Positions 1-64,000 of a DNA stretch of 64,000 bases are shown here, in pieces. Numbering within the stretch: position 1 is the first letter of the stretch; the number at the start of each line of letters is the position of its first letter. Source of the stretch: Ancylobacter sp. WKF20 (GTDB lineage Bacteria; Pseudomonadota; Alphaproteobacteria; Rhizobiales; Xanthobacteraceae); the NCBI RefSeq assembly GCF_029760895.1, contig NZ_CP121679.1, positions 2,866,001-2,930,000 of the forward strand. Direction: 5' to 3'. Under the pieces are notes generated by a model. It saw only the letters and a list, made by a program, of their open reading frames with translations. It was not told the DNA's origin and did no database searches. Made by a program: the position numbers and the translations under genes.

Positions 1-568
1 CCGGCGACAGGGTGGCGGCGTAACGCTGGCGGCCAATGGCAGCGTGGGCGAAGTCAATCTCGACCTCGAGCCGGAAGCCCGCATCATAGGGGGAAAGCTC
101 GCCGAAGCCGGTCTCGGTCTCGACGCGGATGGTTTTCAGCACGCGCAGATAGCGGCGGGGCGCGGCGATCTCGACAACACCCACATCGTCGATGGCTGCC
201 ACGAATTCGCCCGCACTTCCGTCCAGGATCGGCACTTCAGGCCCGTCGATCTCGACATGGGCATTGTCGATGCCGAGGCCGGCGAAGCAGGCGAGCAGGT
301 GCTCGACGGTGGAGACGGCGGGGCCATTCTCATCGCGCAGCACGGTCGCCAGATCGCTGCCGCGAACGGCCTGACGGGAGGCGCGAACGGACTGGGACGA
401 ATCGGTGCGGTGAAAGAGGATGCCGGTATCGGCCGGAGCGGGAGCCAAGCTCAACCGCGCTTCCTTGCCGGAATGCACGCCCACGCCCGAAAGCGTGACC
501 ACGTCGCCGATGGTTGTTTGCCGTACAGCGTTCATTCCAGACCCAGCGAGCGGACCACCAGAGGCCAT
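1..568 (-). CDS. lpxC: UDP-3-O-acyl-N-acetylglucosamine deacetylase, N-terminal part (cut by window edge)
   Basis: Reading the minus strand from 568 (or 535) gives an open frame running off the left edge. It contains RQTTIGDVVTLSGVGVHSGK and STVEHLLACFAGLGIDNA..EIDGPEVPILDGSAGEF, which are LpxC hallmarks; the HLLA histidine belongs to the zinc site of the family. LpxC is a cytoplasmic zinc enzyme that commits UDP-3-O-acyl-GlcNAc to lipid A. The ATG at 568 is preceded by a GGGGGGAG ribosome site and lies 11 codons upstream, in frame, of a second ATG at 535, so either may start the protein. lpxC at the end of the dcw cluster, after ftsZ, is the usual proteobacterial order. The C-terminal 40% or so lies outside the window. 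Confidence 0.93.
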   Translation of the reverse strand, partial: MASGGPLAGSGMNAVRQTTIGDVVTLSGVGVHSGKEARLSLAPAPADTGILFHRTDSSQSVRASRQAVRGSDLATVLRDENGPAVSTVEHLLACFAGLGIDNAHVEIDGPEVPILDGSAGEFVAAIDDVGVVEIAAPRRYLRVLKTIRVETETGFGELSPYDAGFRLEVEIDFAHAAIGRQRYAATLSP

Positions 569-854
569 CCGCTCCCCCCAATTCCCAGTGCCAACTTCAA
601 TCCGCCATCGGTTCCGGGGCTCGTTTTGCGAATCCACGCCGAGGGCTTGTCGTTGGTGGGCAACATACTGGCGCCCCCGGGGGGTGCCAAATCACGCTTG
701 CTTACCGTCTGTTACCGTCCCGTCGCGCCTGCAGCACATCAGATATTCGTTTACAATCAATGAATTGCGCCCGAGCTACAAACCCGGGCGCTGCATTGCG
801 TCATTGGCTGTGTAACAGGGGCGGTCACCCGCCCCTGTTAGTCAGGAAGCCGGC
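569..854. other. ftsZ-lpxC intergenic region
   Basis: These 286 bases hold no plausible gene. On the minus strand they contain the inverted repeat after ftsZ and a direct repeat GACGGTAA-n2-GACGGTAA (about 701-720) in the lpxC leader. I could not identify a convincing -35/-10 pair. Confidence 0.4.
813..840 (-). terminator. hairpin after ftsZ
   Basis: A perfect inverted repeat, TAACAGGGGCG / CGCCCCTGTTA with a 6-base loop, starts 15 bases after the ftsZ stop. There is no strong T tract after it, so it may be a weak terminator or an mRNA-stabilising 3' stem between ftsZ and lpxC. Confidence 0.5.
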
Positions 855-2582
855 TCAGCCCTGGCGGCGCAGGAAGGCCGGAATATCGAGGTGATCATCC
901 TCGGAGGCGCGCGCCGCCGGACGGCCATGGGCGTCCATCGGGCGAGCCGCCGGGCGCTTGGCGAACTCGGACGCTTCCGGGCGGCGCTCGGCGAGCGGGC
1001 GCGGCTCCGGCTGCGCCGGGGCGCGGCGGACCATCGGGCGCATCTCGGCCGGCGGATCGACCTCTTCCTCGTCCTGATGGCGGCCGAGGCCGACATTGGC
1101 GAGGCGCTGAAGCAGCGTCATGCGCTTCTTCTCGGCGTGGTGATGCTCCGTCGGCTCGCCACGAGCGGCGCGGATCTGGTTCTGCGCCGGCATGGGCAGC
1201 TCTTCCACGCGCGGCATGCGCGGGCTGCGCATTTCCGGACGTTCCGCCTGCGGCGGGATGAAGGGCTCGTGTGTCTCGTGCTCATAAGCCGCGTCGTTCA
1301 TCGGCTCGGGCTCCGGCTCGGCATAGAGCTGGGGCTTGGGCGCGAGCGGGCGAATGGTCACGTCATCGATCGCCGCCGGGGCGTGCTGGGCGTAGTCCGG
1401 CTCGCCATAGACGTGATCGCTGCCCGAGGACGCCGCGAAGGTCGGCTCGTAGCTGTGATCGGCATAGGCCGCGTGGTCCTCGGTGAGCGCGGACGCGACC
1501 GAGCGCAGCGCGGCGTCGCGGCGGGCCTCGACGGCGGCGCGGCCGGCATTGGAGACCTTGCGGCCGCCGAGATCCGAGAGGTTGGCGAAGCTGTGCGGGA
1601 TCTGCTCGGGAATGACCGCCGGGTCGATCCCGGTGGCCACGACCGACACGCGGATGAGGCCTTCCAGCGTCTCGTCGAAGGTGGCGCCGAGGATGATGTT
1701 GGCGTCCGGGTCGACTTCCTCGCGGATGCGGGTCGCCGCCTCGTCCACCTCGAACAGGGTGAGATCCTTGCCGCCGGTGATCGAGATCAGCAGGCCACGG
1801 GCGCCGCGCATCGACACTTCGTCCAGCAGCGGGTTGGCGATCGCCGCCTCGGCCGCGTGCAAGGCGCGCTTCTCGCCGGAGGCCTCGCCAGTGCCCATCA
1901 TCGCCTTGCCCATCTCGCGCATCACGGCGCGAACGTCGGCGAAGTCGAGGTTGATCAGGCCTTCCTTGACCATCAGGTCGGTGATGCAGGCAACGCCCGA
2001 ATAGAGCACCTGGTCGGCCATCGCGAAGGCGTCGGCGAAGGTGGTCTTCTCATTGGCCACCCGGAACAGGTTCTGGTTCGGGATGACGATGAGGGTGTCG
2101 ACGCCCTTCTGCAGCTCGTTGATGCCCATCTCGCCGATGCGCATGCGGCGCTGGCCCTCGAAATGGAAGGGCTTGGTCACCACGCCGACGGTGAGGATGC
2201 CGAGCTCGCGCGCCGCGCGGGCGATGACCGGTGCCGCGCCCGTGCCCGTGCCACCGCCCATGCCGGCGGTGATGAAGACCATGTGGGCGCCCGCGAGGTG
2301 ATCGCGGATCTCGTCCAGCGCCTCTTCCGCCGCCGCGCGGCCAACTTCCGGCTGCGAGCCGGCGCCGAGGCCCTCGGTGACCGCCACGCCCATCTGCACG
2401 ATGCGCTCGGCCTTGGAGAGGGTGAGCGCCTGCGCATCGGTGTTGGCGACGACGAAGTCGACACCCGACAGGCCGGCCGTGATCATGTTGTTGACAGCGT
2501 TGCCGCCGGCGCCACCGACGCCGAACACGGTGATGCGGGGACGCAGTTCGCGGATGTCAGGTACCTGCAGATTGATGGTCAT
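855..2582 (-). CDS. ftsZ: cell division protein FtsZ
   Basis: Tubulin-like GTPase that forms the Z ring at midcell. The 575-residue product has the nucleotide-binding start [14 protein letters not shown], the tubulin signature [13 protein letters not shown] and the T7-loop region [10 protein letters not shown] long Pro/Glu/Arg-rich linker (about residues 320-555) follows, then the conserved C-terminal peptide [10 protein letters not shown] that binds FtsA and ZipA-like partners. The long linker is typical of alphaproteobacterial FtsZ. I chose the ATG at 2582 with GGGGA upstream; a TTG 5 codons earlier (2597) is in frame but less likely. It lies 87 bases after ftsA and ends the cell-division part of the cluster. 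Confidence 0.98.
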
Positions 2583-2669
2583 GGCTGTTGTCCCCAAACG
2601 CCGGCGGGCTCGAATCCCGTCTCGATCTCAGTGGTGCCGGTTCCGCCGGCGCGGATATGATGAAGCACG

Positions 2670-3995
2670 TCAGAAGGCCTCCCGAAGCCAATGGCCGACG
2701 CGCGAGAAGTACCCGTCCGATTCCCCGTGGGAGAGCCGGCGGCGGCGGGCCTCGAAATGCTCGAGCCCCGCAACCTGCGGATAGACGAGAAGTCCGGTGG
2801 CGACCGCGAAGGGCGCGCCACGCGCGGCCTCCGGCAGGCGCGAAATACCGAGCGGGCGACCGATGCGCACCTGCCCGCCCATCACGCCGGCCACCATGTC
2901 GGCAAGGCCGGTGAGCTGCGCCGCGCCGCCCGTGAGCACGATGCGGCGCCCGGCGCCGGCGGCGTGGCCGGAGGTGACGAGGCGGTCGCGCACCAGCTCG
3001 GTGATCTCTTCCACACGCGGGCGGATGATCTTGAGCAGGCGCGACTTCGGAATGGCGCGCGGCAGGTCGTGATGGTCGTCGGCGATCGGCGGGACGGTGA
3101 GCATCTCACGATCATCCGCGCCGACGACGGTGACGCCGCCATGCAGGCTCTTCAGGCGCTCGGCATCGGCAAGGCGGGTGGAAAGGCCGCGCGCGACGTC
3201 GTTGGTGACGTGCTGGCCGCCCACCGCCACGCCGTCCACATGGACGCAATGGCCGTTCTCGACCACGGCGACGGTGGTGGTGCCGGCGCCGAAATCGATC
3301 AGCGTCACGCCGAGTTCGGTCTCGTCATCGGCGAGCGTGGCCAGCGCCGCCGCATAGGGGGCGGCAACCATGGCCTCGACGCCGAGATGGCAGCGCTCGA
3401 TGCACAGGAGCAGGTTGCGGACCGCCGCCGCTTCGGCGGTGACGACATGCAGATCGACACCGAGGCGCCGGCCGAGCATGCCGCGCGGCTCGCCAATGCC
3501 GGACACGCCGTCGATGGCATAGCCGACCGGCAGCGCGTGCAGGATGGTCCGGCCCTCGCCGACGGCGAAGGTGGAGGCGGCGTCGAGCACGCGGCGAATA
3601 TCGCCCTCGGCGACCGCCGGCTCGGGAAGGTCGACCTCGGCGGCGAAGTGCTCGGAGGCGAGGCGCCCGCCGGCCATGGAGACGACGACGGAGGCGATCT
3701 GCGCGCCGGCCATGCGCTCGGCGGCGTCGACCGCGCGGCGAATGGCGTGCTCGGCGCGCTCCATGTCGATCACCGCGCCGCCCTTGATGCCATGCGACGA
3801 GGTATGGCCGATGCCGAGCACATCCACCGAATGGGTGCGCCGGCGCAGGCTCGTCGTGGCATCGCGCGGCTTCAGCCGGGCAATCATGCAGACGATCTTG
3901 GAGGTGCCGATTTCCAGCACGCCCACCACGCCGCTGCGGCGCGGCGCGAGGGGGCGCATCTTGGGAGCGATCTCGAACGGAGCCCGGGGTCTCAC
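2670..3995 (-). CDS. ftsA: cell division protein FtsA
   Basis: Actin-fold ATPase that tethers FtsZ to the membrane and recruits later division proteins. Visible motifs are the phosphate-1 loop LEIGTSKIVCMI near residue 27, the second phosphate loop LIDFGAGTTTVAVVENG and the adenosine motif IVLTGGAAQLTGLADM. The C-terminus ends in the basic/hydrophobic YFSRVGHWLREAF, the amphipathic membrane-targeting helix of the family. At 441 residues it is normal length. The start is GTG and overlaps the ftsQ stop as GTGA, so translation is probably coupled to ftsQ. Confidence 0.97.
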   Translation of the reverse strand: MRPRAPFEIAPKMRPLAPRRSGVVGVLEIGTSKIVCMIARLKPRDATTSLRRRTHSVDVLGIGHTSSHGIKGGAVIDMERAEHAIRRAVDAAERMAGAQIASVVVSMAGGRLASEHFAAEVDLPEPAVAEGDIRRVLDAASTFAVGEGRTILHALPVGYAIDGVSGIGEPRGMLGRRLGVDLHVVTAEAAAVRNLLLCIERCHLGVEAMVAAPYAAALATLADDETELGVTLIDFGAGTTTVAVVENGHCVHVDGVAVGGQHVTNDVARGLSTRLADAERLKSLHGGVTVVGADDREMLTVPPIADDHHDLPRAIPKSRLLKIIRPRVEEITELVRDRLVTSGHAAGAGRRIVLTGGAAQLTGLADMVAGVMGGQVRIGRPLGISRLPEAARGAPFAVATGLLVYPQVAGLEHFEARRRRLSHGESDGYFSRVGHWLREAF

Positions 3996-5023
3996 GTGTT
4001 GCCGCCCTTCTTGGCCTTCGCCTGCGCCTTCAGCTCCGCCTGACGCGCCTCATAGGCGGCATCGGACAGACGCACCGACACACGGTCGGGCAGGCGCAGA
4101 TCGATGATGGTGATGTCGCGGCTGAGCAGTTGCTTGTCGCGGTCGAGCACGGCGAGTTCCTGCAAGGCGGTGGCGATGTCCTTTTCCGGCAGGCGCACGT
4201 CGATGCCGCTGCGCATCTTCAGCGTCCAGCGCCGGTCGGCGACGCGGATGGCCGCACGCACCTGGTCCCGCACGCCCGGCACGAGGCTGAGCGCCTCGAC
4301 GATCTCGGTGACGTGCTTTTCCGCGCCGTCGCCGACCACGATGGGCAGGCGGATATAGCGGGCGTCGTCGGAATAGGGGGCGATGACGGTGCCGTCGCGG
4401 GCGATGACGTTGATCTTGCCGTCCTTCTGCCAGAGCGCGAAGCCCTCGCGCTCGACCACCTGGATGTCCAGCCGGTCGGGATAGAGCTTCTGCACCGTGG
4501 CGCGCTTGATCCAGGCGAGTTCCTCAAGCCGCATCCGCGCGCCCTCGGCGTCGAGGAACAGCAGCGAGGAGGTCGGCTTCACGCCGGCCGTGGCGAGGAT
4601 GTCGCCGGGGGTGACGTGATTCTGGCCGGAGAGATTCACATTGGCGATTCGGAAGCCGGCGAGGTTGGCGGCCGAATCAGCCATGTCGCGGGCGGTCTCG
4701 ACCGCTACCGGCATGTGCCCGCCCTGCTGGAGGCCATAGGCGCCGGTCGCGGCGAAGAGCAGCGCCACCAGCCAGGTGCCGGCGCCGCAGCTCAGAGCCC
4801 GCGAGGCGGACAGCCCGACGAAGAAGCGGCGCCCGCCGATGATCGTGCGGTCGATGATTCGCACCCGGCCCCGATCGGCGGCGCCGGACGTGGCGGGACG
4901 TGCGAAAGCCCGGCCATCACTGCCGTTTCGCCTCGTCTCAACCTTGGCCGCGCTGGTCCGTCCGGCCCCGGCAGGCATCTGCCTGGGGGTCAGCGGTCGA
5001 GCGAAGCGTCCTCCACCATCCAT
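3992..5023 (-). CDS. ftsQ: cell division protein FtsQ
   Basis: Single-pass division protein that links the cytoplasmic ring to periplasmic FtsL/FtsB. It has a basic N-terminus of about 80 residues, one membrane segment (TWLVALLFAATGAYGL), then a POTRA domain starting FRIANVNLSGQNHVTPGDIL and a beta domain ending in DLRLPDRVSVRLSDAAYEAR. The 343-residue length is normal for Hyphomicrobiales. The start used here overlaps ddl by 34 bases; an in-frame ATG at 4978, 12 bases after the ddl stop, with AGG upstream, is an equally plausible start. Confidence 0.93.
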   Translation of the reverse strand: MDGGGRFARPLTPRQMPAGAGRTSAAKVETRRNGSDGRAFARPATSGAADRGRVRIIDRTIIGGRRFFVGLSASRALSCGAGTWLVALLFAATGAYGLQQGGHMPVAVETARDMADSAANLAGFRIANVNLSGQNHVTPGDILATAGVKPTSSLLFLDAEGARMRLEELAWIKRATVQKLYPDRLDIQVVEREGFALWQKDGKINVIARDGTVIAPYSDDARYIRLPIVVGDGAEKHVTEIVEALSLVPGVRDQVRAAIRVADRRWTLKMRSGIDVRLPEKDIATALQELAVLDRDKQLLSRDITIIDLRLPDRVSVRLSDAAYEARQAELKAQAKAKKGGNT

Positions 5024-5910
5024 CGTACAAGCTCACCGAACGAATGGCCCGCATGGGCTGCCAGTTCGGGCACGAGAGAGGTCTCGGTCATTCCGGGTTG
5101 GGTGTTAACCTCCAGACAGAACAAACCGGATTCGTCCCCGGTCCGGTCGTCGTAGCGGAAATCAGCCCTGCTAATGCCCCGACAGCCGAGCGCCTCATGC
5201 GCCCTAGCCGCTAGCATCCGTACCTTTTGGTAAATTTTCGGTAAAATCCGGGCCGGAAGAATGTGAACGGATCCGCCCGGAGCGTATTTTGCTTCGTAAT
5301 CATAGAACCTTACGGCGGATTGAATTTCGATCACATCGAGCGGCTCACCGCCCATAACGGCGCAGGTGAGCTCCAATCCGGGGATGTAAGATTCGGCCAG
5401 AAGCAGTTCGCCATGCGGCCAGTCGGGCCGATTCAGTTCCTGCGGCGGGAATTCCTGATCTTCGTTAACGATGAAGACGCCGACCGAGGAGCCCTCCCGC
5501 ACCGGCTTCAGCACATAGGGGCGCGGCAGCACATGGGCCTTCGCGGCCTCCGCGCGGGTGACCAAGCGCCCATGCGGCACGGGCACGCCATGGGCGGCCA
5601 GCACGATCTTGGCCTGCGCCTTGTCCATGGCCAGCGCCGAGGCGAGCACGCCGGAATGGGTGTAGGGGATGCCGAGGATCTCCAGCATGCCCTGAATGGT
5701 ACCGTCCTCGCCGAACGGGCCGTGCAGGGCGTTAAGCACCACGTCCGGCTTCAGCTCGGTCAGCACCTGCGCGATGTCGCGCCCGACATCGACGCGCGAG
5801 ACGCGGTAGCCGACGCTCTCGGCGGCCTTGGCGCAGGCCTCACCCGAGCGCAGCGACACCTCGCGCTCCGCCGACCAGCCGCCCAGAAGGACGGCGACGT
5901 GCTTGGACAT
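4990..5910 (-). CDS. ddl: D-alanine--D-alanine ligase
   Basis: ATP-grasp enzyme joining two D-alanines for the muropeptide stem. Motifs in order are VAVLLGGWSAEREVSL (N-terminal), LHGPFGEDGTIQGMLE, the lid/ATP region KPVREGSSVGVF, and the metal and substrate site LEVNTQPGMTETSLVPE. The 306-residue length matches DdlB. The distal half (about 5100-5480) uses noticeably more A/T-ending codons than the proximal half and the flanking genes, for instance around 5221-5340. Confidence 0.97.
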   Translation of the reverse strand: MSKHVAVLLGGWSAEREVSLRSGEACAKAAESVGYRVSRVDVGRDIAQVLTELKPDVVLNALHGPFGEDGTIQGMLEILGIPYTHSGVLASALAMDKAQAKIVLAAHGVPVPHGRLVTRAEAAKAHVLPRPYVLKPVREGSSVGVFIVNEDQEFPPQELNRPDWPHGELLLAESYIPGLELTCAVMGGEPLDVIEIQSAVRFYDYEAKYAPGGSVHILPARILPKIYQKVRMLAARAHEALGCRGISRADFRYDDRTGDESGLFCLEVNTQPGMTETSLVPELAAHAGHSFGELVRWMVEDASLDR

Positions 5911-5953
5911 GGTCTTCTCCTCGCGCCGGTAAGGCGTCAGTCTGGGGCGTCAG

Positions 5954-6874
5954 TCAGGCCGGAACGCCGATGCGCTTGATCTCCCACTCCAGCTCGATGC
6001 CGGACTGGGCCTTCACGCGCTGGCGCACTTCCTCGCCGAGGCCTTCAATGTCGGCGGCGGTGGCCCCGCCGGTGTTGATCAGGAAATTGCAGTGCATCTG
6101 CGAGACCTCGGCCCCGCCGACGCGCAAGCCCCGACAGCCGGCGGCATCGACGAGTTGCCAGGCCTTGTGGCCCGGCGGGTTCTTGAAGGTCGACCCGCCG
6201 GTCTTCTCGCGAATCGGCTGGGAGGCCTCGCGCGCCTGCGTGATCCGGTCCATCTCGGCGAGGATCGTCGCGGGATCACCGGGGCGGCCCTGATAGAGCG
6301 CGCTGGTGAAGATGAAATCCGCCGGCGCGCCGGAATGGCGGTAGCTGAAGCCGAAATCGGCATTGGCGAGCACATGGACCTTGCCGGCACGGTCAACCGC
6401 CCGCGCCTCGATGAGGCAATCCTTGGTCTCACCACCATGGGCGCCGGCATTCATGCGCAGCGCCCCGCCCAGACCGCCGGGAATGCCCCGGTAGAAGGCG
6501 AGCCCGTCAATGCCGGCATCAGCGGCGGCGCGGGCGAGCTTCACATCCGGCACCGCCGTGCCCGCCCGCACGCGGTGGCCGTCCTCGACGGTGATCTCGT
6601 TGAAGCCGCGCCCGAGCCGGATGATCACGCCGGCCACGCCGCCATCGCGCACGATGAGGTTCGAGCCGAGGCCGATCACGGTGACGGGGATGTCGGCGGG
6701 GAGATTCGCGAGGAAATAAGCGAGATCGGCCTCGTCCGCCGGGGTGAACAGGATTTGCGCCGGGCCGCCGACGCGGAACCAGATCAGCTCCGCCAGCGGC
6801 TGATTGGCGATCAGCCGCCCGCGCAGCTCGGGCAGGCGGGCGGAGAGGTCGGCGGTGATGTCGGGGAAGCTCAC
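5954..6874 (-). CDS. murB: UDP-N-acetylenolpyruvoylglucosamine reductase
   Basis: FAD-dependent, NADPH-using enzyme that reduces UDP-GlcNAc-enolpyruvate to UDP-MurNAc in the cytoplasm. Visible are the FAD-domain start [17 protein letters not shown] segment ([11 protein letters not shown]), the [19 protein letters not shown] loop, [19 protein letters not shown], and the C-terminal [19 protein letters not shown] and [13 protein letters not shown] with the catalytic region. The Ser of [10 protein letters not shown] fits a type-I/II MurB. It starts with GTG overlapping the murC stop (GTGA), implying coupling. Confidence 0.97.
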
Positions 6875-8280
6875 TTAGCCGGCCCCGCCTCAAGCTGGCC
6901 CGGCAGCGCATAGGCCCATTGGGTGATGTTGCCGGCGCCGAGGCAGACCACATAGTCACCGGGCTTCGCCAGGCCCTTCACGATCCCCGCCAGCGCGTCG
7001 GGGCCACTCAGCGCGGTCACCGAGCGATGGCCGCGCGCGCGCAGCGCCTCGACGAGGTGATCGCGGTCGATGCCGGGGATCGGCGCCTCGCCCGCCGCAT
7101 AGACATCGGCGACGATGACGTGGTTGGCGTCGTTGAAGCAGGTGGCGAACTGGTCGAACAGCGATTGCAGCCGCGTGTAGCGGTGGGGCTGGACGATGGC
7201 GATGACCTGCCCTTCCGTCGAGGCGCGGGCGGCGCGCAGCACGGCGGCGATCTCGACCGGGTGGTGGCCGTAATCGTCGAAGATGGACACACCGTCCACC
7301 TCACCGGTCCGCGTGAAGCGCCGCTTCACCCCGCCAAAGCCGGCCAGCGCGGTGCGGATCTGCGCGTCGCTCGCGCCCAGCTCGCGGGCCACGGCGATGG
7401 CGGCGGTGGCGTTGAGCGCATTGTGCCGGCCGGGCATGGGCAGCACGAGGTCGCGCAGCTCATGCACGGTGTGGCCGGTGCGGTCGCGGAAGATCACGGC
7501 GAAGCGGCACACGCCGCCGCGCAGGTCGAGATCGACAAGTCGCGCATCCGCTTGAGGATTTTCGCCATAGGTGATGACGCGGCGGTCCTCGACATGGCCG
7601 ACGAGATCCTGCACCACCGGATGATCGGTGCACATCACCGCGAAGCCGTAGAAGGGCAGGTTGTCGATGAAGCTGCGGAACGCCGCCTGCACCGCCTCGA
7701 AGGTCTTGAAGTGGTCGAGATGCTCGGGGTCGATATTGGTGACGATGGCCACCTCGACCGGCAGCTTCAGGAACGTCCCGTCGCTCTCATCGGCCTCCAC
7801 CACCATCCAGTCACCATCCCCCAGCCGCGCATTGGTGCCGTAGGCGTTGATGATGCCGCCATTGATGACGGTGGGATCGAAGCCGCCCGCGTCGAGCAGG
7901 GTGGCGACCAGCGAGGTCGTGGTGGTCTTGCCATGGGTGCCGGCAATGGCGACGCAGCTCTTCAGCCGCATCAGCTCGGCCAGCATCTCCGCGCGGCGCA
8001 CCACCGGCAGGCGCTTGGCGCGGGCGGCGACCAGCTCGGGATTGTCGCGCTTGATGGCGGAGGAGACGACGAGCACCTCCGCCCCCTCGATATTGCCGGC
8101 CGCATGGCCGATCAGCACCTTGATGCCCTTCTCGGTCAGGCGCTTCACATTGGCGCTCTCGGCCACGTCCGAGCCCTGGACGGTGTAGCCGAGATTGTGC
8201 AGCACCTCGGCGATGCCGCTCATGCCGATGCCGCCGATGCCGACGAAATGGATGGGGCCGAGTGAGAGCGGGAGCTTCAT
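6871..8280 (-). CDS. murC: UDP-N-acetylmuramate--L-alanine ligase
   Basis: First Mur ligase, adding L-Ala to UDP-MurNAc. It has the N-terminal Rossmann motif [17 protein letters not shown], the P-loop [27 protein letters not shown], the ligase motif [10 protein letters not shown], and a C-terminal domain with [18 protein letters not shown] and [12 protein letters not shown]. At 469 residues it is full length. It is followed by murB with a 4-base overlap and preceded by murG after 117 bases without an obvious promoter. Confidence 0.98.
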
Positions 8281-8397
8281 GCGATCTTCCTTCGGCCCGC
8301 CACAACCTGGGGCGCGGGCGCTACGTCAAGGCGGGCAGGAATAGACGAGGCGACCGGCCGCGTCATCCCGACGATGGCGGACCGCCCGGCCACGCCG

Positions 8398-9543
8398 TCA
8401 AACCTTCAGGCCGGCGGTCCGGATGACCAGATCCGCCAGTCGCGCCGTCGCGTCCGCCCGACCCATGACCTGTGCCCGCTGGGCCATGGCGGCGAGCTGT
8501 GCCGGGGCACGCATCAGCGAGATCAGCAATTCGGCGAGCGTGTCGGGGGTGAAGCCGCTCTGGCGCGCCAGCACAGCCCCGCCCCCCTTGGTGAGCGCGG
8601 TGGCGTTGGCGAGCTGGTCCTGATCAATCGCGCCGGGCAGCGGCACGAGAATGGAGGGCCGGCCGATCACGCAGAGCTCGGCAATGGTCGAGGCGCCAGC
8701 GCGGGCAATGACCAGATGCGCGTTGCTCATCCGCGCCGGCAGATCGCGGAAGAACGGAGCGATCTCCGCCCGCACGCCGGTCTTGGCGTAGATCTCGCGC
8801 ACGAAGCCACTATCCTCCGCCCGCGCCTGCTGGGTGATGCGCACCCGGTCGCGCAGCACCGGAGGAAGCTGGGCGATGGCGTGGGGAACGACGTCGCTCA
8901 TCACCCGCGCGCCCTGGCTGCCGCCAAAGACCAGGAGATCGAACGGGCCGTTCTCCAGCGGTGCCTCATAGGGAGCCGCCGCGTCGATGACGGCGGGGCG
9001 CACCGGATTTCCGGTGTGCCGGGCCTTGGCGGCAAGTTCGGGCTTCGTGCTGAAGATCTCCGGATAGCCGGTGGCGATGGCCGTCACGCGCGGCGCGAGC
9101 ATGGCATTGGCCCGGCCCAGCACCGCATTGGCCTCGTGGATGATGGTCGGGCGGCCGGCGAAGCGCGCGGCGAGCAAAGGCGGCACGGTCGGATAGCCGC
9201 CGAAGCCGACCACCACCGCAGGCTTCAGCTCCTGCATGAGCTGGTAGCCCTTGAGCACCCCGCGCGCCAGGGCAAGCGCCGTGCGCGCCAAAGCAATGGG
9301 CGAGCGCCCGCGCACCGTGTCGGCCGGCAGCACATGGAGCTTGCGGGCGGGGAACACATCGGCATAGCGCGCCGCGCGCTCGTCCGTCGCCAGGTCCACG
9401 TCGAGACCATAGGCGGTCAGCGCGTCGGCCAGCGCCTCGGCCGGGAAGAGATGCCCGCCCGTGCCGCCGGCCGCCAGCAATACCAGCGGCTTGCGAGTCA
9501 TTACCGGGCGCGGGGCACGGGGCGTGCGGATGGAATCGTTCAT
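8398..9543 (-). CDS. murG: undecaprenyl-PP-MurNAc-pentapeptide GlcNAc transferase
   Basis: GT28 glycosyltransferase that converts lipid I to lipid II at the inner face of the membrane. The glycine-rich loop LLAAGGTGGHLFPAEALA, the second loop VVGFGGYPTVPP, HEANAVLGRAN and the donor-site GGSQGARVMSD are all present. It has 381 residues, including a 15-residue basic extension before MTRKPLVLL, where an alternative start could lie. It overlaps ftsW by ATGA. Confidence 0.97.
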   Translation of the reverse strand: MNDSIRTPRAPRPVMTRKPLVLLAAGGTGGHLFPAEALADALTAYGLDVDLATDERAARYADVFPARKLHVLPADTVRGRSPIALARTALALARGVLKGYQLMQELKPAVVVGFGGYPTVPPLLAARFAGRPTIIHEANAVLGRANAMLAPRVTAIATGYPEIFSTKPELAAKARHTGNPVRPAVIDAAAPYEAPLENGPFDLLVFGGSQGARVMSDVVPHAIAQLPPVLRDRVRITQQARAEDSGFVREIYAKTGVRAEIAPFFRDLPARMSNAHLVIARAGASTIAELCVIGRPSILVPLPGAIDQDQLANATALTKGGGAVLARQSGFTPDTLAELLISLMRAPAQLAAMAQRAQVMGRADATARLADLVIRTAGLKV

Positions 9544-10712
9544 GCCGGGCGTACCGCTGTGCTGCCGAGCCGGGTGCCCAGCCGTTCCAGTTCTGCCAGC
9601 GTCGCCGTGCGCGGGCGGCGGCGGGTGAGCGCCAGCAGCATACCCATGCCATAGGCTAGCGACAGCAGCGAGGAACCGCCATAGGAGACGAAGGGCAGCG
9701 TCATGCCCTTGGCCGGCATCATGTGGAGATTGACCATCATGTTGATGCAGGACTGCAGGCCGAACAGCATGGTGAGCCCGGCAATGGCGAAGCGCACGAA
9801 GGGGTCCTCGTCATTCATCGCCCGCGTCAGCGAGCGCAGCACGATGAAGGCAAAGAGCCCCGCGATCATCATGCAGAGAATGGCGCCGAATTCCTCGCCG
9901 GCGACCGCGAAGATGAAGTCCGTATGCCCGTCCGGGAGGATCTTCTTGTAGGTGCCCTCACCCGGCCCCTGGCCGAGCCAGCCGCCATTGAGGAAACTGT
10001 CGGTGGCGATGTCGATCTGGTAGGTGTCGCCCGATTCCGGGTCGAGGAAGCGGTCGATGCGCTTGGTCACATGCGGCACCAGCGTGTAGGCGACGAAAAG
10101 GCCAAAGGCGCCGACGCCGCCAAGGCCGATCACCCAGATCATCCGCAGTCCCGCCAGGAAGAACAGGCCGCCCCACACCAGCGAGACCAGCATGGTCTGA
10201 CCGAAGTCGGGCTGCATCACCAGCGGCGTCACCACGATGCCGAGCAGGCCGATGGCGAGGAACTGACCGGGCATTTCCGGGCGCCGCACGCTTTCGGAGA
10301 ACAGCCAGGCGGCGATGATGACGAAGCTCGGCTTGAGGAATTCCGAAGGCTGCACGGTGATGCTGGCAACATTCAGCCAGCGCCGCGCGCCCTTGACCTC
10401 CGGACCGATGACCAGCGTGGCGCAGACGAGGCCGAGAAAGAGGAAGAACAGCACCAGCGACACGCGCCGGATGTTGCGCGGGGAGAGGAACGAGGTGCCC
10501 AGCAGCACGATGAGCGCCGGCACCAGGAACATCACCTGCCGGTTCACGAAGTGGAACGGATCGGCGATGCCGAGCCGCGCGGCGACCGGCGGGCTGGCGG
10601 CCAGCGCCAGCACGATGCCGATGATCATCAGCGCGGCGAGGGCGCCAAGCAGCAGGCGATCAATGGTCCACCACCATTCGCCCACCACCGTCCGTTCGGC
10701 ACGCGAGATCAT
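9540..10712 (-). CDS. ftsW: septal peptidoglycan glycosyltransferase FtsW (SEDS family)
   Basis: Polytopic SEDS protein with about ten membrane segments that polymerises lipid II at the septum with FtsI. Diagnostic segments are GARRWLNVASITVQPSEF and QPDFGQTMLV, the large periplasmic loop with the GTYKKILPDGHTDFIFAVAGEE motif, and the C-terminal LPFVSYGGSSLLS. At 390 residues it is typical. Its upstream region (10713-10888) contains the terminator of the permease, so ftsW should have its own promoter in the remaining bases. Confidence 0.97.
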   Translation of the reverse strand: MISRAERTVVGEWWWTIDRLLLGALAALMIIGIVLALAASPPVAARLGIADPFHFVNRQVMFLVPALIVLLGTSFLSPRNIRRVSLVLFFLFLGLVCATLVIGPEVKGARRWLNVASITVQPSEFLKPSFVIIAAWLFSESVRRPEMPGQFLAIGLLGIVVTPLVMQPDFGQTMLVSLVWGGLFFLAGLRMIWVIGLGGVGAFGLFVAYTLVPHVTKRIDRFLDPESGDTYQIDIATDSFLNGGWLGQGPGEGTYKKILPDGHTDFIFAVAGEEFGAILCMMIAGLFAFIVLRSLTRAMNDEDPFVRFAIAGLTMLFGLQSCINMMVNLHMMPAKGMTLPFVSYGGSSLLSLAYGMGMLLALTRRRPRTATLAELERLGTRLGSTAVRPA

Positions 10713-10821
10713 GTAGCTCTACTCCGGAGAAACGCTTCCCGGACTATCGAACGATTAAGGTTGACGCCGGCTTAATGACGCGGCGCCGAGCGGCTTATCC
10801 CCGCCGCATCGCCCGGAACGC

Positions 10822-10853
10822 AAAACCCCGCCCGGCGGAAGCCGGACGGGGTG
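10822..10853 (-). terminator. Rho-independent terminator of the permease gene
   Basis: On the minus strand the sequence ACCCCGTCCGGC-TTCC-GCCGGGCGGGGT followed by TTTTG forms a 12-bp stem with one mismatch. It lies 36 bases after the permease stop codon and would separate the permease transcript from ftsW. Confidence 0.8.
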
Positions 10854-10888
10854 AGCGGTGGCGCATGGCCGGAAATGTCAGCCGGCGG

Positions 10889-12403
10889 TCAGTAGGACTT
10901 GTACTCGGTGGTGCCCTTGGAGAGGGCGAACTCCTCCTCCGGCGAGAGCACCAGCTTGTGGCGCCCGGCAATGGCGAAATAGACGATGCCGATGGCGAAC
11001 CAGATCACCACGCCGATCACGCCGGCCCGGTAAACGGGATCGGAAAGCTGGAAGAACAGCGTGACGATGGCGATGGCGATGGTCAGCCCGGCGCCGACGA
11101 CGCCGAACGGGCTGCGATAGGGCCGCTCGATATGGGCGGCGTTCTTGCGCAACAGGATGAAGGACAGCGCCTGCATCACATATGACAGCATGGCGCCGAA
11201 CACCGCCATGTTGAGCAGCGTGCCGCCGATGACGCTCGCGCCCTGCTCGGCGCCGACGCTGAACCAGATCACCAGCATCAGCCCGAGCGCCACCACCGCG
11301 CCCACCAGCATGGCGAGGTGCGGGGTCTTGCGGGTGCCATGGGTGATCGACATCCAGCGCGGGAAGTAGCCAGCGCGCGAGAGCGAATAGATCTGCCGGC
11401 CCTGCGCGTAGATGATGGTGTGGAACGAGGCGATGAGGCCGATCACCGCGACGCAGGCCAGCACCTTGGCGAGACCGTCGCCATAGATGGCGCGGAAGCC
11501 GTCCAGCAGCGGCTCGCCCGACTTGCCGAGGGCGAAGGCGCCATTGGCGACCGAAGCGTTCAGCCACAGGATCATGAAGGCCGAGACGATGAGCGTGGTG
11601 ATGCCGAGGATGATGCCGCGCGGCAGGTCGCGCTTGGGGTCGACCGATTCTTCCGCCGCGAGCGGGAGTTGCTCGATGGCGAGGAACAGCCACACCGCGA
11701 AGGGCAGCGAGGCAAGGATGCCGTAGATGCCGAAGGGCAGGAACGGCCCGCCGCCATCCGGCAGCTCGGTGCCCTCAGCGGAGATGTTCAGCGCCCAGCG
11801 GGTGAAGTCGATATTGGGCAGCGCGCTGACCCAGAAGGCGACGAGGCAGGCGAGCGCGGCCAGTGTCACTACCAGCGTGACCTTGAAGGACAGCTCGACG
11901 CCGACGACGTTCAGCCCAACGAAGACGATGTAACCGAACACCCAGTAGACCGGCTGGAACTCCGGTGGCGTGCCGAAGATCGAGCCGAGATAGGAGCCGA
12001 TGAAGAACACCACCACGGCGGGAGTGACGACATACTCGACATTCTCGCACAGGCCGGTGATGAAGCCGCCCCACGGCCCCATGGCGGTGCGGGCGAAGGA
12101 ATAGGCCGCGCCGGTGTGCGGCAGGGCGGAGCTCATCTCGGCGATGGAGAGGGTGAGGCCGAGATACATGATGGCGATGATGATGGCGGCGATGAACAGC
12201 CCGCCCCAGCCGCCGGTGGCGAGGCCCAGATTCCAGCCGGAGAAATGGCCGGAGATGACCGCGCCGACGCCAAGCGCCCAGAGCGAGGCGACGCCCGCAT
12301 AGCGCTTCAGTCCGCGCGCCTCGAAATAGGCGCCGTCGACGGTGGTGTAGCTGACGCCGGCGGAGCCCGCGGCGGGCGCGCTTTCGGCCGAAGGAATGCT
12401 CAT
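10889..12403 (-). CDS. APC-family permease, ethanolamine-permease type
   Basis: A 504-residue, twelve-segment amino acid/polyamine/organocation transporter. The segments LWALGVGAVISGHFSGWNLG, MYLGLTLSIAEMSSALPHTG, GPWGGFITGLCENVEYVVTP and LAAEESVDPKRDLPRG resemble the ethanolamine permease branch (Eat/TIGR00908-like) as I know it, so uptake of ethanolamine or a related amine is inferred. The ATG at 12403 with AGGGG upstream is preferred to a longer frame beginning at 12517. It sits between murD and ftsW, on the same strand, with its own terminator and possibly its own promoter. No ethanolamine ammonia-lyase genes lie nearby. Confidence 0.85.
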   Translation of the reverse strand: MSIPSAESAPAAGSAGVSYTTVDGAYFEARGLKRYAGVASLWALGVGAVISGHFSGWNLGLATGGWGGLFIAAIIIAIMYLGLTLSIAEMSSALPHTGAAYSFARTAMGPWGGFITGLCENVEYVVTPAVVVFFIGSYLGSIFGTPPEFQPVYWVFGYIVFVGLNVVGVELSFKVTLVVTLAALACLVAFWVSALPNIDFTRWALNISAEGTELPDGGGPFLPFGIYGILASLPFAVWLFLAIEQLPLAAEESVDPKRDLPRGIILGITTLIVSAFMILWLNASVANGAFALGKSGEPLLDGFRAIYGDGLAKVLACVAVIGLIASFHTIIYAQGRQIYSLSRAGYFPRWMSITHGTRKTPHLAMLVGAVVALGLMLVIWFSVGAEQGASVIGGTLLNMAVFGAMLSYVMQALSFILLRKNAAHIERPYRSPFGVVGAGLTIAIAIVTLFFQLSDPVYRAGVIGVVIWFAIGIVYFAIAGRHKLVLSPEEEFALSKGTTEYKSY

Positions 12404-12593
12404 GACGCTGATCCCCTTCAAGGGGCAGGCGTCCCGTCGGCGCCCCCGCGCCACCCGAGTCCGTCGCCCTGTGTCCCCAACCCCTCCGGCAGAAATGCCG
12501 CAGAGACAGGCATGCATGTTTTCAGGGCATCACACGAACGTCAACCCGCGCTTGACGCAGCGCGCGGCCTTTCATCCCCGACCTTCGACGCAC

Positions 12594-13973
12594 TCAGAGC
12601 GCCGCGACGAGGGCGCGGAAGGCGTCGCCCCGCACCTCGAAATTGCGGAACTGGTCGAAGCTGGCGCAGGCCGGCGAGAGCAGCACCACCGCGTGGTCGA
12701 GCCCGGCGCTCGCGGCATCCCGCGCGGCGCTCGCCACCGCGACCTCGAGCGTGCCACTCATCTCATGGGGAACGCCGTCCCCCAGGGTCGCCGCGAAATC
12801 CTCCGCCGCGACGCCGATGAGATAAGCCTTCTTCACGCGGGGAAACAGCGGGGCGAGCGGGGCGATGCCGCCCTCCTTCGGCTTGCCGCCGGCGATCCAG
12901 TAAATGTTGTCGAAGGACACCAGCGCGCGCTCGGCCGCATCCGCATTGGTCGCCTTGGAATCGTTGACGAACAGAACGTTGCCGATGGTGCGCACCTGCT
13001 CCATGCGGTGCGCGAGACCGGGAAAGCTCTTGATGCCGACCGCGATCACCTCGGGGGCGAGGCCAAGCGCGCGGGCGCTGGCGAAGGCGGCGGCGGCGTT
13101 CTGCGCGTTGTGGCTGCCGCGCAGCGAGCCGATGCCGGCGAGCGGCAGGGTGAACACGGTGCGCCCGCCTTCCGCCACCACCAGATCGGTGCCGTCGAGA
13201 TAGATGCCGTCCTCCAGCTTTTCCAGCACGGAGAGGCGCACCAGACCCTTGCCGCTCGCCGCCACGCGGTCGGCGAAGGCGCGGCACCACGGGTCATCGA
13301 CGCCGATCACCGCCGTGCCGCCGGCCTCCACCTGCGCCACCAGCCGCTCTTTGACGGCGGCGTAGTGCTCCATCGTGCCGTGCCGGTCGAGATGGTCCGG
13401 CGAGAGGTTGAGCAGGATGCCGACCGCCGGGTCGAGGCTGGGGGCGAGGTCGATCTGGTAGGAGGAGCACTCGATCACATAGACCCGCCCCTGCTTGGGC
13501 GGCTCCAGACCGAGGATGGCCGGGCCGAAATTGCCGCCGATCTGCACGTCGCGCCCGCCGACCTTCATCAGATGCGCCAGCAGCGCCGTGGTGGTCGACT
13601 TGCCATTGGTGCCGGTGATCGCCGCGAAGGGCGCGCGGCGCAGGCCAAGGCGCCGCTCACGGCAGAACAGCTCGATGTCGCCGATGACCTCGACGCCCGC
13701 GCCTTGCGCCAGCCTCACGCTCCAATGCGGTTCGGGATGGGTCAGCGGCACGCCGGGCGCCAGCACCAGCGCGGCGATGTCGCTCCAGTCCAGCGCCCGC
13801 AGGTCGCCGGTCGGGATGCCCTCCGCCGCCGCCTTCTCCACCGAGGCGGGCGAATCGTCAAAGGCCGTCACCCGCGCCCCACCAGCGATCAGCGCGCGGG
13901 CGGTAGCGAGGCCCGAGCCGCCGAGGCCGAACAGCGCCACGGCACGGTCTTTGAACGAAGTCACGGGAATCAT
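12594..13973 (-). CDS. murD: UDP-N-acetylmuramoylalanine--D-glutamate ligase
   Basis: Second Mur ligase, adding D-Glu to UDP-MurNAc-L-Ala. Motifs are [21 protein letters not shown], the P-loop [58 protein letters not shown] and the end motif [22 protein letters not shown]. The start at 13973 matches the family N-terminus and has GAGG upstream; in-frame starts at 14000 and 14069 are less likely. Of the Mur genes only this one is isolated. It is separated from mraY by about 2.3 kb and from ftsW by a permease. Confidence 0.97.
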
Positions 13974-14078
13974 GGGACAACCTCGGCTGACGCGCGCCAT
14001 CGGGACGCGACACCTCGCTAGCGCATTTCCCCGGCTGATGAAATGATCGCGCGCCTGCCGGCGACGCAAAGGATGACG

Positions 14079-15002
14079 ATGAGCAAGCCCGCCTCTCCGC
14101 CTGCCCCCTCCCCTGCCCTTCTGCCGCTCGGCTCCACGCTAAAGGTGCTGCGTCCGCACCCCAACATCCTCGCCTTTTATGACGGGCGCATCGCCGGCGC
14201 CCGCGCCCATGCCGCCGGGCCGAACTGGCTCGATGACGGGGCCTATGCGCTCGGCGTGTGCGTCTATGCCATCATCGAGGGCAGCGAGGCGCTGCTCTAC
14301 GACACCCACATCTCGCTCACCCATGCCCGGCTGATGCGGGAGGCGCTGGAGCGCGAGGGCGTGACCTCGATCCGCGTCGTGCTCAGCCACTGGCACGACG
14401 ACCATGTGGCGGGCAATGAGGTGTTCGCCGATTGCGAGATCATCGCGCTGGACCGTACCGAGGCGGCGCTCACCGCCCACCGCGCGGCGCTGGAGAGCGG
14501 CAACCCGCCGATCCGCCCGCTGGTCATGCCCAACCGCATCATCACCGGGCCGACCGAGCTATCGGTCGGCAGCCTGCGCGTGCTCTTGGAGCCGGCGGAG
14601 ATCCACAGCCATGACGGGCTGATCCTGCTGCTGCCGGACGAGTTCATCATGCTCGCCGGCGACACGCTGGAAGAGCCGATCACCTATGTCGCCGAGCCCG
14701 AGCGCCTGCCCGTTCATGTCGAGGAGCTGAAGCGCATCCGCGGCTGGGGCTATCAGCGCATCCTGCCCAATCACGGCGCGCCGGAGGTGATCGCGGCCGG
14801 CGGCTACGGCCCCTCGCTGATCGACGCGACGATCCGCTATGTGCAGAAGCTGCTGCGCACCCGCTCGGTCATGTCCTTCGCCGATCAGGATCTCAGCACC
14901 TTCATCGCCGAGGACATTGCGGCAGGCCACCTCAGCTATTTCGCGCCCTATGAGGAGGTGCACGCCAATAATGTGAAGAAGGTGCTGGCGCTGCCCAGCT
15001 GA
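14079..15002 (+). CDS. metallo-beta-lactamase-fold hydrolase
   Basis: A 307-residue cytoplasmic protein with the MBL zinc motif [14 protein letters not shown] (near residue 108), a later metal His in [21 protein letters not shown] and a C-terminal [11 protein letters not shown]. These are the usual HxHxDH...H...D...H ligands. The substrate cannot be told from sequence. The start at 14079 is chosen for its AAAGG site 6 bases upstream; in-frame ATGs at 14043 and 14073 exist. It is divergent from murD and the only plus-strand gene inside the dcw region, which suggests later insertion. Confidence 0.8.
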
Positions 15003-15070
15003 GCCCGCGCCCATCGGGGGACACGTCGCCCTCCCCTCATTACGTCATCCCGGACGCCTCCTTCATGTGA

Positions 15071-15316
15071 CGTCATCCCGGACGGCCGGAGGCCGATCCG
15101 GGATCGCGCGCGCTCGTTGACGCGGCCTCCCTCCCAGAACGCCGTCATCCCCGTCCCCGGACTTGATCCGGGGATCAGCCCGGGGATCCACGACTTCTGC
15201 CGGCGCAACGAGGAAGTCGTGGATGGCCGGGCCAAGCCCGGCCATGACGGTGCGCGGGGGTGATGAGCGCGGCCCGCGATCCCGGCTCTCCGGCTTCGCC
15301 TCCGGCCGGGATGACG
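15071..15316. repeat. palindromic repeat block, copy 1
   Basis: A chain of inverted repeats: GTCATCCCGGACGGCC... GGCCGATCCGGGAT, then a CTCCCTCCCAGAACGCC spacer, GTCATCCCC...CCGGGGATC, CCACGACTTC...GAAGTCGTGG, GGCCGGGC...GCCCGGCCATGAC, and GATCCCGGCTCTCCGG...CCGGGATGACG. The same order recurs at 15958-16243. No coding capacity is evident. It looks like a REP/BIME-type cluster. Confidence 0.8.
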
Positions 15317-15349
15317 ACGGGATGGGACCGGGATGACGGCCCCTCTACA

Positions 15350-15395
15350 GCGTCATCCCGGACCGCCGAAGGCCGAGCCGGGATCGCGTGCCGCC
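15350..15395. repeat. single REP-like palindrome
   Basis: GTCATCCCGGACCGCC...GGCCGAGCCGGGATCGCG, one unit of the same palindromic family as the flanking blocks. It borders the possible structured RNA. Confidence 0.7.
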
Positions 15396-15957
15396 AGTCG
15401 GTCCCGCAAACGCACCCGCACCAAAACCGCCCCACCGTCCCGCCCGCACCAAAACCCCCGCGCCGCTGTCGCGGCCGGGGCTCTGCGTCAGGCGCCGACT
15501 GCCCAAAGAAGGGCGCGCGGGGCACCGGGGCGGACGCCAACGGCGGCCGCCTGCACCTTTGTTTTAAAAGGTGGTGCAAGCCTTCACTCAGCCAACCGAC
15601 GCGCCGCTCCCGGCGCCCCGCACGCGGTGTTTTGTGGCTTGCTTCGGGAGGCCCCTGGAGGAGTCAGACTTGCTATCCTCCACTGAAGGCGGCGCCCACG
15701 CGCTTGAAGGCGCGTAGCATCCCGCCCGTGAACGGCGCTACGCCGCACGGGAACACCCGACTTGGGCCGCGACGCCACCGGGTGCGTTACTCCCGCCGAC
15801 GCCGCCACCGCCCCCATCCCCCACGCCGGCCGCTCCGGACGCACCCCTCGGTGAGGACAGGTGCGGGTAGGATGACGGAGATTGGGGTGTGTGTCTAGGT
15901 TTATTTTCCTAGGCGCTCTCTTGATCGCCGCCCCTGCTCGTCGCCGACCCTCTTTCC
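15396..15957. other. non-coding stretch between repeat blocks
   Basis: No convincing gene: the short open frames lack ribosome sites and cross hairpins. It contains GCACCTTTG...AAAGGTGGTGC near 15552-15579, the structured core at 15620-15765, and the AT-rich inverted repeat CTAGG-n6-CCTAG near 15895-15912. Confidence 0.5.
15620..15765. ncRNA. possible structured RNA (strand undetermined)
   Basis: Four hairpin-type pairings are nested in an outer stem. The outer stem pairs GGTGTT (15626-15631) with AACACC (15752-15757). Inside are TGGAGGA/TCCTCCA (15656-15662/15676-15682), ACGCGC/GCGCGT (15698-15703/15710-15715) and CCCGTG/CACGGG (15725-15730/15746-15751, enclosing GGCG/CGCC). The arrangement resembles a folded small RNA rather than REP sequence, but I cannot assign it to a known family. 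The symmetry does not reveal the strand. Confidence 0.35.
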
Positions 15958-16310
15958 GTCATCCCGGACGGCCAAAGGCCGATCCGGGATCGCGTGCCGG
16001 CTCGTTCACGCGGCCTCCCTCCCAGAACGCCGTCATCCCCGGGCTTGGCCCGGGGATCCACGACTCGGGCCGGGCGCGGCGGTGGGAAGTCGTGGATGGC
16101 CGGATCAAGTCCGGCCATGACGGTGTGCGGGGGGGTGATGATGGCGCTCGATGAGCCCCATCGGCCAGCGATCCCGGCTCTCCGGCTTCGCGGAGCCTGC
16201 CCTTGGGCTTGCCGAAGGCAAGACCCGAGGGGCCGGGATGACGAATGGACGCCCGTGTCCCGGACGCTCGGAGCGTCAGCGGAGGGCGAGCCGGGATCGC
16301 GCGCCGGCTT
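15958..16310. repeat. palindromic repeat block, copy 2
   Basis: This repeats the order of the 15071-15316 block, including the CTCCCTCCCAGAACGCC spacer and the CCACGACT...AGTCGTGG stem. The last unit is expanded by about 35 bases, and a further GTCCCGGAC...GAGCCGGGATCGCG unit abuts the mraY stop codon. It is 70-90% identical to copy 1 by eye, in the same orientation. Confidence 0.8.
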
Positions 16311-16320
16311 GTGGCTCTTC

Positions 16321-17406
16321 TCAGCGCAGCTTCAGCGTGGAGAGGCCGATCAGCGCCAGAACGACGGCGATGATCCAGAAGCGGATGACGATCTGCGGCT
16401 CGGTCCAGCCCTTCTGCTCGAAGTGATGGTGGATCGGCGCCATCTTGAATACGCGCTTGCCGGTGAGCTTGAACGACGCCACCTGCACGATCACCGACAC
16501 CGCTTCCAGCACGAACAGCCCGCCAATCACCGCCAGCACGATCTCATGCTTGGTGGCGACCGCGATTGTGCCGAGGAGGCCGCCCAGCGCCAGCGAGCCG
16601 GTGTCGCCCATGAAGATCTGCGCCGGCGGGGCGTTGAACCACAGGAAGCCGATGCCGGCCCCGATCAAGGCCCCGCAGATCACCGCCAGTTCGCCGACGC
16701 CGGCGACATAGTGGATCTGCAGATAATCAGCGAACAGCACGTTGCCCGACAGATAGGAGATCAGCCCGAAGCTGCCCGCCGCCACCATGACGGGAACGAT
16801 GGCGAGGCCGTCGAGCCCGTCCGTCAGGTTCACCGCATTGCCGGCGGCGACGATGACGAAGGCGCCGAACACCACGAAGAACCAGCTCAGATCGACCAGC
16901 AGATCCTTGAAGAACGGGAAGGCCAGCGAGGAGGAGAGCGGCTCGCGGCCGATATGCATGATGACCACCGCGGCGATGCCGCCGATCAGGCCCTCAATGG
17001 CGAGGCGCGCCTTGCCGGAGAGGCCGTTATGGGTCTGCTTGGTGACCTTGAGATAGTCGTCATAGAAGCCGATCAGCCCGAAGCCGAGCGTGACGAACAG
17101 CACCACCCAGACATAGGGGTTGGACAGGTTGCCCCAGAGCACGGTCGCGACCATCAGCCCGGAGAAGATCATCAGCCCGCCCATGGTGGGCGTGCCCTTC
17201 TTGGTGAGCAGGTGCGACTGCGGCCCATCGGTGCGGATCGGCTGGCCCTTGCCCTGCTTCAAACGCAGCAGCGCGATGATCGCCGGGCCGAACATGAAGA
17301 CGAAGAGCAGCGCGGTGATGATCGCCCCGCCGGTGCGGAAGGTGATGTAGCGAAAGACGTTCAGAGCCGGGAGGCTCTCCTGGAACTGGGCCAGCCATTG
17401 CAGCAT
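16321..17406 (-). CDS. mraY: phospho-N-acetylmuramoyl-pentapeptide transferase
   Basis: Polytopic enzyme (about ten membrane segments) that makes lipid I from UDP-MurNAc-pentapeptide and undecaprenyl phosphate. Diagnostic parts are [21 protein letters not shown] with the Asp pair, [13 protein letters not shown], the [12 protein letters not shown] motif and the cytoplasmic [13 protein letters not shown] loop near the C-terminus. It has 361 residues, normal. It follows murF after 152 bases. Confidence 0.98.
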
Positions 17407-17558
17407 CGGGTATCAACCTTCCGAAAGGGACGCGGGCCGGCACGGCGTGGTCACGGCGCGCCAGCGGGCGGGGCCATGCCCGCTGCCGGCAGAAAGTGCA
17501 AGAGGGCCCGCGACGGGAAGCGCGGCATCACCCGCGCCTCCCAACACCCGGACACCGC

Positions 17559-19010
17559 TCATTCCGGCGTATCCGCTGCCAGCAGCTCCGCGCTCGGCTT
17601 GAAACGCTCGGCCAGCGCCCGGGCGAGCACGCCCATGCGGCTGCCATTGGAACCCTTGACCGTGACCACATCGTCGGCGCGCAGCCGCTCGGCGACCTGC
17701 GGCAGGAGCGCGGCGGCGTCCGGCGCCCAGGCGCCGCGGCGGTTGTCTGGCAACGCCTCCCACAGGGAGCGCATCAGCGGTCCGGCGCAGAAGACGAGGT
17801 CGATCCCGGCGGTGGCGGGCGCGAGTTCGGCATGCATCGCCTCGCCCTGCGGGCCGAGCTCCAGCATGTCGCCGAGCACGGCGATGCGCCGCCCGCGTCC
17901 GCTCACCGGCATGCCGGCGAGCACGGCGAGCGCGGCGCGCATCGAGGCGGGATTGGCGTTGTAGCTCTCGTCGATCAACGTCGCGAGCCCACCCTTGACG
18001 GCGAGCCGCGTGCGCACGCCGCGCCCCGGCGGCGGGCCGAAACTGGCGAGCGCCATGGCGGCGAGCGCGAGATCGGCGCCGGCGAGCTTGGCCGCCGCCA
18101 GCACCGCCAGCATGTTCTGGATGATGTGCCGGCCGGGCAGGCCCACCTTGAAGCTGACGGTCTCGCCGAGAATATCGGCAGTGGCGGTCGAGCCATGCGG
18201 CTGGAGCGCGTGGGAGACGAGGCGCGCCTGCGCATCCGCCGATTCGCCGAAGCCGATGATGGTGGCGATGCCGGCTGCCTGTGCCGCCGCCGCCAGCCGG
18301 TCGAAATGCGGGTTGTCGCGGTTGAGCACCACCGCCCCGCCTGGCTCGACGCCGAGGAAGATCTCCGCCTTGGCGTCGGCGATGGCCTCGATGCTCGGGA
18401 ACTGGGCGATATGCACCGGCTCGATGGTGGTGATGACCGCCACATGCGGGCGCACCATCCGGGTGAGCGGGGTGATCTCGCCGGCATGGTTCATGCCGAG
18501 CTCGAACACGCCATAGGCGCTGCCCGCCGGCAGGCGCGCCAGTGAGAGCGGCACGCCCCAGTGATTATTGTAGGAGGCCGCCGAGGCATGGGTCGGCCCG
18601 TCCGCTCCGAGGGCGAGCAGCAGCGCCTCCTTGGTCGTGGTCTTGCCGACCGAGCCGGTGACGCCGACGATGCGGGCGGCGCTGCGCGCGCGTGCCGCGC
18701 GACCGGCCGCTTCCAGCGCGCCGAGCACATCGTCCACCGCCAGCAGCGCCGCGCCCTCGGGCATCTCGGCGACGCGGGCGCGCTCGACGACGCAGAGGCT
18801 CGCCCTGGCATCGGCGGCCTTGCCGACATAGGCATGGCCGTCGCTATTGTCACCGCGAATGGCGAAGAACACGTCGCCCGGCTGGAGCGTGCGGGTGTCG
18901 ATGGACACGCCACCGATCGCCGGGCCCGCGGCGCCCGCCAGCGTGCCGCCGGTGGCATCGGCCAGCGCCTGCGGCGTCCAGAGCGGCTCGGAGGCGGCCA
19001 TGGCGATCAC
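17559..19010 (-). CDS. murF: UDP-N-acetylmuramoyl-tripeptide--D-alanyl-D-alanine ligase
   Basis: Last Mur ligase, adding D-Ala-D-Ala made by Ddl. Motifs are DTRTLQPGDVFFAIRG, the P-loop VTGSVGKTTTKEALL, YNNHWGVPLSLARL, FELGMNHAGEI, TIEPVHIAQF, DESYNANPASMRAAL and VLGDMLELG. At 483 residues it is full length. The GTG start at 19010 overlaps the murE stop (GTGA); an in-frame ATG three codons later (19001) is an alternative. Confidence 0.97.
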   Translation of the reverse strand: MIAMAASEPLWTPQALADATGGTLAGAAGPAIGGVSIDTRTLQPGDVFFAIRGDNSDGHAYVGKAADARASLCVVERARVAEMPEGAALLAVDDVLGALEAAGRAARARSAARIVGVTGSVGKTTTKEALLLALGADGPTHASAASYNNHWGVPLSLARLPAGSAYGVFELGMNHAGEITPLTRMVRPHVAVITTIEPVHIAQFPSIEAIADAKAEIFLGVEPGGAVVLNRDNPHFDRLAAAAQAAGIATIIGFGESADAQARLVSHALQPHGSTATADILGETVSFKVGLPGRHIIQNMLAVLAAAKLAGADLALAAMALASFGPPPGRGVRTRLAVKGGLATLIDESYNANPASMRAALAVLAGMPVSGRGRRIAVLGDMLELGPQGEAMHAELAPATAGIDLVFCAGPLMRSLWEALPDNRRGAWAPDAAALLPQVAERLRADDVVTVKGSNGSRMGVLARALAERFKPSAELLAADTPE

Positions 19011-20491
19011 TCCTCGATGAATCCCGCCGCGACGTCGCGGTCGGAGAAGGGCAGCACGCGGTCGCCGATGATTTGGCCGGTTTCGTGACCCTTGCCGGCG
19101 ATCAGCACGACATCCCCCGTCCCGGCCATGGCGATGGCGGCACGGATCGCCTCCGCCCGGTCGCCGATCTCGCGGGCGCCGGGGGCGGCGGCGAGCACGG
19201 CGGCGCGGATGCTGGCGGGGTCCTCGCTGCGCGGATTGTCATCGGTGACAATGGCCACATCCGCCTTCTCAGCCGCAATGGCGCCCATCAGCGGGCGCTT
19301 GCCCGTGTCGCGGTCACCACCGCAGCCGAACACGACGATAAGCCGGCCGGTGGCGTAGGGGCGCAGCGCGTCGAGCGCGTTGGCGAGCGCGTCGGGCTTG
19401 TGGGCGTAATCGACGAAGACACCGGCGCCCTTATGCGTGCCGACCAGTTCCAGCCGGCCGGGAACGCCCTCTAGCGTCTCCAGCGCGTCCAATGTCGCCG
19501 CGCGCGGACCGCCGGTGAGCAAGACGAGGCCGGCGGCGATCAGCGCGTTGGAGGCCTGGAAGGCGCCGACCAGCGGCAGCTTCAGCGTGCGGCGCTCGCC
19601 CTCCATTTCGATGTCGAGACGCTGGCCGAGCCCCTCATCCTGCCGCGCCAGCAGGGTGATGCCGGCCCCGGCATTGCCGATGCCGAGCACGTTCAGCTCA
19701 TGCTCGGCGGCCACCTGCGCGACATGGCTTCCCTCGGTGGTATCGACCCAGATCGCCGCCCCGCCGCCGCGCGGGAGGAGCGCCCGGAACAGCCGCATCT
19801 TGGCCTCGAGATAGGCCTCCATGCTCGGGTGATAATCGAGATGGTCGCGCGACAGATTGGTGAAGGCCCCGGCAGTGAGGCGCACGCCGTCCAGCCGGTG
19901 CTGGTCGAGCCCGTGCGAGGAGGCCTCAAGGCACAGATGCGTCACGCCCTCCTGCGCCAGCTGGTGGAGCGTGCGATGCAGGGCGATGGGGTCGGGCGTC
20001 GTCAGCGACCCATAGACCGCGCCGGAGGGCGCGACGACGCCGAGCGTGCCCAGACTCGCGCTGGCATGGCCAAGCCGCGCCCAGATCTGACGGGTGAAGG
20101 CGGCGACGGATGTTTTCCCCGACGTGCCGGTGACCGCGACGATGGTGGCGGGTTGCTTGGGGAAAGCCCGCGCCGCCGCCAGCGCCACCGCGCGGCGGGC
20201 GTTGCCGACGCGGACATAGGAAATCGCCGGATCGAGCCCCGGCGCCTCGCTCTCGCCGACCACCGCGACGGCGCCGCGCGCCACCGCGTCACGCGCATAG
20301 GCCATACCGTCGGTCTTGGCTCCGGCGAGCGCGAAGAACACGTCGCCGGCGCGCGCCGTGCGGCTGTCGAGCACCGGCTCGGCGACATCGAGCGCGTGGT
20401 TGGCGGCGCTGTAATCGGCGTCGTCGCCGATCAGCTCACCCAGGGTGAGGCGGCGCGCGCAGTCGGCGGTGGGGCGGATCCGGTCGGGCAT
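19007..20491 (-). CDS. murE: UDP-N-acetylmuramoyl-tripeptide synthetase (meso-DAP adding)
   Basis: Third Mur ligase. Visible are DSRTARAGDVFFAL, the P-loop VTGTSGKTSVAAFT, LTTPDPIALH, EASSHGLDQHR, FTNLSRDHLDYH and VDYAHKPDAL. The C-terminal TDDNPRSEDP motif carries the DNPR signature of enzymes that add meso-diaminopimelate rather than lysine, so this organism has the usual Gram-negative A1-gamma peptidoglycan. 494 residues. Confidence 0.97.
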   Translation of the reverse strand: MPDRIRPTADCARRLTLGELIGDDADYSAANHALDVAEPVLDSRTARAGDVFFALAGAKTDGMAYARDAVARGAVAVVGESEAPGLDPAISYVRVGNARRAVALAAARAFPKQPATIVAVTGTSGKTSVAAFTRQIWARLGHASASLGTLGVVAPSGAVYGSLTTPDPIALHRTLHQLAQEGVTHLCLEASSHGLDQHRLDGVRLTAGAFTNLSRDHLDYHPSMEAYLEAKMRLFRALLPRGGGAAIWVDTTEGSHVAQVAAEHELNVLGIGNAGAGITLLARQDEGLGQRLDIEMEGERRTLKLPLVGAFQASNALIAAGLVLLTGGPRAATLDALETLEGVPGRLELVGTHKGAGVFVDYAHKPDALANALDALRPYATGRLIVVFGCGGDRDTGKRPLMGAIAAEKADVAIVTDDNPRSEDPASIRAAVLAAAPGAREIGDRAEAIRAAIAMAGTGDVVLIAGKGHETGQIIGDRVLPFSDRDVAAGFIEE

Positions 20492-20569
20492 TCCCGTCGT
20501 CCTGTTGTCCAGCCTTGTCCGGCATAGCCGATTCCGCGCGCGCTGACGCTGCGGAAATCGGCGGTGCCG

Positions 20570-22363
20570 CTACTGGGCCTGCGCCAGCGTGTAGTTGGTC
20601 AGCAGGCTTTCCGCCGTCGGCACGTCGGTGCGCGGCATGATGCCGAGCATCGGGCCGATGCGGGAAATGATCTTGCCGGTGGTCGGCGCCGCGTTCCAGC
20701 CGGAGGTGGCGAAGCCATAGGTGCCTTCCACCGCCTGCGGTTCGTCGAGCATGACGAGGACGAGATAGTGCGGGTCGTCCATCGGGAACACGCCGGTGAA
20801 GGTGGTCAGCAGCTTGGTCTTGGAGTAGCGGCCATTGATGACTTTCTCCGCCGTGCCGGTCTTGCCGCCGGCGAACATGCCGGGCACGTTCACCTTCTTG
20901 GCCGAACCCTTCTCCGCGTTGAGCCGCAGCAGGTAGCGCATCTTGGCGCTGGTCTCGGGCTTGATGATGCGGGTGCCGAGCGCCTGCGCCTCTTCGGGCG
21001 TGCGCTTGAGGAAGGTCGGCGGGATCAGCATGCCGCCATTGACCATGGCGTTCACCGCCATCACCGCCTGGAGCGGCGCGACCGCAAGGCCGTGGCCGAA
21101 GGAAATGGTGGCGGTGTTCAGCTCGCCCCACCGCTTGGGCACGATCGGCGCGGCGCTTTCCGGCAGCTCGGTGCGCAGCCGGTCGAGCTGGCCGGCCTTC
21201 TTGAGGAACGCCTTGTGCGCGTCGACGCCGAGCGCCAGCGCCATCTTCGCCGTGCCAATATTGGACGAGACGAGGAAGACTTCCGGCAGCGTCAGCACGC
21301 GGTTTTCCGCGTGATAGTCATTGATGCGGAACTTGCCGAACTGCAGCGCGCCGCGCGCGTCCAGCGTCGAGTTGACGTTGAAGCGCCCGCTGTCCAGCGC
21401 CATGGCGAAGGTCAGCGCCTTGAAGGTCGAGCCCATCTCGAACACGCCGGTGGTCAGGCGGTTCAGGTTCTTCGGATCGAGCGAGCGGGCGGGGTCGTTG
21501 GCGTCGAAATCGGGCAGCGACACCATGGCGATGATCTCGCCGGTGCGCACATCCACCACCGTGCCGGCGGCGGCGATGGCCTTGAACTTCTCCTTGGCGG
21601 TGGACAGCTCGTCGCGCAGCACATGCTGGACGCGCAGGTCCATGGCGAGTTCGACCGGCTCCTGCTGGCGGTCGGAGGCGAAGCCGGCGAGGTGCAGGTC
21701 GGCAAGGCCGCGCGTGTCGATCCACTTCTCGACGCCGGCAATGCCCTGATTGTCGATATTGGTCGAGCCGAGCACATGCGCGCCCAGCGTGCCGCCGGGA
21801 TAGACGCGGCGGTTCTCGGTCATGAAGCCGATACCGGGCAGGCCGAGATTGTGAATCTCGCGCTGCTGCTGCGGGGTGATCTCGCGCTTCAGCCAGACGA
21901 AGCCGCGATTGGAGGCCAGCCGCTGGCGGAGTTCATCGGCGTTGATGTCCGGCAGCACGGCGGTGAGCGCCTCCACCGCCTCGTCGACGTCGATCAGCCG
22001 GCGCGGCTCGCCGAACAGCGAGGAGGATTTCACGTCAGTGGCGAGCACGAGACCGTTGCGGTCGAGCACATCCGGCCGGGCCGAGGCCACCGCGTCGGAG
22101 GCGACGCCGCGCCGCGCCAGCGTGCCCTCGGGCGCCGAGGCGAACATGGCGAGGCGGCCGGCAATGCCGAGATAGACGCCGGAAAACACCAGCATGCACA
22201 GGATGATGCGGGCGCGCGCCACGGCGTGCGGCTCGGGCCGGCCACGGCCGGCGGCCATGCGGGCGGTGGCGATCAGACCGCGCAACAGCGTCGCCGGCAG
22301 CCGCAGCACAGCCCTCGGCAGCGCCTTGAGGCGAGCGGACAGGGAGGAGAGGAACGCAGCCAT
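20570..22363 (-). CDS. ftsI: septal peptidoglycan transpeptidase (PBP3)
   Basis: Division-specific transpeptidase that works with FtsW. One membrane segment (about residues 50-75, RIILCMLVFSGVYLGIAG) precedes the pedestal domain with RPDVLDRNGLVLATD. The penicillin-binding domain has MGSTFKAL (catalytic Ser near residue 311), SSNIGTAK and GGKTGTAEK. The 597-residue product has an unusually long basic cytoplasmic N-terminus of about 48 residues. It follows ftsL after 18 bases. Confidence 0.97.
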   Translation of the reverse strand: MAAFLSSLSARLKALPRAVLRLPATLLRGLIATARMAAGRGRPEPHAVARARIILCMLVFSGVYLGIAGRLAMFASAPEGTLARRGVASDAVASARPDVLDRNGLVLATDVKSSSLFGEPRRLIDVDEAVEALTAVLPDINADELRQRLASNRGFVWLKREITPQQQREIHNLGLPGIGFMTENRRVYPGGTLGAHVLGSTNIDNQGIAGVEKWIDTRGLADLHLAGFASDRQQEPVELAMDLRVQHVLRDELSTAKEKFKAIAAAGTVVDVRTGEIIAMVSLPDFDANDPARSLDPKNLNRLTTGVFEMGSTFKALTFAMALDSGRFNVNSTLDARGALQFGKFRINDYHAENRVLTLPEVFLVSSNIGTAKMALALGVDAHKAFLKKAGQLDRLRTELPESAAPIVPKRWGELNTATISFGHGLAVAPLQAVMAVNAMVNGGMLIPPTFLKRTPEEAQALGTRIIKPETSAKMRYLLRLNAEKGSAKKVNVPGMFAGGKTGTAEKVINGRYSKTKLLTTFTGVFPMDDPHYLVLVMLDEPQAVEGTYGFATSGWNAAPTTGKIISRIGPMLGIMPRTDVPTAESLLTNYTLAQAQ

Positions 22364-22381
22364 CAGGGCAACCTCCGGGAA

Positions 22382-22978
22382 CTACTGGCCGACCGCGGCG
22401 GGCGGCAGGAGCGGACGCGCCGCGGCGGGATTGAGCGAACCGGCAAGCGAGCCCTGCGGTCCGGCAAAGCCGGGCCGCGACGGCGCCATATTGCCGGCGG
22501 CCGGCATGGCCGAGAGCGGCAGCGGCTGGCCGTTGCCGGTCGGTTCGGGCAGCGGCGCATCATCCGGCAGGCGGGCGACCGGGGTCGGCTTGGTGCGCGC
22601 CGCGCCGGGCGCCGGGGTCTTGGCCGCCGGCGGGGCCGGGTTGGGATTGGGGCCGTCCACCAGCGCCTCGATCATGCCGCCCAGCGCATCGGTGTTCTGC
22701 TCGGGCTTGGCCGGCAGGCTGGCGAGGCGGTCCATGTGATCGACATCGAGCGGGCGCATGTCGAGATGGTTCTCGGCCAGCGCCTGAATGCGGTCGGGCG
22801 CGGTGCGGCGGGCCCATTCGGCGTTGAGCAACGCGATGCGGTCGCGCTCGGCACGGATCTCGTCGCGCAGCTGGGCGATCTTCTGCGCCTCGGACGCGGC
22901 CGAATATTTGACGTGATAGACCGCGCCGGCCGCGGCGAGCAGGGCGATGAGCGAGACGGCATTGAGTACGCGGAACAT
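22382..22978 (-). CDS. ftsL: cell division protein FtsL-like
   Basis: Small bitopic division protein between rsmH and ftsI, the fixed position of ftsL. The N-terminal segment VLNAVSLIALLAAAGAVYHVKY crosses the membrane. It is followed by a coiled-coil stretch (SEAQKIAQLRDEIRAERDRI) and the conserved LNAEWARRTAPDRIQALAENHL. The remaining 110 residues are Pro/Ala-rich and low in complexity, making it longer (198) than enterobacterial FtsL (121). Confidence 0.9.
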   Translation of the reverse strand: MFRVLNAVSLIALLAAAGAVYHVKYSAASEAQKIAQLRDEIRAERDRIALLNAEWARRTAPDRIQALAENHLDMRPLDVDHMDRLASLPAKPEQNTDALGGMIEALVDGPNPNPAPPAAKTPAPGAARTKPTPVARLPDDAPLPEPTGNGQPLPLSAMPAAGNMAPSRPGFAGPQGSLAGSLNPAAARPLLPPAAVGQ

Positions 22979-22987
22979 GTCTCGACC

Positions 22988-24022
22988 TCAGCGGCGGCTT
23001 TTGGCGTCCGGGGTGGGCGGCAGGAGCGAGGCGAGATCGCCCGGCGCATGGGCGGGCGCCTCGGTGCGCTCGCCAGCCCGCAGCTTGGCGGAGCGCGCGC
23101 GCGGATTCACCGCCAGCTCCGCCTCGCCCGCCTCCACCGCGCCGCGCGCCACCAGCCGGAAGCTGGTCGGCGCGCTCACCGCGAGCGGCAGGTGGCGCGA
23201 GCCGGCATTGGCCTTGGCCCGGTTGGCGAGGAAGGTCTTCACGATGCGGTCTTCCAGCGAGTGGAAGGTGACGACCACCAGCCGCCCACCGGGCTTCAGC
23301 ACCCGCTCGGCGGCGGTGAGCGCACGGGCGAGTTCGCCCAGCTCGTCATTCACCGCGATGCGCAGCGCCTGGAAGGTGCGCGTCGCCGGGTGCGGCTCAT
23401 GGGGCTTGGCCCACACCACCTTGGCGACGATGTCGGCGAGTTGCAGCGTGCGGGTGATCGGCTCGACCTGCCGCGCGGCAAGGATGGCGCGGGCGACGGC
23501 GCGCGAATGGCGCTCCTCGCCGAAGCGGTAGATGAGATTGGCGAGATCGGTCTCGGAAAGCGTCGCCACGAGATCGGCGGCCGAGGGCCCCTCCTTCGAC
23601 ATGCGCATGTCGAGCGGCCCGTCGCGGCGGAAGGAAAAGCCGCGCTCGCCCTCGTCGATCTGCATGGAGGAGACGCCGATATCGAGCACCACGCCGTCGA
23701 TCCGGCCGGTGAGATCCAGCCGTTCGGCCACCTCTTCCAGCTCGCTGAAACGCTCATGCACCAGGGTGAGCCGGCCGGCGCTCGCCTCGACCATGGCCTG
23801 CCCGCCGGCAATGGCGGTCGGGTCGCGGTCGATGGCGATGACGCGGCAATCGGCGGCGGCGAGAATGGCGCGGGTGTAGCCGCCGGCGCCAAAGGTGCCG
23901 TCGACATAGACGCCGCCATCCTCAGGCGCGAGATGGGTGACGACTTCCGCGAGCAGGACCGGCAGATGGCGGGCCGGTCCGCCGGCAGCGTCCGTCTCCG
24001 AACCGCCGCGACCCGCCATCAT
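22988..24022 (-). CDS. rsmH: 16S rRNA (cytosine(1402)-N(4))-methyltransferase
   Basis: SAM-dependent methyltransferase acting on C1402 in the ribosomal decoding centre. Motifs are [25 protein letters not shown] (SAM loop), [40 protein letters not shown] and [13 protein letters not shown]. 344 residues from the ATG at 24022, which overlaps the mraZ stop (ATGA); a much longer in-frame extension to 24634 runs through mraZ and is not real. Confidence 0.97.
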
Positions 24023-24498
24023 GCCCCCTCGGCGCGTGTGACACGCGCCGCCCCCTGAGACCCCAGCTCTTCCTTCAGCGCGCGCACCTTCGCCTTGGCC
24101 TCGGCCAGATGCGCCCGGAAGCGGCTGGGCTCCCAGATTCGAAACGAATCGCCGAGACCGACCAGCACGGCCTCGGTCGCGATCTGCGCGTGCGTCTTCA
24201 AGGTCTCGCTCAGCACCACCCGGCCCTCCGGATCGAGACGCAGCGTCTCGATCGATCCATAGAGCGCCGTGGCCAGCTCCTCGCGGGCCTCCGAATAGGG
24301 CGGATAGCGCTCGATCAGACTGTCGATCCCCGCCATCAGCCGCCCGCCGCCGGCCTGAAGGGCCGGCAGGTCGAGCGCGGGATGGCAATAGACATGCTCC
24401 AGCCCGTCGCGCGCGATCAGCGCCCGGAAGGGCGCGGGGATCGACATCCGGCCCTTGGAATCGAGCCGCATCGGATAGGTCGATACGAAACGATCCAT
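24019..24498 (-). CDS. mraZ: transcriptional regulator MraZ
   Basis: First gene of the dcw cluster and its DNA-binding autoregulator. Two AbrB-like domains each carry the D-x-x-x-R signature: [20 protein letters not shown] and [16 protein letters not shown]. The start at 24498 ([13 protein letters not shown] upstream) gives 159 residues, the usual size; an in-frame start at 24603 would add 35 atypical residues. MraZ is known to bind direct repeats upstream of its own gene, and an array of that kind lies at 24614-24657. Confidence 0.95.
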
Positions 24499-24613
24499 CG
24501 GCTCCGGAAACTCCCGCGCCAGTCCACGCCTGCGCACACCACCCGGCAGTCGCACACAGCCTCGCGACGGGCGTCTTGAGGGCACCGCCGGCCGGGCTGA
24601 CATGGAACTGCAA

Positions 24614-24657
24614 CGGGATGATTTGGGATACCATGGGCTATGATGGGCGTCAATGGA
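24614..24657 (-). promoter_or_regulatory. predicted mra promoter overlapped by MraZ-box repeats
   Basis: The plus strand has TGGG at 24624, 24634 and 24644, flanked by CGGG at 24614 and TGGA at 24654, so the repeat period is exactly 10 bp. Read toward mraZ (minus strand), TTGACG (24653-24648), 17 bases, then TATCCC (24630-24625) make a sigma-70-like promoter whose spacer and -10 box coincide with the repeats. MraZ binding there would block polymerase. The inferred leader before mraZ is about 120 bases. Confidence 0.65.
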
Positions 24658-24789
24658 ACGGCCTTGGCGGAGACCTCCCAGGGCGCCATTGCCCAGGGTG
24701 ATTCCCGCCGTGACCGGGGATTGCCGATTAACGCTCCATGAACCTTAAGAATCTGTTGAATCGGGCGCGCCGCGCGCTTAGCTCGCGTC

Positions 24790-25590
24790 ATGACCGACGC
24801 TGCCGCCACCTTCCCCGCCGATTCCCCGCTTGCCGCCGAGGTGCTGCCCTCGCCGAACCATGGCGAGCGCGTGGGCGCGGGAGTAGGCTTGGCGCGGCCG
24901 GACATCCTGCTGCTGCACTACACCGGCATGGAATCGACCGCGCAGGCGGTGGACTGGCTGCGCAGCCCCGAGCGGCAGGTCTCGGCTCACTATGTCGTGT
25001 TCGAGGATGGCCGCATCGCTCAGCTCGTGCCGGAGGCGCGGCGGGCCTGGCATGCCGGGGTGAGCAGCTGGGGCGGGGCGCGCGACATCAATTCGCGCTC
25101 CATCGGCATCGAGATCGCCAATCCCGGCCATGATTTCGGCTACCCGCCCTTCCCCGCCATCCAGATCGAGGCGGTGACGGCGCTGTGCAAGGATATCCTC
25201 ACCCGCCACCCCATCCCGCCCGACCGGGTGCTCGCCCATTCCGACGTCGCCCCGGCGCGCAAGAATGATCCCGGCGAAAAATTCCCGTGGGAGGTGCTGC
25301 ACCGCTTCGGCGTCGGTCATCTGGTGGAGGAGACGCCGCCCGTCGATGGGCGCTTCTTCATGCGCGGCGAGCACGGCCAGCCGATCGAGGCGCTGCAGGC
25401 GATGCTGGCGCTCTATGGCTATGAGGTGCCGGTGAGCGGCACCTATTGCGAGCAGACGGAAGCGGTGGTGCGGGCCTTCCAGCGGCATTTCCGCCGCTCG
25501 CGGGTCGACGGCATCGCCGATGTCTCGACGCTGCAGACGCTGTACCGGCTCTGCATGTCCCGCCCCGAAACCGGCGCGAGCGACGCCTGA
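24790..25590 (+). CDS. N-acetylmuramoyl-L-alanine amidase, AmiD/AmpD type with peptidoglycan-binding domain
   Basis: Zinc amidase that removes the peptide from (anhydro)MurNAc. The amidase_2 fold shows LLHYTGMES (zinc His), SAHYVV, RSIGIEIANPG (catalytic Glu) and the end motif HSDVAPARKNDPGEKFPW with His and Asp ligands. Residues about 180-255 form a peptidoglycan-binding helical domain (EALQAMLALYGYEVPVSG...VVRAFQRHFR). No signal peptide is apparent, so a cytoplasmic recycling role is likely. It is divergent from mraZ. Confidence 0.9.
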   Translation: MTDAAATFPADSPLAAEVLPSPNHGERVGAGVGLARPDILLLHYTGMESTAQAVDWLRSPERQVSAHYVVFEDGRIAQLVPEARRAWHAGVSSWGGARDINSRSIGIEIANPGHDFGYPPFPAIQIEAVTALCKDILTRHPIPPDRVLAHSDVAPARKNDPGEKFPWEVLHRFGVGHLVEETPPVDGRFFMRGEHGQPIEALQAMLALYGYEVPVSGTYCEQTEAVVRAFQRHFRRSRVDGIADVSTLQTLYRLCMSRPETGASDA

Positions 25591-25829
25591 AATTTCGCCA
25601 TGACTGAATGGGCGGCAATGCGCGACAGGAAGTTGCGCCCGAGGAGCCGTGCCCGCAACGAAAGGCCCTAAACGCCCAGGTTGCGCCGCAATAGGTGCGC
25701 ACGCACCGCGACTCTTAGCGGACCGTTCATGTCTAGGGCGAGACATGGGCTGGCCGAGCCTCATTCGGGTCAGATTGTCGGGGCTTTTCGCCGGCCTCGT
25801 CATCATCCTGAAAAGGCAAAAACCCGGTA

Positions 25830-26345
25830 ATGCTGATCTCGCGTCTCGTCTGTGCTTCGCTCATGGCTTCCTTCATCAGCCTGGGCGGCGCAACTTTCGC
25901 TCATGCCAAGTCGAACAACGATCGTTCGTCCTCGCTTGAGAGCCTACATTCGGAAACATCTGTGACGGGAGCGGATAGACTGGTCGCACTGGTCGACCGC
26001 GAGGCGAAGGCGAACGGCATTCCCGTCGCGCTGGCCCGCGCCGTGGTGCGCATCGAGAGCAACTGGAACGTGCGGACGACGGGACGCGCCGGTGAGGTCG
26101 GGCTCATGCAGATCAAGCACCAGACCGCGCGCGGCGTCGGCTACACCGGCACGCGGGCCGCGCTCTACGAGCCCGCCACCAATATCAAGTTCGGCATGCG
26201 CTACCTGGCCGGCGCCTATCGGCTGGCGGGTGGCGATACCTGCGGCACGGTCATGCGCTACCAGGGCGGCCATGGCGCCACCCGCATGTCCTCCGCCGCG
26301 CGGGCCTATTGCGGCAAGGCCCGCACCATCATGGCGGCCAATTAA
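25830..26345 (+). CDS. small lytic transglycosylase (SLT family)
   Basis: A 171-residue secreted protein. Residues 1-26 (MLISRLVCASLMASFISLGG..AHA) form a signal peptide. The SLT domain shows ARAVVRIESNWNVRTTG with the catalytic Glu, GEVGLMQIKHQTARGVGYTG and a C-terminal RYQGGHGATRMSSAARAYCGK. It would cleave MurNAc-GlcNAc bonds to anhydro products in the periplasm, matching the amidase upstream. The gap 25591-25829 probably carries its promoter; I could not assign one securely. Confidence 0.88.
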   Translation: MLISRLVCASLMASFISLGGATFAHAKSNNDRSSSLESLHSETSVTGADRLVALVDREAKANGIPVALARAVVRIESNWNVRTTGRAGEVGLMQIKHQTARGVGYTGTRAALYEPATNIKFGMRYLAGAYRLAGGDTCGTVMRYQGGHGATRMSSAARAYCGKARTIMAAN

Positions 26346-26426
26346 TCCGGGCGGACATCCTGCGAGCTTCGCGTGCAGGGCGGGCGGACGACAGGTTGTG
26401 CGTAGCGCCGCCCGCCCCGCGCGTGA

Positions 26427-27572
26427 TCAGTTGCCCGGCGCCGCCGCGCTGAGGAAACGCCCGGCCCGCTCGATCACCTGCCGATGCACCTCGGCGCGGT
26501 CCGCCCCCACCGGATCGGCGCAGATCGGGTCCTCGCCCTCGGCCTTGAGCAGTTCCGGCGCCGCCGGCTTGCACAGCGCCAGGAAGCTGTAATGGTCGGC
26601 CGGCGCGATGGTCTCATGCACGAAATGCGGGATCCGCGCGGCGAAGTTGCCGCCGGTCGGGCCGACCTCTACCGCCTCCCAGACGGGATCGCCGAGGCTG
26701 ATCACCTCGACCGGCACGGTGATGCCCTTGAGGCTCTCGGGCGTGTAGACCTTGGCCATGGCCGGATCGACCGCCACCACCTTTGAGAGGCGGGGATCGC
26801 GCAGATCCTGCTCGAACGGCTCCTTCGGCAGCTCGTTAAAGGCGACGCCGCCCTTGGAGAAGAACAGACAGTCCTTCTTGCCCTCGGCCGGCACGGCGCA
26901 GTAACGGGCGAAGGCGTCGCGGTCTGGCCGGGCGCCCGCCAGCGTCATCGCCGTCACCCCGCCAAGCGAGAAGCCGAGCACCGAGATGCGGCTGGTGTCG
27001 ATATGCGGGCCGAGCTCCGGCTCGGCGAGCAGGCCGTCGAGCAACGCCCGCACATCCTGCGCCCGCTCCCAGTGCCGCACGCTGCGGCGGGGTGAACTGT
27101 CGCCCGAGGTGCTGCCGGGATGATTGACGCCGGCGACGATGAAGCCCTGCGCGGTCAGCCCGTTGGCCAGCCAGGACAGGCCGTCGATATTGCCGCCCGA
27201 CCCGTGCGAGATCAGCACCAAAGGCAGCTTTCCGGCCGGATAGGGCGCGCCCATATAGGCCGGCGCGCCGATGAAGATGGCATTGTCGCCGACCGGCGCA
27301 CGGTAGGTGCGCCCCTGCGTCGGGTACCAGACCGAGGCCTTGAGCGGCGCCCCGCGCAGCGGCGCGGGGATGTCGATCCGCTCATGGCCGGGGATCGGCG
27401 CGGCGGGGCTCGCAACGGAACCCGCCTCCTGCGCCGCCGCCGGAAGGCCGGAGATCGGCGCGAGAAGCAGGGCAAGCGCGAGGACCGGCAAGCCGGGGGC
27501 AAGGCGCGGGCGGTGCGGCAAGGAATGGCCGGCGCGAGGATGGGCAGTGGGCGTGGTCATGGGCGTGGTCAT
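26427..27572 (-). CDS. exported alpha/beta-hydrolase (dienelactone-hydrolase/PAF-AH-like)
   Basis: A 381-residue protein with a signal segment (LAPGLPVLALALLLAPISGLPAAAQ). The alpha/beta-hydrolase core has the oxyanion region LPLVLISHGSGGNIDGLSWLA, the nucleophile elbow VLGFSLGGVTAM (GxSxGG) and a late His in FVHETIAPADHYSFLAL. Secreted proteins of this type hydrolyse lipids or esters; the substrate is unknown. The ATG at 27572 is preferred, although the frame stays open far upstream (to 28910) across the divergent gene. Confidence 0.8.
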   Translation of the reverse strand: MTTPMTTPTAHPRAGHSLPHRPRLAPGLPVLALALLLAPISGLPAAAQEAGSVASPAAPIPGHERIDIPAPLRGAPLKASVWYPTQGRTYRAPVGDNAIFIGAPAYMGAPYPAGKLPLVLISHGSGGNIDGLSWLANGLTAQGFIVAGVNHPGSTSGDSSPRRSVRHWERAQDVRALLDGLLAEPELGPHIDTSRISVLGFSLGGVTAMTLAGARPDRDAFARYCAVPAEGKKDCLFFSKGGVAFNELPKEPFEQDLRDPRLSKVVAVDPAMAKVYTPESLKGITVPVEVISLGDPVWEAVEVGPTGGNFAARIPHFVHETIAPADHYSFLALCKPAAPELLKAEGEDPICADPVGADRAEVHRQVIERAGRFLSAAAPGN

Positions 27573-27743
27573 GGGGAGGTCTCCGTGGCGGGATGCCGGG
27601 GCCCACAGCAGCGAAAATCGCCCCGCGGCGAGACCTGAAACCGGATAGAGGTCGACAGGAACCGGCTTGAGGACGGAAGAGGAGGGCAGAGGTCGCTCCC
27701 TCCCCTCACCCGGCCTGCCCACTCCCCCGCCACCGAGCCCGCC

Positions 27744-28814
27744 ATGCCCGACGCCGCCCTCGCCGCCATGCCCGCCTTCCCCGTTTCGGTCTTCGCCGCG
27801 GCGCTGCTGCTGTATCTGCTGCTGCGGCTCGTGCTGCGCGGCGAGGGCAATGGCTGGCAGCGCGCGCTGGTGGGGCTCGCGGCGATGCAGTCGCTCATCG
27901 TCGCCGGCACGCAGCATTACGGCATCGAGGCGCTGCGCCCGGTCCAGCCGGTGACGGCGACGCTGGTGCCGGCCGCCGCCTATCTCGCGTTTCTCGCCAG
28001 CGCGGTGCGGCCGATCGATCCGGCGCGGGACTGGGTGCATCTCGGCGGGCCGGTGTTCACCGCCTTCTGCCTTGCCTTCGCGCCGGCGACGCTCGACGCG
28101 GTGATCGTCCTCGTCTTCCTCGCCTATGGCGGGGTGATGCTGCTCGCCTTGCGCGGCGGCGAGGATGCGCTGCCGCGCATCCGGCTGGAGAGCGGCGGCC
28201 CCTCGCTCACCGCCTGGCGTCTGCTGGCGCTCTTGCTGATCGGCTCGGCGCTCAGCGACCTCGCCATTACGCTGGCCGATCTCGCCGGTGCCATGGCCTG
28301 GCGCGGCGCCATTGTCAGCCTGACCTCCTCGCTGCTCATGCTGGCGCTGGGCCTCGCCGGACTGGAGCGCGCCGGCGACGAGCCCCAGGGCGAGGCGGCC
28401 GAGGACGACGCCAGGCCGGAAACGCCCGCCGCCGATGCCGCGACGCTGGAGGCTGACCGCGCGCTGGTCGCCCGGGCGCGCGCGGTGCTGACCGCCCAGA
28501 AGCTCGCCGCCGACCCGGACCTTACGCTGGCCCGTCTCGCCCGCCGGCTCGGCGTGCCGGCCAAGGCGCTGTCGGCGGCGGTGAACCGGGCCGAGGGGCA
28601 CAATGTCAGCCAGTTCGTCAATGCGGTCCGCGTCGAGGCGGCCTGCGCCGACCTCGCCACCGGCGCCCCGGTGACGCAGGCCATGCTGGATGCCGGCTTC
28701 CGCACCAAATCCAACTTCAACCGCGAATTTCGCCGCCTCACCGGCCTCAGCCCGACCGAATGGCGGGCGAAAGGCGCGCCGCCTGCCACGGGAGAGACGC
28801 CGCCGCGCCCTTGA
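27744..28814 (+). CDS. membrane-anchored AraC-family regulator
   Basis: The first 210 residues hold about seven hydrophobic segments, and the last 100 form an AraC-type double helix-turn-helix: DLTLARLARRLGVPAKALSAAVNR, then QFVNAVRVEAACADLA, then MLDAGFRTKSNFNREFRRLTGLSPTEWR. The layout (seven-segment sensor plus AraC output) suggests direct transfer of a membrane or periplasmic signal to DNA. It is divergent from the exported hydrolase 171 bases away, which is its likeliest target. Its stop is 34 bases before rnpB. Confidence 0.85.
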   Translation: MPDAALAAMPAFPVSVFAAALLLYLLLRLVLRGEGNGWQRALVGLAAMQSLIVAGTQHYGIEALRPVQPVTATLVPAAAYLAFLASAVRPIDPARDWVHLGGPVFTAFCLAFAPATLDAVIVLVFLAYGGVMLLALRGGEDALPRIRLESGGPSLTAWRLLALLLIGSALSDLAITLADLAGAMAWRGAIVSLTSSLLMLALGLAGLERAGDEPQGEAAEDDARPETPAADAATLEADRALVARARAVLTAQKLAADPDLTLARLARRLGVPAKALSAAVNRAEGHNVSQFVNAVRVEAACADLATGAPVTQAMLDAGFRTKSNFNREFRRLTGLSPTEWRAKGAPPATGETPPRP

Positions 28815-28848
28815 CGGCGCCCGCCGCCTCCCCCATTGCTGCCCCGCC

Positions 28849-29218
28849 AGCCGGCCGGACGGCCGCGTCATCGCAAGATGCCGAGGAAAGTCCGGGCTCC
28901 ACGGAGACACGGTGCCGGATAACGTCCGGCGGGGGCGACCCCAGGGAAAGTGCCACAGAAATCAGACCGCCACGGGTTCGCCCGCGGCAAGGGTGAAACG
29001 GTGCGGTAAGAGCGCACCGCGCGTCCGGCAACGGAGGCGGCAGGGCAAACCCCACCGGGAGCAAAGTCGTATAGGGGTGGCGCGAGGTTCGCCTCAGGTC
29101 CCGTCTTCGGACAGCCGCCCGGGTTGACTGCTCGAGGCGCCAGGCAACTGGCGTCCCAGAGGAATGGCCGTCGCGCGGGAGCAATCCCGCCTTACAGAAC
29201 CCGGCTTACAGGCCGGCT
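28849..29218 (+). ncRNA. rnpB: RNase P RNA, bacterial class A
   Basis: The 5' end AGCCGGCCGGACGGCC pairs with the 3' end GGCTTACAGGCCGGCT. Between them are the conserved catalytic-core blocks GAGGAAAGTCCGGGCTCC (about 28882), AGGGAAAGTGCCACAGAAA (about 28943), GGGTGAAACGGTGCGGTAAGAG (about 28992) and GCAAACCCCACCGGGAGCAA (about 29044). Length about 370 bases, normal for Alphaproteobacteria. It processes tRNA 5' ends, including the tRNA-Sec made at 49 kb. Confidence 0.96.
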
Positions 29219-29320
29219 GGCACCCATTCTCCCCCGCAAGGGCTTCAAGCCCTGCCCTTCCGGCACATGGCCGGGCGGCGCCGGCTTTGCTATGCCTTCC
29301 GGCAACCAAGGGGACATCGC

Positions 29321-30127
29321 ATGATCCGCATCATTCTCGCAGGCGCCACCGGCTGGGTCGGCCGCGCCCTCGTGCCCGCCATCACCAAGGCTGCCGATCT
29401 CGAACTCGTGGCCGCCATCTCGCGCAACCATGCCGGCACCGATCTCGGCGTCGCGCTGGACGGCAAGCCCTCCGGCGTGCCGGTCTTCGCCCGCATCGAG
29501 GAGGCGCTCGCCACCCCGGCCGATGTGCTGATCGACTACACCAAGCCCAATGTGGTGAAGGCGCATGCGCTCGCCGCGCTGAAAAGCGGGCTGCATGTCG
29601 TCATCGGCACGTCGGGCCTCGGCGCGGCCGATTATGCCGAACTCGACACGGAAGCCAGCGCGCGCGGGCGCGGCGTGCTCGCCGCCGGCAATTTCTCGGT
29701 GACGGCGACGCTGCTGAAGCGCTTCACGCTGGAAGCCGCCAAATATGTCGCCGATGTCGAACTCATCGACTACGCCTCCGCCGGAAAGCCGGACGCCCCT
29801 TCCGGCACCGGCCGCGAACTGGCCGAGGCGCTGGCCGGCGTGCGGCAGGCGGCCACCAGCCGCCCGGTTTCCGAGGTGGTCGGCGTGCCGGAGACGCGCG
29901 GCGGCGCCTTTGGCGAGGGCGCGACGGAAGTGCGGGTGCACGCACTGCGCCTGCCCTCCTTCGTGCTCGGCGTGGAGGCGATCTTCGGCGCGCCGGATGA
30001 GCGCCTCACCATTCGCCACGATGCCGGTTCCTCGGCCGCGCCCTATGTCGCCGGCACGCTGCTCGCCACGCGCAAGGTCAGCGGCTGGACCGGGGTGCGG
30101 CGCGGCCTCGACACGCTGCTGGACTGA
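29321..30127 (+). CDS. divergent dihydrodipicolinate reductase (DapB) family protein
   Basis: A 268-residue NAD(P)-binding protein. IRIILAGATGWVGRALVPAI is the Rossmann loop. The DapB-type segments DVLIDYTKPNVVKAHALAAL, VIGTSGLG, LAAGNFSVTATLLKRF and GKPDAPSGTGRELAEAL are present. In canonical DapB the last motif is preceded by the HHRHK catalytic sequence; here the equivalent is ASAGK, so both histidines are missing while Lys and PSGT remain. It is therefore a DapB paralogue or a non-classical enzyme, and I give no gene symbol. The start at 29321 has AGGGG 7 bases upstream. Confidence 0.8.
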   Translation: MIRIILAGATGWVGRALVPAITKAADLELVAAISRNHAGTDLGVALDGKPSGVPVFARIEEALATPADVLIDYTKPNVVKAHALAALKSGLHVVIGTSGLGAADYAELDTEASARGRGVLAAGNFSVTATLLKRFTLEAAKYVADVELIDYASAGKPDAPSGTGRELAEALAGVRQAATSRPVSEVVGVPETRGGAFGEGATEVRVHALRLPSFVLGVEAIFGAPDERLTIRHDAGSSAAPYVAGTLLATRKVSGWTGVRRGLDTLLD

Positions 30128-30144
30128 GCGCCGCTTCGCCGGAC

Positions 30145-31710
30145 TCAGTCCGTACCGCCCTCGCCCTCCGGGCCGGGGATCGGGCTGGCGAAGCGCCGCT
30201 CATTGGTGAAGGAGCGCACATTGCTCGATGCGGCCGTGCCGGTCGAGCCGGTCGGCGTGGTGTCGAGCCCCAGCCATTTGGCCAGCGGAATGCCCGCCGG
30301 CGGCAGCGGCACGCCGGGCGGCCGCGTCGTGCCCGGCGCGGGTTTGGGCGCCGCGGCGGGTTTTGGCGCAGGCGCGGGGTAGCTTTGCGCCGGGTAACCC
30401 TGCGCGGGGTAGCCCTGTGCGGGGTAGGTTTGTGCGGGTTGGGTCGGGTAGCCCTGCGCCGGATAGGCCGACGGCGCCGGCTGGGCGGGATAGCCCCCCG
30501 TCGGATAGCCCCCGGTGGGATACCCCCCCGCCGGGTAGCCCTGCGGCGGATAGGCCGGCTGAGCGGGATAGGCTTGCTGACTGGGATAAGCTTGCTGGCT
30601 CGGATAACCCGCCGCCGGACGCGCGGCGGGCGGCGGCGTGGTCGGCGCGCGGTAATTCGGATCGACGCCGTGCCCGTAAGCCCCGCCGGAACCGGGCTGC
30701 GGCGTCAGCGGCATCGGCTCGCCCGGCGCGGCGAGCGGCGCCGGCGCCGCGGCCGGCAGGCGGGCGGGCTGGACTGGCGCGCCCAGTCGCGCAGGGCCGG
30801 GCGCAAGGTTGGCGGGGGCAGCATTTGCCGGCGCGCGGGCCACGGGAGCGGGATAGGCCGCCCCCGGGTAAGACGCGGCCGGATAGGACGAGGCCGGATA
30901 GGACGAGCCTTGCGCGGCGGCGGGCGCGCTGCCTGGGCCGAAATCCTCCTGCGTCCCCGCCTCGGCTTCGCCGGAATCGACCATGGGCCCGAGCGGGCGA
31001 GCCATGGGCGGCGCCTTGAACACCGGCAGATTCGGCGGGCGCGGCGGCGCGACATTCGGGTTGCACGAGGTGCGCCCGGCGCGGCGCATCAGGTCCACAT
31101 GGATGTGGTCGTAATGATAGATGTTGTAGCCCGGCCCGAGCGTGGTGGTGAAACGCCGGCAGCCGGTCGCCTGCACGGTGCGCAGAAAACCCTGCTCGTC
31201 CGGGCGGCCCTTCCAGCCGGTCTTGACCAGGATGATGCGCCCGTCGGCCAGTTCGAAGCCGCCAATGTCCAGCGCATTGCCGAAGGCATGTTCGGAGATC
31301 TTGCCCGCCGGCCCGCCATTCATGTTGCGGCAGGAATAGGAGGACATCTGCTTCACCTTGGCCACGGGCTGGCCGAACCAGGCCATGGCGGCGGGCTGTA
31401 TGTCCTCGGCCATCCAGCGGTCGACGGCCGATGTCATCGGGCAGGCCAGCGTCGCCTTGGGCGCCACCTCGACCGTGCCCTGATTGAGCGCCATCACCCG
31501 GAAGGGGTGGTCCATGCCGCAAGTGCCGGCCCCGTCGATCTCGCGCATCGGCACGATGTAGGCGGAGGGCTTGACCTCGCCCCCCGCCAGGCACCGTTCC
31601 TCAGCGTCCGAGCGCCAGGGTTCGCGCCGATCGAACAGCCCGAACTTGCAACCGGAAAGCCCCAGAAGGACGAGCGGGGCTACGAGAAACCAGGATACGC
31701 CGCGCGTCAT
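30145..31710 (-). CDS. extensin-like lipoprotein with Tyr-Pro-rich repeat tail
   Basis: A 521-residue predicted lipoprotein (lipobox LLGLSGC, Cys near residue 21). Residues about 40-245 form the extensin-like C domain, related to the M15/VanX-type peptidase fold. They include TCGMDHPFRV, SSYSCRNMNGG, ISEHAFGNALDIGGFEL and HYDHIHVDLMRR with His/Asp zinc-ligand candidates. The rest is Pro/Ala/Tyr-rich, with many GYPAQ/GYPTGG/SYPA units up to a short charged end. The domain probably handles peptidoglycan or its cross-links; the tail may span or bind the wall. Confidence 0.82.
   Translation of the reverse strand: MTRGVSWFLVAPLVLLGLSGCKFGLFDRREPWRSDAEERCLAGGEVKPSAYIVPMREIDGAGTCGMDHPFRVMALNQGTVEVAPKATLACPMTSAVDRWMAEDIQPAAMAWFGQPVAKVKQMSSYSCRNMNGGPAGKISEHAFGNALDIGGFELADGRIILVKTGWKGRPDEQGFLRTVQATGCRRFTTTLGPGYNIYHYDHIHVDLMRRAGRTSCNPNVAPPRPPNLPVFKAPPMARPLGPMVDSGEAEAGTQEDFGPGSAPAAAQGSSYPASSYPAASYPGAAYPAPVARAPANAAPANLAPGPARLGAPVQPARLPAAAPAPLAAPGEPMPLTPQPGSGGAYGHGVDPNYRAPTTPPPAARPAAGYPSQQAYPSQQAYPAQPAYPPQGYPAGGYPTGGYPTGGYPAQPAPSAYPAQGYPTQPAQTYPAQGYPAQGYPAQSYPAPAPKPAAAPKPAPGTTRPPGVPLPPAGIPLAKWLGLDTTPTGSTGTAASSNVRSFTNERRFASPIPGPEGEGGTD
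30370..30615 (-). repeat. tandem GGGTAGCC...-type repeats coding YP units
   Basis: On the coding strand, units of 12-21 bases encode GYPAQ, GYPTGG, SQQAYP and similar. The identical codons (for example GGGTATCCCACC-like units near 30505-30535) show recent expansion. A second, shorter SYPA cluster lies near 30860-30910. Length variation between strains is likely. Confidence 0.7.
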
Positions 31711-31761
31711 GGGCGCAAGCTAGGCCGAACTTGGTTGACAGCCGGTTAAGCAAGACCAAGC

Positions 31762-31798
31762 ACAAACAAAAACGGCCGGAGGAGATCCCCCGGCCGTT
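31762..31798 (-). terminator. Rho-independent terminator of the pnt operon
   Basis: Minus strand: ACGGCCGG...CCGGCCGT stem with a GGGATCTCCT loop, followed directly by TTTTTGTTTG. It begins 24 bases after the pntB stop codon. Confidence 0.9.
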
Positions 31799-31821
31799 AT
31801 TTCGATTTTTTAACTAACCCC

Positions 31822-33225
31822 TCAATGGCCGAGGTTCTTGACGATGTCCTCGACCATCTTCTTGGCGTCGGCGAAGAGCATCATGGTGTTGTCGCGGAAG
31901 AACAGCTCGTTCTCGACGCCCGCATAGCCGGCCGCCATGCCGCGCTTGATGAACAGCACGGTCTTGGCCTTTTCCACGTCCAGGATCGGCATGCCGTAGA
32001 TCGCCGAGGTCGGGTCGGTCTTCGCCGCCGGGTTGGTCACGTCGTTGGCGCCGATGACGAAGGCCACATCCGCCTGCGCGAACTCCGAGTTGATGTCCTC
32101 GAGCTCGAACACCTCGTCATAGGGCACGTTGGCCTCGGCCAGCAGCACGTTCATGTGCCCGGGCATGCGGCCCGCCACCGGGTGGATGGCGTACTTCACC
32201 TCGACGCCCTCGTCCTTCAGCCGGTCCGCCATCTCGCGCAGCGCGTGCTGCGCCTGCGCGACCGCCATGCCGTAGCCGGGCACGATGATGACCTTGGCCG
32301 CGTTCTTCATGATGAAGGCCGCGTCCTCCGCCGAGCCCTGCTTGACCGGCCGCGTCTCGACCGCGCCCGCCGGGCCTGCCGCGGCGTCGCCGCCGAAGCC
32401 GCCGAGGATCACCGAGACGAAGCTGCGGTTCATGCCCTTGCACATGATGTAGGACAGGATCGCGCCGGAGGAGCCGACCAGCGCGCCGGTGATGATCAGC
32501 GCCGTGTTGCCAAGCGTGAAGCCGATGCCCGCCGCCGCCCAGCCGGAGTAGGAGTTCAGCATCGAGACGACGACCGGCATGTCCGCCCCGCCGATCGGGA
32601 TGATCAGGAGGCCGCCGAAGATCAGGCTGGCGATGACGATCAGCCAGAACACGGTGTGGCTCTCGGTCACGGTGAGCACGCCGATCAGCACCACGATCAG
32701 CGCGGCCAGCGCGATGTTGATGAAGTGGCGCGCCGGCAGCAGGATCGGCTTGCCGCTCATATTGCCGTTGAGCTTGGCGAAGGCGATCACCGAACCGGTA
32801 AAGGTGATGGCGCCGATGGCGACGCCGAGGCTCATCTCGATCAGCGCCTGGGCGTGGATCTCGCCGGGCAGGCCGATGTTGAAGGCTTCCGGCGCGTAGA
32901 GCGCGGCCGCCGCCACCATCACCGCGGCCAGGCCCACCAGCGAGTGGAAGGCCGCGACCAGCTGCGGCATCTGCGTCATGGCGATGTTCTTGGCGATATA
33001 GGCGCCGGCGCCGCCGCCAATGGCGAGGCCGCCGATCACCAGCGCCCAGCCGCCCAGACCCGCCGGCGGCGAGGCCGCGAGCGTCGTCAGGATGGCGATG
33101 GTCATGCCGACCATGCCGAACAGATTGCCCTGGCGCGAGGTGGCGGGGCTGGAGAGCCCGCGCAGCGCCATGATGAACAGGACGCCCGAGACGAGGTAGA
33201 GCAGCGCGACGATATTGGCGTTCAT
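31822..33225 (-). CDS. pntB: proton-translocating NAD(P) transhydrogenase, beta subunit
   Basis: Membrane subunit with nine predicted segments in the first 285 residues and the NADP-binding domain III at the C-terminus. Domain III includes VIIVPGYGMAVAQAQHALREM, YAIHPVAGRMPGHMNVLLAEANVPY, VIGANDVTNPAA and MPILDVEKAKTVLFIKRGMAAGYAGVEN. It couples hydride transfer between NADH and NADP+ to proton entry, supplying NADPH. 467 residues. It follows pntAB after 10 bases. Confidence 0.97.
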   Translation of the reverse strand: MNANIVALLYLVSGVLFIMALRGLSSPATSRQGNLFGMVGMTIAILTTLAASPPAGLGGWALVIGGLAIGGGAGAYIAKNIAMTQMPQLVAAFHSLVGLAAVMVAAAALYAPEAFNIGLPGEIHAQALIEMSLGVAIGAITFTGSVIAFAKLNGNMSGKPILLPARHFINIALAALIVVLIGVLTVTESHTVFWLIVIASLIFGGLLIIPIGGADMPVVVSMLNSYSGWAAAGIGFTLGNTALIITGALVGSSGAILSYIMCKGMNRSFVSVILGGFGGDAAAGPAGAVETRPVKQGSAEDAAFIMKNAAKVIIVPGYGMAVAQAQHALREMADRLKDEGVEVKYAIHPVAGRMPGHMNVLLAEANVPYDEVFELEDINSEFAQADVAFVIGANDVTNPAAKTDPTSAIYGMPILDVEKAKTVLFIKRGMAAGYAGVENELFFRDNTMMLFADAKKMVEDIVKNLGH

Positions 33226-33235
33226 CGGGGCGCCC

Positions 33236-33703
33236 TCACTTCTTCTTCGAGTACATGGCGAGCATGCGGCTGGTCACCAGGAACCCGCCGAAGATGTTCA
33301 CCGCCGCCAGAATGAGGCCGAGGAAGCCGAAGCCCCGCGCCCAGCCCGTGCCTTCCGCCACCGTGTCCACGCCGACCGCCAGGAGCGCGCCGACCACGAT
33401 CACCGAGGAGATGGCGTTGGTCACGCTCATCAGCGGCGTGTGCAGCGCGGGCGTCACCGACCACACCACGTAATAGCCGACGAACACCGCCAGCACGAAG
33501 ATGGCGAGGCGGAACACGAAGGGGTCGATCGCCCCGCCCGACAAGGCGTGCGCCGCGTTCCCCGCGATCTCCGCATAATGCTGGGCCGCCGCGTCCGCAT
33601 AGGCCTGCGCCGCCTCCGCCGCCTGCCGCGCCACTTCCGCGGCGGTGCGCGCGCCCTCCACCGCGTTCTGGGCGATCGGATCGCCCGCTACCGGATTGGC
33701 CAT
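33236..33703 (-). CDS. pntAB: NAD(P) transhydrogenase, alpha-2 (membrane) subunit
   Basis: Short membrane subunit (155 residues) of the three-gene type of transhydrogenase found in Alphaproteobacteria. After an Ala-rich, probably helical N-terminus (residues 1-60) come the segments [42 protein letters not shown] and [30 protein letters not shown] is a family signature. Confidence 0.96.
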
Positions 33704-33884
33704 GTCCTAATCCCCTGAAGCCTCGACGCCGGGTCGCTGCATCTGCCGCGCCGCGACCGGCCTGTCCCCTGAAGGTGCCGGGCGCAACCGCCCGGATGTT
33801 GGTCGTATGGGCGCAAAGCGCCTGGAAGGTCCGGCGTGTTGGCCGCCCATTCCACCCGGCCCTGTCCGGCCATCCCCACCCCTC

Positions 33885-34044
33885 CGGCCGTCATCCCCGG
33901 GCTTGACCCGGGGATCCATGACCGGGCGCACCATCCTGCGGCGGCGCCCCGTCGGGCCGGCTGGATCCCCGGGTCAAGCCCGGGGATGACAAGGTGGTGG
34001 AGGGCGGACGATCCCGGCGCGGCCTGCGGCCCTCCGGGATGACG
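33885..34044. repeat. long perfect inverted repeat plus REP unit inside the pnt operon
   Basis: A 29-base arm (33890-33918, beginning GTCATCCCCGGGCTTGACCC) is exactly complementary to 33962-33990, with a 43-base loop. A further GATCCCGGCGCGGCC...CCGGGATGACGG palindrome follows at about 34009-34043. The repeat family is the one at 15 kb. It fills most of the 355-base gap between pntAA and pntAB; no gene was seen there. Confidence 0.85.
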
Positions 34045-34058
34045 GCGGAAGGACGGCC

Positions 34059-35216
34059 TCAGGCCGCGCTCGCGGCCGCCTCGGCCGGCTTGAAGTTCGG
34101 GTGCACGATGGCCCCGTCCTTGGTCAGCAGCGTCGCCTTCACCAGCTCGTCGTCCCACTTCACGGCAAGGGCCTTCGACCCCTTGTCGATCAGCGTCTCG
34201 ACGAAGGCGTAGAGGTTCTTGGCGTAGAGCTGCGAGGCGGTCGCCGCGAGGCGCCCGGGCACGTTGAGATGGCCGACGATCTTGACGCCATTGTCGGTCG
34301 TCACGACTTCGCCCGGCACCGCGCCGACCACATTGCCGCCGCGCTCCACCGCGAGGTCGACGATCACCGAGCCCGCCTTCATCGCCGCGACCATCTCGGC
34401 CGACACCAGCTTGGGGGCCGGACGGCCGGGGATCAGCGCCGTGGTGATGACGATGTCCTGCTTGGCGATGTGGCTCGCCGTCAGCGCCGCTTGCTTCGCC
34501 TGATACTCCGCCGACATCTGCTTGGCGTAGCCGCCCGCCGTCTCGGCCTGCTTGAACTCCTCGTCCTCGACCGCGATGAACTTCGCCCCGAGAGACTCGA
34601 CCTGTTCCTTCGCCGCCGGGCGCACATCGGTCGCCGACACCACCGCGCCGAGGCGCCGGGCGGTGGCGATCGCCTGAAGGCCCGCGACCCCCGCGCCCAT
34701 GACGAAGACGCGCGCCGCCGGCACCGTGCCGGCCGCCGTCATCATCATCGGGAAGGCCCGGCCGAACTCGGCGGAGGCGTCGATCACCGCGCGGTAGCCG
34801 GCAAGGTTCGCCTGCGAGGACAGCACGTCCATCACCTGCGCGCGGGTAATGCGCGGCATCAGCTCCATGGCGAACAGGCTGGCGCCCGTCGCCGCGATCT
34901 CGGCAAGAGCCGCCTCGTTGCCATAGGGGTCGGCGATGGCGATCACCAGCGCGCCGGGCTTCACGCCCTTGAGCGCCGCCGCCTCCGGCCGGCGCACCGC
35001 CAGCACGACATCCGCGCCGGCCACCGCCGCCGCATTATCCGCCGCAATGCTCGCCCCGGCGCCGGAAAACTCCGCATCGCTCACGCCCGAAGCGAGCCCC
35101 GCCCCCGACGCAACCACAACCTCCGCCCCCAGACCCACAAACCGCTTCACCGTCTCCAAAGACGCCGAAACCCGTGGCTCTGTCGCGGCCGTTTCCTTCA
35201 ACACGGAAAGGCGCAT
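34059..35216 (-). CDS. pntAA: NAD(P) transhydrogenase, alpha-1 (NAD-binding) subunit
   Basis: Soluble domain I, homologous to alanine dehydrogenase. It starts MRLSVLKETAATEPRVSAS and includes MELMPRITRAQ, AGYRAVIDAS, the NAD loop VFVMGAGVAGLQAIATARRLGA and the Q/R-rich region TTALIPGRPAPKLV. 385 residues from the ATG at 35216, which has GGAGGAGGAAG just upstream; the frame remains open to 35513 without a better start. The lack of a fused membrane part confirms the split alpha-type enzyme. Confidence 0.97.
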   Translation of the reverse strand: MRLSVLKETAATEPRVSASLETVKRFVGLGAEVVVASGAGLASGVSDAEFSGAGASIAADNAAAVAGADVVLAVRRPEAAALKGVKPGALVIAIADPYGNEAALAEIAATGASLFAMELMPRITRAQVMDVLSSQANLAGYRAVIDASAEFGRAFPMMMTAAGTVPAARVFVMGAGVAGLQAIATARRLGAVVSATDVRPAAKEQVESLGAKFIAVEDEEFKQAETAGGYAKQMSAEYQAKQAALTASHIAKQDIVITTALIPGRPAPKLVSAEMVAAMKAGSVIVDLAVERGGNVVGAVPGEVVTTDNGVKIVGHLNVPGRLAATASQLYAKNLYAFVETLIDKGSKALAVKWDDELVKATLLTKDGAIVHPNFKPAEAAASAA

Positions 35217-35793
35217 ATCTTCCTCCTCCCGAAGGCCGTTTCGTCGGCTGTTATTCGCTTGTCGACCGCACCGGCGTTGGCGGCACCGGGCATGAGGTGG
35301 CCCCCGGCGGTCTCTCGCGGAAGCCGCCGCCGCCCGGTCGCCAGCGGCGCACACGGGAAGCCGGTCGGCCTCACCCCGAATTGGTATACAGAATTCCGAA
35401 TGCCAGCAAGATGATTCCGTCAGCCCGTCGCGAAGATGGTTGACGACCTCGGCCTCGCATGGGAACCACAGGCCGTGCGCGCCATCGGCGCGCCGCCACG
35501 GGTGCCAGAGCACCCGCCTCCTTCGGCCCCGGGGCGCCAGGTCGTCCCGCCGGAGGCTTCACGCGATCCGACACGAGGCAAAGGTGCCAGAGCGCCTGCG
35601 ATGCACGTCCAGTAAGGGCGGAAGTCACCGACAGGTCAAGCGCGCCGCCTCGCTGTCCCCGCGAAGAATTGAACGCCGCGTCGCGGTAGAGACACGTTGC
35701 AGTGCAAGATAACACGCCAGAGACAGCGGCGGTGTTTTGGTCCATATGAAGGCGTGCCGGCGACCAGCGGCGCACGCCACGACGGAGGATGAC
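35217..35793. other. pntAA-pyk divergent intergenic region
   Basis: These 577 bases carry no supportable gene. They must hold both divergent promoters. The AT-rich TTGGTATACAGAATTCCG at about 35389-35406 gives a TATACC -10-like box toward pntAA, but no well-spaced -35 box is clear. Confidence 0.4.
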
Positions 35794-37407
35794 ATGGTGA
35801 TCAGGCGGGAACGCGCGACGAAGATCGTGGCGACCCTTGGACCCGCTTCTTCGAGCCCGGAGATGATCAAGGCCCTTTACATGGCCGGCGTCGACGTCTT
35901 CCGGCTCAATTTCAGCCACGGCACGCAGGAGAACCACGGCCGTGTGCTCGGGGCCGTACGTGCGCTGGAAGCCGAGGTCGGCCGTCCCATCGGCGTGCTC
36001 GCGGATCTGCAGGGCCCGAAACTTCGCCTCGGCAAGTTTGTCGACGGCGCCATCACCCTCACCGCCGGCACCACGATCCGCTTCGACGCCGACCCGACGC
36101 CGGGCGACGAGAAGCGCGTGCCGATCCCCCATCCCGAGATTCTCGAAGTCCTGCACGAAGGTTCGACCGTGCTGCTCGACGACGGCAAGGTCCGGGTGCG
36201 CGTGGTCAAGAAGGGCAATGGCTTCATCGAGGCCCAGGTGATCGCCGGCAATCGGCTGTCCAACAATAAGGGCTTCAACGTTCCCGACGTCGTGCTGCCG
36301 GTCTCGGCGCTGACCGACAAGGACCGCTCCGACCTGTTCTTCGCCCTCGACCTCGGCGTCGAGTGGATCGCGCTGTCCTTCGTGCAGCGCCCGGAGGATG
36401 TGATCGAGGCCAAGGAACTGATCCAGGGCCGCGCCCAGATCAACCTGAAGCTTGAGAAGCCGCAGGCGGTCGAGCACCTCACCCGCATCACCGAGCTGTC
36501 GGACAGCATCATGGTGGCGCGCGGCGATCTCGGCGTCGAGCTCTCGCTGCCGGAAATCCCGGCGCTGCAGAAGCGCGTCATCCGCGAATCGCGCCGCCTC
36601 GGCAAGCCGGTGATCGTCGCCACGCAGATGCTGGAATCGATGATCTCCGCCCCGGTGCCGACCCGCGCCGAGGTGTCCGACGTCGCCACCGCCGTCTATG
36701 ATGGCGCCGACGCGGTGATGCTCTCCGCCGAAAGCGCCGCCGGCCAGTACCCGGTCGAGGCGGTCGCGATGATGGACCAGATCATCAAGAACGTGGAGCG
36801 CGACCCCGGCTACCGCGCCATCATCGAATCGCAGCGCCCGGAGGCCGGCACCACGGTCGCCGACGCGGTGACGCACGCGGCCTATCAGGCGGCGATGTCG
36901 GTCGATGCGGCGGCCATCGTCACCTACACGCTCTCCGGCACCACCACGCTGCACGCCGCGCGCGAGCGGCCGCGCGTGCCGATCGTCGGCATTGCCAGCC
37001 AGCTCTCCACCGCCCGCCGGCTGGTGCTGTCCTATGGCGTGCATGTCGTCCATGCGCCGGAGGAGATCCACACCTTCGGCGAGATGGCGACCAAGGCGAC
37101 GCAGGTCACGCTGGAGCACGGCTTCGCCAAGGAGAATGACCGCATCGCCATCACGGCGGGCGTGCCCTTCGCGACGCCGGGCACCACCAACGTGATGCGC
37201 CTCGTCACCATCGACAAGGTGATGCTGGCCCGCCTGCCCGGCAACAAGCCGGCGGAAGCGGCCAAGCCCCGCGCGGCCGCCCGCGAGAATCGCGGCGGCG
37301 CCGTCACCCGCTCCAAGCCTGTCGCCAAGGGCGGCAAGGGTGCGGGCGGCGCCGGCAAGCCCGGCGAGCGTCGCGGCGGCAATGGCGGCGCGCGCCGTCC
37401 GGCCTGA
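35794..37407 (+). CDS. pyk: pyruvate kinase
   Basis: Glycolytic enzyme making pyruvate and ATP from phosphoenolpyruvate and ADP. Motifs: RATKIVATLGPASSSPEMI, FRLNFSHGTQENH, LQGPKLRLG, the active-site signature SIMVARGDLGVELSLPEIP, TQMLESMI and GADAVMLSAESAAGQYP. The start at 35794 has GGAGG 6 bases upstream; the frame opens earlier at 35737. The 537-residue product ends in a roughly 60-residue tail rich in Lys, Arg, Ala and Gly that ordinary pyruvate kinases (about 475) lack. Confidence 0.97.
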   Translation: MVIRRERATKIVATLGPASSSPEMIKALYMAGVDVFRLNFSHGTQENHGRVLGAVRALEAEVGRPIGVLADLQGPKLRLGKFVDGAITLTAGTTIRFDADPTPGDEKRVPIPHPEILEVLHEGSTVLLDDGKVRVRVVKKGNGFIEAQVIAGNRLSNNKGFNVPDVVLPVSALTDKDRSDLFFALDLGVEWIALSFVQRPEDVIEAKELIQGRAQINLKLEKPQAVEHLTRITELSDSIMVARGDLGVELSLPEIPALQKRVIRESRRLGKPVIVATQMLESMISAPVPTRAEVSDVATAVYDGADAVMLSAESAAGQYPVEAVAMMDQIIKNVERDPGYRAIIESQRPEAGTTVADAVTHAAYQAAMSVDAAAIVTYTLSGTTTLHAARERPRVPIVGIASQLSTARRLVLSYGVHVVHAPEEIHTFGEMATKATQVTLEHGFAKENDRIAITAGVPFATPGTTNVMRLVTIDKVMLARLPGNKPAEAAKPRAAARENRGGAVTRSKPVAKGGKGAGGAGKPGERRGGNGGARRPA

Positions 37408-37428
37408 GGCTGACCTCCCCGACCAACA

Positions 37429-37462
37429 GAAAGGCCCTCCGCATGGAGGGCCTTTTTGTTTC
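37429..37462 (+). terminator. bidirectional terminator between pyk and the GNAT gene
   Basis: AAGGCCCTCC-GCAT-GGAGGGCCTTTTTGTTT follows pyk. The same stem read on the minus strand ends in TTTCTG and abuts the stop codon of the convergent acetyltransferase gene, so it can serve both. Confidence 0.9.
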
Positions 37463-38009
37463 AGAGCTCGGTCTTGGGAGATGGCAGGCAGGTCGCGCCC
37501 GCGCCCAGCGGCCGCTGCATCAGCACCGAATCGAGCCAGCGGCCGAATTTGAAGCCGACATCGCGGAACACCCCGACCGGCGCGAAGCCGTGGCGGCTGT
37601 GCAGGGCGATGGAGCCGGCATTGGCGCTGTCGCCGATCACCGCCACCATCTGCCGCCACGGCCCGGCCTCGCAGCGGGCGATCAGCGCGCCCATCAGCGC
37701 CGTGCCGATGCCCTGCCCGCCATGGCCCGGCGCGACATAGACGGAGTCCTCAAGCGTGTGGCGATAGGCGGGGCGGGGCCGGTAAAGCGTGGCGTAGCAA
37801 TAGCCGACGACACCCTCGCCCGTTTCCGCCACCAGATAGGGCAGGCCATGGGCGAGGATGGCGGCGCGGCGGGTGTTCATCTCGTCGAGGGTCGGCGGCA
37901 CCTCCTCGAAGGAGGCGGTGCCGGTCAGCACATGATGGGCGTAGATCGCCTGCACGGCGGCCATGTCAGCGTCAGTCGCCGCGCGCACGTGGACCCCGAG
38001 CGAACTCAC
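37461..38009 (-). CDS. GNAT N-acetyltransferase (phosphinothricin acetyltransferase-like)
   Basis: A 182-residue acetyltransferase. VRAATDADMAAVQAIYAHHV is the family N-terminus, and VYVAPGHGGQGIGTALMGALI contains the acetyl-CoA Q-x-x-G-x-G/A loop. The C-terminal GSIALHSRHGFAPVGVFRDVGFKFGRWLDSVLMQ matches the Pat/MnaT group, which acetylates phosphinothricin or methionine analogues and sulfoximines; the exact substrate is uncertain. GTG at 38009 lies 11 bases after the L,D-transpeptidase stop; GTG at 37988 is an alternative. Confidence 0.85.
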   Translation of the reverse strand: MSSLGVHVRAATDADMAAVQAIYAHHVLTGTASFEEVPPTLDEMNTRRAAILAHGLPYLVAETGEGVVGYCYATLYRPRPAYRHTLEDSVYVAPGHGGQGIGTALMGALIARCEAGPWRQMVAVIGDSANAGSIALHSRHGFAPVGVFRDVGFKFGRWLDSVLMQRPLGAGATCLPSPKTEL

Positions 38010-38019
38010 CCCAGCTGGC

Positions 38020-39123
38020 CTATTGAAGCGCGGCGGTCGCGGCCGGCGTGCCGAGAGACGCCGCAGCCGGCGCACTGGCGGGCGCGGGGCTGCTCGCCGG
38101 GGCTGCCGCGAGGGCGCGACCGGAATAGGGATCGGCCAGCGCCGCGTCGGGCTGGCTGACCGGGATCTTGCGCGAGGTGAAGGCGGCGAGCTTTTCCGGG
38201 CCGGAGGAGCGCAGAATATCGCGGAAGCTGCGGTGCATACCGCCATCGACATAGGCCGGCGCGGGCGGAATGGCCGCCGCGAGCGCCGCCGCCTCGGCAT
38301 CCTCCGCCGCCTGGCGCTGCTTCACCGCCTCGGCCACCTCGACGCTGCCGGGCACCGCCGGGCAGGGGCCGAGCGGATTCAGCGTCGCATCGAACGGCGT
38401 CGGGCCGTCATTGAAGCGGTAGCGCCCGGCGCAGGCGGTCACCGTCGGCGGGCGGCGGGTGACGTTGAAATACTCCACGCCCTCCTGAAGGTTGCGCCAG
38501 AAAGCGAGGTTCGGGTCGCGCCGATGCGCGGCGAAATTGGCTGGCGTCATGCGGAAGGGCAGCGCCTGAACCTGGAAGCTCTGCTGCCCGCCCTTCAGCG
38601 CCTCGCGGGCGATGGCGTAGATTTCCGTCACGCCATTGTCGGTCATGGCGTAGCAGCCGGCCGAGGTGCAGGCGCCGTGCACCATCAACGCGCTGCCGGT
38701 GTAGCCGAGCGCGGATTCCAGCTGGTTCGGGTAGCCGAGATTGAAGGAGAGATAATATTGCGAGCGCGGGTTGAGCTGCGCCGGCGTGACCTCATAGAAC
38801 CCCTCCGGCGCCTGCCGGTCGCCCTCGCGGGTCTTCGGGCCGAGCTTCCCGGACCAGCGGCACATCGGGTAAGTCTTCAGGAGCGCGTATTGGCCGGTGC
38901 GGGTGCGCTTCCACACCTCGAGCTCGCTCTCCTGCTTGTAGATGCGGATCATGATCGGGTCTTCGGGCGTCATGCCCTTCTTGGTCATGTCCGCCACGAT
39001 GGCCGGGCTCAGCGGCACCGAGCCGCGATCATCCGAATCCATGGACGCGCAGCCACCCAGGGCCGCGGCAAGGCCGAGAACAAGCAAAAGGCCCAGCCGG
39101 GCCATCAGTCTGGTCGAACGCAC
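38020..39123 (-). CDS. L,D-transpeptidase (YkuD-domain) lipoprotein
   Basis: A 367-residue protein with lipobox LAAALGGC. The YkuD domain shows YPMCRWSGKLGPKTREGDRQAPEGFY and the catalytic HGACTSAGCYAMTDNGV (His and Cys of HG-x5-GC). The N-terminal RIYKQESELEVWKR is typical of this subfamily. It would form 3-3 cross-links or attach proteins to peptidoglycan at the outer membrane side. The C-terminal 80 residues are Ala/Pro-rich. GTG at 39123 is chosen for GGGAG 7 bases upstream; ATG at 39105 is possible. Confidence 0.88.
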   Translation of the reverse strand: MRSTRLMARLGLLLVLGLAAALGGCASMDSDDRGSVPLSPAIVADMTKKGMTPEDPIMIRIYKQESELEVWKRTRTGQYALLKTYPMCRWSGKLGPKTREGDRQAPEGFYEVTPAQLNPRSQYYLSFNLGYPNQLESALGYTGSALMVHGACTSAGCYAMTDNGVTEIYAIAREALKGGQQSFQVQALPFRMTPANFAAHRRDPNLAFWRNLQEGVEYFNVTRRPPTVTACAGRYRFNDGPTPFDATLNPLGPCPAVPGSVEVAEAVKQRQAAEDAEAAALAAAIPPAPAYVDGGMHRSFRDILRSSGPEKLAAFTSRKIPVSQPDAALADPYSGRALAAAPASSPAPASAPAAASLGTPAATAALQ

Positions 39124-39334
39124 ACTCAAGCTCCCGACGGCGATCCGCTGTGCGCGGGGCCTGCCCGGCGTCACCTGCGGAACACCGATGCCGGCCGTCA
39201 TCCCGCCCATCATGGTTTGCCATTCATGAAGAAAGTGGCACCACGGCGACCTCCCCTACCCGCCAAAGCTTGCGCGGCAAGGATCCGCACCGTCTTGCGC
39301 GGGCCCGCTCACGCCATCGTGACCCGCGCGGGGC

Positions 39335-40522
39335 CTATTGGCTGGGGGTCGGGTAGGTCGTGGCACCCGGCACCAGCCGCACCGGCTCGCCCACGGTCGA
39401 GGTCGCCGGCGTCGTGCGGGTGGAGGACGGCGTGACGCCCGGCAGGGTCGGCGGGGTGGCGAAAGGCGTGTTCTGGCTGGGCGACTGCACCGGGCGGGCC
39501 GGGGCGCGGTCGATCACCGTGCCGGCCGGCACCTGGCCGGGCGTCACCTTCGGCGTGGTGCTCGGCGCGAGCTGGTTCGAGACGGCCGGTCCCGGCACCT
39601 GCGGATAGCCTTCCACCGGATCGACGAGGTTGCCCTGCGGATAGGCGCCGGGCGCGCCGGGCTGATAGACCGGCTGGGCCTGCGGCACGGCCGTGCCATA
39701 GCGGCGCGTGCTGCGGGCGCGCGAGGTCTCCGCCGGCGCGGTGGTCTGCTGCGGCTCGCCGCCCATCCAGCCACCGAGCACGGTGCCGTCGCCCTGAAGG
39801 CCGGAGGGATAGGACATCGGCCCGCCGATCTGGCCGAGGCCCGCCGGCTCGCCCATCGGCTTGCCATAAGGCTGCCAGGCCTGCGGCAGGAAATAGCCGT
39901 TGATCGAATAGCGGTACATGACGCGCAGCAGATCCTGCTCGCTGGCGCCGACCTGACACAGGCGCAGGCGCATGGAGAGGATGCCGCGGTCGCGCCAGAT
40001 CACATAGAGCGGCACCTGCGACTGGATGCGCTGCCAGGCATAGATGCACAGCTCGCCATTGCCGGCATTGCCGATGGCGTAGTTGAACGGCCCGTAGCGG
40101 TTCTGCACGAAATAGTTGGAGACATGCATGGCGACGCCGGGCACGCGCTCCAGCATCTCGTCATCCAGCAATTCGTCGTTCAGATAATCGTCCTGCTTGA
40201 GATTTTCCCAGCCGGTGCGGCCCTTCACCGGGCCGAAGAACACGACATGGATCGCGTTCTGGCCGGGCGTGCGGGCCTGCGTCTCCAGCACGATCTCCTG
40301 CTCGACCGCGTTGAGATAGTCCGTCTCCAGCACGGTGACGACGCGCGGCGTCGAGCCCGGCTCGGGGAGGATCAACGCCTCGGCCACGGGCACTTCAACG
40401 GTCGCGGTGGCGACCTGCGGATTCTGGCCGACCAGCGGGTACGGGGCGCACCCCGCCATGGCAAGGGCGACGGACACCGCAAGACACCCGAGGCGAGCTA
40501 TGCGCCTGTTCCGTCCAATCAT
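39335..40522 (-). CDS. bcsN: cellulose biosynthesis protein BcsN
   Basis: A 395-residue predicted lipoprotein (ARLGCLAVSVALAMAGC, lipobox AMAGC). The core VLETDYLNAVEQEIVLETQARTPGQNAIHVVFFGPV...GELCIYAWQRI...RLRLCQVGASEQDLLRVM resembles BcsN, an accessory protein of alphaproteobacterial cellulose loci whose biochemical role is not established. The last 160 residues are Pro/Thr-rich. It is divergent from bcsA with about 240 bases between the starts; the ATG at 40522 has GAAGGG upstream. Confidence 0.8.
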   Translation of the reverse strand: MIGRNRRIARLGCLAVSVALAMAGCAPYPLVGQNPQVATATVEVPVAEALILPEPGSTPRVVTVLETDYLNAVEQEIVLETQARTPGQNAIHVVFFGPVKGRTGWENLKQDDYLNDELLDDEMLERVPGVAMHVSNYFVQNRYGPFNYAIGNAGNGELCIYAWQRIQSQVPLYVIWRDRGILSMRLRLCQVGASEQDLLRVMYRYSINGYFLPQAWQPYGKPMGEPAGLGQIGGPMSYPSGLQGDGTVLGGWMGGEPQQTTAPAETSRARSTRRYGTAVPQAQPVYQPGAPGAYPQGNLVDPVEGYPQVPGPAVSNQLAPSTTPKVTPGQVPAGTVIDRAPARPVQSPSQNTPFATPPTLPGVTPSSTRTTPATSTVGEPVRLVPGATTYPTPSQ

Positions 40523-40766
40523 GAGCCCTTCAAGCGCTTGAGCCGTCGCCGTGACGACACCCCCCACTCCGCCCGCTTTCCAACGAATCGACGCGAGACG
40601 CCCCCGAATCACATGCGTCGGCGGACTTTATCCTGCCCGTCCCTCCGGTGGAATCGAGCACGGACAAAGCGGACGGGCCCTTGGATAGATTTCCTCAACC
40701 TCTGGAGCGTAAGACACAGTCGGTAGTGTGCGGCCCCGCACGGCTGGAACCGAGGCTAAAGACACG

Positions 40767-42974
40767 ATGCGCAAGGCATGGGTTGCCGGCCTGTGGGCTA
40801 TTTCTTCGCTGATCGTGGTGTTTCTCATCACCCTGCCGATCAGCCTCCAGGCTCATCTCATCGCCGGCTGCATCGTTGTGCTGGCCATGATCCTCTTGAA
40901 GACCTTCGGCCCGCCGGTCGGCGTCTTCCGCATGATCGCGCTGGCGCTCGGCACCGCCATCGTGCTGCGCTACGTCTATTGGCGGACGACCTCGACGCTG
41001 CCGCCGATCTCGCAGATCGAGGACTTCATCCCCGGCTTCATGCTCTACATCGCCGAGATGTACAGCGTGTTCATGCTGTTCCTCAGCCTGTTCGTCGTGT
41101 CCTCACCCATGCCCTCGCGGGTCTCGCCGGCCATTCCGCCGGGCGAGGAGCCGACCGTCGATGTCTTCATTCCCACCTATAATGAAGACCCGCACCTGCT
41201 TGCCTCCACCGTCTCGGCCGCGCTGAGCCTCGACTACCCCGCCGACAAGTTCACCGTCTGGCTGCTGGATGATGGCGGCACCGACCAGAAGTGCCAGCAG
41301 GACGACATCACCAAGGCCACCGAGGCGCAGCAGCGCCGGGCGGAACTCACCGCCATGTGCGAGGGCCTCGGCTGCCGCTACCTGACGCGCGCGCGCAACG
41401 AGCACGCCAAGGCCGGCAACCTGAACAACGGCCTCCAGCACTCCACCGGCGACCTCGTCGTGGTGTTCGACGCCGACCACGCGCCCACGCGCGACTTCCT
41501 GAAGGAGACGGTCGGCTTCTTCCTGCAGGACGAGAACCTGTTCCTCGTCCAGACCCCGCACTTCTTCATCAATCCCGACCCGCTGGAGCGCAATCTCGAC
41601 ACGTTCGAGCACATGCCGTCCGAGAACGAGATGTTCTACGGCATCATCCAGCGCGGCCTCGACAAATGGGACGCGGCGTTCTTCTGCGGCTCGGCGGCGG
41701 TCATCAACCGGCGGGCGCTGGCCGAGACCAACGGCTTCCAGGGCATCACCATCACCGAGGACGCCGAGACCGCGCTCGAGCTGCACTCGCGCGGCTGGCA
41801 CTCGATCTATGTCGACCGCCCGCTCATCGCCGGCCTCCAGCCGGAGACCTTCGCCAGCTTCATCGGCCAGCGCTCGCGCTGGGCGCAGGGCATGATGCAG
41901 ATCCTGCGGTTCCACTTCCCGCCCGGCAAGCGCGGCCTCTCGCTGCCGCAGCGCCTCTGCTACATGTCCAGCACGCTGTTCTGGCTGTTTTCCTACCCGC
42001 GGCTGATGTTCCTCATCTCGCCGCTGTTCTATTTGTTCTTCTCGCTGGAAATCTTCAACGCCTCGGGCGCCGAGTTCTTCGCCTACACCACCACCTATAT
42101 GCTGGTGAACCTGCTGATGCAGAACTACCTCTATGGCCGCTACCGCTGGCCATGGATTTCCGAGCTGTACGAATACATCCAGTCGATCTACCTGTTCCCG
42201 GCGCTGATCTCGGTGATCGCCAACCCGCACAAGCCGACCTTCAACGTCACCGCCAAGGGCGAGACACTGGAAGAGGGCCATGTGTCGGAGATCGGCCGGC
42301 CATTCTTCATCGTCTACGGCATCCTGATCGTCGGGCTGCTGGTCACCATCTGGCGGCTGGTCACCGAGCCGTTCAACGCCGATGTCATCATCGTCGTTGG
42401 CGCGTGGAACGTGCTCAACATCATCATCGCCGGCTGCGCGCTCGGCGTGGTGTCGGAGCGGCGCAACCGGCGCCGCACCCACCGCGTCGACCTGATGCGG
42501 CGCTGCGAACTCGTCATCGACGGCGTGTCCTATGGGGCGATGATCGACGACGGCTCGCTCGGCGGCGCGCGCGTGCGGCCGAACCCGAACGTCACCCTGC
42601 CGGAGCTGGACCGCGGCCATGCGGCGGTGCTGCGCTTCAAGCCCATCGCCTCCAACATCGCCATCGACACGATGCCGGTCACCATCCGCAACGTCGAACG
42701 TGATTCGGACGGCACGCTGATCGGCACCGAATTCGCCCCCACCGAGCCGATGCATCACCGGCTGATCGCCGACCTGATCTTCGCAAATTCCGACCAGTGG
42801 AAGAAATTCCAGGAGTCCCGGCGCCGCAATCCGGGGGTTCTGCGCGGTACTATCAATTTCCTTCGAATTTCGATCTTTCATACCGGCCGCGGCCTGTCCT
42901 ATCTGGTTCACCTGCACAAGCTGTGGCGGGAGCGGCGCCAGCGTCCGGTGCTCGCCCCGGCCAAACGCGGATAA
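40767..42974 (+). CDS. bcsA: cellulose synthase catalytic subunit
   Basis: Membrane GT2 enzyme that polymerises UDP-glucose and moves the glucan across the inner membrane. Catalytic signatures: DVFIPTYNEDPHLLASTV, LLDDGGTD (DD), VFDADHAP (DxD), TITEDAETALELHSRGW (TED) and FIGQRSRWAQGMMQ (QRSRW). About eight membrane segments flank the GT domain. A PilZ domain (RRRTHRVDLMRRC..., DDGSLGGARV) with RxxxR and D-x-S-x-x-G makes it c-di-GMP activated. 735 residues from ATG 40767; an in-frame GTG at 40728 lies in a small hairpin and is less likely. Confidence 0.97.
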   Translation: MRKAWVAGLWAISSLIVVFLITLPISLQAHLIAGCIVVLAMILLKTFGPPVGVFRMIALALGTAIVLRYVYWRTTSTLPPISQIEDFIPGFMLYIAEMYSVFMLFLSLFVVSSPMPSRVSPAIPPGEEPTVDVFIPTYNEDPHLLASTVSAALSLDYPADKFTVWLLDDGGTDQKCQQDDITKATEAQQRRAELTAMCEGLGCRYLTRARNEHAKAGNLNNGLQHSTGDLVVVFDADHAPTRDFLKETVGFFLQDENLFLVQTPHFFINPDPLERNLDTFEHMPSENEMFYGIIQRGLDKWDAAFFCGSAAVINRRALAETNGFQGITITEDAETALELHSRGWHSIYVDRPLIAGLQPETFASFIGQRSRWAQGMMQILRFHFPPGKRGLSLPQRLCYMSSTLFWLFSYPRLMFLISPLFYLFFSLEIFNASGAEFFAYTTTYMLVNLLMQNYLYGRYRWPWISELYEYIQSIYLFPALISVIANPHKPTFNVTAKGETLEEGHVSEIGRPFFIVYGILIVGLLVTIWRLVTEPFNADVIIVVGAWNVLNIIIAGCALGVVSERRNRRRTHRVDLMRRCELVIDGVSYGAMIDDGSLGGARVRPNPNVTLPELDRGHAAVLRFKPIASNIAIDTMPVTIRNVERDSDGTLIGTEFAPTEPMHHRLIADLIFANSDQWKKFQESRRRNPGVLRGTINFLRISIFHTGRGLSYLVHLHKLWRERRQRPVLAPAKRG

Positions 42975-45640
42975 TGACCATGCGCGCTCTCCACCCGATC
43001 GCGGCGCTCGGCTTCCTGGCCGCCCTCGCCGGTGCCGCAGCCGCGCAGCAGAGCGGCGCCGCCGGTCAGGGCACGGGCTTCTCGATGACGCCGCCGGTCT
43101 CCGGCTACAGCGCGCCCGCGACCCCCGCCTCGCCCGGTGGCGTGCCGATGGCCCCGCCCGCCGGCAACCGCGCGCCCGGCGCCGGTAACCTGCCCGGCGG
43201 CACGCCGCGCGGCCTCGCCGAGCAGGACGGCCCCGCCGCGCCGGCGCAGGGCGAGCGTCTGCCGACCACCGGTCTCGGCGTTCCCGGCGAGGCCGGCGCC
43301 CCCGCGCCGACCGCCGCCCCCTTCCAGATGCGGCCGGGCCAGCCCGCGCCCGCCGCCCCGCGCGTCGCCACCCCTGCCGTGCCGGCGGCGCCGCCCAGGC
43401 CCGACCGTTTCATCATCCCGCAGCAGCGCATGATCTTCGCCGGCGAGGCCGCGGCCCGCGCCTGGACCATCAACCTCACGCAGGAAGAGGCCAGCCGGCA
43501 GGCGACCTTCCTGCTCAGCTACATCAACGCCGTCGTGGTGATGCCGGAGACCTCGCGCATCCGGGTGACCATCAACGGCCAGGCGATCATCGAGACGCCC
43601 ATCGCCTCCTCGCAGGAGCCCTCGCGCTTCTCGGTCGCGGTGCAGCGCGGCACGCTGCGCGCCGGCGCCAACCTCATCCGCATCGACGTGATCCAGCGCC
43701 ACCGCACCGACTGCGCGGTGAACGCCACCTATGAGCTGTGGACCGAGATCAATGGCGAGGGCACCGGCCTGTCCTTCGCCGGCGGGCGCCCGCCGCTCAC
43801 CGGCGGGCTCGACGACCTGCCGGCGGTCGGCTTCGATTCCAAGGGCGTGACCAACATCCGTGTCGTGACCCCCGGCCCGATCGAAGGCGGCGGCTCCACC
43901 CGCGTGCTGCGCGTCGTGCAGGGCCTGTCGGTGCGCGGCCAGTTCCCCAACCCCGCCGTCACCATCGCCGAGGGCGCGCAGGGCCCCACCCCGCCCGGCG
44001 GCCTCACCGTGGTGATCGGCACTGCCGCCGAGCTGCCGCGCCTCATGGCGAACGCGCCGGGCGATGCCCGCCAGCGGCCCATCACCACCTTCCTGGAGGA
44101 TGACCGGCTCGGCGCGCCGACGCTGGTGATCTCCGGCCCGACCCCGGCCGATGTCGACCGCGCCATCGAGCGGCTGAACGACATCACCATCCCGCAGACC
44201 GACGCCATCAACACGCTGACGCGCTGGGCGCCGAGCGCGCCGCTGTTCAACGGCGCGCGCACGGTGCGGCTCGCCGATCTTGGCGTCAGCACGCAGGAAT
44301 TCTCCGGCCGCCGCTACCGGGCCGAGTTCCAGATCGCCCTGCCGCCGGACTTCTTCGCCGAGGCCTATGGCAACGCCAATCTCTATCTCGACGCCGCCTT
44401 CACAGCCGCGGTGCGGCCGGGCAGCCATGTCGACATCTATGTGAATCAGCAGATCGCCTCGACCCTGCCGATCACCGCGCGCGGCGGCGGGCTGTTCCAG
44501 CATGAGCCGATCTTCATCCCGCTGCGCAATTTCCGCCCGGGCATCAACCGGCTCTGGCTGGAAGTGGTGCTCGACACCGAATCCGACGCGCGCTGCCTGC
44601 CGGGCGCGACCCTGCCGGCCGACAACCGCTTCGTGCTGTTCGACAGCTCCGAATTCTCCATGGAGAACTTCGCCCGGATCGGCCGCATGCCGGACCTCGC
44701 CGCCTTCGCCGGCGACGCCTTCCCCTATGATCTCGACGGCAGCCCGATCGCCGTGGTGCTGGCGCGGCAGGACGCCTTCACCCTCTCCGCCGCCTCGACG
44801 CTGATGGCTCGCCTTGCCCAGTCCAATGGCGCGCCGCTGCCGATCGACGCCGCCCCCGCCTCGGTGACGCTGGGCGAGCGCAACGCCATCTTTGTCGGTG
44901 GCATCGACCAGATCTCCGCCAGCGTGCTCGACCAGGTGAGCATCGCCGAATCCGTGCGCGCCAACTGGGTGGTCTCGGCCGGCGACGATGGCGGCACCGC
45001 CAATTCCACGGACAGCGCCAATTACGACAACGTGCTGGAGCGCTTCCGCAACCGGCAGGCCGGGGAGGCCGCGCCGGTGCCATCGACCCCGCCCCCGCCC
45101 GCCGCGCAGACCACGCCCGAGGTCTATGAGCGCTGGCGCGAGAGCGTGCAGGGGCGCGGCGGCTTCTACGCCATCATCGACGGCTTCGAGGGCTGGCTGC
45201 AGCGCACCTTCTCCATCGGCTTCAACTCGCTGCGCATCCAGGAAGGCCAGCGCACGCGCTGGGAGCCGCCGCCGCGCACCTCCGTGCTGATGGCGCAGGG
45301 CAACAGCACCAATGGCCGCTCGGCCTGGACGCTGGTGACGGGACGCACCTCCGAGGCGCTGGCCGCCAATATGGTGCGCTTCACCGCCGATCCCGTCTGG
45401 AACCGCATCGGCGGGCAGGCGGTCGCCTTCCAGTCCGCCAATGGCGAGGTGGAACGGCGCGACGTGACGAGCTACCGCTTCATCGTCACCCAGCCGCTGA
45501 CCTTTGGTAATTTCCGCATGATCGCGGCCAACTGGCTCTCGACCAACATCATGCCCTATGCGCTGATGCTGCTCGTGGCCGGCACCGTGCTCGGCATCGC
45601 CACTGCCTTCCTGCTGCGACGACTGGGACGCCCGACATGA
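42974..45640 (+). CDS. bcsB: cellulose synthase periplasmic subunit BcsB
   Basis: Partner of BcsA. It has a signal peptide (IAALGFLAALAGAAAAQQ), about 125 Pro/Ala-rich residues, then the carbohydrate-binding jelly-roll and flavodoxin-like domains (FAGEAAARAWTINLTQEEASRQATFLLSY; GRRYRAEFQIALPPDFFAEAYGNANLYLDAAFTAAV). A C-terminal anchor helix follows (ANWLSTNIMPYALMLLVAGTVLGIATAFLL). 888 residues. The ATG overlaps the bcsA stop (TAATG); ATG at 42980 is also possible. Confidence 0.95.
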   Translation: MTMRALHPIAALGFLAALAGAAAAQQSGAAGQGTGFSMTPPVSGYSAPATPASPGGVPMAPPAGNRAPGAGNLPGGTPRGLAEQDGPAAPAQGERLPTTGLGVPGEAGAPAPTAAPFQMRPGQPAPAAPRVATPAVPAAPPRPDRFIIPQQRMIFAGEAAARAWTINLTQEEASRQATFLLSYINAVVVMPETSRIRVTINGQAIIETPIASSQEPSRFSVAVQRGTLRAGANLIRIDVIQRHRTDCAVNATYELWTEINGEGTGLSFAGGRPPLTGGLDDLPAVGFDSKGVTNIRVVTPGPIEGGGSTRVLRVVQGLSVRGQFPNPAVTIAEGAQGPTPPGGLTVVIGTAAELPRLMANAPGDARQRPITTFLEDDRLGAPTLVISGPTPADVDRAIERLNDITIPQTDAINTLTRWAPSAPLFNGARTVRLADLGVSTQEFSGRRYRAEFQIALPPDFFAEAYGNANLYLDAAFTAAVRPGSHVDIYVNQQIASTLPITARGGGLFQHEPIFIPLRNFRPGINRLWLEVVLDTESDARCLPGATLPADNRFVLFDSSEFSMENFARIGRMPDLAAFAGDAFPYDLDGSPIAVVLARQDAFTLSAASTLMARLAQSNGAPLPIDAAPASVTLGERNAIFVGGIDQISASVLDQVSIAESVRANWVVSAGDDGGTANSTDSANYDNVLERFRNRQAGEAAPVPSTPPPPAAQTTPEVYERWRESVQGRGGFYAIIDGFEGWLQRTFSIGFNSLRIQEGQRTRWEPPPRTSVLMAQGNSTNGRSAWTLVTGRTSEALAANMVRFTADPVWNRIGGQAVAFQSANGEVERRDVTSYRFIVTQPLTFGNFRMIAANWLSTNIMPYALMLLVAGTVLGIATAFLLRRLGRPT

Positions 45641-46686
45641 TGAAATACCTCGTAGCCGGCATCCTCTTGCTTGCCTGCGGGGTGTTTCCAGTAAAGGCCC
45701 AGAACATCCAGATACCGATCGACGCCTGGAACGCCTACATGAAGGCGTTCGTCGACGATTCCGGGCGGGTCGTGGACACCGCCAATGGCGGCATCAGCCA
45801 TAGCGAAGGCCAGGGTTACGGAATGTTGCTGGCCTATTTGGCTGGTGACAGAAGTAACTTTGAGCGCATATGGAGTTTCACGCGTACCGAGTTGCTGATT
45901 CGCGACGACGGACTCGCTGCATGGCGCTGGGATCCTGCTTCAAAGCCGCATGTGACCGACGTCAACGCCGCGAGCGACGGCGATCTGTTAATAGCCTATG
46001 CACTGGCTCGGGCGGGCAGGACTTGGGGATACCAGCCTTATATCGACAGCGCACAGAAGATCGCCCGCGCCATCGGGCGCAAGCTGGTCGTGCGCGACGG
46101 CAGCCGGTCGATTCTTCTTCCCGGTGCCACCGGCTTCAGTTCAAAGGACCGGCCGGACGGCCCTATACTGAATCTATCCTATTGGATCTTCGAAGCTTTT
46201 CCGGTGATGAAGCAACTCGCGCCGGAAACCGACTGGGACGCGCTGTCGCGCTCCGGCATCGAGCTTCTGCGCATCGCGCAGCTTGGTCCCGCGCGCCTGC
46301 CGCCCGACTGGATATCCGCCCCGACGAATGCGCCGGTCACCGTGGCCGAGGGGTTTCCCCCGGTCTTCGGTTACAATTCGTTAAGGATATCTCTTTACCT
46401 GTTGCGGGCAGGGATTGCGGACGCAGAGCTTCAGGATTCGTTCCGGAGGAGTTGGCTGACCGAGAACGGGGGAAGCCCCGCGGTGGTCGACATTCCCACC
46501 GGGCGCGTGGTCACGCGGCTGACCGAACCGGGCTATCGCATGCTCGGCGCGGTTCTGGCCTGTGCCCTCGCGGCGACCCCGATCCCCGACGATCTGCGGC
46601 GGTTTGAGCCTACGCTCTACTACCCGTCGACTTTGTTTCTTTTGGGCTGGGCCTTGGTCGCGGAGAAGTATCCGAGATGTCTCTAA
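45637..46686 (+). CDS. bcsZ: periplasmic endoglucanase BcsZ (GH8)
   Basis: Glycoside hydrolase family 8 endo-1,4-glucanase that trims the nascent glucan. The signal peptide is KYLVAGILLLACGVFPVKAQ. The active site shows GGISHSEGQGYGMLLAYLAGD (catalytic Glu) and VTDVNAASDGDLLIAYALARAG (catalytic Asp region). 349 residues. It overlaps bcsB by ATGA. Unlike its neighbours it uses many AT-rich codons (TTA, ATA, AGA, AGT, for example near 45840-45900, 45980-46000 and 46375-46400). Confidence 0.95.
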   Translation: MMKYLVAGILLLACGVFPVKAQNIQIPIDAWNAYMKAFVDDSGRVVDTANGGISHSEGQGYGMLLAYLAGDRSNFERIWSFTRTELLIRDDGLAAWRWDPASKPHVTDVNAASDGDLLIAYALARAGRTWGYQPYIDSAQKIARAIGRKLVVRDGSRSILLPGATGFSSKDRPDGPILNLSYWIFEAFPVMKQLAPETDWDALSRSGIELLRIAQLGPARLPPDWISAPTNAPVTVAEGFPPVFGYNSLRISLYLLRAGIADAELQDSFRRSWLTENGGSPAVVDIPTGRVVTRLTEPGYRMLGAVLACALAATPIPDDLRRFEPTLYYPSTLFLLGWALVAEKYPRCL

Positions 46687-48986
46687 AGCGAGCTGCTCTG
46701 CTGATCATGCTGGGAGGCGCCGTCCTCCCCGCGATCGCTCAGCAGATCGAGCTCCCGACAGGCTCCGGATCCACCACCAACCGCCCCAAGGTCGACGAGA
46801 CCGCCCTGCGCTACTTCGCCTCCCAGGGTGATACGCGCCGCCTCGAAGCCGAAATCGCCCGCCTGCGCGCGCTCTACCCGGACTGGTCCCCGCCCGGCGA
46901 CCTGTTCGGGCCGCAGTCCGATGTCGAGCTCGAGCGCATGTGGAAGATGTATGCCGAGGGCAAGTACAGCGATGTGCGCAGCGCCATCGCCGCCAAGCAG
47001 GCCGCGGATTCGTCCTGGGAGCCGCCGGCGGACCTGATCGCCCGGCTCAACGAGGCCGAGACCCGCCAGCGCCTGATCAACGCCTCAGACGGCCAGCAGT
47101 GGAACACCGTGCTGCGGCTCGCCACCGACCAGCCGGGCATCCTGACCTGCACCAATGTCGACATTCTCTGGCGCGTGGCCGAAGCCTTCGCCAAGACCAA
47201 TCAGGTGCCGCGCGCGCTCGACGCCTACACCTATGTGCTGACCAACTGCAACGACGCCAATGAACGGCTGGCGACGATGCAGAAGGCCATCCCGCTGCTG
47301 ACGGACGATCAGATCGCCAATCTGATGAAGCTCGAGCGCAAGGATGCCGAGGGCAAGCCGGAATTCGACGTGCTGCGCGACGATCTCATTCGCCGCCGCA
47401 TGGGCGCCGCCGCCGAGAACCCGGAATATTCGGTCCCCGAGGCTGACATCAAGCGGCTCGAAGTGCTCGCCAAGCAGAATGACCAGCCGGGCGACCCGCT
47501 GCTGCTGGGCTGGTATCTGTTCCGCCATGACGAGGCCAGGCGCGCGCTCGACTGGTTCAAGCTCGCGCTCGACCGCAAGGGCGGCCCGAAGTCGGCGGAA
47601 GGCTATGTGCTGGCGCTGAACTTCCTCGGCCGCGCGCTGGAAGCCGAGCCGATCGCCTTCGAGTGGCGCGATTCCGCCCCGGAGAACAACAAGGCCTATC
47701 TCGACGTCGTCATCAGCCTGCTGACGGCCGACCCGCCGCCGGTGCTGGACGAGATCGTGCTGGCGCGCTTCAGCCCTGTCGTCATGCGCGACAAGTACGT
47801 GCCGGGCGCACAGGCGCTGGGCTGGTACGCCTACAATACCGGGCAGATCGTCACCGCCCAGTCCTGGTTCGAGACCGCGCTGAACTGGGATCCGAACGAC
47901 GAGCCGTCCGCCTATGGCCTGGCGCTCACCTTCTGGCGCCTCGGCGACCGGGCTCGCCTCGCGGCCATCGTGCAGGCCTGGGGTGCCCGCTCCGAGCGCA
48001 TCGTCGCGCTGGTCGATCCCAATGTCCGCGCCCGGCTCGAGGCCCGCAACGCCCAGACCTCGCATCTGCGCATCACCGATCCGCTGGTGGCCGCCGCCGC
48101 CCGCATGACCCCGACCCCGACGCTCACCCCGCCGCCGATCGGCCAGCCGACCATCGGCGCGGGCCGGACCTATGCGCCGGGCGCGGTGAACTACCCGACG
48201 GCGCCGAGCGCGACCACCGCCATGTCCTATGCCGGGCAGGCCTTCCAGCCGATCCCGCAGCAATTCCAGGGGGCTTCCGGCGCGGTGCGCACCCCCGGCA
48301 CGGCGCAGTTCCAGCCGATCCCGCAGCAGGGTGAAAGCTATGCCGGCCAGCCCGGCACCGGCTTCGCGCCCATCCCCGCCGTCACCGCCGATCAGGGCTA
48401 TGCCAGCGAGCCCGTGCCCACCCCGCCGCGCCGGCGCAACCTCGCCCAGTCGACCGCCCGCTCGGGCAATGCGGCGGCGGGCGGCGGCTCGGGCGGAGCG
48501 GCCGGCGAGGCGCTGGCGCGCGCCTGGCAGCTCATGGAGCTGAACCGGCCGATGGAGGCGATCCCCTCCTTCGACTACGCCATCAAATACGGCACGGGCC
48601 GCGTCGCCGAAGATGCCGCCTATGGCAAGTCGCTGGCCTATATCCGCAAGGGCATGACCAATCAGGCGCAGGCCGCCGCGCTCGAAGCGCCGCAGAACCC
48701 GCGCCGCTCGCTCCAGCTCACCGGCGACCTGCTGGCCCAGAGGGCGCTCGAATTCTACCGCGACGGGCGCTATGTCGAGGCGATCATCGCGCTCGACGAG
48801 CGCGCCCGGCTCGGCCCGGAGCAGCAGGATCTGATGATGCTGCGGGCGTGGAGCTACTACCACATCCGCGACTTCCAGTCGGCCAACCGCCTCTTCAAGG
48901 CCCTCTCGCTGCAGGGCAACAAGGAAGCGATGAGCGGCGTGCTCGCCGTCGACGCCGCCACGCGCAAAACCCGCGACGCCTACTGA
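46677..48986 (+). CDS. periplasmic TPR protein of cellulose locus (BcsK-like)
   Basis: A 769-residue protein with a signal peptide (LKRAALLIMLGGAVLPAIAQ) and repeated helical TPR-like units (for example ALRYFASQGDTRRLEAEIARL, VAEAFAKTNQVPRALDAYTYV, LGWYAYNTGQIVTAQSWFETAL). These are interrupted by a Pro/Gln-rich stretch (about residues 475-605) and followed by further TPRs (ARAWQLMELNRPMEAIPSFDYA, EFYRDGRYVEAIIAL). It occupies the BcsC position but ends without a beta-barrel export domain, as in type III alphaproteobacterial loci where a BcsK protein is described. It overlaps bcsZ by 10 bases. Confidence 0.75.
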   Translation: MSLKRAALLIMLGGAVLPAIAQQIELPTGSGSTTNRPKVDETALRYFASQGDTRRLEAEIARLRALYPDWSPPGDLFGPQSDVELERMWKMYAEGKYSDVRSAIAAKQAADSSWEPPADLIARLNEAETRQRLINASDGQQWNTVLRLATDQPGILTCTNVDILWRVAEAFAKTNQVPRALDAYTYVLTNCNDANERLATMQKAIPLLTDDQIANLMKLERKDAEGKPEFDVLRDDLIRRRMGAAAENPEYSVPEADIKRLEVLAKQNDQPGDPLLLGWYLFRHDEARRALDWFKLALDRKGGPKSAEGYVLALNFLGRALEAEPIAFEWRDSAPENNKAYLDVVISLLTADPPPVLDEIVLARFSPVVMRDKYVPGAQALGWYAYNTGQIVTAQSWFETALNWDPNDEPSAYGLALTFWRLGDRARLAAIVQAWGARSERIVALVDPNVRARLEARNAQTSHLRITDPLVAAAARMTPTPTLTPPPIGQPTIGAGRTYAPGAVNYPTAPSATTAMSYAGQAFQPIPQQFQGASGAVRTPGTAQFQPIPQQGESYAGQPGTGFAPIPAVTADQGYASEPVPTPPRRRNLAQSTARSGNAAAGGGSGGAAGEALARAWQLMELNRPMEAIPSFDYAIKYGTGRVAEDAAYGKSLAYIRKGMTNQAQAAALEAPQNPRRSLQLTGDLLAQRALEFYRDGRYVEAIIALDERARLGPEQQDLMMLRAWSYYHIRDFQSANRLFKALSLQGNKEAMSGVLAVDAATRKTRDAY

Positions 48987-49045
48987 CCCGCGACGCCTGC
49001 TGACCGGCGACGCCGACGGAGGCCGTCGCCGGCGGCGGGGAAAAC

Positions 49046-49141
49046 TGGCGGAAGAGAGTGGGAGTCGAACCCACCAAGGACCGTCTCGCGGCCCCTACCG
49101 GATTTGAAGTCCGGCCCCATCACCGGATGGGACGCTCTTCC
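49046..49141 (-). tRNA. selC: tRNA-Sec (anticodon TCA)
   Basis: Minus strand: GGAAGAGCG...CTCTCTTCC acceptor pair with encoded GCCA end. The anticodon arm GCCGGACTTCAAATCCGGT has TCA, the variable arm is long (GGGGCCGCGAGACGGTCCTT) and the T arm is GTGGGTTCGACTCCCAC. At 96 bases with CCA, with an 8-bp acceptor stem, it matches the bacterial selenocysteine tRNA. It is charged with serine, converted by SelA using SelD-made selenophosphate, and delivered by SelB. It overlaps the last 47 bases of selB. Confidence 0.98.
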
Positions 49142-51113
49142 ATCGCCCGCCTGTCGCGGGAAGTTCACTCTCGCCGATCGCGCCGAACAGGTCCAGCCGG
49201 TGCGGGTTGATGCGGCGCTGGTCGCCCCGGCGCAGCGTCACGCCATGGCGGTCGAAAAACTCCAGAATCTGGATAGCCACCTTGCGGCCGGCCGGCGCCG
49301 CGTCGCGCTCGACCCGGTCGCGAAAGGTGCTGGCGCCGAACTGCCGGTCGGGTGAGGCCGCGGCGAGTTCGGCGGCCATGCCGACCAGTTCGGCGACGCT
49401 AGCGCGCAGGAAGAAATGATCGTGCGCCACCTCGTCCACCCGGCCGAGCCGGGCCAGCAGCTTCATCAGCCGGCGAATATCGGCTTCCGCCTCGCCCAGC
49501 AGCCCGGCGAGATCACGCACGCGCGGCGGGCGGAAGCGCTCGGCGCCGCCGAGCCTGGGGGCGATGGCCTCCCAGACAATTTCATCGGCTTCCGTAAGTC
49601 GGACCTCATGGCCGGCAAGGCGCACCCAGGCGCCCTCCAGCACCAACCCGCCTTCCTCGGCGAGCCGACGCAGCGCCTCGGTAAAGGCGGGCTTGGGCAG
49701 GCGCGGGGTGAGGGAAAGCCGCAGCTTCTCCGCCCCCATGCCGGCCAGATCGGGATTGGCGGCGTGGAAACCGGCGAGCGTCTCCAGCATCGCCTCGCGG
49801 TACAGCGCCCAGCGCCGCACGGAGAGGACGATGCGCGCGCCGGGCGACCCGAACAGGATGAGCCCGAGCGCCGCCGCCAGATGCTCGGTCGCGCCGATCT
49901 CCAGCGCCCGGTCGCGGACGAAGCCGTCGAGATCGAGATGATAGGGATCGAGATCGAGCAGCCGCGCCAGCACCGTCGGCGCGTCGCCGGCTTCCAGCGC
50001 CGCGAGCTGCGCCAGCCGCTCCGGCGTCCGCCGCTTGCGGGCCGGGGCGCGCAGATCGAGGAAGCGTCCGCCGCCGATGGTCCGCTGGGCCGAGGTGTCG
50101 CGAATGACATAGCGGTCGCCCACCGCCGCCGCGATCGGCCGGTCGAGCACGAGCTGCGCCCACCCCTCCCCGCCGGGCGCGATCGCCTCGTCCGACAGCG
50201 GCACCAGCCGCGCGCCGACCTCGACCGAGGCATGGTGCAGCCGCACCGGGAACCACGCGCCGAGCGGCTTCGGCTCACCCGCGAGGACGGTGACGCTCGC
50301 GTCGATCCGCACGGTGGGGGCGTGCAGCGCGGGGTCGAGCACCATGTCGCCGCGATGGATGGCGTCATGGGTGATGCCCTCGCCGGCGAGATTGAGCGCG
50401 CAGCGGTCCCCGGCGCGGCCCTCCTCCGCCCGGCGGTTCTGCGCATGGATGGAGCGCACGCGCGCCGTGAGGCCGGAGGGGCTGACGCTCACACTGTCGC
50501 CCAGCCGCACGGCACCGGAGAGCACCGTGCCCGTCACCACCGTGCCGGCGCCCGCCAGGGTGAAGCAGCGATCCACGGCGAGGCGAAACCGCCCCTCCCC
50601 CGCGCGTCCGTGAAAAGCGGCGGCCATGGCGACGAGGCGGCCGCGCAGATCGTCCACCCCCTCGCCGGTGACCGACGAGACCGGCAGGATCTCCGCCCCC
50701 TCAAGGCCCGTGCCCTCGATCAAAGCGGCGATCTCGGCGCTCACCTGCGCCCGGCGATCCGCGTCGGCGAGGTCCGCCTTGGTCAGCGCGACGACCCCCC
50801 GGCGGATGCCGAGCAGGTCGATCAGCGCCAGATGCTCGCGGGTCTGCGGCATTACCCCGTCATCGGCGGCGACGATCAGCAGCGCCGCGTCGATGCCGCT
50901 CGCCCCGGCGAGCATGGTGTGGATGAACTTTTCATGGCCGGGCACGTCGATGAAGCCGAGCGTGCCGGCCTCGGTCGGCAGATAGGCGAAGCCGAGGTCG
51001 ATGGAGATGCCCCGCGCCTTCTCCTCCTTCAGCCGGTCGGTATCGACCCCGGTGAGCGCGCCCACCAGCGCGGTCTTGCCATGGTCGATATGCCCGGCCG
51101 TGCCGATGATCAT
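49095..51113 (-). CDS. selB: selenocysteine-specific elongation factor SelB
   Basis: EF-Tu-like GTPase that carries Sec-tRNA to UGA codons bearing a SECIS hairpin. GTPase motifs: [26 protein letters not shown] and ALTKADL. The domain II/III barrel follows, then four winged-helix domains (about residues 390-660) that bind SECIS; the last includes [23 protein letters not shown]. 672 residues. The final 15 codons and the TAG stop are inside selC, the tRNA gene that SelB serves. It overlaps selA by ATGA. Confidence 0.97.
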
Positions 51114-52522
51114 GGCGCCGCCCCCAGCGCGTCGAGGCTGGCGAGAAATCCCGCCTCATCCTCCAGGCAGCGCAGATCGAGGAGCAAAGCGCCCTCATTG
51201 ACGCGCCCGATGACCGGCACCGGCAAACCGCGCAGCCGCGTGGCGAGGCCGTTGAGCGCCCCGCCAGAGGCGTCCCCGGCCGGGCGGATGGCGAGCGCGG
51301 CGCTGGCCAGCGTTTCCAGCGGCAGCGCGCCGGAACCGATCTGACTGGTGCAGTCCGCCACCTCGACCGTGAAGCCCGGCCCGAGCCGCGCCGCCACCGG
51401 CGCGGTGAGCCGTTCGGCCACGGCGCGCAGTTCGTCGCGCGTGCGGGCGAGCAGGCGCAGCGTCGGCAGGCGGGCGGCGAGCCGGTCCGGATCGCGGTAG
51501 AGCTTCAGCGTCGCTTCCAGCGCGGCCAGCCGGATCTTGTCCACCCGCAGCGCCCGCTTCATCGGGTTGCGGTTCACTTTCGCGATCAGATCCTTGCGCC
51601 CGACGATGAAGCCGGTCTGCGGCCCGCCAAGCAGCTTGTCGCCGGAGAAGGTCACGAGGTCCGCGCCCTCCGCCACCGCCTCGCGCACGGTCGGCTCATG
51701 GGCGAGGCCGATGCGGGCGAGATCGACCAGCGTGCCGGAGCCGAGATCGTTCACCAGCGGCACGCCGCGCGCCCCGGCAATGCTCGCCAGCTCGCGCGCG
51801 CTCACCTCCTTGGTGAACCCTTCGATCCGGTAATTCGAGGTGTGGACCTTCAGCACCAGCCCGGTCTCGGGGGTGAGCGCGCCCTCATAATCGCGCGCAT
51901 GGGTGCGGTTGGTGGTGCCGACCTCGATGAGCCTCACCCCGGCGCGGGCCATGATGTCCGGCATGCGGAAGGCGCCGCCGATCTCGATCAGCTCGCCGCG
52001 CGAGACGATGGCTTCCTTGCCGAGCCCGAGCGTGTTGAGCACCAGCAGCACGGCGGCGGCGTTGTTGTTGACGACGGTGGCGTCCTCCGCCCCCGTCAGC
52101 TCGATCAGCAGATCGCGCACATGGTCGTCGCGCTCGCCGCGCGTGCCGGTCGACAGGTCGAATTCCAGCGCGACGGCGCTGCGCATGGCGGCGGTGGCCG
52201 CCGCCACCGCCTCTTCCGCCAGCAGCGCCCGGCCGAGATTGGTGTGCAGCACCGTGCCGGTGAGGTTGAACAGCGGGGCGAGCGAGGCCCGCGCCGCGCC
52301 TTCCAGCGCGCTGGTGGCGGCGAGCGCCACATGGTCCGGGGTGGGCAGGCTCGCCAGCTTCCCGGCGAGGAGGCGGGCGCGCACCTCGTCCAGCGCGCCG
52401 CGCACCGCCTGCGTCACCGGCAGGCGGCCGAAGCGGGCGATGGCGAGCTGGCCGGAGGGCGTCTTCAGCACCGCATCGACGGCGGGCAGGTCGCGCAGGG
52501 AGGGACGGATGGGCGTATCCAT
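51110..52522 (-). CDS. selA: L-seryl-tRNA(Sec) selenium transferase
   Basis: PLP enzyme that turns Ser-tRNA(Sec) into Sec-tRNA(Sec) with selenophosphate. Motifs: [62 protein letters not shown], the PLP lysine in [20 protein letters not shown] and [24 protein letters not shown]. 470 residues, normal for the decameric bacterial enzyme. It lies 10 bases after fdhE on the same strand. Confidence 0.98.
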
Positions 52523-52532
52523 GGCCGCCCCC

Positions 52533-53447
52533 TCAATAGCCGAGCAGGAACGGGTTGAACGCCGCCCGCCGGTACGGCCCCTCGCGCATCATCATGTCGA
52601 GCCCGAGCGAGCCGATATCGTCGGCCACCGGCTCGATGGTCATGTCCTTGTTCTGGTAGAGCACCTTCACATAGGTGCGGCACTCGTCGCAGGTCTCGGC
52701 CTTGATGGTCTCCGGCCCGCCCTCGATGCCCTGATAGCCAATGCCCTTGGTCGAGCCGCAGGCGCAGCAGCGGATGCGCACATAGTTCCACAGCGTCGCG
52801 CAGAGCGAACAGGCGCAGTAGCGGTTGCCATGGGCGTTCGGCCACTCGACGATGAGCGAGGCGACGGGCGGCCCGCCGCAGGCCGGGCACACGCCATCGC
52901 CCACCGGCACCAGCGCCTTGGCATCGAGCGTCGCGGCGAGACGCGCGGCATGCACCTGCAGCGCGGCGGCGACATAGACATGCTCGGCCAGCGTCTCCAC
53001 CGGCATGTCATGGGCGAGCACGTCCCGCACCATCTGCGCGCGCAGCGCCCCGTCGGCGAGGCGCACGCGGGTGAGCGCCGCCTCGGCCTCCTCCGGCATC
53101 CGCACCTTGGCGGCAGCGTCGAACAGCGCGTCGAGCGTGGCGTCCAGCGTGTCGTCGAGCTTCACGCCCACGCGGTCGATCGGCGGCATCTCGAAGCTGC
53201 GGGCGCGCTCCAGCGCCTGCGGATCGGGCGCGGCGACGGGCGGCAGGGTCGGCACAATCGCGTGCTGGCCATCGACGATACCCGCCACGAAATTGAGAAA
53301 CGGCGCCATCGGGCTCACCGCCGCATAGCTGCGCAGCCGCACAGCGCGGGCGGCGAACAGCGTCGCGGGATCGGGCAGCACGGCGAAGGGCGGGGTGGTG
53401 ACCCCGCCAATCATCGAGGGGTCGGGCTGAAGGTCTTCCGGCATCAT
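52533..53447 (-). CDS. fdhE: formate dehydrogenase accessory protein FdhE
   Basis: Cytoplasmic rubredoxin-like iron protein needed for maturation of Tat-exported respiratory formate dehydrogenases. The C-terminal domain has the four Cys pairs CPACGG, CSLC, CCACGST and CDEC, and PMAPFLNFVAGIV is the N-terminal signature. 304 residues. ATGATG at 53447/53444 is preceded by GTGAGGAC, so the second ATG has the better spacing; a longer frame begins at 53609 inside a REP element and is rejected. Confidence 0.95.
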   Translation of the reverse strand: MMPEDLQPDPSMIGGVTTPPFAVLPDPATLFAARAVRLRSYAAVSPMAPFLNFVAGIVDGQHAIVPTLPPVAAPDPQALERARSFEMPPIDRVGVKLDDTLDATLDALFDAAAKVRMPEEAEAALTRVRLADGALRAQMVRDVLAHDMPVETLAEHVYVAAALQVHAARLAATLDAKALVPVGDGVCPACGGPPVASLIVEWPNAHGNRYCACSLCATLWNYVRIRCCACGSTKGIGYQGIEGGPETIKAETCDECRTYVKVLYQNKDMTIEPVADDIGSLGLDMMMREGPYRRAAFNPFLLGY

Positions 53448-53552
53448 GTCCTCACGAACCGCACGGGCCACGTGTTGATGTGGGGCGTCGCGGGCTCGCG
53501 CCAACGCCCCGCTGCGGAACCGCGCGTGGAACGAAGCGCGGCATTGATTGAT

Positions 53553-53647
53553 CGTCATCCCCGCCAAGCGCGGAGCGCGCAGAGCCGGGATCGGCATTGT
53601 TCGCGGCACGCGATCCCGGATCGACCTTCGGCCGTCCGGGATGACGG
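53553..53647. repeat. REP-like element between fdhE and fdoI
   Basis: GTCATCCCCGCCAAGCGCGG...GAGCCGGGATC followed by GCGATCCCGGATCGACC...CGTCCGGGATGACGG: two palindromic units of the 15-kb family, convergent. They lie inside an otherwise tight minus-strand operon. Confidence 0.75.
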
Positions 53648-53658
53648 TTGCCCCCCGC

Positions 53659-54372
53659 TTACTCGGCGGGCGTCGCCGGTGGCTTGCCGGGACGGCTCAC
53701 CAGTTCGCGCAGCCATTTGCGATGATGGCGCCAGGCCCAGCCGCCGGTGACCTCGCCGCGCGTCATCGCGCCGATCGTCCCCTTCACCCAGATCGCCGCA
53801 TAGACGTGGATGATCCAGACGCAGATGATGACCACCGCCGCCATGGCGTGGACGAGGATCGCCCAGCGCTTTTGCGGGATGGTGGTGAGGTCATAGAAAT
53901 ACTGGTCCCACATCACGATGCCCGAGCCGATGAGCACGATGATGAGGCCGGACATCGCCCAGAACACGCCCTTCTGGCCGGCATTGTACTTGCCGACCTC
54001 CGGCATCTTCTCCTCGCGCCCGGCGAGCAGGTCGGCGGAATGCGCCACCCAGTCGACATCCTCGCGCGCCGGCAGGTTGGCGCGCCAGAAGCGGATGAAC
54101 AGCAGGGCAAAGGAGACGAACAGCACCACGCCGATCCACGGGTGCAGCGTGCGCGTCCACTGCCCGCCGCCGAACAGATTGGTGAGGAAGAACAGCTTCG
54201 GCGTGAACAGCGCGAGGCCGGACAGCGCCAGCAGCACCAGGCTGATGGCGGTGATCCAGTGGTTGATGCGCGCGCCCACCGTGTAGCGCTTCACCTGCAC
54301 GGGGTGGCCGGGCCGGACGGCATCGCCCGGCTCGACATCATCGGGGACATGCTGATGCGGGATCGCGGCCAT
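53659..54372 (-). CDS. fdoI: formate dehydrogenase gamma subunit (cytochrome b556)
   Basis: Membrane di-haem cytochrome b that passes electrons from the beta subunit to quinone. Four hydrophobic segments are visible: NHWITAISLVLLALSGLALF, HPWIGVVLFVSFALLFIRFW, FWAMSGLIIVLIGSGIVMW and ILVHAMAAVVIICVWIIHVY. His residues at the segment ends (HWIT, HP, VHAM, IHVY) are the likely haem ligands. ATG 54372 overlaps the fdoH stop as TGATG; a GTG one codon earlier is possible. 237 residues. Confidence 0.95.
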   Translation of the reverse strand: MAAIPHQHVPDDVEPGDAVRPGHPVQVKRYTVGARINHWITAISLVLLALSGLALFTPKLFFLTNLFGGGQWTRTLHPWIGVVLFVSFALLFIRFWRANLPAREDVDWVAHSADLLAGREEKMPEVGKYNAGQKGVFWAMSGLIIVLIGSGIVMWDQYFYDLTTIPQKRWAILVHAMAAVVIICVWIIHVYAAIWVKGTIGAMTRGEVTGGWAWRHHRKWLRELVSRPGKPPATPAE

Positions 54373-55355
54373 CACACCCTCCCCTCGGGACGGGACGCCT
54401 CGTTGGGCGGCGGCGCGGTGCCGGCCAGCAGCTTCTCGGCGTTTTCCTCATCCTCCTCGGCCACCTTGTTCGGGCCGGCGACCATGTAGTGGAGGAAGCC
54501 CGCCGCGGCGGCAAAGCCCATCACGGCGAGACCGACATATTTGGTCACGCCCTTCCAGGTCTCGACGATCGGCGAGATGCGCGGATTGTCCGGCAGCCCG
54601 GCATAGAGCGAGGGCTGGTCGGCGTGCTGGAGCACATACATGACATGCGTGCCGCCGACGCCCGGCGGGTCGTAGAGGCCGGCATTCTCATAGCCGCGGG
54701 ACTTCAGGTCGGTGATGCGGTGTGCGGCCCAGTCCTTCATCTCGTCCTTGGTGCCGAAGACGATGGCCTGGGTCGGGCACGCCTTCTGGCAGGCCGGGCC
54801 CTGGCCCACCGCCACGCGGTCCGAGCACAGCGTGCACTTGTAGGCGGTGTGATCGACCTTGGAGATGCGCGGGATGTTGAACGGGCAGCCCTTGATGCAA
54901 TAGCCGCAGCCGATGCAGTTCTCGTGCTGGAAGTCCACGATGCCGTTGGAATACTGCACGATGGCGCCCGGCGAGGGGCAGGCCTTCAGGCAGCCGGGAT
55001 CCTCGCAATGCATGCAGCCATCCTTGCGGATGAGCCATTCGAGGTTCTCGGTCTCCGGGTTCACCCATTCGGTGAAGCGCATCAGGGTGAAGGTGTTCGG
55101 CGTCAAATCCATCGGGTTGTCATAGACGCCGTGGTTGAAGCCGATCTCCTCGGTCAGGTTGTTCCATTCCAGGCACGCGGCCTGGCAGGCCTTGCAGCCG
55201 ATGCATTTGGACACATCGATCAGCTTGGCGACCTCGGTCAGCCGCTGCGCGGGCGGCGTGACCTCGGAGGCCGAGCGGCGAAGAATGTCCTTCTCGCCGA
55301 ACCTGGCGCTGGCGGCATCGGGGGCGGTCGACGGGTTGGGAATTGGGGGAAACAT
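54372..55355 (-). CDS. fdoH: formate dehydrogenase beta subunit (4x[4Fe-4S])
   Basis: Ferredoxin-type electron-transfer subunit on the periplasmic face. Four clusters are signalled by [45 protein letters not shown] and [23 protein letters not shown]-terminal anchor helix ([20 protein letters not shown]) holds it in the membrane, as in FdnH/FdoH. 327 residues. It is followed by fdoI with a small overlap and preceded by fdoG after 13 bases. Confidence 0.97.
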
Positions 55356-55368
55356 CTGCGCCGCCTCC

Positions 55369-58300
55369 CTACGCCACCGGCCCGGTGGACGCTTCGATAT
55401 TGACCATGAAGGCCTTGAACTCGGGCGTCTCGATATTGGCGTCGCCCACGAAGGGGGTCAGCACATTGGCCGGGAAACCCTTGCGCGCCGCGCCGACGAA
55501 GCCCCAGTGAATGGGGATGCCGACCACGTGGACGGTCTTGCCGTCGATGGCCATCGGCCTGATGCGCTTGGTGACGACCGCCTTGGCGAGGATCTCGCCG
55601 CGCTTCGACCACACCCGGACCCAGCCACCCTTGGTGATGCCCTTCTCCCGCGCCAGTTCCTCGGAAAGCTCGACGAACTGCTCGGGCTGGAGCACCGCGT
55701 TCACGTGGTTGTTCTTGGTCCAGTAGTGGAAGTGCTCGGTGAGCCGGTAGCTGGTCGCCGCATAGGGGAAACCGGGGTCTCCCACATCGGCGAACTGCGC
55801 CCAGTCATCCTTGAACACGCGCGCCACCGGGTTGCCGCGCACCTTGGGCGCGATCACGTTGGCGACCGGGCTCTCGAACGGCTCGTAATGCACCGGGAAC
55901 GGCCCATCCCGCATCATCTTGCGCGCGAACAGGCGTCCGACGCCCTCCGCGTTCATGATGAAGGGCCCCACATCCTGCGGCTTAGCGGTGGGGGCGATAT
56001 CCGGCACGTCGTAGCCGGACCATTTCGCCCCGTCCCATTCGATCAGCTTGCGTGAGGGATCCCACGGCTTGCCGTCGCGGTCGCAGGAGGCGCGGTTGTA
56101 GATGATGCGCCGATTGGCCGGCCAGGCGAACGACCATTTCAGATAGGCGCCGGTATTGTCCGGGTCGGAATTGTCCCGGCGCGCCATCATGTTGCCGGCC
56201 TCGGTCCAGCAGCCGGAATAGATCCAGCAGCCCGCCGCGGTCGAGCCGTCGTCGCGCAGCACGCCGAAGCCGGAGACCTGCTTGCCCGCTTCCAGCACCT
56301 TCTTGGTCGAGTCGTTCGGATCGAACACGTCGGAGATGACGTAGCCGTTCATCTCCTTGGCGAGTTCCTCCGGCGCCGGCTCGCCCGGATCCTTGTAGGG
56401 CCAGTACAGGTTGAGGATCGGGTCGGGGAACGCCCCGCCCTCCTTGCGGTACATGTCCTTCAGCCGCAGATGGATCTGCGCCATGATCCAGGCATCGGTG
56501 CGCGCCTCGCCGGGGGGCGAGCCGCCCGGCCAGTGCCATTGCAGCCAGCGGCCGGAATTGACCAGCGAGCCCTCATCCTCCGCGAAGCAGGTGGTGGGGA
56601 GCTGGAGCACCTCGGTCTGGATGCTGGCCGGGTCGGTCTTGTTGTAGACGCCGTGATCTTCCCAGAAGCGCGCCGTCTCGGTCTGCAGCGGGTCCATGAC
56701 CACGAGCAGCTTGAGCTTGGAGAGCGCCTGCGAGAGCTTGGCCCGGTTGGGGAAGGCCTGGAGCGGGTTGAAGCCCTGGCAGATGTAGATGTTCATCTTG
56801 CCGTTCTTCATCAGCTCGAAGGCGCGCAATATGTCGTAGAAGGCGACATCGAGCTTGGGCAGGTAGTTATAGGCCCAGTCGTTCTGCGCCGTCGCCGCCG
56901 GGCCGTACATGGCCTTCATGAAGCTGACGAAGAACTTCCGGTAGTTCTGCCAGTAGCTCATCTGGTTCGGCCGCAGCGGCTTGAAGCCGCGCGTCGACAT
57001 GTAGGTCGCGATATCCGGCTCCTTCTCCGTCGGCAGGTTCAGATAGCCGGGCAGCATGTTGGACATGAGCCCGATATCGGTCAGCCCCTGGATGTTGGAG
57101 TGGCCGCGCAGCGCGTTCATGCCGCCGCCACGGATGCCGATATTGCCGAGGATGAGCTGCAGCATCGCCATGGTGCGGATGTTCTGCGAGCCCTTGGAGT
57201 GCTGCGTCCAGCCGAGCGCGTACATCGACGTCATCGCCTTGGTGGGCGAGGACGTCTCGGCGATCATCTGCGCGACCTTGAGGAACTTGTCCTTGGGCGT
57301 GCCGCAGATGCGCTCGACCAGCTCGGGCGTGTAGGTCGCGACATGCGCCTTCAGGAGGTTCCAGACGCAGCGCGGGTGCTGCAGCGTCTCGTCCACCACG
57401 GCGAAGCCGTCCGGCCCGATTTCGTACTCCCAGCTGTCCTTCACATAGTCGCGCTTCTCCGGGTCGTAGCCGGTGAACAGCCCGTCCTGATAGGTGAAGC
57501 CCTCCTTCACGATGAAGGACGCGTTGGTGAAGGCCTTGGTGTACTCCCACTGCACCTTGTCGGTCTGCATGCAGTGATTGATCACGCCGAGCAGGAAGGC
57601 GATGTCGGTGCCCTGCCGGATGGGCGCGTAGAAATCCGCCACCGCGGCGGAGCGGGTGAAGCGCGGATCGACGACGATCAGCTTCGCGCCACGTGTGGCC
57701 TTCGCCTCCGTGACCCATTTGAAGCCGCAGGGATGGGCTTCAGCGGCATTGCCGCCCATGATGACGACGAGGTCCGTGTTCCGAATGTCGGTCCACGAAT
57801 TGGTCATTGCGCCACGGCCAAATGTTGGGGCGAGACTCGCCACCGTCGGGCCGTGTCAGACGCGCGCCTGATTGTCGAAAACCAGCATCCCCGTGCTTCG
57901 CACCACCTTATAGGTGGCGAAAGCGGTCTCGTTGGTGGTGGCGGAGGCCGCCAGCATACCGGTCGTGGTCCAGCGGTTGACGGTCACGCCGTCCTTGTTG
58001 GTGGCGACGAAATTGGCGTCGCGATCGTCCTTCATGGCGCGGGCGATCTTGTCGAGCGCCGCCTCCCAGGAGATCGGCTCGAACTTGTCCGAGCCCGCCT
58101 TGCGGATCATCGGCTGGGTGAGCCGCGTCTCGGATTTCACGATGTCGCGCAGCGCCGCGCCTTTGGGGCAGAGCGTGCCGCGATTGGTCGGGTGGTCGGC
58201 GTCGCCCTCGATATGGACGATGTCGGCCTTCTCACCCTTTCGCAGGTCGCCCTTGGAATAGATGATGATGCCGCAGGCGACCGAGCAATAGGTGCAGGTG

Positions 58301-58455
58301 TTGCGGGTCTCGGTGGTGTTGGCGAGATGGAACGGCTTGATATAGGCCGCCACCGCCGCTTCTGCCTCGCTGAAGCCGAAGGCTCCCAGCGTCGTACCCG
58401 CGATCCCCGCTCCCGACGTTTTCAAGAACGTCCGGCGCGAGAGCTCCATATTCAT
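55369..58455 (-). CDS. fdoG: selenocysteine-containing formate dehydrogenase alpha subunit
   Basis: Molybdopterin/tungstopterin catalytic subunit oxidising formate to CO2 in the periplasm. 1028 residues if the TGA at 57858-57856 (codon 200) is read as Sec; the frame is then [24 protein letters not shown], the exact context of bacterial FdnG/FdoG. The Tat signal is [17 protein letters not shown], and the [4Fe-4S] site is CTYCSVACG...[21 protein letters not shown] and other MGD-binding segments follow, and the C-terminal domain ends [17 protein letters not shown] lies before the ATG. A conventional caller would split it into 58455-57856 and 57843-55369. Confidence 0.97.
57808..57858 (-). promoter_or_regulatory. 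SECIS element with UGA-Sec codon
   Basis: Directly after UGA (57858-57856) the mRNA folds as GG-U-GGCG-AGUCU-CGCC-CC. The upper stem is GGCG/CGCC (57841-57838 with 57832-57829), the loop is AGUCU (57837-57833), U57842 is bulged and GG/CC lies below it. The bulged U and the G-U in the loop are the contacts of SelB in the Escherichia coli SECIS, and the loop is identical to that of fdnG as I know it. Confidence 0.92.
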
Positions 58456-58513
58456 GGCGACCCTCCCGAGTTACCTTCCTATCCCCATCGGCCGATAGGG
58501 TAATCCAATCGTC

Positions 58514-58551
58514 AGGCTAGTTTCGAGCGGCTCCAATGTCAAACATTGGAG
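58514..58551 (-). promoter_or_regulatory. predicted fdo promoter with 21-bp palindromic operator
   Basis: Minus strand: TTGACA (58542-58537), 17 bases, TAGCCT (58519-58514). The -35 box lies in a perfect palindrome, CTCCAATGT-n3-ACATTGGAG (58531-58551). A dimeric regulator bound there would control fdoGHI-fdhE-selA-selB-selC. The leader to the fdoG ATG is about 50 bases. Confidence 0.65.
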
Positions 58552-58705
58552 GGGCCGACCTTGGTAGGAAAAGCCGTTGTGTTTCAGTAGGTTCGTGGCA
58601 TACCAGCACCGTCGGCGTGGCTTTTGGCAATGATGCGCCGCACCATCGCACAGGCTATCAATCCGGCGGATTGACGCGGCGAACCGACCGGCGCAGCATC
58701 GCGCC

Positions 58706-59332
58706 GTGTTCGCCTTGAAGGCTCCCGCGTGGCGGGGCGCACTGAAAATCCTGATCGGCCTTGTCCTTGCTTCCCTTGCGTCACTCACGACGGGAGCGAG
58801 CGCGCTCGCCGCGTCCCTGCCCGTGCCCGGAAGCGCGGCGCCGGCCCTCACCCTGCCGAGCCTCGACGGACCGCCGCTGAGCCTTGCTGCGCTGCACGGC
58901 CGGCCGGTGGTGGTTCACTTCTTTGCGACCTGGTGCGAGCCGTGCCGGGAGGAACTTTCCGGCCTGTCCCGCCTCGCCGCGCAGCTCGATCCGGCGACCG
59001 GACCCGTGATTCTGGCGGTCGATGTCGGCGAGGTGCCGGTGCGCGTGCGCCGCTTTCTCGACCGGCAGTTCAAGGGCGCGGGCCTCGGCTTCCCCGTGCT
59101 GATCGACGAGGACCGCGCGCTGAGCCGCGCCTTCGGCGTCACCGTCCTGCCGGCCACCCTGCTGCTCGACCCCGCCCATATCATCCGCCGCACCGCCGAG
59201 GGCCCCATCGACTGGGACCACCCGGACGCCCGCGCGGCGCTGGACCGCCTTTCCACCTCAACAGCCACGCCGGATGCGGCGGCGCTGCCTCCTCTCACCG
59301 ACCGGGAGCCCCCTCATGACCAGCCGTCGTGA
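58706..59332 (+). CDS. TlpA-like exported thioredoxin
   Basis: A 208-residue protein with an N-terminal signal/anchor (ALKILIGLVLASLASLTTGASALAA) and a thioredoxin fold of the TlpA/ResA type: PAPALTLPSLDG-like entry, VVVHFFATWCEPCREELSGL with the CxxC pair, FPVLIDEDRALSRAFGV and the cis-Pro LPATLLLDP. It should act as a periplasmic thiol-disulfide reductant. The GTG start at 58706 follows the divergent fdo promoter region. It overlaps the next gene by 17 bases, so the two are co-translated. Confidence 0.85.
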   Translation: MFALKAPAWRGALKILIGLVLASLASLTTGASALAASLPVPGSAAPALTLPSLDGPPLSLAALHGRPVVVHFFATWCEPCREELSGLSRLAAQLDPATGPVILAVDVGEVPVRVRRFLDRQFKGAGLGFPVLIDEDRALSRAFGVTVLPATLLLDPAHIIRRTAEGPIDWDHPDARAALDRLSTSTATPDAAALPPLTDREPPHDQPS

Positions 59333-60458
59333 TTTCCTGAAAGCCGGCGCCGCGCTCGCCGCCGCGACCACGCTTCCCGCCCACGCCTTCGCTCAAAGCG
59401 CCGCGACCGCGGGCGCCGCGGCGGGCGCCGCGACCTTCGCCCCCTCGCCCGGCAAATGGCGGCAGTTCGAGGTGGTGACGACGCTCGACGTCGCCCCGCT
59501 CGACGGCAAGAGTGGGCCGGCCCAGGCCTGGGTGCCGCTGCCCTCCTACAGCGCCGCCGACTGGTTCAAGCCCGGCGAGAACCGCTGGACCACCAACGCG
59601 GCGAGTGCCACCGTGGTGAAGGATCCCCATTACGGCAGCGACATGCTGCACCTCGTCTGGGCCGCGGGCGAGACCGCGCCCAAGGTCGAGATCATCTCCA
59701 CCTTCGCCACCCGCGACCGCGCCACCGACCTCTCCAAGCCCGGCACCGTCGCCGCCCTCACGCCGGAGGAGCGCTCGCTTTTCCTCAAGGCGACCGACCT
59801 CATCCCCACCGACGGCATCGTCAAGACGACCGCCGACAAGATCACCGCCGGCAAGACGAGCGACCTTGAGAAGTCCCGCGCCATCTATGAATGGGTGGTC
59901 GAGAACACCTACCGCAACGCCGCCACGCGCGGCTGCGGCACGGGCGACATCGCCGCGCTGCTGACCAGCGGCAATCTCGGCGGCAAATGCGCCGATCTCA
60001 ACGCTCTGTTCGTCGGCCTCAACCGCGCCGCCGGCATTCCCGCGCGCGACATCTATGGCATCCGCGTCGCCCCCTCCGCCTTCGGTTACAAGAGCCTCGG
60101 CGCCAATTCGCCGACCATCTCCAAGGCGCAGCATTGCCGCGCCGAGGTGTGGCTGGACGGCTTCGGCTGGGTCGCCACCGATCCGGCGGATGTGCGCAAG
60201 GTCGTGCTGGAGGAACCGCCGGGCAAGAACGCCATGGACGACGCCAAGGTGGTCGCCGCCCGCAAGGCGCTGTTCGGCTCGTGGGAGGGAAACTGGCTCG
60301 CCTATAATGACGGCCACGACATCGCCCTGCCCGGCTCCTCCGGCCCCAAGCTCGGCTTCCTCATGTACCCGCAGGCGGAAGTCGCGAGCCTGCGCCAGGA
60401 CTGCCTCGACCCGGACGCCTTCCGCTACACCATCAAGGCCAGCGAGATCTCGGCGTGA
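59316..60458 (+). CDS. Tat-exported transglutaminase-like protein
   Basis: A 380-residue protein with Tat signal SRRDFLKAGAALAAATTLPAHAFA. The transglutaminase-like core shows YEWVVENTYRNAATRGCG, GNLGGKCADLNALFVGLNRAAGIPARDIYG (catalytic Cys), KAQHCRAEVWLDGFGWVATDPADV (His and Asp). Members of this superfamily are proteases or peptide-linking enzymes; the substrate is unknown. Export by Tat, the FDH route, and its place between a thioredoxin and selD suggest a role near that enzyme, which is inference only. Confidence 0.82.
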   Translation: MTSRRDFLKAGAALAAATTLPAHAFAQSAATAGAAAGAATFAPSPGKWRQFEVVTTLDVAPLDGKSGPAQAWVPLPSYSAADWFKPGENRWTTNAASATVVKDPHYGSDMLHLVWAAGETAPKVEIISTFATRDRATDLSKPGTVAALTPEERSLFLKATDLIPTDGIVKTTADKITAGKTSDLEKSRAIYEWVVENTYRNAATRGCGTGDIAALLTSGNLGGKCADLNALFVGLNRAAGIPARDIYGIRVAPSAFGYKSLGANSPTISKAQHCRAEVWLDGFGWVATDPADVRKVVLEEPPGKNAMDDAKVVAARKALFGSWEGNWLAYNDGHDIALPGSSGPKLGFLMYPQAEVASLRQDCLDPDAFRYTIKASEISA

Positions 60459-60468
60459 TGCCGAGCAT

Positions 60469-60558
60469 CGTCATCCCGGCCGAAGCGCAGCGAAGAGCCG
60501 GGACCGCTCGCCAATTTCATGCGATCCCGGATCGGCTTTCAGCCGTCCGGGATGACGC
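60469..60558. repeat. REP-like element upstream of selD
   Basis: GTCATCCCGGCCGAAGC...GAGCCGGGACCGCTCG then GCGATCCCGGATCGGC...CCGTCCGGGATGACGCC: two convergent palindromic units of the same family, ending 18 bases before the selD ATG. Confidence 0.75.
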
Positions 60559-60576
60559 CTTGCAGAGGTAGACGAC

Positions 60577-61641
60577 ATGCTCGACAAGCCGACCGACACC
60601 CCCGCCCCGTTCCGCCTCACCAGCCTCGCCCATGGCGGGGGCTGTGGCTGCAAGCTGGCGCCGTCGGTGCTGCGCGAATTGCTGGCCGAACAGCCGGCGG
60701 CGGGGGCGTTCACCCAGCTCCTCGTCGGCACCGAGACCGGCGACGACGCGGCGGTGTGGCAGCTGGATGACGAGACCTGCCTCATCGCCACCACCGACTT
60801 CTTCATGCCGATGGTGGACGATCCCTTCACCTTCGGCCGCATCGCCGCGACCAACGCGATTTCCGATGTCTACGCTATGGGCGGCAAGCCGCTGCTGGCG
60901 CTGGCGATCCTCGGCATGCCGCTCGGCAAGCTCGATCCCGCGCTGGTGCGCGAGATCCTCAAGGGCGGCGCCTCCATCGCCACCGAGGCGGGCATCCCCA
61001 TCGCCGGCGGGCATTCCATCGATTCCCCCGAGCCGATCTATGGCCTCGCCGTCATCGGCACCGCCCACCCCTCTCACATCCGCCGCAACAGCACGGCGAA
61101 GGCTGGGGACGCGCTGATCCTGACCAAGCCGCTCGGCGTCGGCATCTATTCGGCCGCCTTCAAGAAGGAGGCGCTGTCGCCGGCCGCCTATGCCGAGATG
61201 GTCGGCGCGATGACGCAGCTCAACAAGGTCGGCACGGCGCTCGGCCGGGACAGCGATGTTCACGCCGTCACCGATGTCACCGGCTTCGGTATTCTCGGCC
61301 ATGGGCTGGAAGTGGCGCGCGGCGCCGGGCTGCGGCTGGAGATCGAGGCGGCCGCCCTGCCCTTCCTCGATGAGGCCCCCGCGCTGGCGCAGGCCGGCTT
61401 CGTCACCGGCGCCTCGCACCGCAACTGGGCGAGCTATGGCGAGGGCGTGACGCTCCCCGCCGGCCTGCCAGAGTCGCAGCGCCATCTGCTCACCGATCCG
61501 CAAACCGCTGGTGGCCTGCTCGTCGCCTGCGCGCCCGACGCCGCCCCGCGCCTTCTCGCCCAGATCCGGGCGGAAGGTTTTTCCCGCGCGGCGATCATCG
61601 GGCAGGCGAGTGCGGGCGAGCCCGGCATCACCGTGCGCTAA
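60577..61641 (+). CDS. selD: selenide, water dikinase (selenophosphate synthetase)
   Basis: Makes selenophosphate, the selenium donor for SelA, from selenide and ATP. The N-terminal [10 protein letters not shown] has the active-site Cys (not Sec) and Lys. [59 protein letters not shown] and the C-terminal [21 protein letters not shown] and [14 protein letters not shown] complete the family pattern. 354 residues. No ybbB (2-selenouridine) gene lies in the window, so Sec synthesis is the visible use. Confidence 0.97.
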
Positions 61642-61646
61642 AGCGT

Positions 61647-62543
61647 TCAGCCGATCCGTTCGCTGAGGAAATCGACGAAGGCGCGGATGCGGGCGGCGAG
61701 ATAATCGTGCCCCACGAACACCGCATGCAGCAGCTCGATGTCGCCGCCGTTGAACTCTTCCAGCACCGGCACCAGCCGCCCCGCCGCGATGTCCGCCTCC
61801 GCCACATAGCGGGCGATGCGGGCAAGGCCGAGGCCGTCCAGCGCGAGGCGGCGCACCATGGCGCCGCTATTGCCCTCGAGATTGCCGGTGACGGTGAGCG
61901 CGTAGCTCTCCCCGCTCGACGGGTCGCGGAACGGCCAGTCATCCATCGAGCGGCGGAAATTGAAGCGCAGGCAATTATGCGTGGCGAGATCGGCCGGGGT
62001 GCGCGGCGTGCCGTGCCGCGCCAGATAGGACGGCGCGGCGACGATGACGCGCCGGCTCTCCAATATCTTGCGCGCCATCAGCGTGGAATCGCGCATTGGC
62101 CCGGCACGCAGGGCGATGTCGGCGCGCTCGGTCACCAGATCGATCACCTCGTCGGTGAGGGACAGGTCAAGCTGCACCTGCGGGTAGCGTCCGAGAAATT
62201 CCGGCACCAGCGGCACGAGGCACTGCTCGCCGAAGCCGACCGTAGCGCTGACCCTAAGCCGCCCGCGCGGGGTGGCGGCGGCACCGGCGGCGACGACGCG
62301 CTCCGCCTCGTCGATCTCGCCGAGAATGCGCCGCGCCCGCGCCGCATAGGCCTCGCCTTCCGGGGTCAGCGTCACCACGCGGGTGGAGCGCACCAGCAGG
62401 CGCGTGCCGAGCCGCTCCTCCAGCCGCGTCACCAGCTTGCTGACGGCGGAAGGCGAAAGGCCGAGCCGGCGCCCGGCGGCGGAGAAGCTGCCGCGCTCGA
62501 CCACCTCGACCAGCACCTGCATCTCGCCCGCGCGGTTATCCAT
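61647..62543 (-). CDS. LysR-family transcriptional regulator
   Basis: A 298-residue regulator. The N-terminal winged helix reads MQVLVEVVERGSFSAAGRRLGLSPSAVSKLVTRLEERLGTRLL, and the effector domain begins RGRLRVSATVGFGEQCLVPLVPEFL. It resembles the CrgA/DsdC-like group common near efflux genes. ATG 62543 fits the family better than the in-frame ATG at 62564. It is divergent from the MFS gene across about 138 bases, and is its likely controller. It converges on selD with 5 bases between the stops. Confidence 0.92.
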   Translation of the reverse strand: MDNRAGEMQVLVEVVERGSFSAAGRRLGLSPSAVSKLVTRLEERLGTRLLVRSTRVVTLTPEGEAYAARARRILGEIDEAERVVAAGAAATPRGRLRVSATVGFGEQCLVPLVPEFLGRYPQVQLDLSLTDEVIDLVTERADIALRAGPMRDSTLMARKILESRRVIVAAPSYLARHGTPRTPADLATHNCLRFNFRRSMDDWPFRDPSSGESYALTVTGNLEGNSGAMVRRLALDGLGLARIARYVAEADIAAGRLVPVLEEFNGGDIELLHAVFVGHDYLAARIRAFVDFLSERIG

Positions 62544-62681
62544 TCGCCCGCCTGTCGCACTCATGAATTCAATTCACAGCCCTTCGTCCGACATCGCGGC
62601 TTATCGCGCAAGTGGCTGGCCCGCATATTGCCGCCAACCCCTTGCACGCGCCGCATCCGTCTGCGGCGCCGGAGACCCCCG

Positions 62682-63863
62682 ATGCCTCTTGCCCTGTTCG
62701 CCCTCACCATCGCCGCCTATGCGATCGGCACCACCGAATTCGTCATTGTCGGCCTGCTGCCCACCGTCGCCGCCGATCTCGCCATCGACCTGCCGCGTGC
62801 CGGGCTGATCGTCAGCGTCTATGCGCTCGGCGTCACCTTCGGCGCGCCCATCCTCACCGCGCTGACCGGCCGCGTGGCGCGCAAGCCCCTGCTGCTCGGG
62901 CTGATGGCGCTGTTCGTCATCGGCAATTCGGCGGCAGCGCTGAGCCCGGGCTACGAGACGCTGCTTGTCGCCCGCGTCGTCTCGGCCTTCGCCCATGGCG
63001 TGTTCTTCTCGGTCGGCGCCACCATCGCCGCCGATCTCGTGCCGGCCGACCGGCGGGCCTCGGCCATCGCGCTGATGTTCATGGGCCTCACCGTCGCCAT
63101 CGTCACCGGCGTGCCGCTCGGCACCTTCATCGGCCAGAACTTTGGCTGGCGCGCCACCTTCTGGGCGGTCGCCGGGCTCGGCGTTGTCGCCTTCCTCGCC
63201 ATCGCGGCGCTGCTGCCGAGCACCCTGTCGCGCGCCGAACCCGCCCGGCTGATCGAACAGTTGCGCGTACTGGGTTCCGGTCGGCTGCTCATCGTCTACG
63301 GCATGACGGCGCTCGGCTATGGCGGCACCTTCGTCGCCTTCACCTATCTCGCCGTCATCCTCGAGCACATCACCGGCTTTTCCAGTGCCAGCGTCAGCCT
63401 GATCCTGGTGCTCTACGGCCTCGCCATTGCGGCGGGCAATCTCGTCGGCGGGCGCATTGCCGACCGTGACCCGGTGAAAGCGCTCACCGTACTGTTTCTC
63501 GCGCAGGCCGGCGTGCTGGCGCTGTTCTCGCTCACCGCCGTCTCGCCCTGGCTGGCGCTGCCGACGCTGGCGGCGCTCGGCTTCCTGTCCTTCGCCAATG
63601 TGCCGGGCCTGCAGATCTATGTGGTCGAGCTCGCCCGCCGCTACCGGCCCGGCGCCGTGGATGTCGCCTCCGCGCTCAACATCGCCGCGTTCAATCTCGG
63701 CATCGCCGTCGGCGCCTGGGTGGGTGGGCGCGTCGTCGCCTCCCCGCTCGGCCTTGGCGCGACGCCCTGGGTCGGCGCGCTGCTGGTGGCCGGCGCGCTC
63801 CTCCTCACCCTGTGGAGCGGCGCGCTCGACCGCCGCGCCCGCCCGGCGGCCTGCCCCGCCTGA
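62682..63863 (+). CDS. MFS transporter, DHA1 (drug/arabinose-type efflux)
   Basis: A 393-residue, twelve-segment major facilitator. The start LALFALTIAAYAIGTTEFVIVGLLPTVAADL and the loop GAPILTALTGRVARKPLLLGLM are typical of the YdhP/AraJ-like DHA1 group exporting drugs, sugars or nucleosides. The substrate is not known. ATG 62682 has GGAG 8 bases upstream. Confidence 0.92.
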   Translation: MPLALFALTIAAYAIGTTEFVIVGLLPTVAADLAIDLPRAGLIVSVYALGVTFGAPILTALTGRVARKPLLLGLMALFVIGNSAAALSPGYETLLVARVVSAFAHGVFFSVGATIAADLVPADRRASAIALMFMGLTVAIVTGVPLGTFIGQNFGWRATFWAVAGLGVVAFLAIAALLPSTLSRAEPARLIEQLRVLGSGRLLIVYGMTALGYGGTFVAFTYLAVILEHITGFSSASVSLILVLYGLAIAAGNLVGGRIADRDPVKALTVLFLAQAGVLALFSLTAVSPWLALPTLAALGFLSFANVPGLQIYVVELARRYRPGAVDVASALNIAAFNLGIAVGAWVGGRVVASPLGLGATPWVGALLVAGALLLTLWSGALDRRARPAACPA

Positions 63864-63903
63864 GGTCCGTCGGCCCTCGCGGCACACTGTGTGAGAACCG
63901 ATA

Positions 63904-63935
63904 ACGGACCGGAGCGACCGCCGGTCCGTGCTGTT
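63904..63935 (+). terminator. terminator after the MFS gene
   Basis: ACGGACCGG-n8-CCGGTCCGT is a perfect 9-bp stem followed by GCTGTTTCTGATTT, 40 bases after the stop. A further small GATTTG...CAAATC stem follows at about 63939-63959. The rest to the window end shows nothing recognisable. Confidence 0.65.
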
Positions 63936-64000
63936 TCTGATTTGCTTCGCCGCCAAATCATGCTGTCTGGCCAAGGGCCGGACGGCAATTTGAGGTGGAG

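Follow-up and report, generated by a model that had tools for sequence, protein, structure and literature searches.

The stretch analyzed here, called the window below, is 64,000 nucleotides of Ancylobacter sp. WKF20 (contig NZ_CP121679.1), and all positions refer to it. A 12.6-kb segment (49046..61641) holds selC, selB, selA, fdhE, fdoI, fdoH, fdoG, and selD, as a preliminary description had proposed; ARAGORN, Rfam, and the NCBIfam equivalog cut-offs bore out this gene set, with exact coordinates. On the minus strand, selC is followed upstream by selB, selA, fdhE, fdoI, fdoH, and fdoG. The plus strand carries genes for a TlpA-like protein and for a transglutaminase-core protein with a Tat signal, followed by selD, and the first two of these are enclosed within the selenocysteine (Sec)/formate dehydrogenase (FDH) cluster. 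SelB, SelA, FdhE, FdoI, FdoH, FdoG, and SelD each score above the corresponding equivalog cut-off.

The tRNA-Sec gene selC (49046..49141, minus strand) has the anticodon TCA and is 96 nt long including an encoded CCA; it was called by ARAGORN and matches Rfam RF01852 at 79.4 bits, and its fold shows a long variable arm (-48.1 kcal/mol, z -2.7). The other minus-strand genes are selB, the Sec-specific elongation factor (49095..51113; TIGR00475, 395 bits); selA, Sec synthase (51110..52522; TIGR00474, 586 bits); fdhE, the FDH maturation factor (52533..53609; TIGR01562, 311 bits); fdoI, the cytochrome b subunit (53659..54375; TIGR01583, 189 bits); fdoH, the Fe-S subunit (54372..55355; TIGR01582, 480 bits); and fdoG, the Sec-containing catalytic subunit with a Tat signal (55369..58455; TIGR01553, 1414 bits, and TAT_signal). 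The FdhE match begins at residue 60, and the true start of fdhE is probably downstream of the listed GTG. The end of selA overlaps the start of selB by 4 nt (ATGA), and fdoH and fdoI also overlap by 4 nt, an arrangement like that of translationally coupled operons. Read from 58455 down to 55369, the fdoG frame contains a single TGA at codon 200 (57856-57858), and a SECIS element (SECIS_3, 57803..57861, minus strand; Rfam RF01989, 86.9 bits against a gathering threshold of 63) spans this in-frame UGA.

On the plus strand, the TlpA/ResA-like thioredoxin (58706..59332) matches Pfam AhpC-TSA/Redoxin and the structure 3kcm (E 1.6e-23), has a CxxC motif (WCEPC), and carries a putative signal peptide, judged by eye. 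The transglutaminase-core gene (59274..60458; Pfam PF01841, 82.7 bits, and TAT_signal) probably starts at 59316, and a sequence search found no PDB relative of its product at E 0.1. The gene selD, encoding selenide water dikinase (60577..61641, plus strand; TIGR00476, 430 bits), has no in-frame UGA. At the other end of the cluster, downstream of selC, lies a convergent TPR gene in a locus that resembles one for cellulose synthesis; the BcsZ match of the adjoining gene, 151 bits, is under the cut-off of 299.

The genome, 4.63 Mb in one contig, was the subject of all copy-number searches. There is one selA, and selD has one match above the cut-off plus three weaker ones. With SelB as query, the best three of eight matches are selB itself and two proteins at 32% identity that align in the EF-Tu-like part, leaving one strong SelB. 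The best four of 12 matches to the tRNA-Sec model are selC (79 bits) and three others at 52 to 46 bits; two of these are above the Rfam cut-off, and ARAGORN assigns the three as tRNA-Ser, tRNA-Ser, and tRNA-Trp. SECIS_3 has one match, and one FDH gene contains a TGA. As far as searched, then, selA, selB, selC, selD, SECIS_3, and the Sec-containing FDH are single copy, and the claim of a complete, single-copy decoding set with one visible selenoprotein, free of a second selA or selD above cut-off, holds in these genome and family searches. The related suggestion that other genes with UGA and SECIS be sought is answered for what was covered, namely the SECIS_3 model and FDH, each with one example. 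FDH is the sole selenoprotein of the Sec-decoding Alphaproteobacteria studied in PMC1794560.

All the features of the alphaproteobacterial Sec/FDH-O cluster are present: selA, selB, selC, and selD above curated cut-offs, an fdoG with in-frame UGA and SECIS, and the order fdoGHI-fdhE-selA-selB-selC. The gene set is that of the published fdoGHI-selABCD cluster, for example on Sinorhizobium meliloti pSymA (Mukai 2021, PMC8124441; Zhang 2006, PMC1794560), with fdoGHI followed by selA-selB-selC, one Sec-FDH, and selD nearby. Two differences were seen. In the window selA adjoins selB, as in 33 of 80 named loci in which the two are within 200 nt of each other, whereas the remaining 47 have a gap of 600 to 1200 nt, occupied in L041 by a Sel1-repeat gene. 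In addition, the gene past selC is the convergent TPR gene rather than ORF1/ORF2 of the Mukai paper.

Gene order is strongly conserved among relatives. Of the 80 named loci, 72 contain fdoG, fdoH, fdoI, fdhE, selA, and selB, and in every one of these 72 the six genes are colinear; the other eight lack one or more of them. A selD match was found in 63 of the 72; it lies upstream in divergent orientation in 42 and downstream in the other 21. One of these matches, in L066, is at 37% identity and may not be SelD. SelB was surveyed in 101 genomes, comprising 30 of the genus, 31 from other genera of the family, and 40 from other families of the order, and a strong SelB was found in 30/30, 12/31, and 2/40, respectively. 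Each of the 30 genus genomes carries selB, selC, and selD on a single contig, in a stretch of about 13 kb or less. The preliminary description had called the arrangement unusual and had named conservation of this order throughout the taxonomic order as the observation that would make it ordinary. That conservation is largely what we find, since the genes are colinear where they are present; it falls short in that the cluster is not universal. The patchy presence fits loss or transfer. We conclude that this is a standard alphaproteobacterial Sec/FDH-O cluster, ordinary rather than unusual, of a kind already published (PMC8124441 and PMC1794560).

The compactness of a complete set within 12.6 kb had also suggested a module that moves as a unit. 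Beyond the genus, the patchy distribution just described agrees with that suggestion, as do the presence of the cluster on a plasmid record in one relative (L090) and the older transfer between classes inferred in PMC1794560. Within the genus, a recently acquired mobile module would be expected to give a SelB tree in conflict with the species tree, and this was not observed. Trees of SelB and of MurE, the one marker used, have 19 of 27 splits in common for the 30 genus genomes, and no starred branches conflict; the other eight splits, among them the placements of G025 and of the pair G005/G016, differ, and in one or both trees their support is below the threshold. Given this agreement, the trees show no sign that the cluster moved recently as a unit. 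The presence of selB, selC, and selD in all genus genomes speaks against such movement as well, and GC content of 4-kb windows over the cluster is 66-72%, compared to 67-71% for the rest of the window. Among ten proteins scanned, there was no integrase. A direct-repeat scan of 47000-64000 gave one 21-nt pair, 81% identical (48376, 62761), that brackets the cluster and counts toward such a module, though it is short and weak and may be due to chance. Presence, tree agreement, and GC leave a mobile island unsupported within the genus, and we consider recent acquisition of the cluster as a moving unit very unlikely; within the genus it has apparently been inherited vertically, to judge from these sequence comparisons.

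A feature missed in the preliminary description is that selB ends inside selC. The two genes have 47 nt in common (49095-49141), including the selB stop codon TAG (49095..49097, minus strand), which coincides with tRNA nt 45-47. Such an overlap is not a new discovery and we do not present it as one. In the selC-in-selB nesting reported in PMC8124441 (Mukai 2021) and repeated in a 2026 review (PMC13188914), the selB coding sequence likewise enters selC in the same direction. Azorhizobium caulinodans is one of the nested examples in PMC8124441. In the fully nested form, however, the whole tRNA lies within the selB frame, whereas here the overlap is limited to 47 nt, tRNA nt 1 falls at codon position 2, and the stop is at tRNA nt 45-47. 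The window overlap is a partial form of the published nesting; in the partial cases described from Dyella and Luteibacter (Mukai 2021), the stop is at tRNA nt 46-48. Ancylobacter, Xanthobacter, and Starkeya are not in the main text of PMC8124441.

Among 106 distinct SelB sequences, gathered by similarity to this SelB with duplicates collapsed on 400 residues and so not a random sample, selB and selC are nested in 79, partially overlapping in seven, and separate in 15; the remaining five (L035, L079, L091, L121, and L122) gave no tRNA-Sec on the selB strand. All three states occur within the genus, with 18 genomes nested, six partial, and six separate, and five outgroups are all nested. On the SelB tree with these outgroups, at least seven changes of state are required. 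Partial overlap arose twice, once with 47 nt (G000/G014/G018) and once with 22 nt (G004/G024/G027); since MurE instead groups G027 with G008 (93/82, sub-threshold), the second origin may have had a somewhat different history. In the clade of the window tRNA nt 1 is at codon position 2, as opposed to position 1 in the nested forms, and a change of frame in the linker may have brought the stop to lie inside the tRNA.

SelD supplies selenophosphate, with which SelA converts Ser-tRNASec to Sec-tRNASec, and SelB carries the latter to the SECIS in fdoG mRNA. From family knowledge, FdoG containing Sec is predicted to be exported by the Tat route and matured with FdhE, and with FdoH and FdoI it would constitute a respiratory formate dehydrogenase. 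The selC gene follows selA and selB on their 3' side and extends 47 nt into the selB frame, and it would presumably be transcribed along with these genes. Because of the overlap, a cut by RNase P at the tRNA 5' end would strip the stop codon from selB and leave a non-stop mRNA. One transcript would then yield either tRNASec or full-length SelB and not both, as in the model of Mukai 2021 (PMC8124441), in which tRNA processing creates a non-stop selB mRNA and SelB and tRNASec are alternatives; the proposal is a model there, not an experiment. Such a trade-off is likely here also.

Alternatively, the overlap may be neutral, arising from the crowding of genes in GC-rich DNA and playing no part in regulation. 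Of 68 distinct tRNA sequences, 49 are free of stops in all three frames, so that an open frame through selC alone is no proof of selection. The overlap is also dispensable, as the six genus genomes lacking it attest; within the genus the separate state implies five or more changes; and the tails past the tRNA look unconserved by eye. On the other hand, 78 of the 79 nested cases have tRNA nt 1 at the first position of a codon, and in the 79th (L055) the tRNA end was mis-set by one base by the script. The linkers of nested cases, 7 to 48 codons where measured, are open, although they are so by definition of the class, and nesting is kept across many genera, for which common descent explains part. 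Weighing these points, we regard neutrality as a serious but less probable account of the overlap. We favor a standard Sec/FDH-O cluster, vertical within the genus, in which tRNASec and SelB would be alternative products according to the Mukai model, and assign this reading a probability of roughly 0.88.

The least explained part of the cluster is the pair of genes between fdoG and selD. The preliminary description took the arrangement that encloses them as the unusual part; this does not hold up. Of 68 named loci with 1.2 kb or more of upstream sequence, 35 have the transglutaminase gene next to fdoG in divergent orientation, 25 have the TlpA-like gene there, and 24 have both. In 119 genomes of the family, the transglutaminase was found in 46 (E up to 1e-60) and SelB in 53 (E up to 1e-100): both in 43, transglutaminase alone in three, SelB alone in 10, and neither in 63 (Fisher p 4e-19, uncorrected for relatedness). 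Where both occur, the transglutaminase gene shares a contig with selB, spanning no more than about 13 kb, in 37 of 43 genomes (by eye) and is on another contig in six (G036, G143, G148, G149, G159, and G164). In G159, the 18 kb examined around the pair contain no sel or fdo gene.

Of the three genomes with the transglutaminase alone, two, G153 and G177, lack SelB only by the strict E value and have a divergent SelB above the TIGR00475 cut-off; in both, the pair has as neighbors selD, selA, and an FDH of another type that contains a UGA and aligns with part of FdoG at 27% or 26% identity. The FDH of L156 matches TIGR01591 best, at 629 bits, just below the cut-off of 666. In the third, G181 (72% complete), selD and an fdoG fragment adjoin the gene, and no SelB was found above the TIGR00475 cut-off. 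Outside the family, the transglutaminase occurs in nine of 288 genomes of the class; in two of these, from one genus, it is beside fdoG, and in the other seven the surrounding DNA that was examined contains neither fdo nor sel genes (for six of the seven, the neighboring reading frames were judged by eye).

Within the family, then, the transglutaminase goes with the Sec trait, and outside it mostly does not. The 10 genomes with SelB only, G159, and the non-family carriers without sel genes led us to reject it as a strict Sec marker, and the FDH of another type, with UGA, in G153 and G177 weakens FDH-O as its sole partner. The association is one at the family level. That the pair stays beside selD and selA in G153 and G177, even though SelB and the Sec-FDH there are of a distant type, hints that the TlpA-like and transglutaminase-like proteins might be periplasmic proteins with an unrecognized accessory role in how Xanthobacteraceae use selenium, for example by providing selenium or by helping the exported Sec enzyme to mature; we put this forward as a speculative and rather unlikely reading. 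A literature search gave no title on the transglutaminase/TlpA pair among the matches listed.

The cluster illustrates a known system well and in compact form. What is added here is the distribution of overlap states within one genus, with two origins of the partial form. The transglutaminase and TlpA-like neighbors provide a lead on unrecognized Sec accessory genes. The genus presents a natural series of nested, partial, and separate selB-selC pairs in close relatives, which may be useful for the published proposal that a single RNA gives rise to either tRNASec or SelB.

The stretch separating selC, the tRNA-Sec gene, from the end of the TPR gene that converges on it (48987-49045) contains a strong GC-rich hairpin with no T run, perhaps a terminator common to both genes. 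Within the cluster itself, a 40-nt repeat has one copy at the fdhE/fdoI boundary (53607-53646) and a second in the gap that separates selD from the transglutaminase gene (60518-60557). The two copies share 90% identity and look palindromic by eye.

Two further observations concern single members of the genus. Ancylobacter gelatini (genome G025, loci L016 and L070) has a tRNA-Sec that differs in sequence from those of its SelB-tree neighbors, and its position differs between the SelB tree and that of MurE, the single species marker, with support below threshold. The tRNA-Sec difference and the two placements together suggest a possible local replacement of the cluster in this species. Ancylobacter crimeensis (G017, loci L040 and L125) has the longest SelB branch in the genus tree and a distance of 193 nt from the end of selB to selC, and its genome has no close match to the transglutaminase (best match, E = 9e-6).

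Locus L057, from a record titled Mycobacterium sp. KBS0706, carries a cluster of alphaproteobacterial type, and the name of the record may be a mislabel; the match values of Inquilinus limosus (L052 and L084) resemble those of L057. One Xanthobacteraceae genome, G127, has two strong SelB genes, at C8 and C15 (E = 4e-247 and 5e-217).

In seven of the nine class-level genomes outside Xanthobacteraceae that have the Tat-signal transglutaminase-like gene (59274-60458, plus strand), the stretch examined around it shows no sel or fdo gene. Within Xanthobacteraceae, the Sec trait is associated with this gene, and in two genomes (G153 and G177; loci L156 and L157) it and the TlpA-like gene (58706-59332, plus strand) both sit beside a different UGA-containing formate dehydrogenase.
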